Origin: an uncultured Sulfolobales archaeon
Lineage (GTDB): Archaea > Thermoproteota > Thermoprotei_A > Sulfolobales > NBVN01
DNA length: 51,051 nucleotides
Reading direction: 5' to 3'
Assembly (NCBI GenBank): GCA_938045815.1
Contig: CALIBI010000010.1
Span: forward strand, 1-51,051
Positions 1-51,051 of the stretch are shown piece by piece; the first letter of the stretch is position 1, and the number at the start of each line of letters is the position of its first letter. The notes beneath the pieces are model-generated. The model was not told where the DNA came from. It searched no databases and worked only from the letters and a program-made list of their open reading frames with translations. The translations under genes were made by a program, and so were the position numbers.

Positions 1-3000
1 CTGCGAGCATCCTAGCAATACACTCAAGACTTAACAAAAAAGAGAAAGAAGAGAGAGTGAGGAGGCTGGAAGACCCTAAAGGGTTTGATATCCTCATAAC
101 TACTTCCAGGTATTTCATGAAGAATTACGACAAAATAAGCAAGCATGACTTTGTTTTTGTTTTTGTTGATGACGTGGACGCGGTCTTAAGAGGTTCGAAA
201 GCAATAAACTACTTACTCAACTTAATGGGTTTCACCGATTCCGACATAGAGAAAGGATTAAAAATAATCAGACTTAAGAGAGAGTTAGGACTGAGGGGTG
301 AGTCTAGCGAGCTAGTTGAGGAAATCGAGAAGCTGAGATCTGAGGTGATGAAGCGTAGAAACACTGATAAAGTCTTGGTGATAGCTTCAGCTACAGGGAA
401 CCCCAGAGGACTCAGAGTTAGGTTATTCAGGGAGTTGATGGGGTTTGAGATAGGTGCTAGACCTGAGCTAATAAGGAATATAGAAGACACGTACATCAAG
501 ACTGAGAACCTCGAGAACGCTATTGAGGAGACAGTGAAGCTCGTGAAGACTTTAGGGGGAGGCGGGATAATCTACGTCCCGACGGACTTAGGTGTAGAGT
601 TTGCTGAGGAGCTCGCTTCTAACCTCAGATCACGCGGGATAGCAGCTGAAGCAATGCATAGCAGGAAGATAAAAACTCTGGAAGAATTTGTTTCGGGTTC
701 TATAGAAGTCTTGGTGGGGGTAGCCACCTACTACGGCGTGTTGGTTAGGGGTATTGATCTCCCGACTAGAATAAGGTACGCTATATTTGTTGACGTACCT
801 AGACACAAGATAAACCTAAGACTTGATAAGTTGAGTGTTATTGATGTGATGAGACTCATACCTTTGTTGAGAGACGCAGTAACGGACTTAAGCGATAGGC
901 GTTTCCTTGAGAACGCTTTCGTTAAGTTGAGGAGGGTTTTGAGGAGGTCTGGGAGTTACTTCCTCAAGATAGTTGATGAGGTGTTGAGGGGTGAGAGGAG
1001 TCCGCAGACAGCGAGTGAGAAACTCTTCGTAGAGGTTTATGAGAGAGTTCATGAATTGCTGAAAAACCAGACTATCGTAGAGAACCTGATTAAGCACCCG
1101 GAAGCTATCGTTGTTAGTGAGGGAGGGAATCTCTACGTACTAATACCTGACGCCCCAACATACATTCAAGCTAGTGGGAGGACTTCCAGGCTCTACTTAG
1201 GTGGTGTGAGTAAGGGTCTCTCAATCATAGTAACCTGGAATGAGAAACTCTTGAGAGCTCTTGAGAGAAGACTGAAGCTGCTTACCGGGGAGTTTGAGTT
1301 TAAGAATTTAGGAGAGATTGACTTGAGTCAGGTAATTAGTGAGGTAGACAGAACGCGTGAGGAGATCCTAGCTATAGGTAGGGGTGAGTTAATTGAGGAT
1401 TTAGTTAAGAGGGTGGAGGTTAAGACAGCTCTCATGATTGTTGAGTCACCTAATAAAGCTAGGACTATAGCTAGGATGTTCGGGAAACCTAGCGTTAAGG
1501 AATACGGGAGGCTGAGAGTTTATGAGGTGAACTTAGGTAATTACACTCTACTGATTACTGCTAGCGGCGGCCACATATATGAGTTAATTACTGATCAAGG
1601 AGTTGATGGGGTGGAGCCTGCTGATTACGTTTACGGGGTTTTAAGCCGTAGAGGAGTTGTCGATAAGTCTTCTTTCGTTCCGGTATTCGCTCCTATAAAG
1701 AGGTGTGTGAAGTGTGGTTATCAGTTCGCGTCACTCGGTAACAGTACTTCATGCCCTCTCTGCGGATCAGAAAGCATCCTGAGTTCCTCGGACGTGATTC
1801 AGTCTTTGAGAGAAGTAGCTTACGAGGTTGATGAGGTACTACTAAGTACGGATCCGGACACTGAAGGTGAGAAGATAGCTTACGATCTCTATCACGCTCT
1901 AACCCCGTTCAATAGAGTCATAAAGAGGATTGAGTTTCATGAGGTGACTCGTAAGGCAGTGACTAACGCTCTGAGTAATCCTCGCGACATAAACTTCAAG
2001 CTAGTTAAGGCACAGCTCCTTAGGAGGATTGAGGATAGGTGGATAGGATTCTCGCTTTCCGGTAAGCTACAGAACGAGTTTTGGAGAGATTACTTCTGTT
2101 CAAGACTTGCTTCAGCTACTAACGAACACATCAATGCTAGATCGAGGCGAGTCAGCAAGTATTTAGTACTCTGCAGCAAGTATAGAGAGTCTTTCAAGGG
2201 ATTGAGTGCTGGGAGGGTTCAAAGCCCTGTTCTCGGGTGGATCATAGAAAGCTATAAAGAACACCGTGAGTCTTTATCGACGTATTTGTTGTTGCGTTTC
2301 AGAGATCTGAGTATCGCTGTCAAGATACCTAAGGATTTGAGGGACTTAATTACTCGCGACAACGTTAGTGAGGTTCTGGTTAGTGTTAGAAGTAGTGAGG
2401 TGAGTGAAGAGCAGGTGAGTCCGCCGCCACCATACACCACCGATACCGCATTATCTGATATCTCAAACGCTTTAAGAATCTCAGCATCTCAAGTGATGAA
2501 GATCCTGCAGGAACTCTTTGAGTTTGGTTTAATAACTTATCACAGAACCGATAGTGTGAGAGTTTCTGACGCTGGGGTCAGGGTTGCGAAGGAGTATCTG
2601 ATTAGTAGGTTTGGTGATTCGTGGACTGAGTTCTTTGAAGGTAGGTCATGGGGTGTTGGTGGTGCTCACGAATGTATAAGGCCTACAAGACCTGTCGATG
2701 CGGAGATGCTTAGGGAACTGATTAGTGAGGGTGTTATTGAGATTCCTAGAAGACTTAATAACACGCATTTCAGGGTTTATGACATGGTGTTCAGGAGGTT
2801 CATCGCTTCTCAAATGTCTAAGGCTACGGTCAGGAAGAGAGTTGTGGAATTCTTTGCGGAAGTGGTTACTAAGGACTCAAGGCGTGTTGGGTTACCGCCT
2901 ACTAGCAAGGAAGTAGTTTCTGAGGTCGTGTTTGAGGGGTTTGACACGATCCTCAAGAGTCTGAGAGTTTATCGAATTCCTGAAGACGGTCTTTACAGTT

Positions 3001-3383
3001 CTGGGGTTTCTGACCTTAAGCACGAGATTAGGGTGATGTACGAGGTTCCGCTACTCACTCAAGCGTCCGTAGTGAGAATTATGAAGGAGAGAGGTATTGG
3101 CAGACCATCAACTTACGCTAAAGTGATTGAGACTATTCTTAAACGTAGGTACGCGTTCTCTAGAAAGAGAGGGGAACTAATACCCTCATTACTAGGTGTT
3201 GAGGTACACAACTACTTGACTGAGAGATACGCGCGTCTAGTTAGTGAGGAGAGAACTAGAGTTCTGGAGAGTAGGATGAGCCTTATAGAAAGTGATGACA
3301 CGCTATATAATGATTTGCTTAAAGAATTATATGAGGAGCTAGAAAGAAACGAATTGCTTGGTGTGACTGGGTATGAGCTATAG
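1..3383 (+). CDS. rgy: Reverse gyrase (5'-truncated by window edge): helicase-like part plus type IA topoisomerase domain
   Basis: Frame is open from base 3 upstream of the listed GTG at 57 (ASILAIHSRLNKKEKEER...). Toprim start ALMIVESPNKARTIARMFGKP, zinc finger CVKCGYQF..CPLCGS, active-site region GLITYHRTDSVRVS. Confidence 0.96.
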   Translation, partial: ASILAIHSRLNKKEKEERVRRLEDPKGFDILITTSRYFMKNYDKISKHDFVFVFVDDVDAVLRGSKAINYLLNLMGFTDSDIEKGLKIIRLKRELGLRGESSELVEEIEKLRSEVMKRRNTDKVLVIASATGNPRGLRVRLFRELMGFEIGARPELIRNIEDTYIKTENLENAIEETVKLVKTLGGGGIIYVPTDLGVEFAEELASNLRSRGIAAEAMHSRKIKTLEEFVSGSIEVLVGVATYYGVLVRGIDLPTRIRYAIFVDVPRHKINLRLDKLSVIDVMRLIPLLRDAVTDLSDRRFLENAFVKLRRVLRRSGSYFLKIVDEVLRGERSPQTASEKLFVEVYERVHELLKNQTIVENLIKHPEAIVVSEGGNLYVLIPDAPTYIQASGRTSRLYLGGVSKGLSIIVTWNEKLLRALERRLKLLTGEFEFKNLGEIDLSQVISEVDRTREEILAIGRGELIEDLVKRVEVKTALMIVESPNKARTIARMFGKPSVKEYGRLRVYEVNLGNYTLLITASGGHIYELITDQGVDGVEPADYVYGVLSRRGVVDKSSFVPVFAPIKRCVKCGYQFASLGNSTSCPLCGSESILSSSDVIQSLREVAYEVDEVLLSTDPDTEGEKIAYDLYHALTPFNRVIKRIEFHEVTRKAVTNALSNPRDINFKLVKAQLLRRIEDRWIGFSLSGKLQNEFWRDYFCSRLASATNEHINARSRRVSKYLVLCSKYRESFKGLSAGRVQSPVLGWIIESYKEHRESLSTYLLLRFRDLSIAVKIPKDLRDLITRDNVSEVLVSVRSSEVSEEQVSPPPPYTTDTALSDISNALRISASQVMKILQELFEFGLITYHRTDSVRVSDAGVRVAKEYLISRFGDSWTEFFEGRSWGVGGAHECIRPTRPVDAEMLRELISEGVIEIPRRLNNTHFRVYDMVFRRFIASQMSKATVRKRVVEFFAEVVTKDSRRVGLPPTSKEVVSEVVFEGFDTILKSLRVYRIPEDGLYSSGVSDLKHEIRVMYEVPLLTQASVVRIMKERGIGRPSTYAKVIETILKRRYAFSRKRGELIPSLLGVEVHNYLTERYARLVSEERTRVLESRMSLIESDDTLYNDLLKELYEELERNELLGVTGYEL

Positions 3384-4179
3384 GAAAACTGTAGCCGTAG
3401 TAAGACTAGACTTAAGCAGTAGTTCTAGAGTGTATGCTGAGTCTATAAACGAGGTCTTAGAACACATATCGAGCAACGTAAATCTGCTTTTATGTCTTTC
3501 TTCAGTGAATTCTCTTCATGATTTCATTAATGGGTACAGAATGTACAATAATTACAGGAATTATGTGAGGAACGTTACTAAGAAGCTACTTAACGTGGCT
3601 AGGAGGAGGGGAGTCTCCATCGCAATAACTCCTATTATTAGGAAGGGAGGTAATAAAGCATATTTTTCTACTGGTGTGATACCCCCGTTAGGACAGCCGT
3701 TCTTCAAGGCAGGTAATATACTGCCTATCAATGATAAAATATCGTCGAACAAAACTACCGAGGTATTTGATGTTGGTGGTATTAAGCTATGTTTTATTTA
3801 CTTGAAAGAACTTGAAGTGCCTGAAGCAGCGAGAGTATGTAAGTTTTTAGGGAGCGACATCATAGTATCAGTTAATCCACCACTACTGACTGAGCGCGAC
3901 CCAGAATTAACTCTTAAGTTAGGTGTTGTTAGGGCTGTGGAGAACAACATACCTCTCGTTGGTTTAGGAGGTTATTTAAGTAATAGGAAGCTGCAACAAC
4001 CAACTTTCCTAATTAATAGTTCTGGTGACGTAGTTGATTTCTATAACGATTACGAGCCTGCAGTCTTTGAGGTTGAGATAGAGAGGCTATATCGTTTAGT
4101 GAGGTTAGACCTAATGCGTAGGTACATAAAACTAATTAAGGAGATAAGTACCTACCAGACACACAGAGACCTTCCTTAA
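3373..4179 (+). CDS. Divergent nitrilase/carbon-nitrogen hydrolase superfamily protein, apparently lacking catalytic residues
   Basis: GIKLCFIYLKELEVPEAARVCKFLGSDIIVSVNPP resembles the nitrilase G-x-x-I-C-Y-D-x-x-x-P-E core; overlaps the reverse gyrase stop. Confidence 0.6.
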   Translation: MSYRKTVAVVRLDLSSSSRVYAESINEVLEHISSNVNLLLCLSSVNSLHDFINGYRMYNNYRNYVRNVTKKLLNVARRRGVSIAITPIIRKGGNKAYFSTGVIPPLGQPFFKAGNILPINDKISSNKTTEVFDVGGIKLCFIYLKELEVPEAARVCKFLGSDIIVSVNPPLLTERDPELTLKLGVVRAVENNIPLVGLGGYLSNRKLQQPTFLINSSGDVVDFYNDYEPAVFEVEIERLYRLVRLDLMRRYIKLIKEISTYQTHRDLP

Positions 4180-4321
4180 AGCATTCAAGGATTCCTTCAC
4201 GAATCTTGTGTGGTGAGTTTCATAACATAATCTTGCGTGCGTTAGTTTGCGTCGGAGTCGACCATAACTAATACCGAATTTATTATTTTGTTAGAACATA
4301 GTTATATCGGGGTTTAACAAA

Positions 4322-4888
4322 ATGTTTGAGATTAGGTGGCATGGACGTGGTGGTATGGGAGCTGTCACGGCAGCCGACGTAACTGCTTCAGCAGCTATTA
4401 AGGCTGGCTTCTATGCTTTAGCGTTCCCAGAGTTTGGTGCTGAGAGGAGAGGCGCCCCGGTCACGGCGTACACCAGAATCAACAAAGAAATAATCTATGA
4501 TAGAACACCTATAACTAACCCGGACGCTGTAGTAGTTTTAGATCCTTACATGATTACATCACCTAAGGTTCTCGCAGGGTTAAAGGAAGGTGGTTACTTA
4601 ATAGTAAACACCACTAGAGAACCCTCGGAGATCTTGGATCAGATAGCAGACTTAAGACGCTTGAGAATCGCCGTAGCAACTGTTGATGCTACGAGTATTG
4701 CGATGAACATACTTAAGCAACCTATCGTTAATACCGCCATGATAGGTGCTCTGATAGCAGCTACCAAAATAGTATCCCTAGACGACGTGATAGAGGTTGT
4801 TAGGGAGAGGTTTCCCGAAAGATTAGCTGAGATTAACGTGAATATAATTAATGAGTCTTACAAGTTACTTAAGGTGATTAAACAGTGA
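4322..4888 (+). CDS. porG: 2-oxoacid (pyruvate):ferredoxin oxidoreductase gamma subunit
   Basis: IRWHGRGGMGAVTAADV...FPEFGAERRGAPVTAYTRI typical gamma-subunit motifs; first of a four-gene operon. Confidence 0.93.
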   Translation: MFEIRWHGRGGMGAVTAADVTASAAIKAGFYALAFPEFGAERRGAPVTAYTRINKEIIYDRTPITNPDAVVVLDPYMITSPKVLAGLKEGGYLIVNTTREPSEILDQIADLRRLRIAVATVDATSIAMNILKQPIVNTAMIGALIAATKIVSLDDVIEVVRERFPERLAEINVNIINESYKLLKVIKQ

Positions 4889-5205
4889 GTAGTAGGTTGC
4901 CTTCCTGGAAAGAATTACCGATAGGAGCAGTTATACTGGAGCCAGGCTCCTCAAGACGCTATAAGACTCCTGAATGGAGGACTTCAAGACCCGTTATAAA
5001 CCAGGATAAGTGTATCAGGTGCCGTATTTGCTGGTCTTACTGCCCAGAACCGGCAATAATAGAAGCTGATAAACCTTACGTCACCTCAGCAAACAAGAGA
5101 TACGAGATATCCTACCTGATAGACTATGATTACTGTAAAGGTTGCGGTATATGCGCACAGGAGTGTCCTGTTAAAGCTATCGAGATGGTTCCTGAGGTGA
5201 GGTGA
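4885..5205 (+). CDS. porD: 2-oxoacid:ferredoxin oxidoreductase delta subunit (2x[4Fe-4S] ferredoxin)
   Basis: Two CxxCxxCxxxCP clusters: CIRCRICWSYCPEP and CKGCGICAQECP. Confidence 0.94.
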   Translation: MSSRLPSWKELPIGAVILEPGSSRRYKTPEWRTSRPVINQDKCIRCRICWSYCPEPAIIEADKPYVTSANKRYEISYLIDYDYCKGCGICAQECPVKAIEMVPEVR

Positions 5206-6393
5206 ATGGGTAAAGTAGTTCCGCTCTCAGGTAATTCAGCCGTAGCGTATGCTGTTAAGTCAGCAGATGTGGACGTGATCTCCGCGTACCCTATAACCCC
5301 TCAAACCACAATAGTTGAGAAGCTAGCGGAATTCATAGCTAATGGGGAATTAGACGCTGAAATGATTCATGTAGAGTCAGAACATTCAGCACTCTCAGCA
5401 GCTGTTGGTGCGGCAGCCGCTGGTGCCAGAGTCTATACAGCGTCTTCCTCGCAAGGAATAGCTTTAATGTATGAAATAATGTTCATAGCTTCCTCACTAA
5501 GACTACCTATCGTCATGACCATAGCGACGAGAGCTCTCTCAGCACCCATAAATATATGGAACGATCACAGCGATTTCATGGCTGTCTCGGATACCGGCTG
5601 GATCATGATGATGGCTGAGAATAATCAGGAAGCTCATGATGACATCATACTCGCGTATAAGATAGCGGAAAACCCAGAGGTTCTCTTACCGGTGGTGACT
5701 GCTCTTGACGGGTACTTCATGACTCACACAACAGAGCCTATCAACGTGATAGAGAGGGAGGAAGCGTTAAGCTTCGCACCAAAGAGGAAGACGTGGTTCA
5801 CGCTAGATCCAGATAAACCTGTAACTATGGGTGCTTTGGGAGACCCTCAATGGTATTTCGAGTTTAAGAAGCAGCAGTATGAGGCAATGAAGAAATCTAG
5901 GGAAGTCATTGAGAGAAGTATTGATGAATTCGCTAGGGTGTTTGGCAGGAGATATAATGCGGTTGAGTTTTACGGTGATGAGAATCCTGAAGTGGTGCTG
6001 GTTGCTATGGGTCATGTAGTAGGCAACATTAGAGCTTACTTGAACAAAATGAGAAGTAAGAATTCCAGGGTAGGAGTGCTTAAAGTAAAACTTTACAGGC
6101 CATTCCCAGAAGACTTGATAGTAAGGTATCTTGAGGATGTTGAAATTATTGGTGTGGTTGATAGAGCCTTAATACCTGGTTCCTCAAGTCCTGGACCTCT
6201 GCACTCAGAGATAGTTACAGCACTACGTAAGCATGAAGTGAATACCAAGACTCTAAGTTTCGTGACCGGTCTTGGAGGGAGGCCAGTAACGCACGAACAC
6301 ATAGGAGTGATGCTCAGTAAGCTCTCCGAACTAAAAGATAAGCCAGTCTCCGAACTACCTAGAGAGCCTCTGTTTATTGGGGTGAGAGAATGA
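5206..6393 (+). CDS. porA: 2-oxoacid:ferredoxin oxidoreductase alpha subunit
   Basis: SGNSAVAYAVKSADVDVISAYPITPQTTIVEKLAEF, VESEHSALSAAVGAAAAGAR; operon position. Confidence 0.95.
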   Translation: MGKVVPLSGNSAVAYAVKSADVDVISAYPITPQTTIVEKLAEFIANGELDAEMIHVESEHSALSAAVGAAAAGARVYTASSSQGIALMYEIMFIASSLRLPIVMTIATRALSAPINIWNDHSDFMAVSDTGWIMMMAENNQEAHDDIILAYKIAENPEVLLPVVTALDGYFMTHTTEPINVIEREEALSFAPKRKTWFTLDPDKPVTMGALGDPQWYFEFKKQQYEAMKKSREVIERSIDEFARVFGRRYNAVEFYGDENPEVVLVAMGHVVGNIRAYLNKMRSKNSRVGVLKVKLYRPFPEDLIVRYLEDVEIIGVVDRALIPGSSSPGPLHSEIVTALRKHEVNTKTLSFVTGLGGRPVTHEHIGVMLSKLSELKDKPVSELPREPLFIGVRE

Positions 6394-7334
6394 GTAAAGT
6401 ATTAACTATTAGGGACTTACCTCGTGAAGAAAGGTTCGCACCCGGGCACAGAATGTGTCAGGGTTGTGGCGCCGCTATACTGATGCGGCACATAACTAAG
6501 GCGATACCTAAGGACGCAATAATAGTTCACGCGACCGGGTGTGTTGAGGTAACCACAACACTATATCCTGAAACTTCCTGGATGCATCCATGGCTACACA
6601 TAGCTTTCGAGAATGCCGCGGCCGGTGCTTCAGGTATTGAAGCCGCTCTCAAGGTACTTAAGAGGAAAGGCCAGCTACCTGCTGAGAAAGAAATAAAGGT
6701 AGTAGCTATAGGAGGTGACGGCGGAACCTTCGACATAGGTATTCAAGCGCTCTCAGGAATGCTTGAGAGAGAACATGATATTCTCTACGTAGTTTACGAT
6801 AACGAGGCCTACATGAATACAGGTATACAGAGGAGTGGTGCCACACCTCAATGGGCTTGGACCACAACCACACCTGTAGGGAGGGTGTGGCGTGGTGAGT
6901 GGAGACCAAAGAAAGACATTATAGGGATAGCGCTAGCTCATAAAGTACCGTACGTAGCTACGGTAAACCCAGCATATCTTCCTGATCTCTACATGAAGAT
7001 AAATAAAGCAATGAGTATTAAGGGACCTAAACTAATACATGCGTTCTCCCCCTGCGTGCCTGGTTGGAGGTATGAGCCATCAATAACCATAACGCTATGT
7101 AAGCTGGCTGTGCAGACAGGTTTGTGGGTAAATTACGAAATAGAGAATGGAGTACTGAACGTAACTACCCCAGTACCTAAGAGGAAGCCCGTGAGAGAAT
7201 ACCTGAAACTCCAAGGAAGATTCAGACACCTAACTGAGGAGGAGGTAAACGCCATACAAAAATATGTTGATGAGCAGGTAGCTCACATAAACAAGTTGGT
7301 TGGGAAGGAAGTCATAGGTCCTGTAGAAACTTAA
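6390..7334 (+). CDS. porB: 2-oxoacid:ferredoxin oxidoreductase beta subunit (TPP-binding)
   Basis: GHRMCQGCGAAILMRHI, GDGGTFDIGIQALSGMLER...YDNEAYMNTGIQRSGATP. Confidence 0.95.
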   Translation: MSKVLTIRDLPREERFAPGHRMCQGCGAAILMRHITKAIPKDAIIVHATGCVEVTTTLYPETSWMHPWLHIAFENAAAGASGIEAALKVLKRKGQLPAEKEIKVVAIGGDGGTFDIGIQALSGMLEREHDILYVVYDNEAYMNTGIQRSGATPQWAWTTTTPVGRVWRGEWRPKKDIIGIALAHKVPYVATVNPAYLPDLYMKINKAMSIKGPKLIHAFSPCVPGWRYEPSITITLCKLAVQTGLWVNYEIENGVLNVTTPVPKRKPVREYLKLQGRFRHLTEEEVNAIQKYVDEQVAHINKLVGKEVIGPVET

Positions 7335-7378
7335 GTGTTTTTAAGCTTAAATCAACCAAACAGCAAGTATAGTTCTCG

Positions 7379-9538
7379 TTATTCTGTTATAGCGTAGCAA
7401 GACGCTTTAGGTTCGTATATCTCGCCACCACGTCTTAGGTTCCTAATTATTTTCTCAAGAACTTCCTCATCTATTCCGTAATCAGAAGCTCTCTTGCGTA
7501 GTTCCTTATACTTGACACATTCCTCGCCTGAACTCATTATCTCTCTTATCAACTTAATGATGGTGACTTCTTTCTCACGCATACTTTTGGTTTTACCAGT
7601 CATTATTAGGTCTACGTCTATGGTTCCTGTTTCTACGTCCATACCTACCTGCTCCAGGACTGTGTTCATCAGTCTTACTGCTTCTACAGCGTCTTCAGCC
7701 TCCACCTTACTCTTCAGCTTCATCTTAGCGTGTGCTTCCGCAAGCCTGATAAGAGCTTCTAACTGCCTAGTAGTTATGGCGAGTGGTGCGTCTTCTCTCT
7801 CAGCGCTCTTCTTTCTTAACTCTATGTAGTACTCCTTAATTATTTTCTCGGCTTCATCAGTAAGTTCTGGTTTCACGTATTTTCTCGCGTAAGCTATGTA
7901 TTTGCGGAGGAGGTCTGGCGGGACTTCTGACTCAACATAACCTGCTTTCTCGTGTGTTTTTAAGACGTAGCTCGATAGTGAAGTATCTTTTGTTAGGTTA
8001 GGTAGGTCTCTCACTATGAATATTAGGTCGAATCTCGAGAGTATCGTTACTGGTAAGTCTATATTCTCGGCAACACTCTCGCTACTTACGTACCTCCCTC
8101 TCTTAGGGTTCCCGGCAGCCACTACGGTTGTTCTAGCGTTTAGTCTAGCGACTATGCCTGCTTTAGCTATGCTCACGCTACCCTGCTCCATAGCTTCGTG
8201 GATAGCTACTCTATCTTCGTCACGCATCTTATCGATTTCATCGATACTTACTATCCCTCCGTCAGCCAGAACCATTGCTCCAGCTTCTAGGAAGTACTCA
8301 CCTGTTTGTTTGTCTTTGACTACCGCGGCTGTAAGACCTGCAGCACTAGAGCCTTTACCGGTAGTGTAGATTCCTCTAGGAGCTATTCTGGCGGCATACT
8401 GGAGTAGTTGTGATTTAGCTGTTCCCGGATCCCCGACCATGAGGACATGTATGTCGCCTCTGAGTCTGGTCCCGTCTCGCGTGGTTTTTGAATTACCTCC
8501 GAAGAGTGCTAGTGCTATAGCTTCTTTCTCATCCCACATGCCGTAGATTGTTGGGGCTATGCTAGCTATTATCTTGCGTCTTACTAGAGGGTCTCGAGAA
8601 AGCTCAATTATTTTGGCTTCATCCTCAGCACTAAGTTTCAGTTCCTCAAGCAACCTCTGCGCTACGACAACGTTGTTAGCTTCGATGTACGGGGTATAGA
8701 TGATCTTGTTGAATCTGCTTGATCTAGTTAACCTAACAACACCTATCACAGTAACTCTATCGCCCGGCCTAGCAACATCAACTAAATCGTCTGTTAAGAC
8801 TACTTCTATAGACCTAGGTATCTGACCTGCAGGCACTTCCTCAGGTCTCTCCTGAATAACTACTAATTGCCAGTCCCTATACTTAGATCGTTCAGGCTCT
8901 AGCTTTATAGTGCCTCTCCTAAATCTTTCTTCTTCAGACACCAAACCAACACAGACAGGGCAGTACGGGGGTTTCTCTATCTCGTCTCTCAACTCTTCTC
9001 TTTCTTCGGGCGGCCACTCAAACTCGTGTTTCTCACCACTCGGTAGTATGTGGACGTATAATGCTTTGTAGAGTTTACTCTTACCTGGTGTTGCTTTAAC
9101 GATGACGCCGTCGACAGCTATTAACTTACCTAAGTAGTCACTAGTAACTCTCCTTATAGCTACTGTTCTTACCCAGCCGTTCAGCCTAGCGTGAAACTTC
9201 TCAAATCTCTCAACATACTCAGGATACTCACCTTTTATTAAGTCTCTTAAAGCTATGTTGAAAGCGTTGAAAGCTTCGTCAGGATTTTTTTCTATGTATT
9301 CTATGAGGTTGACATCGTATGTTGCTAGGTCTTCGTAATCTATTAGTAGAGATTTACCCCCTTCCCTAATCATTCTTCTTATTCTCTCCTTATACTTGAA
9401 AGACCCGTCACTACTCTTGAAGTTACTTAAGAAAGACTTAATGAGTTCTACGTCTACCTTATGTTCCACGAGAACCTCACGAACATCTAGATCCTCAGCT
9501 CTACTGTTTTCGTTCAATGACAGACAGCCTCCACCCAC
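7379..9538 (-). CDS. mcm: Replicative minichromosome maintenance helicase MCM
   Basis: Walker A GDPGTAKSQLL, GKGSSAAGLTAAV, Walker B IVSIDEIDKM, arginine finger LSRFDLIF. The true start may be downstream of the listed codon because the ORF overlaps the GINS gene. Confidence 0.97.
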   Translation of the reverse strand: MGGGCLSLNENSRAEDLDVREVLVEHKVDVELIKSFLSNFKSSDGSFKYKERIRRMIREGGKSLLIDYEDLATYDVNLIEYIEKNPDEAFNAFNIALRDLIKGEYPEYVERFEKFHARLNGWVRTVAIRRVTSDYLGKLIAVDGVIVKATPGKSKLYKALYVHILPSGEKHEFEWPPEEREELRDEIEKPPYCPVCVGLVSEEERFRRGTIKLEPERSKYRDWQLVVIQERPEEVPAGQIPRSIEVVLTDDLVDVARPGDRVTVIGVVRLTRSSRFNKIIYTPYIEANNVVVAQRLLEELKLSAEDEAKIIELSRDPLVRRKIIASIAPTIYGMWDEKEAIALALFGGNSKTTRDGTRLRGDIHVLMVGDPGTAKSQLLQYAARIAPRGIYTTGKGSSAAGLTAAVVKDKQTGEYFLEAGAMVLADGGIVSIDEIDKMRDEDRVAIHEAMEQGSVSIAKAGIVARLNARTTVVAAGNPKRGRYVSSESVAENIDLPVTILSRFDLIFIVRDLPNLTKDTSLSSYVLKTHEKAGYVESEVPPDLLRKYIAYARKYVKPELTDEAEKIIKEYYIELRKKSAEREDAPLAITTRQLEALIRLAEAHAKMKLKSKVEAEDAVEAVRLMNTVLEQVGMDVETGTIDVDLIMTGKTKSMREKEVTIIKLIREIMSSGEECVKYKELRKRASDYGIDEEVLEKIIRNLRRGGEIYEPKASCYAITE

Positions 9539-10052
9539 TAATTACTGATTTAAGAATCTTTAATAGGACGCCCTCCTCAATAAGCACCTTATCTAGGTAC
9601 TCGTTGATTTCTTCCTCATTAGATAAGACAGCTATTTTAGTTATTTTCCTCACTCTATACTGAATGAGGTCGTCAAGATTACTTTCGAGCTTAAGTAAGC
9701 TGATAGCGATTTCCGGTTCTTTCGCGGAAGCTTCTCTGATTCTATGCATGAGCTCACGTACTTCAAGGTAAAACCTAGTCTTCAGCTTAGCGAAATCTTT
9801 ATCACCACTCCCTTTCTCGCTTATTAAAGCCATAGCAACCTCTCGAGGATCCAGCATGCTTTCCTTGATTTCCACTGATCCATCCTTGCTTAAGAGTTCT
9901 GCTAGCCAGAGAGGTATCGAAGCCTCAACACCCCTACTTAGTAACTCTGTAGAACTCCCTACAGTAAGCTTACCTAAATCCCTAAAAACAGCTACCTTAA
10001 CAGGACTTAATTCGTGGTAGTACGTTGCTAGACCTACTAGGGACTTTATCAT
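9501..10052 (-). CDS. GINS complex subunit (Gins23-like)
   Basis: 183 aa GINS-like protein directly upstream of and overlapping mcm, as in other Crenarchaeota (gins23-mcm). Confidence 0.7.
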   Translation of the reverse strand: MIKSLVGLATYYHELSPVKVAVFRDLGKLTVGSSTELLSRGVEASIPLWLAELLSKDGSVEIKESMLDPREVAMALISEKGSGDKDFAKLKTRFYLEVRELMHRIREASAKEPEIAISLLKLESNLDDLIQYRVRKITKIAVLSNEEEINEYLDKVLIEEGVLLKILKSVISGWRLSVIERKQ

Positions 10053-10157
10053 GGTACTCCAAACACTATCTAACCGCTACATAGTATTTAAACTTACTAC
10101 TTAATCACTAAACACACGAGAAATACTTAAAAGCTCTCGTGAGTCAATGTAAAGGAA

Positions 10158-10254
<97 letters not shown>

Positions 10255-10272
10255 CAATCATGATCATAAATG

Positions 10273-10332
10273 CTCGGAGATGAGGAGTGGTCACCGCCTG
10301 AAGAACGTGATGAAGGCTCGTGTTACTGATCC
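10273..10332 (+). ncRNA. Candidate box C/D sRNA immediately downstream of tRNA-Lys(CTT)
   Basis: C GAGATGA (10277-10283), 14-nt guide, D' CTGA (10298-10301), 5-nt spacer, C' GTGATGA (10307-10313, 7/7), 12-nt guide aggctcgtgtta, D CTGA (10326-10329). Confidence 0.7.
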
Positions 10333-10410
10333 CCCTAAAACACCAACGTTCACGGACTCCAAAACTCAGTAGTCTTATCACTAAACATATTTATAAGCTC
10401 CACGCCAAAG

Positions 10411-10668
10411 TTGATGTGGGTTGGGAGTATGTGTGAGCTGACTGTGAGGTTGAGTAGCGGTAAGGAAGTAGTGGTTACTGAGGATGTTTTGGGCACCATA
10501 TATAAGTATATGAGGTTCTCACTAACTCTTGAGGAACTCGCGCGTGAGTTAGGTCTTGAGAATTGGGAGGAAGCTTACGATTTGGTGAAGAGATTCCCGG
10601 CTTGGGTAGCATGGACACCACCGTCTTTCTTTAGGTACATAAAAGAGAAACTATGTGTTGAGAAGTGA
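10411..10668 (+). CDS. Small conserved-looking archaeal protein of unknown function
   Basis: 85 aa ORF with coherent composition; start could be the ATG at 10429. Confidence 0.6.
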   Translation: MMWVGSMCELTVRLSSGKEVVVTEDVLGTIYKYMRFSLTLEELARELGLENWEEAYDLVKRFPAWVAWTPPSFFRYIKEKLCVEK

Positions 10669-10762
10669 GGTAGTAGGCTCGTAGGAGAGCTTCCTCTTTA
10701 AGTCGCGTAGAAACGTACGTTTTAGATTGGTTTGCCGGATAGCTTAGAATGCGTGTGCAAAT

Positions 10763-11284
10763 ATGTGTAAGCTAGAGGATTCAGCGAGCGCGAGTATTGG
10801 TGTGGAGGGGAGTATGGAGAATCTTTGCTGGCCCCCTACCTACGTAGCTACCGTAACTTACGGTAAGGAAGAATTCGCGGAGCTCGAAATAGGTGATGCT
10901 TTTTTCTCTCTAGATCCGGAAATCAAGGTTTGTAGGACTTCCTACGGGGGAGTTCTCTTAGTGAAGACTTCGTTAACTGAAGATATCGCTACTAAGTTAT
11001 TACTAGCTAACCCCCCATCAACTCTCCATAGATTTATGAAAGTCATTTTTTGTTGTGAATCCACTAGATTAGCTGAGTGTTTAAGAAACAACATTACGGT
11101 TTTGTCTGGAATCAATTTTAGCTCCCTACGTGTTAGTGAGAGGTCGGGCGTGAGTCACGAATATATCGTTGAACTACTCAATACTGTGGGGTACCGACTG
11201 AGTCGAGGTAAGCAAGGTCTTACTCTAAGCGTAGAACCCTTCAGAAGCTTCGTTTGCTTCGCTAAGCAGCTCCTTAATTTTTAA
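10763..11284 (+). CDS. Stand-alone THUMP-domain-like protein (Tan1/COG1818-like)
   Basis: Pattern [22 protein letters not shown]...[10 protein letters not shown]...[25 protein letters not shown] resembles archaeal THUMP proteins. Confidence 0.55.
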
Positions 11285-11316
11285 AACACTTCCTTGTTTT
11301 TATTTCTGGTGGTAGT

Positions 11317-11811
11317 GTGGGTGAGCTGAGAAAGATAGAAGTAGTAGATATTCCGGTACCTCAAGGGACTAATATCGTAATAGGTCACACACACTTCATT
11401 AAGTCTGTTGAGGATATTTACGAAGCTTTGATAACTTCATCAACAGTGATTAAGTTCGGTATAGCTTTTAACGAGGCTAGTGGTGAGAGGTTAGTTAGGA
11501 GTGACGGGAACGATGAGGAACTAATTAAGTTAGCTGAGGACGCTGCTCTCAAGATAGGTGCTGGACATACTTTCGTGGTTTACTTGAGGAATGCCTGGCC
11601 CATAAACGTGTTGAACTCTCTGAAGAATGTGCAGGAGGTATGCAGGATATACACAGCAACAGCAAACCCTGTTCAAGTACTAGTTGCTGAAACTAATCAA
11701 GGTAAAGGAGTCATAGGAGTTGTTGACGGCTTCACAGTAGTTGGGGTTGAGAACGCTGAGAATAAGAAGCACCGTCACGAGTTTCTTAGGAGAATAGGTT
11801 ACAAGAAATAG
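11317..11811 (+). CDS. Adenosine-specific kinase family protein (PF04008-like)
   Basis: [87 protein letters not shown]. Confidence 0.85.
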
Positions 11812-11849
11812 GAAAAACTTACTTTCGTTTAGTTAGTGGCTGATCAACA

Positions 11850-12482
11850 ATGTTTTCTAGCGCTTTCCTTAAGTGCTTATCAAGACAAGAACTACAGGCA
11901 GGTAAGCTTAAGCTGCTCTTCTACAAAATCATTAAGGAGGCAGAAATAGAGTTCTACGAGAATAGCTTTGAGGAAGTCCTTAAATTAAGACCCAGCAGCT
12001 TAGTAAGGCGTGAAAAACTAAGAAGAATATGCAGGAATTCTGACGCGGCACTAATAAGTGGAAACAGTATAAAACTATTCGTTAATTTTAGGGAGGTTTC
12101 CCCAAGTATCCAACTACTCAAAATACCCGCGGTGGTTAAGGAGATACTAATAGCTAAAGCATCAACAAGTAATAACACTACTAGCGAGGATTCAGAACCT
12201 GAGTTTATGAGTCTCAAACTAGAAACAGAAAAAATTGAGTTGAGTGAGGAACTCATAGCTTTTGATTCAGTGATTAGTGGGGATCTAGATGACAGCGTGT
12301 ACGCGTTGAAGATAGTGAGTGATAAGCTAAGTTCCGTCATAACTGTTAATGAAATAAGAAAGTATTTGAGTAAGCAAGTTAAGACCTCACTCAAGAAGCC
12401 TCCAAAGAAAAACAGAAAAAGAAAATCTAAAAGGAAAAGGAAACGTAGGAGAGGCAGGAAAACCTCCAGGAGGTCTCGCTAA
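11850..12482 (+). CDS. Uncharacterised protein with extreme Lys/Arg-rich C-terminal tail
   Basis: 210 aa ORF ending KKPPKKNRKRKSKRKRKRRRGRKTSRRSR. Confidence 0.6.
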   Translation: MFSSAFLKCLSRQELQAGKLKLLFYKIIKEAEIEFYENSFEEVLKLRPSSLVRREKLRRICRNSDAALISGNSIKLFVNFREVSPSIQLLKIPAVVKEILIAKASTSNNTTSEDSEPEFMSLKLETEKIELSEELIAFDSVISGDLDDSVYALKIVSDKLSSVITVNEIRKYLSKQVKTSLKKPPKKNRKRKSKRKRKRRRGRKTSRRSR

Positions 12483-12510
12483 TAAGTCTCACCTTAATTG
12501 TTGGTAGCCC

Positions 12511-13461
12511 TTATATGAGGAGAGCAAGCAAGGCTTTTTGTGCGTGAAGCCTGTTCTCTGCTTGATCCCATACTACCGACCAAACACCGTCTATGACCTC
12601 ATCCACTACCTCCATACCTCTTAATGCTGGTAGGCAGTGCATGAATATAGCGTCTTTCTTAGCTAGCTTCATGAGTTCAGGCGTTACTCTAAACTTACTT
12701 AAATCTCTTATTCTCTTCTCTCTTTCTGCTTCCTGACCCATGCTAACCCACACGTCCGTATAGACTACGTCAACCCCTCTAACAGCTTCATCAGGCGTTC
12801 TCACTATCTCTATTGAGGAACCAGATCTTGAGGCTTCCTCCTCAGCTATCTTAAGTATTTCTGGGTTGGGGTCGTAACCTTCCGCAGTACCTATCCTTAC
12901 ATTGACTCCTAATTTGCTTGCTGCCAGTATTAGTGAGTGAGCCACGTTATTGCCTCCATCACCCACGTAAGCTACCGTAACTCCTTTCAGTCTTCCTTTC
13001 TTCTCGTATATCGTCAACATATCTCCTACTGCTTGGCACGGGTGCTCTCTATCACTCAAGGCGTTTATGACTGGTATGTTAGCGTACCTAGCAAGCTCCT
13101 CTAAGTCACTGTGTTTATAAACTCTTGCGACGATACCGTCAACATATCTTTCCAGGACTCTTGCTGTGTCAGCTATTGTCTCGCCTCTACCGAGCTGGAG
13201 TTCCTGCCAATTAACAGTTATTGAGTGACCACCTAACTGAACTATAGCTTGCTCAAAACTAATTCTGGTTCTAGTGCTTGGTTTCTGGAAAATCATCATG
13301 ATTGTCTTACCTTTAAGTACCGGTATTATTCTCTCACCACCGTAAAACCTCTGCTTTAAGTTGTAGGCAGTGTTCAACGTAAACGTGAGTTCTTCTGACG
13401 TTAAGTCAACTATCGAGAGGAAATCCCTTCCTTTCAAGGATCTCACGAGGCTTACACCCAC
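12511..13461 (-). CDS. argF: Ornithine carbamoyltransferase
   Basis: FQKPSTRTRISFEQAI, YVDGIVARVYKHSDLEELARYANIPVINALSDREHPCQA, MHCLPA. Confidence 0.95.
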   Translation of the reverse strand: MGVSLVRSLKGRDFLSIVDLTSEELTFTLNTAYNLKQRFYGGERIIPVLKGKTIMMIFQKPSTRTRISFEQAIVQLGGHSITVNWQELQLGRGETIADTARVLERYVDGIVARVYKHSDLEELARYANIPVINALSDREHPCQAVGDMLTIYEKKGRLKGVTVAYVGDGGNNVAHSLILAASKLGVNVRIGTAEGYDPNPEILKIAEEEASRSGSSIEIVRTPDEAVRGVDVVYTDVWVSMGQEAEREKRIRDLSKFRVTPELMKLAKKDAIFMHCLPALRGMEVVDEVIDGVWSVVWDQAENRLHAQKALLALLI

Positions 13462-13518
13462 ACAATATTTAAGACGAGCAAAATAAATTTTATTTATAAC
13501 CCTAGACTCAATTAATTT

Positions 13519-14178
13519 TTGAAGATCATGAAGAAGATGATGGTACTCCTCAAAATAACTGAGGAGAGAGGCGGTGTTAAACCGGCTTTCTCACCCTACC
13601 ACGTTTTTAAGTTACTTGAGTTTCTTCACGCGCGTGGTGTTAGTAGTAGGCATGAGTTAATGAGGTTGCTAGGTCTGGGTGAAGCTAGTGTTAAGACCCT
13701 GCTTAACAGGTTGAGGGAGATTGGCCTAGTGAGTATTTCAAGACCCCACGGCACTAAACTGACGGAAGCCGGCAGAGAACTAGTAGGTAGTCTTGTTAGC
13801 ATCATAAAATTGATTCCTCACTTAAGACTTGAGAGCGTGTGTGTTAACTGCACTATCTCAGGACTCGTCTTAAGTAGTGGCTATGCTATCCTACGTAAGG
13901 TTGGTGGGGTGGTGGTTCTTAGAGATTTGATAGTTAGGGAGGGCGCGGACGGAGCATTAATACTGACGTACTCTAGAGGAACTTTTTATCTTCCTGTGAC
14001 TGGGGGTCTAGAAGAACTAGGGGATGAGGAACTACATCAGCAGTTAAGAGATTTTCATGTTCGTGATGGTGACTTAATAGTCTTGGGTATGTGTTACTCA
14101 AGCGATAGAGAGAGGTGTCTTGCGGCAGCAGTTAATGCGATCATTAAAGTCTTGAGTTTTGAGGGTAGTGAGGAGTGA
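13519..14178 (+). CDS. HTH transcriptional regulator, DUF4443-like
   Basis: N-terminal winged HTH (SRHELMRLLGLGEASVKTLLNRLREIGLVSISRPHGTKLTEAG); overlaps the downstream ATPase gene. Confidence 0.75.
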   Translation: MKIMKKMMVLLKITEERGGVKPAFSPYHVFKLLEFLHARGVSSRHELMRLLGLGEASVKTLLNRLREIGLVSISRPHGTKLTEAGRELVGSLVSIIKLIPHLRLESVCVNCTISGLVLSSGYAILRKVGGVVVLRDLIVREGADGALILTYSRGTFYLPVTGGLEELGDEELHQQLRDFHVRDGDLIVLGMCYSSDRERCLAAAVNAIIKVLSFEGSEE

Positions 14179-14855
14179 GGGGGGTAGCGCTATATACCGG
14201 GGGTAAGGATTCTCATTTCGCTCTAATGGAAGCCTTAAGAGCAGGCATACTAGTAGATTTGCTCATCATAGTTGTTCCGGCAGTCACTGATTCCTGGATG
14301 TTCCACTCTATCAACGTAGAGTTTTCTAAACTCCACGCGGACTTAATGAGTGTTGATAAGGTTGTAGTGCGTTCAGGCGGTATCAAAGAACTTGAGGTCT
14401 TAGAAGTTATTTCCAGCCTCAAGAAACTAGGTCTACGTTCTAAGTACGAATACCTAGTTTCGGGGGCCGTAGCCTCTAAGTACCAGAGAGAAAGAGTTGA
14501 TTTAATAGCTGAAGAACTCGGGTTAAACCACGTAGCGCCTTTATGGGGTCGTGATCAGAAAACCCTCCTGCTAGAGGAAGTTAAGCACATGAGCTTCATA
14601 GTCACTGCTATCCAGGCGTACGGGCTTAATATGAAGTGGTTAGGCACCACGATCAGCGAGAGTAATGTTAAGGAGTTCCTTAATGATCTTGAAAAACGTG
14701 GTATAAGTCCTGTTGGTGAGGGAGGAGAATTCGAGACTTACGTGATTTCTTCAAAACTCTTTAGGAAGGGAGGTGTTTACGTAGAGTCAGCTAGATTAAT
14801 TAAGCACCCACTACATGGGTTCGGATACTACATCATTGAATCTGCTAGAATATAA
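14175..14855 (+). CDS. Diphthine--ammonia ligase family ATP-binding protein (Dph6-like)
   Basis: ALYTGGKDSHFALMEAL PP-loop, YLVSGAVASKYQRERVDLIAEELGLNHVAPLWGRD, GEGGEFETYV. Confidence 0.88.
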   Translation: MRGVALYTGGKDSHFALMEALRAGILVDLLIIVVPAVTDSWMFHSINVEFSKLHADLMSVDKVVVRSGGIKELEVLEVISSLKKLGLRSKYEYLVSGAVASKYQRERVDLIAEELGLNHVAPLWGRDQKTLLLEEVKHMSFIVTAIQAYGLNMKWLGTTISESNVKEFLNDLEKRGISPVGEGGEFETYVISSKLFRKGGVYVESARLIKHPLHGFGYYIIESARI

Positions 14856-15093
14856 CTAACTCCTAGACAGGGGGGTGTTTGTACGGGTTTAGATCCTCAA
14901 GAACCCGAACTAATAATCAGGATCCTCAAATAATATGTGTAAGCACGGAAACTTCAAATGATTTAAAAATAATATCTGAAAACACTGAATTCAAACGGCG
15001 CACTACCCTCAAAGAACCAATAATTAATAGTGAAACAACATGAGACTATGAGATTACGGTAGTGATTGTTTCGATAGCGTTGATGATTGATGC

Positions 15094-16152
15094 TTACTTC
15101 TTAAACCAAGCGTCAAGTCCTCTGACTTGAGATTTAAGAAATTCTCTGTATGCTTTCCTCAGCCTCTCCACCGCGCCACTAACTCTATCTTCTGAGAAAT
15201 CGTGTTCTTCTACTAGGATTTTTCTTATTTGTTCGGGGTTAGGTTCGTCCCACTTGATGGTGTACGAGTCTGTTACTGGCGGGTTCAGGAATAGCTTCTT
15301 AATTTCCTCATAGTTGAAGTCTATCTTAACGTTAGGGATTGTCTTGATAGCTTTCTCAAAGCTTCCGTAAGTTTTTATTAGTTTGAGTGCTGTTTTAGGA
15401 CCCACGCCCTTAACTCCTTCGGGGTTGAAGTCTGTCCCGAGAAATATCGCTATATCTATTAGTTGTTCTCTACTCACCCCTAATTGCTTAAGTAGTGTGT
15501 CTAGCTCTATAATCTCAGGCTTTATCTCGACATACACCTCCTTACCCGGCAACTTACGTTTACCGCTAATTGTTAGGTTTCTTAAGAGTCTGGGTGTGTT
15601 GAATAAGAGTGAGTCATAGTCTTGCGAGACTGATGCCCACACATCACCTTTCCTAGCCATATGAGCAGCTTGCGCCTCACCTTCCGATGGTGCGTTTACG
15701 TAGGGTATGCCCATAGCGTTCAATAACCTCCTAGAATCTTCAACCATATCTGAGGTTAGTCTCCCAGTAGCTTGCGCGTACTTTCGTGCTTCCTCAATCC
15801 TGCCCTCCGCTATCGCTGCCTCGTACTTCTTAATGAACTCCTCTTTAATCGCTAGTCTCTCAGCGATCTCCTTAGCTTTCAGTTCAGGAGGCTTACCATC
15901 AAACACGTATACTGGTTTAAGACCTGACTCCACGAGATTAATGGTTCTGTAGAAAAGCCCGCTTAAGTGGCTCGTCACACGCCCTCTAGAATCCATTAAG
16001 GGGGTTCCGTCAGGCTGTCTTATCGCTGCCAAGAACTGGTAGAGAGCGTTATAAGCATCAATAGCTACAACCTTACCTCTTAACTCCCTCAAATCACTAA
16101 CAACCCTCACTACAGAAGTCTCCTCAATCAATTCTCTCAAATTAACACCCAT
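15094..16152 (-). CDS. fen: Flap endonuclease 1
   Basis: VAIDAYNALYQFLAAIRQPDGTPLMDSRGRVTSHLSGLFYRT, APSEGEAQAAHMARKGDVWASVSQDYDSLLF, FLGTDFNPEGVKGVGPKTAL. Confidence 0.97.
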   Translation of the reverse strand: MGVNLRELIEETSVVRVVSDLRELRGKVVAIDAYNALYQFLAAIRQPDGTPLMDSRGRVTSHLSGLFYRTINLVESGLKPVYVFDGKPPELKAKEIAERLAIKEEFIKKYEAAIAEGRIEEARKYAQATGRLTSDMVEDSRRLLNAMGIPYVNAPSEGEAQAAHMARKGDVWASVSQDYDSLLFNTPRLLRNLTISGKRKLPGKEVYVEIKPEIIELDTLLKQLGVSREQLIDIAIFLGTDFNPEGVKGVGPKTALKLIKTYGSFEKAIKTIPNVKIDFNYEEIKKLFLNPPVTDSYTIKWDEPNPEQIRKILVEEHDFSEDRVSGAVERLRKAYREFLKSQVRGLDAWFKK

Positions 16153-16317
16153 GAGAGAGTTTCACCTAACTAAACTAGGTATTCAAAGTTATTATTTAGG
16201 AATAATCCTGAACAACACGCTTCTGTGGGATTCATGATTTCTCATCCCCGTATCTCTTACCTCCATGATTAAAGATTCGTTGAGGACATTCGCTACGAAC
16301 AGTAGAGAAACGACACA

Positions 16318-16542
16318 TTAAGAATTTACTGCATTCCAAGCGACGCGCTCCTTCAGCTTACTTAACTCACCATTATTGAACACGATCTCATCACATGGTC
16401 TTATCTGTTTCACGACCTGCTCTATCCTAGTGTTAACTTCTATCGTGCTAAGTCCCTTTCCCTATTTTGTGGAGGTTTCGGGGTGAATGATTAAAGCTAT
16501 CACATCTCCCTTGACTCTCCACACATTCAGGCTTACAACCAC
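16318..16542 (-). pseudogene. Possible decayed ORF interrupted by an in-frame TAG
   Basis: Reverse strand GTG at 16542 reads VVVSLNVWRVKGDVIALIIHPETSTK*GKGLSTIEVNTRIEQVVKQIRPCDEIVFNNGELSKLKERVAWNAVNS*; in-frame TAG complement at 16462-16464. Confidence 0.4.
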
Positions 16543-16664
16543 ATACTAAGTACATCCCAACAAACACACCAAAACAACAAACCTCCACTAAATAGAGGCA
16601 GTTCTTCACTCCTAACTAAAGTCTTAAGCTCTTACAAGAAACGATTAAGTCTTGAAATCAAAGC

Positions 16665-16686
16665 TAGGGATATTCTGCTTGTTGTA
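16665..16686. repeat. Left copy of an imperfect direct repeat TAGGGATATTCTGCTTGTTGTA
   Basis: Matches 18522-18542 (TAGGGATTTCTGCTTGTTGTA) with a single 1-nt gap. Confidence 0.8.
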
Positions 16687-16813
16687 GAGATAAAGCAAAG
16701 CTGAACTTATAAAGCTAGGTCTCCTGAACACTCAGAACCTCAAGCTACGGTAATTCTACAAAAGACAAAAATTTATAGAGATACCTCCCGTATAATATAT
16801 GGGGTGTATCTGA

Positions 16814-18457
16814 ATGCGCATCACTGGAAATTTCTTACTACCTATTATCCTGATTCTCCTAATAGTAGGTTCTATTTTAGCAATTTATTACGCCATAATG
16901 GAGACCGGTAATGTAGGTCCTGGGCTTCTACTTACGTTGAGTCTTTACGACGTTGATTTTGAGGAGAAAAAGCTAGTAGACGTGACTTCTACCATACTTA
17001 ATGATCCTGATGTTCTTATGTATTTAGAGGTTAATGCTATAACTCCACCGAGTCTTGAGTGGGAGGATATAGTAACGATAGCTAGAATCACGGCGAAACC
17101 CAGAAAAACTATATTTATTCGATCAGATGAGCTGCTTGAAGTTTCGAGAATGTGGGTTTCCTTATATAGCTCGAGGCACGGAAACCCTAAAACAACGTAT
17201 TCTGGACTAATAATTAGGTTATTCATTTATAACAGTAGTTCTGGTGACGTATTATTTGAAGCATACGATTCCATATCTTATAGACCAATTGAGGTAGTAG
17301 AGGGTAAAGCAATAAAAGTTACAGCAAGCTTACTAACGAAGTCTCAAAAATTCGTAAGACTTAATGTAAAACACGGTACCGTTACGCAATACGTAGCGTC
17401 GCAAGCAAGTATTGAGGAAGATGAAGTAGAGCCTTATCGTGGGTGTCACGTATATCGAGTACTTACGGCGGAAATTAAGCCGGAAGACACGTTCTCAGAG
17501 CTTCCAAGCAGCTACTTCAGGTACGTTGACGGTCGGTACTACGTGAAAACACCAGTAATGATTGTTGAGAACGTAAACCCAGAGAGTGCTACGCTTGCTT
17601 CATCTATCTCAATAATAATGATTGGGGCGAGTTCAGGAATCTACCCTACATTCACTTCTGGAAAAATACTCGAAAAAATAAATAATGGTGTAATGCCGAA
17701 CGTAACACTATGGAAAGGTAGTGGTTTCACGTGGGGAGGATCCACCTACTACTTCTTTAATAACCTTGGTCTAGTACCACCTCTCAGTAGCGCATGGATA
17801 TGGATATGGGCCAGACCTATTTACAGAACATACGCAGTCTACAGGAGGTGTTATTTGCTTCCTCCAATATATTTGAAAGATGACGTAGAGAATTTAATCG
17901 GGGACGTATTAACTAATGGTTCGAATATCCAAGGTGGTCAGGAATACGGGTCACCGCACAGTAACTTAATGCAGGCATTCTTCAACGGCACTAATATGAC
18001 ACTACTTCAAATTCCAGATACATATACAGAAGACGGAGATCTTGACCCCGATGAAAGTATAGTGCTGGATCAAATCTTTCTGCACCTTAATACTTGCAGA
18101 GATAATCCCGGGATAGGTATTCCAGCCGGAGCAATAGCAGCACTCGCTATATGTACCAAGCTAGAACTTCCTACTAGTGAGACAGCATGTGGAACTGCTA
18201 TAGCATTCACCTCAACATTTCAACTATCATTAATATCAGTACGGAGGATATCAGTATGGAGGTCTTCCATAATGATTATTGTAATCATAACCAATAACGG
18301 AGACGTGCCCTTTATTCCAAACGATACCGATACTGATGAGATTGTGTATGTAGCTGTAAGTAAGTATCAGTATAAGGTTGACCCACCTTTATGGTGTCCT
18401 TGGTGTAGTCCTTGCTATTACAACGTTCCTACAGGAATATATTTCAAGTGTGAATAA
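16814..18457 (+). CDS. Large orphan membrane-anchored/secreted protein
   Basis: N-terminal hydrophobic segment NFLLPIILILLIVGSILAIYYAIM, many NxS/T sites, C-terminal WCPWCSPC Cys cluster; TATA-like tataatatat upstream. Confidence 0.75.
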   Translation: MRITGNFLLPIILILLIVGSILAIYYAIMETGNVGPGLLLTLSLYDVDFEEKKLVDVTSTILNDPDVLMYLEVNAITPPSLEWEDIVTIARITAKPRKTIFIRSDELLEVSRMWVSLYSSRHGNPKTTYSGLIIRLFIYNSSSGDVLFEAYDSISYRPIEVVEGKAIKVTASLLTKSQKFVRLNVKHGTVTQYVASQASIEEDEVEPYRGCHVYRVLTAEIKPEDTFSELPSSYFRYVDGRYYVKTPVMIVENVNPESATLASSISIIMIGASSGIYPTFTSGKILEKINNGVMPNVTLWKGSGFTWGGSTYYFFNNLGLVPPLSSAWIWIWARPIYRTYAVYRRCYLLPPIYLKDDVENLIGDVLTNGSNIQGGQEYGSPHSNLMQAFFNGTNMTLLQIPDTYTEDGDLDPDESIVLDQIFLHLNTCRDNPGIGIPAGAIAALAICTKLELPTSETACGTAIAFTSTFQLSLISVRRISVWRSSIMIIVIITNNGDVPFIPNDTDTDEIVYVAVSKYQYKVDPPLWCPWCSPCYYNVPTGIYFKCE

Positions 18458-18521
18458 GATCCTAAATAGTTTTTAATAATAATCTTTTGTTCCTAAATAC
18501 TTACCTCACATCCTTCCTGCT

Positions 18522-18542
18522 TAGGGATTTCTGCTTGTTGTA
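18522..18542. repeat. Right copy of the imperfect direct repeat
   Basis: TAGGGATTTCTGCTTGTTGTA, see 16665-16686. Confidence 0.8.
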
Positions 18543-18865
18543 AGTCTCGCTATCTCTACGGATTCTTAAGTAATTATTGAGCCTAGTGGAAGGAGAGAAG
18601 GTAGTATTGTTTTAGGTGGTTTAGAGATTTACTCTCATCATTACCTAGAATTATTAAAAAGATCTAGAAAGCATTCCGATTTAGTGTTTATTCTGAGGTT
18701 ACGTGTTTGTGGTTATGTTTGGGGGATTTCTCTTTACTTACTTCTTTATTAGTGGTACGACTACTCCTGGAGAGGATTCACGTAGTGTTGGGTTTGAGGG
18801 AGTGCTCTGGTGTGTGGGTGTTTAGTAGTCTTGAGATGAAACTCTTCTAAGTAATTCTGTCTTTA

Positions 18866-19660
18866 ATGCTTTTAGAGATGTTGTTAAGGGGTTTCTTAAG
18901 CTTTAAAGTGATTTTATTGATGTGGGGGTATTTAAAACTTGCGGTATTAACTCATATGAAGGTCTTGAAGTCTGGAAGAATTGCTGGGGTTGTGGATTTG
19001 ATGGATTATGACGCGATAGCTGAGGGTTATAGGAGGAGGTCTTGGGAGATAGTAGGTAAGATATTGAGATACGACACGAGATGGTTTGCTGACTTAGGTT
19101 CCGGTCCGGGACAGAATTCCAGATACTTAGCTTCTATCAATGATTTGGTGAGGGGTGTTCTAGTAGATATCTCTATTAACATGATATATAGATCTCTCAA
19201 AGAAACTCCTGAGTTTCTTCAGCATAGGCTATACCCAGTATTAGCTGATATGAGGGAATTACCGGTGAGAACAGGTTCTATGGATTCATTACTCCTCGTA
19301 GCTGCACTTCATCACGTGGTGCCTCGTGCTGATCGCTTAAGAACGTTACGTGAGTGTTATAGAGTCTTAAAGGATAATGGGTTATTACTAGTTGTTGTGT
19401 GGGCTAGGTGGCAGAAATCCTTACTCCTAGAAGTAGTGAGAGATCTGCTATCTTACGTCTTGCGTAAGAAGGAGAGTTTGTGGGATATTACTAGGTGTTC
19501 TCAAGCTGCTTGCAGAGTATACCACCTCTACAGTGTTAGAGAGCTAGAGAAAGAATTAGAAATTGCTGGATTCGAAATACTTGAGAAAGGTGTTTACGTG
19601 CCTGAGGGGAGTAAGGGACCACTAAACAAGAACTACTACTGCTTAGCAATCAAGACTTAA
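18866..19660 (+). CDS. SAM-dependent class I methyltransferase, Trm9/ABH8-like; likely true start ATG 19001
   Basis: MDYDAIAEGYRRRSWEIV, WFADLGSGPGQNSRYL, ALHHVVPRADRLRTLRECYRVLKDNGLLLVVVWARWQ. Confidence 0.75.
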   Translation: MLLEMLLRGFLSFKVILLMWGYLKLAVLTHMKVLKSGRIAGVVDLMDYDAIAEGYRRRSWEIVGKILRYDTRWFADLGSGPGQNSRYLASINDLVRGVLVDISINMIYRSLKETPEFLQHRLYPVLADMRELPVRTGSMDSLLLVAALHHVVPRADRLRTLRECYRVLKDNGLLLVVVWARWQKSLLLEVVRDLLSYVLRKKESLWDITRCSQAACRVYHLYSVRELEKELEIAGFEILEKGVYVPEGSKGPLNKNYYCLAIKT

Positions 19661-21116
19661 GATTCTTATGCATGTAGGGTGAGTTCTGGAGCTTCCTATA
19701 ACCTAGGGATCTGTAATAATCACGTACACCAACACCAGACAAGACTAGTATTTCTCTGGCGTCATACTCCTCAACAGCTATTCTCTCAGCCTCAAGAAGA
19801 AGCTTCTTACCGAAACCTCTGTGCTGTAATTCTAGATTTGTGTGAGGCTCATCCCCCGGAGCTAGAGGCACTCCATAAACATGCAATTCACGAATTAAGG
19901 CTTTCCCCCCACCAGCTACTTCAGGTCTGTGAGCGTGTTGTGATGGTATTCTTAACCTAAGTATCCCTGCAACAACATCTCCTTCAGGATCTTCTATAGA
20001 GAGGAATTCCTCTATACCATCACTAGCCTCATACCTCATCCTACGGAGTTCTAGGGTTTCGAGTCTAGGAATAATCCCTCTCTTCATTAAAGCCCTGCCA
20101 GCCTCTCTCCACCTAATTTCTCTTATCTTAATTCCCTCCCTCACACACCTCTCCTCAATCAATTCTCTTAGATTCCCTTTCCTGGGACCGTCAATTATTA
20201 TTTGTGCTGGCACGTCTCTCTGAACTCTCTGAATCCTAACGTACTCAGGAATATACCTATACATTTCTGAAATTAGCTTTACAGCTTCCTCATCACTTAA
20301 CGCCCTATACTCACCCCTCACCCACATTTTGTGGAGTTCTGTCCCCGCAATAACTAGGGTTGGGTATATCTTGAGGTAGTCTGGTCTGAAGCTCGAGTCA
20401 CTGAATATCGTTTTAATTACCTCAATATCTCTGTTGGGGTCACTGCCTGGAAGTCCAGGCATTACGTGGTAGGCTACCTTAAACCCAGAGTCTTTCAGGA
20501 TGCGGGTAGATTTAATGACGTCGGACACGCTATGACCTCTCTTAATTAGTGTTAAGACGTCATCATATATACTCTGAACTCCTAACTCTACCTTAGTAGC
20601 TCCGAACCTAAGCATTAAGTCCGCGTGTTTTTCTAGTCCCCAATCCGGCCGTGTCTCTATAGTTAAGCCAACACACCTCACCGAAGCTTTCTCATTTCTT
20701 TCTTGCTCCGCCTCAAGAGTAGTTTTTGTTGGTGATTGAGTATCTGGGAAGTCATTCATAGCTCTATAAATCTCGGTGATGAAAAATTCCTGATAGTCTT
20801 GAGGGTAAGCGAGGAAGGTACCACCCATAACAATCACCTCAACCTTAGAAGGATACCAACCAATATAGTCTCTATACTGCTTTAGCCTAACCTGAACTTG
20901 AAGGTATGGATCGTAATTAACTCTCCTAGCTCTCATTAAGGCTGGCTCATCCCCAATATATGATTGAGGGGTGCCATACTCGACGCCGCCAGGACAGTAA
21001 ATACACCTACCGTGGGGGCACTCGTAGGGCTTAGCCATAACAGCCACAGTAGCGACTCCGGAGAGGATTCTAGTCATTTTCTTTATTCTTACTTCCTCAC
21101 ACGTCAACGACTTCAC
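19650..21116 (-). CDS. elp3: tRNA uridine(34) acetyltransferase Elp3 (radical SAM + GNAT)
   Basis: MAKPYECPHGRCIYCPGGVEYGTPQSYIGDEPA...; C-terminal GNAT LQHRGFGKKLLLEAERIA...VRDYYRSLGYRK. Confidence 0.96.
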   Translation of the reverse strand: MKSLTCEEVRIKKMTRILSGVATVAVMAKPYECPHGRCIYCPGGVEYGTPQSYIGDEPALMRARRVNYDPYLQVQVRLKQYRDYIGWYPSKVEVIVMGGTFLAYPQDYQEFFITEIYRAMNDFPDTQSPTKTTLEAEQERNEKASVRCVGLTIETRPDWGLEKHADLMLRFGATKVELGVQSIYDDVLTLIKRGHSVSDVIKSTRILKDSGFKVAYHVMPGLPGSDPNRDIEVIKTIFSDSSFRPDYLKIYPTLVIAGTELHKMWVRGEYRALSDEEAVKLISEMYRYIPEYVRIQRVQRDVPAQIIIDGPRKGNLRELIEERCVREGIKIREIRWREAGRALMKRGIIPRLETLELRRMRYEASDGIEEFLSIEDPEGDVVAGILRLRIPSQHAHRPEVAGGGKALIRELHVYGVPLAPGDEPHTNLELQHRGFGKKLLLEAERIAVEEYDAREILVLSGVGVRDYYRSLGYRKLQNSPYMHKNLKS

Positions 21117-21141
21117 TCCATTAAATAGAGACTTAGAGATC

Positions 21142-21933
21142 TTAAGTTGTTTTTAGGATAATTCCTAACAACCCAGCAATTAACGTGATTAGAGACATGG
21201 ATAAGATGAGTTTTTGCGAGTACCTTAGCGAGAGCTTCAGTAAATACTTGATCGTGAGAAGCCCAACTACGGCTGAGACTAGGAAAGCTACTAATAAGTT
21301 GCTAGCAGGCTCCATCGCTATAGTTCTGGAGGTGTAGAGCGCTAGTAGAGCTCCTCCAAGATTAGCTGGAATAGAAGCTAAGAAACTTAATTTCATAGCA
21401 TCTTCTAACCTGTAATTCATGAAAATCAACGCTATGATCGTAGAACCAGACCTACTCACTCCAGGTAATACTGCGAGAGATTGTGCTATACCAAAAAACA
21501 CGGAATCTACTAAGTCAACATTATCTATAGTCTTAACACCCTCACTCCGTCCTCTCCTCATAAAATACTGAAGCAACAGAAGCAAACCAACCAACAATGT
21601 AATGATTGAGGTGTTGAGACTCGACAAAAACATGTAGGTAATGATGAATATCGGAAGACCGAAAAGACCTGTCACGAAAGTAGATACAAGAAGAAACTTA
21701 AGCAGGTAGTTATAACGAAAAACTTGAGCAAGAATCTTCCTGAAAAACACTACCGCAGCAACTATTGTACCTCCTTGAAGAGCTATAGCTAAGAGATAAG
21801 ACTCTAGTGGAGGAGCACCACCAACAAAACTCGCGAACAGCATTAAGATGGTTTTGCTTGAGACAGGCAACCACTCGAAAACTCCCTGCAGAAAACCAAT
21901 CACTACGTAAAACCACGTATCCAAGCTCCACAC
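21142..21933 (-). CDS. uppP: Undecaprenyl-diphosphatase family protein (BacA/UppP)
   Basis: GFLQGVFEWLPVSSKTILML, QSLAVLPGVSRSGSTIIALIFMNYRLEDAMKLSFLASIP. Confidence 0.93.
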   Translation of the reverse strand: MWSLDTWFYVVIGFLQGVFEWLPVSSKTILMLFASFVGGAPPLESYLLAIALQGGTIVAAVVFFRKILAQVFRYNYLLKFLLVSTFVTGLFGLPIFIITYMFLSSLNTSIITLLVGLLLLLQYFMRRGRSEGVKTIDNVDLVDSVFFGIAQSLAVLPGVSRSGSTIIALIFMNYRLEDAMKLSFLASIPANLGGALLALYTSRTIAMEPASNLLVAFLVSAVVGLLTIKYLLKLSLRYSQKLILSMSLITLIAGLLGIILKTT

Positions 21934-21987
21934 CTTAACTCAAACTCACTAAGTATGTTATTTAGCTTTAAACATTAATTACTAAGG

Positions 21988-22383
21988 GTGGGGTTTGTGT
22001 CTAGTGAGGAAGCAGAGATTCTACGAGTGAGGGCGGAGGAATTCCTACTTAACGCTGAGAGGTTATTCAACGAAGGTTTTTACGATTTATGTGTATTCAA
22101 CTTAGAACAGTTTTGTCAGCTCGTACTGAAATACAAACTACTTATTAAGACAGGTGCTTACCCCAGAACACATTCTATAGTCAGGCTCTTAAGAGACTTA
22201 TCTATGATTCACCAAGAAGTCAGTGAGCTACTTACTAGGGAGGAATACCTAATACTACTAACTAAGCTTGAGGATGCATACATAAGTGCTAGATACTTCC
22301 CCCGCAGGCACGAAAACGTGGAAGCAAGAGTTCTTTTGAGATTCGTGAAGGAGGTGTTTAAACCTATTGTCGAACGCGTTTAG
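21988..22383 (+). CDS. HEPN-domain protein (putative toxin/RNase-like partner)
   Basis: RVRAEEFLLNAERLFNEGFYDLCVFNLEQFCQLVLKYKL...ISARYFPRRHE; R-x5-H at the HEPN motif; overlaps the MNT gene. Confidence 0.88.
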   Translation: MGFVSSEEAEILRVRAEEFLLNAERLFNEGFYDLCVFNLEQFCQLVLKYKLLIKTGAYPRTHSIVRLLRDLSMIHQEVSELLTREEYLILLTKLEDAYISARYFPRRHENVEARVLLRFVKEVFKPIVERV

Positions 22384-22711
22384 CATATACATAGAAAGAG
22401 CTAAGAAGTTTTTAAGAATTGCTGAGAATCTTTCCGCAGTAGCTAAAGAAATAAAAGAGCTTGCCAAAAACTACTGGCCAGAAGCTAGAGTATACGTATT
22501 CGGTTCAGTTGCTAGAAAAGAATACACTGCAGGAAGCGATATAGATATACTAATAGTAATCGAGAATTACGACATAGAAGAAAAATACAAATTTAAAGCT
22601 AAGGTCGCCACAATTACAGACCTACCAATACAGCTACATATAGCAACCAAAAAAGAATTTGAGAAATGGTACCTAAGATTCATTCCTCAGACTGAGTTAA
22701 TAGAAATTTAA
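22367..22711 (+). CDS. MNT-type minimal nucleotidyltransferase (antitoxin partner)
   Basis: VYVFGSVARKEYTAGSDIDILIVI (GSxAR..SDID); TTG start overlapping the HEPN stop. Confidence 0.9.
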   Translation: MSNAFSIYIERAKKFLRIAENLSAVAKEIKELAKNYWPEARVYVFGSVARKEYTAGSDIDILIVIENYDIEEKYKFKAKVATITDLPIQLHIATKKEFEKWYLRFIPQTELIEI

Positions 22712-22880
22712 AAGCATTATAACGTGAGGAATTATTAACCTAGAGATATCTACTGTGTTCTTCATCACGTAATCAGGTAGGAATAGCGGGCTAAGAACAT
22801 AATTCCGGTCTACTGCCGGGTAAGTAGGATTAGATAAGCACACAACATATTTAGTGTGAGTGTTTGTTGGTTTGCGAGAA

Positions 22881-22968
22881 TGGCGCCGGGGGCGGGATTT
22901 GAACCCGCGCGGGCGTGAAGCCCACTGGCTCTCAAGGCCAGCCCCTTAGACCGCTCGGGCACCCCGGC
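22881..22968 (-). tRNA. tRNA-Ser(TGA), CCA encoded, no intron
   Basis: Reverse complement gccggggtgcccgagcggtctaaggggctggccttgagagccagtggg...gcgggttcaaatcccgcccccggcgcca; loop ctTGAga; long variable arm. Confidence 0.95.
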
Positions 22969-23053
22969 TAATTAATTACTTATATCAGAAATTTTAAAGT
23001 TAAGGAATTATTTTCCGTATTGAAAATACTTATTTAGGGATTATGTTTTAGTT

Positions 23054-23365
23054 TTATCTGAGTAGTTCTACCTCGATGTATACGTCGTCAGGTATTCTTA
23101 TTCTCATTATTTGCCTCATTACTCTCTCATCTGCGTCAATGTCTACCAGTCTCTTATGTATTCTCATCTCCCATTTCTCGTAGACTTTTGTTCCTTCCCC
23201 GTGTGGTAATCGTAGGATGGGTACTACTAAGCGTTTGGTAGGTAGTGGTACTGGGCCCTTGATCCTTACTCCAGCTTTCTTAGCTATGTCGACTAAGCTA
23301 GCGGTTACTTCGTTTAGGTGTTCCATATTGGTACTCCAAAGCCTTATTCTCACTTTTGATGTCAT
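23054..23365 (-). CDS. rps10: 30S ribosomal protein S10
   Basis: KVRIRLWSTNMEHLNEVTASLVDIAKKAGVRIKGPVPLPTKRL. Confidence 0.96.
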   Translation of the reverse strand: MTSKVRIRLWSTNMEHLNEVTASLVDIAKKAGVRIKGPVPLPTKRLVVPILRLPHGEGTKVYEKWEMRIHKRLVDIDADERVMRQIMRIRIPDDVYIEVELLR

Positions 23366-23391
23366 TAACGTTACCCTGCTGACTTAGTGAC

Positions 23392-24702
23392 TTACTTCTT
23401 TACTTCGGCTGGCGCTACGTCTATGATTACTCCAATTCCTACAGTCTTACCCATATCTCTCATAGCGAATCTTCCTAGCTGCGGTATCTCGCTGTATTTC
23501 TCTACCACCATAGGCTTTATAGGCTGGAACTTCATTATCGCTGATTCACCGACTTTAATGAATTGCGGGTTCTTCTCAGCTATCTGGCCTGTTTTAGGAT
23601 CTAACTTACCAACAATCTCTGTTATCTTAGCAGCTACTGATGCTGTGTGTGCGTGGATTACTGGTGTGTATCCTACGTGGATTGCTGTCGGGTGGTAAAC
23701 CACGTAAACTCTGGCAGTAAACTCTTTAACTACTGTTGGCGGGTTCTGCGGGTGGCCTGCTACGTCACCTCTCTTTATGTCTGTCTTTGATACGCCTTTA
23801 ACGTTAAACCCTATGTTGTCACCAGGTAATGCCTCCTCCATCTTCTCGTGATGCATTTCTATAGACCTGACCTCTCCTGAAACGCCTGCCGGCATGAAGA
23901 CTACTGTGTCACCTACCCTCAACCTTCCTGTCTCAACCCTACCAACAGGAACAGTACCGACACCAGTTATTGAGTACACTTCCTGAACAGGTATTCTAAG
24001 CGGCTTGTCAACAGGTTTAGGCGGTGGCTGCATAGAGTCGAGAGCCTCAACTAGGGTAGGACCGTTGTACCACGGCATATTAGGCGTCCTATCTACTAGA
24101 TTCTCACCTAACCACCCAGATACTGGGACGAACGGTATCGTCTCTACCTTATAACCCAGCCCTCTCATGAACTTCTTCAAACTGTCAACTATCTTGAGAT
24201 ACCTGTCCTTACTGAAGGGGGGCTCAGTTATGTCCATCTTAGTTATGGCCACCACGACTTGATCAATACCCATAGTCCTAGCCAACACTATGTGCTCCAT
24301 TGTTTGTCCTTCCCTACTCATCCCGGCCTCAAACTCACCTGTCTTAGCAGACACCACCAGGAGTGCCGCGTCAGCCTGACTAGCACCAGTAATCATGTTT
24401 TTAACGAAGTCTCTGTGCCCCGGTGCATCGATGATTGTCCAGTAATACTTGGGGGTCTCGAATTTCATGAAGCTGAGAGCTATCGTGAGGCCTCTCTCCC
24501 TCTCTTCTTTCAGTTTATCGAGGAACCACGCATACTTCTCTGACTCCTTACCGGATTTCTTAGCAGCTTCCTCAACCTCCTTAACCATCTTAGGATCAAG
24601 AGCTCCTAGCTTAAGTAAGGTGTGCCCTACTAAGGTGCTCTTACCGTGGTCTACGTGACCTATTACCACCAAGTTCATGTGTTCTTTTTTCGGCCTACTC
24701 AT
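23392..24702 (-). CDS. tef1: Elongation factor 1-alpha
   Basis: HMNLVVIGHVDHGKSTLVGHTLLKLG, DAPGHRDFVKNMITGASQADAALLVVSAK. Confidence 0.98.
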   Translation of the reverse strand: MSRPKKEHMNLVVIGHVDHGKSTLVGHTLLKLGALDPKMVKEVEEAAKKSGKESEKYAWFLDKLKEERERGLTIALSFMKFETPKYYWTIIDAPGHRDFVKNMITGASQADAALLVVSAKTGEFEAGMSREGQTMEHIVLARTMGIDQVVVAITKMDITEPPFSKDRYLKIVDSLKKFMRGLGYKVETIPFVPVSGWLGENLVDRTPNMPWYNGPTLVEALDSMQPPPKPVDKPLRIPVQEVYSITGVGTVPVGRVETGRLRVGDTVVFMPAGVSGEVRSIEMHHEKMEEALPGDNIGFNVKGVSKTDIKRGDVAGHPQNPPTVVKEFTARVYVVYHPTAIHVGYTPVIHAHTASVAAKITEIVGKLDPKTGQIAEKNPQFIKVGESAIMKFQPIKPMVVEKYSEIPQLGRFAMRDMGKTVGIGVIIDVAPAEVKK

Positions 24703-24777
24703 ACATCCTCACCTTACATCACATAGATAGTTCCACATACCTTATAAAATTTTATGAACGAACTTAAAAATACGTTT

Positions 24778-25383
24778 TCATCTAGAACTTAGAGCTATCC
24801 TTTCTATCTCTTCTTTCTTAGATATCGCGTAACTCTTGGGGTCGTTGTTAGCCGCAGCCATAATCTCTTCAGCAAGACACTCAGCAATAGACTTAGTAGA
24901 TCTGAAGGCAGACTCCCTAGCTCCGTCAGTCATGAACCTGAGAGCTAAGTCCACCCTCCTCAAAGGAGAAACATCTACAGCGACATGATAGACGATACCA
25001 CCATACATGATTCTGGTAGTCTCTTCACGAGGTCCTGCATTCTCTATAGCTCTCACAAGAACTTGCAGAGGGTTCTCCCCAGTCTTGAGCTCTATGAGTT
25101 CAAAAGCTCTCTTAACTATGTTGTAAGCTAAGTGCTTCTTACCAGTATTTCTTCCGTGCTTCATCAACTGATTAATTAATCTCTCAACGATAGGTACGTT
25201 AGCTTTACCAAATCTCTGGTGTTCGTGCCTACCACCAGTATGAGGAACGTAAACAGGTCTCAGAGATATATATTTCTTCAAGCTAGGATCTCTAACAACT
25301 ATTTTCTCATAACCCCACCTACCAAACAGCTTCACTTCAACAGACCTTATACCTGCATTCTCGAGTTCTCCCATCCTCCTCAA
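24778..25383 (-). CDS. rps7: 30S ribosomal protein S7
   Basis: [56 protein letters not shown]. Confidence 0.97.
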
Positions 25384-25602
25384 CCTAACCTAAAAAGTAC
25401 CTTACAGATTTATAAGGATTTCTCTAAGACACAAGTAATGTACTCTAAGCCCACGCGTCGGCTTACCGAAACCATAACCTCTCGAGTCGAAATAAAACCT
25501 TGAAACTAAAGTTTATAATCCCCTGTAACAAGAAAGCTAGGAGTGCGGTAGCACGGCAGCACATAGGTACGTAACGTACAACGAGTAGCAGGTGGTAACG
25601 TA

Positions 25603-26109
25603 GTGACAGAGAATGAAGAAAGCAAGCTATTAAGAGTTGTGGGGGTGGAGCCCGTACTGATGAGTGATTTAGAGGAATTTATTGAGATTGCTGCACTACA
25701 CTGCTACCTAGAGAACAACGAGATATTCACACTCTACAACGTACCTCTCGAGATAGCTAGAGCTATAGAGAAGTTAAATAATCCTGTAAGTGAGGAACAA
25801 CTCAACTCACTAAATGACAGTAGAGAATCACTGTATGATGTTCTCTTGCTACTAGCCCCTAAACTCAGAGAACTGAAGAATTCCATCAAGAAAGTAGTTA
25901 TTGATTCGTACGACGCCAATAAGGGGGTCTACAACGCATCAATACTCATGAAAATAGACGGTATTTCGTTAAGAAAGAAAATGATACCGAGTCACGCGAT
26001 ATTTATTTCCCTCTTATTCAACAAACCTATCTACGTGACGAGAGAAGTACTAGAGATATCTAAGATGCTAAACCCGTTAAGTGATGAATTCTTCCGCGAA
26101 GAAGAATAA
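25603..26109 (+). CDS. DUF151 / bifunctional nuclease (BFN)-domain protein
   Basis: IFTLYNVPLEIARAIEKLNN...ESLYDVLLLLAPKLRELKNSIKKVVIDSYDANKGVYNASILMKIDGISLRKKMIPSHAIFISLLFNKPIYVTREVLE follows the DUF151 core pattern. Confidence 0.7.
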   Translation: MTENEESKLLRVVGVEPVLMSDLEEFIEIAALHCYLENNEIFTLYNVPLEIARAIEKLNNPVSEEQLNSLNDSRESLYDVLLLLAPKLRELKNSIKKVVIDSYDANKGVYNASILMKIDGISLRKKMIPSHAIFISLLFNKPIYVTREVLEISKMLNPLSDEFFREEE

Positions 26110-26118
26110 AGAGACTCC

Positions 26119-26562
26119 CTACCTAAGAGGCTTCTGCTTCTTACCTTTAAGTAAAGCGTCCAGCGAGACCCCGTTAACCATTATCACCTTATACCTAACT
26201 CCGGGCAAGTCACCCATAGACTTACCTAAAGTACCACCTATACCAGCAATTATTACCTCATCGTGCTCATCAATAAAAGTAATCCCACCGTCCTGAGGCA
26301 CGAAAGCCGTAACCACCTTACCATTCTTAACTAACTGAACCCTCACACACTTCCTCAAAGCTGAGTTAGGCTGGCGCGACTCTATACCAACCTTCTCTAA
26401 AACTATCCCTCTAGCCATAGGAGCTCCTTCCAGAGGATCGTGCTTCTTCTTTAACTTAAGCATACGTATCCTGAACTCTCTCTGACTCCAACGAAACTTA
26501 AGCCTCTTCAGCCGCAACTTCCTAGCAGAGTAAAGACCTTTGGGCGCTTTACTACCCGGCAC
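26119..26562 (-). CDS. rps12: 30S ribosomal protein S12 (likely GTG start; the listed ORF to 26607 is over-extended)
   Basis: [24 protein letters not shown]...[47 protein letters not shown]. Confidence 0.96.
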
Positions 26563-26629
26563 CCACACACCACCTGATTTAGATAACTGAAGGGTACTTA
26601 TAAGCATTCAGTAAATACTGAGGCCCTCT

Positions 26630-27073
26630 TCAAGAGACTGAGATCAAGTCAATATCGTAGTATCGCTTAAGAATCTTCCTCGCTTTATTGACGTTCTTGC
26701 CGTTCTTCCCTATAGCTATGCCCTTATCCTCTGGTGAGACCCTAATCAACAACACTTTCTTACCATCCTTTAGTTTATTAAGTCTAACACCCATCACCCT
26801 CGCAGGCAAAAACAAATTCTTAACGAAGTCCTCCAACGTATCAGCCCACTCTACGATCTCCACACGCCTACCAAGTATCTTAGCTAACTGCTTCACGTTC
26901 CTGCCCTTAAACCCCACCACAATGCCCGCTGTTCCTGGAGGCACTATGAATATGATGGTGTTGGTTTCCTCATCAACAACGCAATCCTTAGCCGTAACTC
27001 CCGTAATATCCCCTAAAAGAGCTATATACTTTAACTCATCACCTGTTAGCTTCACAGGCAACCTACTGTTCAC
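26630..27073 (-). CDS. nusA: NusA-like KH-domain transcription factor
   Basis: Two KH motifs (VVGFKGRNVKQLAKIL; AIGKNGKNVNKARKIL); operon position. Confidence 0.94.
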   Translation of the reverse strand: MNSRLPVKLTGDELKYIALLGDITGVTAKDCVVDEETNTIIFIVPPGTAGIVVGFKGRNVKQLAKILGRRVEIVEWADTLEDFVKNLFLPARVMGVRLNKLKDGKKVLLIRVSPEDKGIAIGKNGKNVNKARKILKRYYDIDLISVS

Positions 27074-27374
27074 CCACCTCTAAAATATTTGATTCACCAG
27101 GTTCTATAATAGCAATCACCGAAACCGGGAAAGGCTTACCTAGTAGCGCCCCAAGCTCGTAGCTACTGCCAGGATAACGAATCACTTTAACGTTACCTAA
27201 CCTAGCATAATATGTGAAGTCCTCGAGCACGTGCCTAGGGATATTACTAGCTATGATTACACCCACAGCCTTACCTAACTTAACCAACTTAACTGCTCTC
27301 CTAGAACCCAAAACAACTTTCCCGGTTTTGTAGAGTAGCTTTATAGGGTTTTCTAGGGACGCTCCCTGAGACAC
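27063..27374 (-). CDS. rpl30e: 50S ribosomal protein L30e
   Basis: KTGKVVLGSRRAVKLVKLGKAVGVIIASNIPRHVLEDFTYYARLGNVKVIRYPGSSYELGALLGKPF. Confidence 0.95.
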   Translation of the reverse strand: MSQGASLENPIKLLYKTGKVVLGSRRAVKLVKLGKAVGVIIASNIPRHVLEDFTYYARLGNVKVIRYPGSSYELGALLGKPFPVSVIAIIEPGESNILEVGEQ

Positions 27375-27379
27375 TCACA

Positions 27380-31488
<4,109 letters not shown>

Positions 31489-31494
31489 GATTAC

Positions 31495-34400
31495 TCACCC
31501 TGAGAACTTATCCTTAAGTATTATTTTGGGGTATATAAGCATGCTCATCATCTCCTGCAATAATAGCTTGAAAGCGTACGAGACCTCAACAGAAACCAAG
31601 TTACCTTCCTCTCCATGCACAGGACACACGTACTTACCTTTATTCCTGTCAAACCATCCTAGCAATCCACACTTCTCACACACGTATATCGTGTACTTAT
31701 CTGAGCTATCTAAAAGCCTCTCCTTAAGTAGTATGGTAGCGCCGTGACCTATTATCGCGTCTCTCTCCATCTCACCGAAACGCAGACCCCCCTCTCTAGC
31801 TCTACCCTCTGTGGGTTGTCTGGTCAGTAGCTGTACAGGGCCTCTAGATCTTGAGTGTAGCTTGTCTGACACCATATGATGTAGTCTCTGGTAATATACA
31901 ACACCTATGAATACAGGTGTTGATATTAACTCGCCTGTCCTCCCATCATACATGGGTTCGGTCCCGTCATGAGGGTAGCCAAACAGTAAGAGTTCTTTCT
32001 TAAGGTCTTCAGGTTTTTCCCCGAAGAAGGGTGTGCCGTCAACTGCTCTGCCTCTAAGCGAGCCTACCTTACCAGCCATGGACTCAATCAACTGACCGAC
32101 AGTCATTCTAGAAGGTAGTGCGTGCGGGTTAATTATTAAGTCTGGAGTTACTCCTTCAAACGTGTAAGGCATGTCATACTGAGGTACTAACAAACCTATC
32201 ACACCCTTCTGCCCGTGCCTAGACGCGAACTTATCACCTATTTCCGGAATTCTTAGATCCCTAACCTTAACTCTTATGAATTTGTTCCCCTCACCATCAA
32301 CAGTTATTACTACGGTGTCCACGATTCCTCTATCACCGTGCCTCAAACTAACTGAGGAGTCTCTTCTAGCCTCACTAACCAACCCAAACTCCTTATACTC
32401 TTCTAGGAATCTTGGGGGTGATGTCTTACCTACAAGAACCTTACCTGAAATTACGTCAACTTCAGGAGGCACCATACCGTCCTCATCCAGAGACTCGTAA
32501 TTTTCTTTTCCTCTATAACCTTTCACCTTAATGTCCGGGATTCCTATCACGTCTCTCTGACCGCCAGGATATTTGAGCTCCTCAGTACTGTAGTCCCTGA
32601 AGAACGTTGATCTAGCAAGCCCCCTCTCAACCGAAGACTTATTCATTATGACGGCGTCCTCCATGTTATAACCAGTGAACGAAAGCACCGCTACAACGAA
32701 GTTCTGTCCTGCAGGTCTAGAATTAAATCCTATCAAGTCTAGGAACCTAGTCTGTACAACCGGTTTCTGAGGATAGTGCAGGAAGTGAGCTCTGCTATCA
32801 AACCTTAGGTGGAAGTTAGCGGCATTCATACCTACTGCTTGTTTAGCCATAGCGGCCTCATACGTGTTACGGGGTGACTGGTTATGGTTAGCGTAAGGAA
32901 TTAAAACAGCAGCTACCCCCAAGATAGACGGTGGGTAAAGCTCTAAATGCGTGTGTTCTGGAGTAACCTCCTCAGGCTCTAAAGCTATCAAAGCATTGTC
33001 TTCTTCCTCGGAATCAAGATACTCCACGACACCCATACTAACCAAATCACTGAACGTGATGTTGCCGGACCTAAGCTTCTCTACCACGTCACTAGCTATT
33101 TTTATCTTACCTTTCTCGACAATGAGTAAAGGTCTCCTAACCCTACCACTATCACAGTTTACGTGCACCTCATTAATGTACTCCGTCCTAACGTAAGATA
33201 CGTTTACCTCGTGATGCAGTTTCCCGGACCTCCTCAATTTTCGCAGACTACTCACTAGCTCGGAAGCGTCTTCCTCCGGGTAGTATCCTATTAGTGTGCC
33301 GTTCAAGAAAACCTTAGCGTAGCTAGTGATCTTCTCCAGCAGCTCCTCATCACCTTTCTTAAGTCTCTCATAAATCTCAAGCAAACTCACCACACCGAGT
33401 TCTTGGAGATAAGGTATGATGGAAGACTCCTCTATTCCGGCCGTGACGTAGGCTGAGAGAGCTAAGTTCTTAACTAAGCCGCAATTAGGTCCTTCAGGAG
33501 TCTCGAATGGGCATATCCTGCCCCACTGTGTTGGGTGTAGGTCCCTTGCCTCGAAGTGTGGCTGACCCCTACTTAAGGGTGCTACAGTCCTCCTTAAATG
33601 ACTTAACATGGAAATCCAGTTAGTTCTGTCAAGTATCTGACTAACACCAGTTCTGTTGCCTACCCAGTTACCAGTAGCTAGAGCGTAGTTGAGTCTCTCC
33701 GTAACTATGTCGGGTCTTGCGAGAGCTTTCAGAGAAAGCTTCCTACCCTTAGTGAGTCTGTACCTCTCTACCTGATACCTCAGGTCCTTCATGTAAGCTT
33801 TGAAAGCCACTCTAAAGAGCTGAGCCATCAAGTCACCGGCTAACCTCAACCTCCTGTTAGCGTAGTGGTCTTTATCATCAGGTTTCCTCCTTCCTATAAC
33901 TAATTCTATTAGCTTGCACGCCATCTGCCCTAGGTAGAGAGCCTTAAGAATCCTAGTATTGGGGGTGTTACCCAGGTGAGGCATGAAGTACATGTCAAGT
34001 ATCTGGAGAACCCTGTTACGCCTAGCTTCAGGGTCTGTAATCCCTATAGTAACTCTTGAGGCTAGGTAGTCTAACGCCTCAATCTGTGTCTTAATCTCCC
34101 TAGCCGCGTAGAGAGATGGAATCAACTCCTTCTGTATTTCTGGGTCCGGAGAAACAGCTAAAGCTATCTCCATATCTGTTTCTAGGCCTAACGCCCTCAT
34201 CATAATAACGAAAGGAACTTTTTGAGGTATTGATGGGAAGTTAATCGTGAGTGTTCCGTCTTTTAAGCGGTCAAGTATTATCGGGACTCTATACCCGGCT
34301 GAAGCGGAGATCACCTTAGCCGTGTGAGTTATTGATGAAGCCTCCCTACCGTAATCAACTAATACCCTATTAGGAGCCAGATCTTCCTGACCAACTATGA

Positions 34401-34896
34401 CTTTCTCAGAACCGTTTATTATGAAGTAACCACCAGGGTCTCTCCAATCTTCCTCATACTTAATAAGTTCCTCTTTACTGAGCTTGCTCGTAGGATCTAA
34501 GACAGACCTAATCATTACTGGCATGAACCCTAAAGGAACATTATCCTCAACGTAATCAAACCCGTCCTCATGTATAGCTATCTTCAGATACATTGGTGCG
34601 CTGTAGGTTAGGTTGCGGATCCTAGCTACGGTTGGGTTAAGGTTCTCTAAACCTCTTATAACAGCACCTTCTATCTCCCTGATTTCAGGCTCGCCTATCT
34701 TGACATCGAGAACTTCCAGATATATCTTCTGGTGCGCTATCTCTACCCTCCCTAATTCCTTAACTATCTTTTTAATTCCTGAAGTTACGAACGTGTTGTA
34801 TGAGTCTAGATGTTGTTTTACGAGGCCTTTCTCCTTCAGGAAAGACTCTATGAGTGACCAACGAACTTCCTTATCTAGCTTGACAGGATCACCCAG
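31495..34896 (-). CDS. rpoB: DNA-directed RNA polymerase subunit B, probably initiated at CTG (34896)
   Basis: The ORF-track ATG at 34593 is internal. The frame continues upstream as (L)GDPVKLDKEVRWSLIESFLKEKGLVKQHLDSYNTFVTSGIKKIVKELGRVEIAHQKIYLEVLDVKIGEPEIREIEGAVIRGLENLNPTVARIRNLTYSAPMYLK..., matching the conserved RpoB N-terminus. Confidence 0.93.
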   Translation of the reverse strand: MGDPVKLDKEVRWSLIESFLKEKGLVKQHLDSYNTFVTSGIKKIVKELGRVEIAHQKIYLEVLDVKIGEPEIREIEGAVIRGLENLNPTVARIRNLTYSAPMYLKIAIHEDGFDYVEDNVPLGFMPVMIRSVLDPTSKLSKEELIKYEEDWRDPGGYFIINGSEKVIVGQEDLAPNRVLVDYGREASSITHTAKVISASAGYRVPIILDRLKDGTLTINFPSIPQKVPFVIMMRALGLETDMEIALAVSPDPEIQKELIPSLYAAREIKTQIEALDYLASRVTIGITDPEARRNRVLQILDMYFMPHLGNTPNTRILKALYLGQMACKLIELVIGRRKPDDKDHYANRRLRLAGDLMAQLFRVAFKAYMKDLRYQVERYRLTKGRKLSLKALARPDIVTERLNYALATGNWVGNRTGVSQILDRTNWISMLSHLRRTVAPLSRGQPHFEARDLHPTQWGRICPFETPEGPNCGLVKNLALSAYVTAGIEESSIIPYLQELGVVSLLEIYERLKKGDEELLEKITSYAKVFLNGTLIGYYPEEDASELVSSLRKLRRSGKLHHEVNVSYVRTEYINEVHVNCDSGRVRRPLLIVEKGKIKIASDVVEKLRSGNITFSDLVSMGVVEYLDSEEEDNALIALEPEEVTPEHTHLELYPPSILGVAAVLIPYANHNQSPRNTYEAAMAKQAVGMNAANFHLRFDSRAHFLHYPQKPVVQTRFLDLIGFNSRPAGQNFVVAVLSFTGYNMEDAVIMNKSSVERGLARSTFFRDYSTEELKYPGGQRDVIGIPDIKVKGYRGKENYESLDEDGMVPPEVDVISGKVLVGKTSPPRFLEEYKEFGLVSEARRDSSVSLRHGDRGIVDTVVITVDGEGNKFIRVKVRDLRIPEIGDKFASRHGQKGVIGLLVPQYDMPYTFEGVTPDLIINPHALPSRMTVGQLIESMAGKVGSLRGRAVDGTPFFGEKPEDLKKELLLFGYPHDGTEPMYDGRTGELISTPVFIGVVYYQRLHHMVSDKLHSRSRGPVQLLTRQPTEGRAREGGLRFGEMERDAIIGHGATILLKERLLDSSDKYTIYVCEKCGLLGWFDRNKGKYVCPVHGEEGNLVSVEVSYAFKLLLQEMMSMLIYPKIILKDKFSG

Positions 34897-34902
34897 ATCC
34901 CC

Positions 34903-35151
34903 TCACCCCGCTATAACGAATCTGTAAACTATTATCTTGCCTGCCGTAGGGGATTTCCGAGTTATTCTAACTATATCACCAGGTTTAGCGCCTATAGCTC
35001 TAGCGACAGGGTCTGACGCTCTAATGTATGGTAGCTGTTCAGGTCTCACACCAAGAGACTTCAAAACTTTAATAGCTTCTTCAGGACTCAAAACTTCGTG
35101 CTCAGGAACTAACTCATGTTCTAATATCCTAAACTTGGGTTTCTCACTCAT
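34903..35151 (-). CDS. rpoH: DNA-directed RNA polymerase subunit H
   Basis: [71 protein letters not shown]; start at the internal ATG preferred over 35199. Confidence 0.96.
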
Positions 35152-35264
35152 TCCATACCCACCCATCATTTCGCTAATCAAGAAAACCAGAACACACATT
35201 TTAAGCTTTTAACCTCGACCAAATCAATAAGATTTTAAAGGAGTTAATAAGTATAAATGTGTGG

Positions 35265-35344
<80 letters not shown>

Positions 35345-35912
35345 CAAAACGTAAGACACCTTACTAATTATTTGAACTAATAACTCATTTACTAAACTAT
35401 TAACTATCTAGAGAAACAACGATTACTCTATTAGCATTTACTTATTAGAGTATCAATTACTTTCCTAGGTTCAGGTCTTTCTAGTAGTGGTGGGAGATCC
35501 CTGAGACTTATGTTACACACACACTAGTATCTACTCCTGACACGCTATTAATACACACGTATTTCTTGATTACTCAAGTTAATCATTGTTTTAGGTTCTC
35601 CTGAAGACCAATTACTAAAAACTACGTTTTAAAGGATGTTTCTAGAGCTTTATATCTTAGTATGTGTTTTCACACATTAACAAGAGAGCCCCATAGTTGG
35701 TAGTGAGTATTGATTCTCAGTGTTGCTAGGGAAATACTAGAATCTCATGTGTGGTAGGTAGTGCTGAGAAGACCAAGAATAAGCAAGACTAGAACATAAC
35801 TCACTACAACGCACTCACTGATGACGAAATAAGGGCTGTTGAGGACCTAGCTAGCTTTCAGTTATAAGAATAAAATAAAATCTATGAGATAATGTCTTTC
35901 TAGTGATTTAGG

Positions 35913-36587
35913 TTGAGGTGGTATGTGAATAAGAAGATTCGTGAGTTGGTTGTTAGAGCAGATTCTGTAGTTGTTCTTTCTTCTGTTAGGAGGGTTTATA
36001 AGAATGTTGAGCTCTCACGTATTTTAGGTGTTAGTGAAGCAACTTTAAGTAAGTATTACCACGGCATAACTATTCCAGCTTACTCTATGGCTGAGCAATT
36101 ACTCAAGAATTTCCTTGACGAGGAATTCGCTAGGAAGTATGTTGGTAGATTCATGAATATGGTTGGCTGGGACTTGAGGAAAGCTTGCGTAGATCCGTAC
36201 TTCATTAACTACGTGACTACATACTTCAAGTACAAACTAATTGATAAGTTGTCTGGTTTCTTCATAGACAAATTCATCGCACTACCTGATTACTCACTAA
36301 GCATAGCCTCACACCTCTCAACATCTTTTGACACCCCTCTAGTAATAACTACCGAAGAAGACATGATAATAGGGTTAGAAACCAAAAGCAGACCTCCAGC
36401 ACTACTGCGGAGAGGGGATTACGTGAGTTCTGTACACGCAATACTTAACAAAGAAATAGCAGAGTATTTCAGATACCTAGCAGACACACACAACCTAAAA
36501 TACGTAGCAGCACTAACTGTAGTCTTAATGGATGAAAAGAAAGTATCAGAAATTCTCAAGACCACAATACTTAACTTAATACCTTAA
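35913..36587 (+). CDS. HTH + (degenerate?) phosphoribosyltransferase-like regulator
   Basis: N-terminal HTH KNVELSRILGVSEATLSKYYHGITIPAY; central FIALPDYSLSIASHLSTSFDTPLVITTEED resembles the PRTase core but no clear PRPP loop. Confidence 0.45.
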   Translation: MRWYVNKKIRELVVRADSVVVLSSVRRVYKNVELSRILGVSEATLSKYYHGITIPAYSMAEQLLKNFLDEEFARKYVGRFMNMVGWDLRKACVDPYFINYVTTYFKYKLIDKLSGFFIDKFIALPDYSLSIASHLSTSFDTPLVITTEEDMIIGLETKSRPPALLRRGDYVSSVHAILNKEIAEYFRYLADTHNLKYVAALTVVLMDEKKVSEILKTTILNLIP

Positions 36588-36744
36588 GTAAGCAGTAGCA
36601 GTACTCACGAATTCGTTAGTGACTACAGAACCTGACAACACAGAACCTCGCACCCTAAATAAGATAAAACAGTACTCAAATACATCAAAACGTATATTGA
36701 ACCAACATAAGAGCTGACTCATCCATAAAGAATGAGGAATCTTG

Positions 36745-36803
36745 ACGTCATAGCGTGGGTTTCTCATCACGTTTTCAGCGCTTATAGACCTAAATCATCA
36801 AGT
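36745..36803 (-). ncRNA. Candidate box C/D sRNA (D box variant ATGA)
   Basis: Minus strand: C TTGATGA (36801-36795), 16-nt guide, D' CTGA (36778-36775), 4-nt spacer, C' GTGATGA (36770-36764, 7/7), 12-nt guide gaaacccacgct, D ATGA (36751-36748). Confidence 0.45.
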
Positions 36804-36934
36804 ATGTTTTATCATACAGATCTAATAAACCTTGATCAAAACCAAAACAGTAACGAAAGCGGGTCAGTACCCTGCACTTAGAGTATTGGGGGTAAGAACA
36901 CATAAATGTAGCGGCTAGAGGTAATCTAAACTCG

Positions 36935-37770
36935 TCAATCCCTACCAGAACTATCAGTATAGGAACCCACACTACGGAATCTCACGTTAATTTCTGTAAT
37001 CTCATCAACCCACTCAAGCTTATTAAGTGATTTCAAAGCTATCTCGCTGTCTATGCCTAACTCAGCAGAGCTTGCCTGAATAACTAAACCCTCGTTACTC
37101 TTAACTATCTTGAGAGCCTCCCTAGTTATATCTATAAGCTTCCTAACCACCTCAGGTCTGCTTTTTAGTAATTCATCACGGACTATCAAGTAGCTGCCAG
37201 ACATTCCAGGCCAAACGTCCTGAGCTCTTAACAGAATTTTCATACCTCTAGCATCAGCAACATAGACAATATCGCGTTCAGGTCACCGACAGGCTTCACA
37301 TTAAACCTAACACCGTAAAGATCCTGAATCTTAATCAAGAGTAAGTTAGTTGGGTTTTGAAGTCCTGTCGAGTATACATTGACATTACTTAAGTCAGAAA
37401 TACTTGAAACCCTATCAGGATTAACTACCAACGCGTAACCATAATTATGTATCTTCGCAACTATCTTGACTCCCACACCCTTATCTATCAGGTTTAGTAT
37501 AGGTCCTAGACAAGCCCAACCAGCATCAACCCCCCGGCTATAGCAGCTGCTAAATCAGCACCTGTCCTAAACTTAAACAACGTAGTAATGTTGAGACCGT
37601 GCTTCTTAAAAGATCAGCATGTAGCGCTACCCACATAGGCGTTGCGTGCGTGTTGAACTCAACACCTAAACGATATTCTCGTAATGAGTCGCGGGATTCA
37701 CTGAGTACACAACCCAGTAAATCAATATTAACGAAACCAAAACCACACCACTAATAACTAGCGGGGGTTC
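36935..37770 (-). pseudogene. Frameshifted SsuA/ThiY/NMT1-type ABC substrate-binding protein
   Basis: Fragments in shifted frames: signal/TM ISGVVLVSLILIYWVVYS, RLGVEFNTHATPMWVALHADL, KKHGLNITTLFKFRTGADLAAAIAGG, DAGWACLGPILNLIDKGVGVKIVAKIHNYGYALVV..., LRAQDVWPGMSGSYLIVRDELLKSRPEVVRKLIDITREAL. Confidence 0.8.
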
Positions 37771-37914
37771 TAATTCCCGTCACGATACCACCGTAAATCA
37801 TTTAATTTAATGATTTAAAATCATTAAGTATTAAACGTAAATCATCTTATTTACAGTCAAAAACTAATCCCCAGAGGCAGAAGTAAATTTAAGTTCACTA
37901 AAAATAAGTATCTT

Positions 37915-37968
37915 AGATGATGTCTGCCTCCGGCACTGAAAGTTGATGAAAAGGCATTTGTCTGACGA
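37915..37968 (+). ncRNA. Candidate box C/D sRNA
   Basis: C ATGATGT (37917-37923, 6/7), 12-nt guide ctgcctccggca, D' CTGA (37936-37939), 3-nt spacer, C' TTGATGA (37943-37949, 6/7), 12-nt guide aaaggcatttgt, D CTGA (37962-37965). Confidence 0.75.
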
Positions 37969-38034
37969 AGTAACTTCTCGAAACCTTACTGACGAATCCT
38001 CAATTTTAAAATATTCCTAGAAAACAGAGTATTA

Positions 38035-38097
38035 GGAGCTGTGAGGTTGACGACGGGCGGACTGAAAAGATGAAGAGCCATTGCAGCTCTGAGCTCC
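38035..38097 (+). ncRNA. Candidate box C/D sRNA with D' guide matching 16S rRNA 1399-1407
   Basis: Terminal stem GGAGC/GCTCC; C-like GTGAGGT (38041-38047); guide containing gacgggcgg (38052-38060); D' CTGA (38062-38065); C' AAGATGA (38067-38073); D CTGA (38089-38092). Confidence 0.65.
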
Positions 38098-38160
38098 GCA
38101 AATATTATCCAGGATTAATTCCCCTAAGTAAGGGGGTAGCGCCTCAGAAACTAGTACTCA

Positions 38161-38397
38161 TCACCTCAACAACTCTCTATTCCTAACATACTTAGTTAAT
38201 TTATACCATGAATACAGTAACGTTACGTTGAGACCTAAGTAAAGAATAACTGTCAGTACTTGAATCAATGCTGAATGACCCCACTCAACACTCAAAAAAA
38301 CCAAGAACCTTATTAGGACTATCTGTATTACTATTAGGAAAAAACCATAGAACATCAAAATTAAGGGAGCTCTCAGATTTCCTAGGAGACTCTTCAT
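38161..38397 (-). CDS. Small two-TM membrane protein, unknown function
   Basis: 78 aa with two hydrophobic helices. Confidence 0.5.
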   Translation of the reverse strand: MKSLLGNLRAPLILMFYGFFLIVIQIVLIRFLVFLSVEWGHSALIQVLTVILYLGLNVTLLYSWYKLTKYVRNRELLR

Positions 38398-38428
38398 TTA
38401 GTGATACCACCGAGTAACAATACTGGTC

Positions 38429-41380
38429 TTATGTAGAGTTCACAAGCGCGATACTTGGTCTGAAAGGCAACGCGTTCTTCTTCTTACCGCCATAGTCTGG
38501 TGCTTCCGCATCGCTTGCTTTATAGACTTCCCTAACTCTAATCCCTGTCTCCTCCTCTACGAACTTCTTGAACCTGAGAAGAATCTCGTACTCGTTCACG
38601 TAACCCACGTTAGTGATAGCTTCCAGTATCTCTGGAGGTAGCGACATAACTAGATCTACTAGAGTCTTAGCTATCTTAGGTGCTTGCTTCTGGTCAGCGA
38701 ACCCACTAGCTACCAGATACTTTATCACGTCACCTATCCTGCCACCACCCCGTAATATCCTGATACTCTCGATGAAGTGTTTGTATTCAGGCTCCGTGGA
38801 GACATACACCACAGCTTCGTTCCCCCTCACTATCTTAGATAAGCTCCTTAAGTCATCAATAAATCTCTCCAGAAACACATAACCTAGCTCCACAGACTCA
38901 TCAATCATCTTCTCCAGCTCTTCTTTCGAAGGTAATCTCTCGGTAGTCAGTAACCCGCTTGCCCCTACCTCATGCCATAATTCCTCAGTAATGAATGGTG
39001 TTACAGGGTGCATTACTTTAAGCCACATGACTAGTAAGTCTCTCAAGATCCTCGAAGGTCTCTCAACCATCCTCAGATATCTGAGGATATCTTGATGTAC
39101 GTTGTAGAAGATCTTCAGACACGCGGCTCTCACCCTAACCCTAGATAAGTCTTCGTAAGCCCCCAACACATTCCTAGCAAACCTTGAGAGAAGCCACTTC
39201 TCAGGAATTCCTACAACATCACTCAAATCACTGGCTCTAGAGAAAGACTTAATCAAGTCGTATATAGACCTGAGTTTCGCTTTAGTAGAGTCAAGCACAT
39301 CAATATCGAGATTCAGGTCACTCTCTACCTCAGCTCCTGACGCTATAGCTAACCTCACGACATCGGGTGAGTACGTGGAAACCAACCAGTGTAGTGGGAA
39401 GATATTGCCTCTAGACTTAGCCATCTTCTCCCCCTGTATGAGTACCCAACCATTAGCAACTATCTGTCTAGGCCATAGATTCTCGGGGAATATAGCTACG
39501 TGATTAAATATGAAGAAGGTTAAGTGGTTCGGTATTAGATCCTTACCACTATGTCTTGAATCAAGAGGGTACCAGTAGAGGAATTCTTTCCTCAGCTCTT
39601 CTAAGACTTTCTGATCAACACCTATCTTGCTCGGCTCCCCGGAACCAAGCATAACATAATCCCAGAACTCGTAAGTTAGTTTCTCGGGAGGTATCTCGTA
39701 CTTCCTTATCTTGTGTATTACCGTGTAGAAAGCCATATATATCGTGGAGTCACTCAAAGACTCGATAATCCAGCCAGGAGCCCACGGCAGTTCCGTCCCT
39801 AAACCCCTACTCCTAGTGCAAGCCTTCTCCCTCAACCAATAAACAGTATTCACGAACTGGGTTCTCGCTTCCTCAGGCACTAACCTAATCCTAGATAATG
39901 CTTCAAGCACTAGCTTCTTCCAGACAGCATCACCGTAGTTAATGAACCACTGATCCTTAACTATCTTGACTACTATCTCCGTACCGCACCTGCAGTATAC
40001 TGGCGCGTTCATTACATCATACATTGAGTCTCCGAACCCACTACTCCTCAAGAAGTTTTTGATTTTCTCCCGCGCTTCCTTAACAGGAACACTAGAAACT
40101 TCTTTCTCTATGAAGTCACGAGCCCCCTTAACGACCTCCTGCTCAACTAGGTTGGCTAAGTCAGAACGCATGACACCTGACTCCAGTTCTACTCTGTAGA
40201 TCTCCTTAGTAGCGTTATCTAGTAGCTCGTGCTCTTCCTGTGACCTAATACCTAGCTTCTCAACAGAATCTCTAGCCGGGATCTCACTATACCCCTCAAC
40301 CTTTATGAGAGGTATAGGTTCTAACCCATCCCAAGAACCACTCCTCTTGCTAACCACGTAATCACGTAAAGCAACGTAATCGTATGGTGCGTGCGCCGGC
40401 ACACTCATCACCACACCAGTACCAAACTTAGGATCAACGAATGAAGCCTCGATGACTTGAATCACGCGCCCAGTAACAGGATTCACGGCCTTCCTACCTA
40501 CTAGGTCCGCACCACTTACCTCACTCACTACCTCCACGTTCCTCTGAAAACTCAGCTTTCTAGCAGCCTCACATGAGAGAACCCAGGTATCTACTCCTTG
40601 ATTAGTCTCAACCTTAGCGATACAGTACTTCACGCCAGGATTAACCCAAATATTGGTTACTCCCAGAACAGTCTCAGGTCTTAGGGTAGCTACGACGTAA
40701 CTTAACCCGTCAAGACCTACAAACCTTATTAGGTATATCTCATCTATCTCAGGCTCCACGTCGTCCTTAGTATCGTGCATACCTACAGGCATATTATGTC
40801 TAGGGCACCAACCAACAGGGTGGGAACCCCTAGTTAAGTAGCCTGAGTCCAGGAGCTTCTTGAATTGCCACCTAATAAAAGCCTTAAACTCCGGGTCTAT
40901 AGTAGTGAATTCTCTCCTCCAATCAATAGAAAGCCCGTAGAGCTTCATAGCATTCTTAGATATCTCGTGAAAGAATCTAGCAACAGACACAGGGTCTCTG
41001 AGTTTCGCGAGCTCCGTACTCTCAACCTGAAACACCCTAGCTAAATTATCCACGTACTGTGGGTCCCCGGAAGCTAGACCCTCAGCAAGAGCTAGTATTG
41101 GGGTCCCAGTATAGTGGAAACCCATAGGAAATAACACGTTATACCCTAAACCCCTGAGGAACCTAGCCAGTACGTCAGGGATCAAGTATGTTCTAGCATG
41201 ACCTACATGCGCGGGGCCGTTAGGATACATAAAAGCAGCAGTTAAGAAATACTTCGGCACCCCCTCCATTGGTTCAGCTTCATAAACTCTCTCCTTATCC
41301 CATACCTCAGACCACTTACGAGCTATACTAACAAGATAAGCAGCAAAATCCTCAATACTTGAGACGCTCGTAACCATCAC
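38429..41380 (-). CDS. leuS: Leucyl-tRNA synthetase
   Basis: AAFMYPNGPAHVGHARTYLIPDVLARF, GSHPVGWCPRHNMPVGMHD, KMAKSRGN (KMSKS variant). Confidence 0.97.
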   Translation of the reverse strand: MMVTSVSSIEDFAAYLVSIARKWSEVWDKERVYEAEPMEGVPKYFLTAAFMYPNGPAHVGHARTYLIPDVLARFLRGLGYNVLFPMGFHYTGTPILALAEGLASGDPQYVDNLARVFQVESTELAKLRDPVSVARFFHEISKNAMKLYGLSIDWRREFTTIDPEFKAFIRWQFKKLLDSGYLTRGSHPVGWCPRHNMPVGMHDTKDDVEPEIDEIYLIRFVGLDGLSYVVATLRPETVLGVTNIWVNPGVKYCIAKVETNQGVDTWVLSCEAARKLSFQRNVEVVSEVSGADLVGRKAVNPVTGRVIQVIEASFVDPKFGTGVVMSVPAHAPYDYVALRDYVVSKRSGSWDGLEPIPLIKVEGYSEIPARDSVEKLGIRSQEEHELLDNATKEIYRVELESGVMRSDLANLVEQEVVKGARDFIEKEVSSVPVKEAREKIKNFLRSSGFGDSMYDVMNAPVYCRCGTEIVVKIVKDQWFINYGDAVWKKLVLEALSRIRLVPEEARTQFVNTVYWLREKACTRSRGLGTELPWAPGWIIESLSDSTIYMAFYTVIHKIRKYEIPPEKLTYEFWDYVMLGSGEPSKIGVDQKVLEELRKEFLYWYPLDSRHSGKDLIPNHLTFFIFNHVAIFPENLWPRQIVANGWVLIQGEKMAKSRGNIFPLHWLVSTYSPDVVRLAIASGAEVESDLNLDIDVLDSTKAKLRSIYDLIKSFSRASDLSDVVGIPEKWLLSRFARNVLGAYEDLSRVRVRAACLKIFYNVHQDILRYLRMVERPSRILRDLLVMWLKVMHPVTPFITEELWHEVGASGLLTTERLPSKEELEKMIDESVELGYVFLERFIDDLRSLSKIVRGNEAVVYVSTEPEYKHFIESIRILRGGGRIGDVIKYLVASGFADQKQAPKIAKTLVDLVMSLPPEILEAITNVGYVNEYEILLRFKKFVEEETGIRVREVYKASDAEAPDYGGKKKNALPFRPSIALVNST

Positions 41381-41824
41381 CTAGTAATCTGTTAAACCAA
41401 TCAAATTATATATTTAAACATCACGTTCTGTGACGTGACTGAAGGGTGAGGAGTTTAGAGAAGCCTGAGTAACGGGTTAAATCGTTGTCCTCAATACTTA
41501 CTAGTTTCTTGAAATAGATTGAAACAACCACGGAATCCTGTTAGACAGGTGTTTTCCTTTAGAGCCTTAAGCACTCCTTCTCAGGTATACACCTCACAGC
41601 CGTAATAGTCTTCTGATCCAGTAAATTATTTCTATCATCACCACTACCTCGACAACATAGTAAGGCGCGCGGTACGTTCCTGAGAACGAGGTTGAAAGAT
41701 ATGGAAGATCTTTAAAAGATCCGAATAATTTGGTCTGAGAGTATTAAAGTTAAGCAGGGGACATTAAAGATTTAGGTTATAAACTATGAGAGCGTTTTTA
41801 CCTATAAGCTAGCTTTAAGACTTC

Positions 41825-41888
41825 AATATTATGCTTAGGACACCAACTAACAGGATGAGAAGCTCTAGTAAGCTACTCCTAGAAAAAT
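41825..41888 (-). pseudogene. Relic fragment of a second LeuRS-like gene
   Basis: Minus strand LTRASHPVSWCPKHNIEVLK aligns with intact LeuRS LTRGSHPVGWCPRHNMPVGM at ~40800-40860; no intact ORF. Confidence 0.65.
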
Positions 41889-41895
41889 AGAGTTG

Positions 41896-42837
41896 CTAGC
41901 CTCTGTAGTATGGCTTGCCTAGAGATGCTGGAGGTCTTGCGCCTCTAGAGATTACGAGCAGTGATAACAGGACAGCCAGATACGGCAACATTACCATGAA
42001 GTACGTCATTTCAGGTCTGCCCATTTTTATGAATACGTCTTGGAGACTAATTCCTAGAGACCAGCTTATACCAAATATTAAGCTACCTGATAAGCTGCGT
42101 AGGGGGTCCCACTTCCCGAAATATGCTAAGCCTATGGCGATGAACCCCATTCCGTATGTCAGGTTCTCGTAGAAGAGTCCCGTTATTTCTAAGCAAAGAA
42201 TAGTTCCAGCTAAGCCAGCCATAGCAGAAGACACAACTAGTGATGCTAGCCTATATAGCGTGACATTAATACCTGCCACGTCACATGCTTTAGGATTCTC
42301 ACCAAGAGCTCTAATCCATAAACCTATTCTAGTATTATAAATGATAAGCCAGAACACACCAGTTAGTAAGAACATCAAGTAAACACCAGGGTATTGATTA
42401 AAGAGTGCTCTACCAATCACGGGAATCTCAGAAAGTATTGGTATTCTTAAAGTTGGGGTTTTTGGTATGAAGATTATTTTACCCGCGTATAAAGCTCTAT
42501 AGAGAAAGTCTGAGAGACCGAAACCAAGAAAATATAATCCCATACCAGCTACTACCTGATTAAACCTCAGAATAATCTCGAATAACCCTAATAGTAGACC
42601 CAGCACGACACCAGTCAAGATTCCTGCCGCATATCCAAGCAGTAGGTTACCAGATAAAAACACTACGTGAAAACTCACGAAAGCGGACATGAGCATTATG
42701 CCATCAATACCTAAGTTTATTACGCCTGACCTCTCACCAAATACTTCACCCAAGCTAGAAATAGCTACTGGTGCTGACATTGTTAGGCCCAAGCCTACTA
42801 TAGACTGAATTAGCTCAAGACTCATATTCGCCCTCAC
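41896..42837 (-). CDS. ABC transporter permease, BMP/nucleoside family
   Basis: SSLGEVFGERSGVINLGIDGIMLMSAFVSF, GLWIRALGENPKACDVAGINVTLYR. Confidence 0.92.
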   Translation of the reverse strand: MRANMSLELIQSIVGLGLTMSAPVAISSLGEVFGERSGVINLGIDGIMLMSAFVSFHVVFLSGNLLLGYAAGILTGVVLGLLLGLFEIILRFNQVVAGMGLYFLGFGLSDFLYRALYAGKIIFIPKTPTLRIPILSEIPVIGRALFNQYPGVYLMFLLTGVFWLIIYNTRIGLWIRALGENPKACDVAGINVTLYRLASLVVSSAMAGLAGTILCLEITGLFYENLTYGMGFIAIGLAYFGKWDPLRSLSGSLIFGISWSLGISLQDVFIKMGRPEMTYFMVMLPYLAVLLSLLVISRGARPPASLGKPYYRG

Positions 42838-43898
42838 CTAACAACTAACTTAACTCTATACAGCACTAAAATAGTAAATAACATGAAAAATAAGTAAATT
42901 AACCCTTCCACAGCCTTCGAGTAAGTGTAAGTTAATCCAGTAGCTGACTGTAGGTATACTGATCCGTTATATATCATCCCGAATATTAACGAGGAACCAA
43001 TCACGCCTATTGGGTGATTCCTGCCTATGAGTGCTGTGATTATTGACGTATACCCTAAACCAACTGCTATGCCTTCATATAAGAAATGAAAAACTCCGAG
43101 GACCTCTATTCCACCAGCTAAGCCTGCTAACGCACCACTATACATCATACTAAAGACTATGAGATTCTTGACAGGAAATCCTGCATATTTAGCTGCATGA
43201 GGATTATTTCCTAAGACTCTTATCATGAAACCTAGTTTAGTCCTGAATAATAAGTAGTACGTCATGAAAGCTATAAATATAGCGACCAAAAAACCTACGT
43301 GGAGCCTGCTTTCAGGCAACATCAAAGGTAACTTAGCACTGATAGGTGGTGACATGGGCCACATCTCAGAGAGAGGATTTTTCAGAGGACCTCTCAAAAG
43401 CCATTGCATAATTTTAAAAGCCAACCAATTCATAATTACTGTAACAACTATCTCGTTTATCTCAAAATACGCTCTCATAAAACCAGCGATAAATGCCCAG
43501 AAAGCTCCAGCAAGAGCTCCAGCGAACATACTTGCTATCAGTGTTATACCTGCATCCATACCAATGCCCTGTAGGTAGAGAGCTGTAGCCGTGGTAGCTA
43601 TCGCTCCAAATAAGTACTGGCCTTCCGCACCAACATTCAAAACACCTGATCTGTTAGAGAAAGCTATTCCCACACCCATTAATAAGAATGGAGTAGTTCT
43701 AAGAAGAGTATCCGTGATCTGAATATATCCTCCTAGAGACCCCCTAATAAATGAGAAGTAACCAGTTATTGGATCAACGTTAGACCATATCATTAATAAT
43801 GAACCGACTAAAAACGCTGCACCTACAGATAGTAGAGGTAGTAACAGTATGTGTGTTAAGTCCGTTCTTCTTTCCTCAAATACTATGCTTAAGCCCAA
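42834..43898 (-). CDS. ABC transporter permease, BMP/nucleoside family
   Basis: GVGIAFSNRSGVLNVGAEGQYLFGA, GFMIRVLGNNPHAAKYAGFPVK. Confidence 0.92.
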   Translation of the reverse strand: MGLSIVFEERRTDLTHILLLPLLSVGAAFLVGSLLMIWSNVDPITGYFSFIRGSLGGYIQITDTLLRTTPFLLMGVGIAFSNRSGVLNVGAEGQYLFGAIATTATALYLQGIGMDAGITLIASMFAGALAGAFWAFIAGFMRAYFEINEIVVTVIMNWLAFKIMQWLLRGPLKNPLSEMWPMSPPISAKLPLMLPESRLHVGFLVAIFIAFMTYYLLFRTKLGFMIRVLGNNPHAAKYAGFPVKNLIVFSMMYSGALAGLAGGIEVLGVFHFLYEGIAVGLGYTSIITALIGRNHPIGVIGSSLIFGMIYNGSVYLQSATGLTYTYSKAVEGLIYLFFMLFTILVLYRVKLVVR

Positions 43899-45460
43899 AG
43901 TGCCTCAATCCTCTCTTTATTCATTTTGCTGTATCCAGCCATCATTAAACCAATATCTTCTATCTCTAACTCACCCGGCTTGAAAACCCCAACAATCTCA
44001 CCACCATACATCACAGCGATCTTATCACTTATGGAGAGTATTTCTGAGAGATCGCTAGATATAAGTATTACGCTACACTTTTTATTTCTTAACTCAATGA
44101 GTTTCCTACGAACAAATTCTGTCGCAGCTATGTCTAGTCCTGCCGTGGGTTCTTCAGCTATAAGTAGCTTAGGATTCCTCTCAATTTCCCTACCCACAAT
44201 CACTCTCTGAATATTACCTCCAGACAAGTTCTTAACCAGTGCCTTATGAGATGGCGTAACTACGCTGTACCTAGTTATGAGCTCTTTTGCTAGCTCTTCT
44301 ATGACCCTGACGTCTATTGGTTTTAGGTTATTAGGTATTGCTGGGAAGTCCTTAATTATTTTGCTGTCGTAGATCCTGGTTAACACTACGTTTTCGTAGA
44401 GTGGGAGGTCCCCTACTGTTCCGTACTTCAATCTCTCAGCTGGTATGTAGGAGATTCCGAGCTGAATCCTTTCTAAAACATTACTATTAGTTATGTCCTG
44501 ATTTAAGAAGAATATCTTCCCGCGAGTAGGTCTTCTTATTCCGTATAGAGTTTCAGCAAGTTCTTTTTGACCGTTCCCAGAAACTCCGGCAATACCTAAG
44601 ATCTCACCGGCTCTAACCCTAATATTAACGTCTTTTAAGGCTAGATTACCTCTATCCCCTAACGCCTCCAGGTTTCGTACCTCAAGAACAACCTCACTAA
44701 CTGGAGTGGTGGAAGGATTCTTAATATCTAAAAACACGTCTTTACCGACCATCAACCTAGCTAGTAATCTAGGGTTAGCCTCATCTCTGAGTAACTCACC
44801 AGTGACTTCACCATGTCTTAAGACCATTATTCTGTCTGCTATATGAAGAACCTCCTCGAGTTTATGTGATATGAAGATTATTGATAAACCACGCTGCTTC
44901 AAAGCTATCACAGCTTTAAAAAGTTCTCTAGTTTCTTGTGGTGTGAGAACTGACGTTGGCTCGTCAAGTATCAAGACTTTCGGGTTTCTGAAAAGAGTCT
45001 TCAGGATCTCAACTTTCTGCTTTTCTCCAGCAGATAGCTGCCATACTTTCGCGTAAGGGTTAATTTTGATACCTAACTTATCAGCAAATTCTTCAATCTC
45101 TTTCGCCACTTTCTTCAGATTAACGAAGAATCCTACCTCCCTTAACCCTAAAACTATGTTCTCAGCTATCGTTAAGTCCTCTACTAAAGTGAAGTGCTGG
45201 TGAACCATGCCGATACCGTTTCTGATGGCGTCTAGGGGTGAGCGATGAATAACTTTCTTACCCTCTATGTAGATCTCACCTTTATTCGGCTGTAGCAATC
45301 CATATAAAACATTCATGAGTGTAGTCTTACCAGCACCATTCTCACCTAAAACAGCCAGCACCTCACCCTTATAGAGTTTTAGATTAACATGATTAACAGC
45401 CACGACTCCCGGGAACTTCTTGACTATGTTTCTCATCTCAATAATAACTTTCCTCTCCAC
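43889..45460 (-). CDS. ABC transporter ATPase with two nucleotide-binding domains (BMP/nucleoside type)
   Basis: GENGAGKTTLMNVLYGL, SAGEKQKVEILKTL, LDEPTSVLTPQE; second NBD LSGGNIQRVIVGREI. Confidence 0.95.
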   Translation of the reverse strand: MERKVIIEMRNIVKKFPGVVAVNHVNLKLYKGEVLAVLGENGAGKTTLMNVLYGLLQPNKGEIYIEGKKVIHRSPLDAIRNGIGMVHQHFTLVEDLTIAENIVLGLREVGFFVNLKKVAKEIEEFADKLGIKINPYAKVWQLSAGEKQKVEILKTLFRNPKVLILDEPTSVLTPQETRELFKAVIALKQRGLSIIFISHKLEEVLHIADRIMVLRHGEVTGELLRDEANPRLLARLMVGKDVFLDIKNPSTTPVSEVVLEVRNLEALGDRGNLALKDVNIRVRAGEILGIAGVSGNGQKELAETLYGIRRPTRGKIFFLNQDITNSNVLERIQLGISYIPAERLKYGTVGDLPLYENVVLTRIYDSKIIKDFPAIPNNLKPIDVRVIEELAKELITRYSVVTPSHKALVKNLSGGNIQRVIVGREIERNPKLLIAEEPTAGLDIAATEFVRRKLIELRNKKCSVILISSDLSEILSISDKIAVMYGGEIVGVFKPGELEIEDIGLMMAGYSKMNKERIEALWA

Positions 45461-45513
45461 TATCTAAACACCCACTCTAAGAGAATTACTTTGTTAGGGA
45501 AAAAATAGGTATT

Positions 45514-46542
45514 TTAAGGCCTAAACCCTGTAGAAATCTGACCACTCACTATCTTGTTAATTATTTCTTGTGCTTCCGACCAGATATTAGAAGGTAATGC
45601 ACCGCCAGGCACTATTTTCAGACCATTATTCTCTAAATTAATCCAGTATTCTTGCCCGCCCTGAGTCTTGAGCTTACCACTCAAATAGTCCTGGTAGAAC
45701 TGTTCGAATATGACACTCCAATCCCATATCTCAGCTAGTAGTAGTCCCTCTGGGTATATCTCAGGATGGTAAGTGCCGCTCATCATGACGTATATCCCAG
45801 CGTCCTTAGCTCCTGAGATCCCGCCTAACTGACACCCGTCACCCATGGTTTTGACTACATCAATCTTATACTGCTCAACTAAGGCTGCAGTAGCTAGTTT
45901 TGCTTTAGGAACGTCGTGAAAGTCGCCCGTGTAGACTACGTGGAGTACTGCGTCCGGATTCAGGCCAACATACTTGAGTCCTTCTCTAAGTCCTATCTCA
46001 CACCTAGATAGCTCCGCTACTGCCATCCCAGCAACATAACCTATGTGTCCTGTCTTAGTAACTTTACTAGCTATATAAGCAGCAACAAAACAGGACTGAT
46101 CCGTTCTTACATCACCTATACTTACTCTAGGCCCCTTATACTGAGGAGCTCCAGCAATAGCTAAGAAATAAACATCCCTCGTTACCTCACCAGCTATCTT
46201 AGCCATCGGCTCACCAAACTGAAAACCAACACCAATTATTAAGTCGTAACCCTGCTCCACATAACTCCTTATCGTTGCTTCTATCTGAGCAGGGTCATAC
46301 ACTCCCTGAACCCAAGCAATATCTACTTCTGGGTGCCTACCACGGAAAGCCTCCATAGCTCTATAGCCAGCCTCATTCCAAGCTGTGTCAGTAACACTTC
46401 CAGGGAATATGAAAGCAATCTTCACTCTCTGCGGCGCTGCAGGCGGTGGTTGAGTTACTGACGCAACATAATAACCTACTAGACCAGCAATAATAGCTAT
46501 TACAAGCACTATGATAGCTATATGTAAACGTGTGACTACCAT
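45514..46542 (-). CDS. BMP-family ABC transporter substrate-binding protein
   Basis: N-terminal TM; VKIAFIFPGSVTDTAWNEAGYRAMEAFRGRHPEV, LIIGVGFQFGEPMAKIA, MGDGCQLGGISGAKDAGIYVMMSG. Confidence 0.93.
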   Translation of the reverse strand: MVVTRLHIAIIVLVIAIIAGLVGYYVASVTQPPPAAPQRVKIAFIFPGSVTDTAWNEAGYRAMEAFRGRHPEVDIAWVQGVYDPAQIEATIRSYVEQGYDLIIGVGFQFGEPMAKIAGEVTRDVYFLAIAGAPQYKGPRVSIGDVRTDQSCFVAAYIASKVTKTGHIGYVAGMAVAELSRCEIGLREGLKYVGLNPDAVLHVVYTGDFHDVPKAKLATAALVEQYKIDVVKTMGDGCQLGGISGAKDAGIYVMMSGTYHPEIYPEGLLLAEIWDWSVIFEQFYQDYLSGKLKTQGGQEYWINLENNGLKIVPGGALPSNIWSEAQEIINKIVSGQISTGFRP

Positions 46543-46829
46543 GTTAGATACCTCAAATTAAGAATGAGTAACGGTTTTTAAATTTTTAATTCCCAGTTAA
46601 GTGAGTATAACATCCTACATAACTTCTTTCTCATTAGATTCAAGACCTAGATTCTCTGCTAATTCTTGTTTTAATAGTTCTTAATATGAAGCTAAGAGTA
46701 AAGAAGCAGATGATGTAGTAATATCGCTTTCAAGAACCAATTCTTTTCGAGAAATCGCTACTCGTAAATATATTAACGAGAAACTACATTAATTAACGGC
46801 GTGATGAGAAGAGGGTCTAGTGAGTTAAG

Positions 46830-47318
46830 ATGAGCTATGCCGGAAATACTGAGTCGTCACGTATGTTTCGAGTGGACTCCACCTACCTAATAATTTTTGT
46901 TTTGTTGTTTACGGGTTTCTTCACACTAATTAACTTACTAATAGGATTTCAAGAGAGCTTACCGCAGAGATTCCTCACGGTATTAAACACGGCTTCCTTC
47001 GTTACTTTAGTAAGTGTTCTGATCCTGCACACAATATATCATAACAAGAATACTGCTGCAATACTCTTAATTAGTTGCGGGATTTTCGTGATATCCTACT
47101 ACAGTTACGTGATCTTTAAAGCATTCAGCAAAGACTTAACAATAATACCCTACCCACTACTAATCGAGCTTAAAGGAAGCAGTAATTCAGTCTATGTGGT
47201 AGACCTGCCGCAAATCATTATTATCTCTCTACTCATACGCTACGCCTACAAAAAACACAAAGAACTAAGGAATCCTGAAGAAGTAGAAACTGAAATCACT
47301 GCCTCAAGTCATGCGTGA
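46830..47318 (+). CDS. Small multi-TM membrane protein, unknown function
   Basis: 162 aa with about four hydrophobic segments. Confidence 0.6.
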   Translation: MSYAGNTESSRMFRVDSTYLIIFVLLFTGFFTLINLLIGFQESLPQRFLTVLNTASFVTLVSVLILHTIYHNKNTAAILLISCGIFVISYYSYVIFKAFSKDLTIIPYPLLIELKGSSNSVYVVDLPQIIIISLLIRYAYKKHKELRNPEEVETEITASSHA

Positions 47319-47409
47319 ATAAAAAGAAATCTCCTATCTATGAGGTCACCATAAAATGGTGCCGGAATTCTCAAATACTTATAAGCTTTTGTTTTACTTT
47401 TGTTTTGGT

Positions 47410-47506
47410 GCCGCGGTAGTATAGCCCGGTCAAGTATGCGGGCCTCTCGAGCCGCGTTAAGCGTGGAAAGCCCGTGACCCGGGTTCAAATCCCGGCCGCG
47501 GCACCA
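47410..47506 (+). tRNA. tRNA-Glu(CTC), CCA encoded, with a ~19-nt intron (about 47450-47468) in the anticodon loop
   Basis: Acceptor gccgcgg/ccgcggc; anticodon arm cgggc-ctCTCg...a-gcccg after removing agccgcgttaagcgtggaa; T arm cccgggttcaaatcccgg. Confidence 0.93.
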
Positions 47507-47535
47507 CTGACGCTGATTACCTGTTACTCGGGTTT

Positions 47536-47832
47536 CTACTTCCTACGTTTTAGTGTGAAAGTATGTCCTCTCACGTCTATTATTTCAGCGTTGAGTTTTC
47601 TTGAGACTTCAGTTGCTATTTCCTCGACTTCAAGTTCTTTGAGTGCTGTCTTCAGTATCTTGACCTTAACTATTTCTTCTTTCTCCAGGAGTCTGCGAAT
47701 CTCGTTTATGGTTCCCTCACTTAATCCTTTCTTCCCTATCCTCACTCTGGCTGGCTTGCTCAAGACCTTCCTTACGTTTCTTGTTTCTTTTTCACGCAAG
47801 GTTTTCTCATCACCCAGCCACATTGTAAGCAT
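47536..47832 (-). CDS. CRM/YhbY-family RNA-binding protein
   Basis: PARVRIGKKGLSEGTINEIRRLLEKEEIVKVKILKTALKELEVEEIATEVSRKLNAEIIDVRGHTFTLKRR; probable later start, overlaps the upstream gene. Confidence 0.9.
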   Translation of the reverse strand: MLTMWLGDEKTLREKETRNVRKVLSKPARVRIGKKGLSEGTINEIRRLLEKEEIVKVKILKTALKELEVEEIATEVSRKLNAEIIDVRGHTFTLKRRK

Positions 47833-48113
47833 GTCAGAGTTATTATAACTTGCTTTCTATTACTTCTTATCCTGACTCTAGCTGTTGTTCCCGGGATTAA
47901 AGGTACTAAGCAATTCTCACATACGTACCTCCTGTAGAGTAAGGGTTTTCTAGCTCTGGCTTTACGGAGGAGTCTGAGACCTAATTCTATTTCTTTCCTG
48001 GCTACCTCTATTAAGCCTAGCTTGAGCATCTTAACTGATGTGTTGTAGAGTATTAGGGATCTCTGAATAGCTAAGTCTCTGATTAAGCCACGCCTCCCCA
48101 CCTTAAGCCGCAC
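47772..48113 (-). CDS. rnp4: Ribonuclease P protein component 4 (Rpp21/Rpr2)
   Basis: YRRYVCENCLVPLIPGTTARVRIRSNRKQVIITLTCLQCGWVMRKP zinc ribbon. Confidence 0.9.
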   Translation of the reverse strand: MRLKVGRRGLIRDLAIQRSLILYNTSVKMLKLGLIEVARKEIELGLRLLRKARARKPLLYRRYVCENCLVPLIPGTTARVRIRSNRKQVIITLTCLQCGWVMRKPCVKKKQET

Positions 48114-48201
48114 CTCGTCAGGGCCTACTACCTAGATTAGTACCACCAACGATATAACTTGAATTCTTATTAACTTAGTTTCGTTAAGTCTTTGTGGTGG
48201 T

Positions 48202-49143
48202 ATGTTGGAGTTAAGAGAATTTAGTTCTAGGATATCAGACTTAATCACTAAGGCTTCTAGGAGTGTTGTGACTGTCTTCACTTTAGTGCCTAGCATAGAC
48301 ATATTCTTTAGGTATAGGGAGGTTAGGGGTGCTGGGTCAGGATTCTTCGTGGAACCCGGCTTAGTAGTTACTAACGCTCACGTGGTGATGAATGCGAGAG
48401 AGGTTGTGGTTCTAGTACCTAAGTACGGGAAAGAGAGAGCTAGAGTACTTGTTGCTGACCCCTACAGAGACTTAGCTCTGCTTAGGGTTGGGGTGAGTGA
48501 CGCGGAACCTCTGCCGTTAGGAGACTCAGACAAGCTTAAAGTAGGTGATTTAGTTTTCGCGATAGGCTCTCCCCTAGGCTTGCCCGGTCCCTCAGTATCG
48601 ATGGGTGTTGTGAGTGCTTTAGGTAGAACCATAACTGGAGAGAACATAGTCTTGGAAGACTTAGTTCAGACAGACGCAGCTATAAACCCAGGCAATAGTG
48701 GTGGCCCGCTAGTGAACGTTGATGGCGAGGCCGTAGGGGTAGCTACAGCTATAATACCGTACGCTCAAGGAATAGGTTTCGCGATACCGATAAATACCGT
48801 AAGGAGGTTTATTCAGATGATCAGAGAATACGGTACTGTTGTTAGGGCTTGGTTAGGTGTTTACGTAACACCCCTAACAGAAGAAGCAGTTAAGCTCTAC
48901 GAGCTACCTGTCAGTGAGGGTGTTGTGATCGTTAACATAGTTCCTGGATCACCAGCAGACAAGCACGGACTAGCGATAGGTGACATAATAGTTGAAGCAA
49001 ATAATAAGCCAGTGAGGAAAGTAAGTGATTTGAGAGCCGCGATAGAAGAAAGCATAAGTTCCGAATGTGTCAACCTGAAAATCGTTAGAGGTCATAAAGT
49101 AATAAGTAGGTGCGTACCCCCAGTTGTTGAGAGACTCTACTAA
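48202..49143 (+). CDS. HtrA/DegP-like trypsin-family serine protease with PDZ domain
   Basis: GSGFFVEPGLVVTNAHVV (His), DPYRDLALLRV (Asp), DAAINPGNSGGPLVN (Ser); PDZ GVVIVNIVPGSPADKHGLAIGDIIVEANNKPV. Confidence 0.95.
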   Translation: MLELREFSSRISDLITKASRSVVTVFTLVPSIDIFFRYREVRGAGSGFFVEPGLVVTNAHVVMNAREVVVLVPKYGKERARVLVADPYRDLALLRVGVSDAEPLPLGDSDKLKVGDLVFAIGSPLGLPGPSVSMGVVSALGRTITGENIVLEDLVQTDAAINPGNSGGPLVNVDGEAVGVATAIIPYAQGIGFAIPINTVRRFIQMIREYGTVVRAWLGVYVTPLTEEAVKLYELPVSEGVVIVNIVPGSPADKHGLAIGDIIVEANNKPVRKVSDLRAAIEESISSECVNLKIVRGHKVISRCVPPVVERLY

Positions 49144-49219
49144 CCTACACACAACCCACAAAGACTTGTTTTGTTGGACTCATGAAAACTTTAATAATCC
49201 CCAGAAAAATTATTATTGG

Positions 49220-49304
49220 GCCGCCGTAGCTCAGCCCGGGAGAGCACCCGGCTGAAGTTTTACTGGAGACCGGGGTGTCCGGGGTTCAAATCCCCGCGGC
49301 GGCA
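49220..49304 (+). tRNA. tRNA-Phe(GAA), CCA not encoded, with an ~11-nt intron (about 49258-49268)
   Basis: Acceptor gccgccg/cggcggc; cccgg-ctGAAg[ttttactggag]a-ccggg; T arm cggggttcaaatccccg. Confidence 0.9.
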
Positions 49305-49314
49305 TAACCTAAAA

Positions 49315-50031
49315 TTAGAGAATTATCTTAAGGTATTCCTCGCACGCGTGAACAATTATTGATGCTACGACCCAAGCATCTAGTGGTTTATGGTATATGG
49401 AGTACGTGGCTACTGCGTTAGCCACCACCTCGTTAGAGAATTCCCCGTGCGGAAACCCCCCAATAGCTATCGGTAAGTCCTTCTTCAAAGCTTCCTCACA
49501 TATCTTCTTAGGACTTGCGAGAACCCCCTTCTCGTTCAGTAGTATTAGACCCTGAACACCTAACTTCTTAAGCAAGCTTGTTATGGTTGACGGGAAAATT
49601 CTGAGGAGAGGTTTTCTTGCTTCTGGAGGGACTACCCCCTCCCTAAACAACTGTTCTATTAAGCTAACGAACCTGTTGTAGTTTCTTGGTATGCGTATCT
49701 CTGGATTAACCTCGATGACGTAGTCACCGTACGTATGCACGAGAACTTGGAGTTTCCCCTCTATGTTGAGGGGTGAGGACAGTATCTCAAGCAGTGTTAC
49801 GTGCACTATATCTGGTCTGCCTCTCTTCACGGAATCATGGAGGTTTTTCATAGCGTGGTAATGAACAGACTTATCTAGTAGGATCTCAGTCGGTTTCTTA
49901 TTCCTGAGCTTAGCGCTCTTAATTACTGCCGCGTGATTACAGATCTCTCGAGGGACTAGTTCCAGGGACGCCTCAGCAATCACTATCTTTACTAAACTCA
50001 CGGACAACCCTGGGTTACTTAGTATCGGCAC
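49315..50031 (-). CDS. nep1: 16S rRNA (pseudouridine-N1)-methyltransferase Nep1/Emg1
   Basis: SLELVPREICNHAAVIKSAKLRNKKPTEILLDKSVHYHAM, GRPDIVHVTLLEILSSPLN, VYTYGD-like HTYGDYVIEVNPEIRIPRNYNRF. Confidence 0.94.
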   Translation of the reverse strand: MPILSNPGLSVSLVKIVIAEASLELVPREICNHAAVIKSAKLRNKKPTEILLDKSVHYHAMKNLHDSVKRGRPDIVHVTLLEILSSPLNIEGKLQVLVHTYGDYVIEVNPEIRIPRNYNRFVSLIEQLFREGVVPPEARKPLLRIFPSTITSLLKKLGVQGLILLNEKGVLASPKKICEEALKKDLPIAIGGFPHGEFSNEVVANAVATYSIYHKPLDAWVVASIIVHACEEYLKIIL

Positions 50032-50107
50032 GAATAAAAAGAATCACGTACACCCAAATACTGCTCTTGTTCCTCACGACGTCACTGCGGACGTGGTTCG
50101 GCACGTC

Positions 50108-50569
50108 CTACAAGTCTAACACAGTACTCACGTACCAGCAATCATTTTCTTTAGTTATCTTCATGAGTGAGTATGTGACTGCCTTCACTTCATTTCTGAT
50201 TTCGTGTTTTTCCGGGTCTACGTACTCTCCGCAGACCTCCCCCATAAATCTGAGCGGTTTGTTTAGTTCTGACAAACTCTTCACTCTCTTCTCGAATACT
50301 ACGCTGAGTTGAGTGAAAGCTAGTTTCTCGACACTAAATATTATCAGTAGGTCTTCTAACCATCTGTAGAGTGCGTTATAAGCATCTATACCACTATCAA
50401 CTATGAGTTTCCGCGTCTTACACTCTACTTTGGAGGTGTTCAGCATAACCTCGAAGAGAGCTCTACCAGCGTTCTCGAAAGCTTCCTCAAGTGTTTTTCC
50501 TGAAGCCTCAAAGTACGCGTCCGTAGTGTGTTCCAGGAATCTGTAGCCACCACAGGAAGACCTCCCCAC
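50108..50569 (-). CDS. Archease (RtcB cofactor)
   Basis: YRFLEHTTDAYFEASGKTLEEAFENAGRALFEVM...AVTYSLMKI. Confidence 0.92.
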   Translation of the reverse strand: MGRSSCGGYRFLEHTTDAYFEASGKTLEEAFENAGRALFEVMLNTSKVECKTRKLIVDSGIDAYNALYRWLEDLLIIFSVEKLAFTQLSVVFEKRVKSLSELNKPLRFMGEVCGEYVDPEKHEIRNEVKAVTYSLMKITKENDCWYVSTVLDL

Positions 50570-50666
50570 CTCTTACCCCTACTATGAGGCTACGTAATTT
50601 CTAATAAGTGAGTTTAGTGTAGTGATTCCTTAAAATTTAAATTATAGGCTTACTTCTATTACTTTG

Positions 50667-50759
50667 GCGGCGGTCGTCTAGCCTGGTCTAGGACGCCGGC
50701 CTTCCAAGGTATCCGTAGAACGCCGGAGATCCCGGGTTCGAATCCCGGCCGCCGCACCA
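50667..50759 (+). tRNA. tRNA-Gly(TCC), CCA encoded, with a ~14-nt intron (about 50707-50720)
   Basis: Acceptor gcggcgg/ccgccgc; ccggc-ctTCCa[aggtatccgtagaa]c-gccgg; T arm cccgggttcgaatcccgg. Confidence 0.9.
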
Positions 50760-51051
50760 CCCCCATAAATGCAGGTAGTTGTAGAAACTCTGTAGGAAAA
50801 GCGAACAGCAATGAATCATATTGTTGAGAGTTAGTTCACATCCTGGCTAGAGAGTTCAAACCTACGCGGACCCCTGCGCGTGAACTACGTTCTAGCTAAC
50901 AACACGAGAGTCCACGCGAGATCTCGAACAAACAACCCAACAAGTTGACTTGTTTTCTGGTGCGGGCGGTGGTTCCTAAGTCTCGTTTACTTGCTGTTTG
51001 GGTGAAGTAAAGCTTAATAAAACCTAACACCTAATTTGTTAGGAGGTGGAG

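Follow-up and report, generated by a model that had tools for sequence, protein, structure and literature searches.

A box C/D sRNA downstream of an intron-bearing tRNA-Lys(CTT) gene in a Sulfolobales archaeon, with a predicted 23S rRNA target

Several archaea are already known to carry dicistrons in which a tRNA is followed by a box C/D sRNA: tRNA-Val/sRNA8 in Nanoarchaeum equitans and, with other tRNAs, those of Ignicoccus hospitalis (tRNA-Ser) and Thermoproteus tenax (tRNA-Pro) (PMC3491384, PMC7994747). Processing of the tRNA 3' end has been proposed to form the 5' end of the sRNA in these systems (PMC3491384, PMC7994747). The locus described here lies in a 51,051-nucleotide stretch of DNA (the window) from an uncultured Sulfolobales archaeon and resembles the described dicistrons in that the sRNA is found directly downstream of the tRNA, on the same strand and with no evident promoter. 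It differs from them in that the tRNA is a tRNA-Lys(CTT) with a non-canonical intron, in its spacer of about 21 nt in place of an immediate fusion, and in that the linkage is, by comparative data, local and unstable. In the dicistronic tRNA-snoRNA genes of plants, which are processed by RNase Z, a tRNA promoter likewise drives a guide RNA that is set free when the tRNA 3' end is processed (cited in PMC3491384); these genes depend on the eukaryotic transcription machinery and offer an analogy, not a group to which the window locus belongs. Its features argue for known kinds of element, namely a genuine C/D guide RNA that probably resides in a tRNA-sRNA dicistron. We add to the described cases a corrected anatomy, a target equivalent to yeast A649, and evidence that the linkage is local and shifting.

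Anatomy of the locus

The coordinates of the locus are collected in Table 1. Read directly, positions 10273-10332 consist of GAGATGA, 14 nt, CTGA, 5 nt, GTGATGA, 12 nt and CTGA. This agrees with a first-pass annotation of the window, which had placed a box C/D sRNA 3' of tRNA-Lys(CTT): all four boxes are found where it claimed, and its D' box, 5-nt gap, C' box, 12-nt guide and D box stand as described. The boxes follow one another in the order C, D', C', D, with the C box matching its consensus at six of seven positions and the other three perfect. If the C box may deviate at one position at most and the other boxes not at all, this layout matches nowhere else in the window, and 60 windows simulated from a first-order Markov model contain no match, even under a relaxed rule. 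The block formed by the C' box, D guide and D box also has a single match in the window and none in 100 dinucleotide shuffles. Rfam reports tRNAs in the window and no sRNA.

Table 1. Features of the tRNA-Lys(CTT)-sRNA locus (positions in the window).
Feature	Position	Strand	Remarks
tRNA-Lys TATA box ACTTAAAAG	10125..10133	+	33 nt before the tRNA; score 10.2
tRNA-Lys(CTT) exon 1 (tRNA positions 1-30)	10158..10188	+	Conserved in same-family genomes
Non-canonical tRNA intron, 20 nt (30/31)	10189..10208	+	
tRNA-Lys(CTT) exon 2, CCA encoded	10209..10254	+	
tRNA-sRNA spacer	10255..10275	+	No TATA box, no T-run
Box C/D sRNA body including terminal stem	10276..10332	+	
Terminal stem, 5' side, GGA	10276..10278	+	Pairs with 10330-10332
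Candidate k-turn bulge in the corrected register	G10279-A10280-T10281	+	
C box ATGAGGA (RTGATGA with T5 -> G)	10280..10286	+	Canonical ATGATGA at the same register in ortholog G031
D' guide GTGGTCACCGC, 11 nt	10287..10297	+	
D' box CTGA	10298..10301	+	
C' box GTGATGA	10307..10313	+	
D guide AGGCTCGTGTTA, 12 nt	10314..10325	+	
D box CTGA	10326..10329	+	
Terminal stem, 3' side, TCC	10330..10332	+	Pairs with 10276-10278
TATA-like box ATTTATAAG	10389..10397	+	Score 9.4; probably the promoter of a downstream 85-aa ORF

The C box can be read in two overlapping ways, each with one mismatch: GAGATGA at 10277 or ATGAGGA at 10280. The annotation had adopted the former (10277-10283), with a D' guide of 14 nt. 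We dropped this reading, as its guide exceeds the usual length and both the covariation of the terminal stem and an ortholog favour a register three bases to the right, which gives the C box listed in Table 1 and shortens the D' guide to 11 nt. In the window sRNA the stem comprises three pairs. Its innermost pair, between the base before the bulge and the base after the D box, forms in all 24 distinct same-family sequences (G-C in 19, A-U in four, C-G in one), compared with a mean of 18.9 when partners are re-dealt; none of 5000 shuffles reaches 24, a figure that is not a strict probability given that many of the 24 sequences are closely related. When the register is shifted by one to four bases, the pair forms in only 3 to 11 of the 24. 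The ortholog, in genome G031, combines a fully canonical ATGATGA at the corrected register with a six-pair stem. Archaeal C/D guides are typically about 10-12 nt long (PMC4644070), a range that accommodates both guides of the corrected reading (11 nt and 12 nt).

The identity of the neighboring tRNA, tRNA-Lys(CTT), is upheld: excision of 10189-10208 leaves a clean cloverleaf with anticodon CTT and an anticodon stem of GCGGG/CCCGT. By eye, the intron junction forms a bulge-helix-bulge, with a central CGGC/GCCG helix between the 3-nt bulges GGA and AGG. Relatives contain a homologous intron of variable length between exons that are nearly unchanged. ARAGORN calls a tRNA-Cys(gca) at 10158-10254, an artefact that arises because the non-canonical intron is misplaced. 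Other intron-bearing tRNAs of the window may also carry wrong names (ARAGORN tRNA calls at 47410 and 50667).

Predicted rRNA target of the D guide

Guide nucleotides 10315-10324 form ten contiguous pairs with AACACGGGCC in 23S rRNA, nine of them Watson-Crick and one G-U; the first position of the guide is unpaired. Position 5 (T10321) faces A733, which aligns with A575 of Escherichia coli. The yeast 25S sequence at the corresponding site is GCCCGTCTTGAAAC-A649-CGGACCAAGGAG (from oligonucleotides in PMC3938493), and A733 is therefore the counterpart of the yeast Am649 site. Accordingly equated with E. coli A575 and yeast 25S A649, A733 is the predicted site of 2'-O-methylation. PMC11542601 tabulates the Am649-equivalent site for human, plants, yeast and an alga; for Pyrococcus abyssi it is not listed.

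A pairing score as high as that of the D guide is reached by 6.75% of composition-shuffled guides, which is modest when taken alone, so the case for the target rests on conservation. Ten contiguous pairs (nine Watson-Crick, one G-U) form in all six genomes tested. Over the guide contact, the target segment CTTGAAACACGGGCCGGGGAGT is invariant in 16 of 16 alignable archaeal 23S genes, its single late variant being GGGGAGTG/C. Nearly all variation in the guide preserves pairing: other lineages have GGCTCG, GGCCCG, GGCTTG, GGCCTG or GGTCCG before TGTT, and the bases opposite three target Gs swap between C and T. By a published rule (PMC4644070), a guide should make a run of nine or more Watson-Crick pairs with rRNA that includes the +5 nucleotide. 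The window guide makes nine such pairs that are not consecutive, being interrupted by the G-U pair; where the guide reads GGCCCGTGTT, all are Watson-Crick. A second 23S site, TAACACGGGC (L001:3093), pairs similarly in the window genome and was rejected because it changes across relatives while the guide stays constant. The rRNA contig of the congener G003 (L118, C28) is without the conserved target block; it seems foreign to the order and probably represents assembly contamination.

The complements of both guides had been put forward for target searches; taacacgagcct finds the 23S target, with position 1 unpaired, and the other finds none. Compared with rRNA, the D' guide GTGGTCACCGC has no match better than those of shuffled guides, and no consistent match emerged from other rRNA columns or from tRNAs; the 16S rRNA gene of the window genome is absent from the assembly. 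A site at 23S position 676 (L001:1298), only 53 nt from the D target, would make an attractive double guide. It was rejected, having a C at the methylated position in genomes G002 and G018 and scoring no better than shuffled guides. The D' guide could be an orphan; in PMC4644070, about one third of the sRNAs from archaea had no rRNA target.

The eukaryotic snoRNA U18/snR18 (yeast 25S Am649/Cm650, human 28S Am1326) addresses the same GAAACACGG segment and the adenosine homologous to the one predicted here. Unlike the tRNA-linked sRNA, snR18 resides in an intron of yeast EFB1. The likeness between the guides is likely convergence, and we regard descent of the D guide family and U18/snR18 from one ancestral A649-equivalent guide as quite improbable. 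Were common ancestry true, one snoRNA specificity would have endured from the common ancestor of archaea and eukaryotes onward, even as its host locus shifted between an own promoter, a tRNA-Lys leader and a protein-gene intron. The locus ties an unannotated archaeal guide RNA to an rRNA methylation common to yeast, plants and humans.

Conservation, arrangement and transcription

With up to three mismatches allowed, 46 of 60 relatives from the same order carry the block of C' box, D guide and D box (few matches in a reversed control), although a few of the three-mismatch matches (those in G007, G009 and G037, for instance) may represent other RNAs. A stricter pattern matches 28 of 200 genomes of the phylum (24 in the same order and four in one other family) and none in the reversed control. 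The proteins of a C/D sRNP are encoded as well: the fibrillarin and Nop genes are adjacent on contig C4, and L7Ae-family proteins are present. Orthologs across the order, a covarying stem, an invariant predicted rRNA target and these proteins strongly support the assignment of the locus as a box C/D sRNA.

Its position relative to the tRNA is far less constant. In the window genome (G000), the CCA end of the tRNA at 10254 lies 21 nt before the stem and 24 nt before G10279, the first base of the k-turn bulge, on the same strand. The corresponding distance to the bulge is 25 nt in G002 and 26 nt in G004, two members of the same genus, 68 nt in a further congener, G001, and 54-82 nt in six genomes of two other genera. 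In G005 and G014 the sRNA precedes the tRNA, and in G008, G013, G016 and G021 it occupies the opposite strand with its 3' end toward the tRNA; in other relatives the two are not adjacent, and several of these keep the sRNA beside a GINS gene. A spacing of 24-26 nt combined with the lack of a TATA box is confined to the window genome and the two congeners G002 and G004, which need not form a clade, since a 23S tree leaves G001 unplaced (support 0.03). The linkage is thus a local, shifting arrangement, not one conserved among relatives. Downstream of 30 other tRNAs in the window genome we saw no clear further tandem of a tRNA and an sRNA. In some relatives the sRNA lies beside the GINS replication gene even without the tRNA (L094, L099 and the tRNA-Lys loci L007-L025), and for this reason the GINS neighborhood may be its older home.

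We scanned for promoters with a TATA matrix built from the regions upstream of the window genome's own tRNA genes (the 99% level for random sequence being about 8.2). In the 48 nt that precede the sRNA C box, the scan found no TATA-like element above chance, which bears out the earlier remark that the sRNA has no obvious TATA box of its own; the best scores are at or below chance in all three tightly arranged genomes (0.08 in G000, -2.2 in G002 and -0.1 in G004). Orthologs in G003, G015, G025 and G041 also lack such an element. The first TTTT after tRNA-Lys lies 233 nt downstream, compared with a median of 86.5 for 28 other tRNAs, so no T-run separates the tRNA from the sRNA or falls within the sRNA. 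Since only the three tightly arranged genomes combine close spacing with a missing TATA box, the sRNA likely depends in them on the tRNA-Lys promoter. Sharing of the promoter is not general for this sRNA, given that relatives place it upstream, on the opposite strand or at a distance, or provide it with its own TATA-like box. The co-transcript suggested by the first-pass annotation is accordingly favoured where a short spacer, a strong tRNA TATA box and the lack of an sRNA TATA box or T-run coincide, in the window genome and the two congeners, and does not extend to relatives generally.

According to the account we prefer, RNA polymerase would start at the tRNA-Lys TATA box and read through the tRNA and the sRNA. 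Maturation of the tRNA 3' end, by RNase Z or an equivalent cut, would then free an sRNA precursor, whose ends would be trimmed back to the k-turn protected by L7Ae. The sRNA would assemble with L7Ae, Nop5 and fibrillarin into an sRNP, and pairing of the D guide with CUUGAAACACGGGCC in 23S rRNA would direct 2'-O-methylation of A733. Taken whole, the account of a C/D guide sRNP for A733 with an sRNA made from the tRNA-Lys promoter and released by tRNA 3' processing is probably correct. RNase Z-like proteins are present in the genome, with scores below the curated TIGR02651 cut-off; the RNase Z candidate is encoded at C62:17438-18268. RNase Z may act less readily on a tRNA whose CCA is encoded. 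In Sulfolobus acidocaldarius, the flanks of a C/D gene can be altered without effect on maturation, and insertion into a transcribed context has been suggested to suffice for a C/D sRNA (PMC7994747).

Alternatively, a real C/D guide could be transcribed from a weak or TATA-less promoter of its own in the tRNA 3' end or the spacer, its adjacency to the tRNA being incidental. In many orthologs a TATA-like element precedes the C box by about 30-35 nt, so independent transcription seems to be the norm for this sRNA, and the congener G001 retains such an element (score 7.0) together with its longer spacer. In the three tightly arranged genomes, however, the position expected for this element falls inside the tRNA, where the matrix gives only the chance-level scores above; archaea also have promoters with no recognisable TATA box, which such a matrix would overlook. 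The sole element within the window spacer, TCATAAATG at 10264, scores 0.9 and would place the transcription start inside the sRNA. On balance we consider a separate promoter unlikely. The missing TATA box and the C box that departs from consensus at one position would also fit a degenerate, unexpressed relic that lost its promoter on nearing the tRNA and then its function, but the three tightly arranged species have all kept the boxes, the terminal stem and the D guide while the spacer diverged, making a relic very improbable. A chance match without a gene is hardly credible: single short boxes do arise by chance, but none of the full layout is expected from the simulations and shuffles, and sequence conservation across the order already refutes it. 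The relatives form a natural series, with the sRNA behind its own TATA-like promoter, on the opposite strand, upstream of the tRNA or behind it, for testing promoter loss by capture behind a tRNA.

Two further C/D candidates occur in the same genome. One lies in the window at 37917-37965 and reads ATGATGT, CTGCCTCCGGCA, CTGA, TTGATGA, AAAGGCATTTGT, CTGA; a TATA-like AATTTAAGT precedes it. In 23S rRNA, its D guide matches CAAATGCCTT (position 2138) and its D' guide TGCCGGAGGC (position 467). The other, at L175, is weaker (ATGATGA, 13 nt, CAGA, ATGAAGA, 12 nt, CTGA) and is located about 88-30 nt upstream of tRNA-His, in front of a tRNA-His/tRNA-Arg pair.
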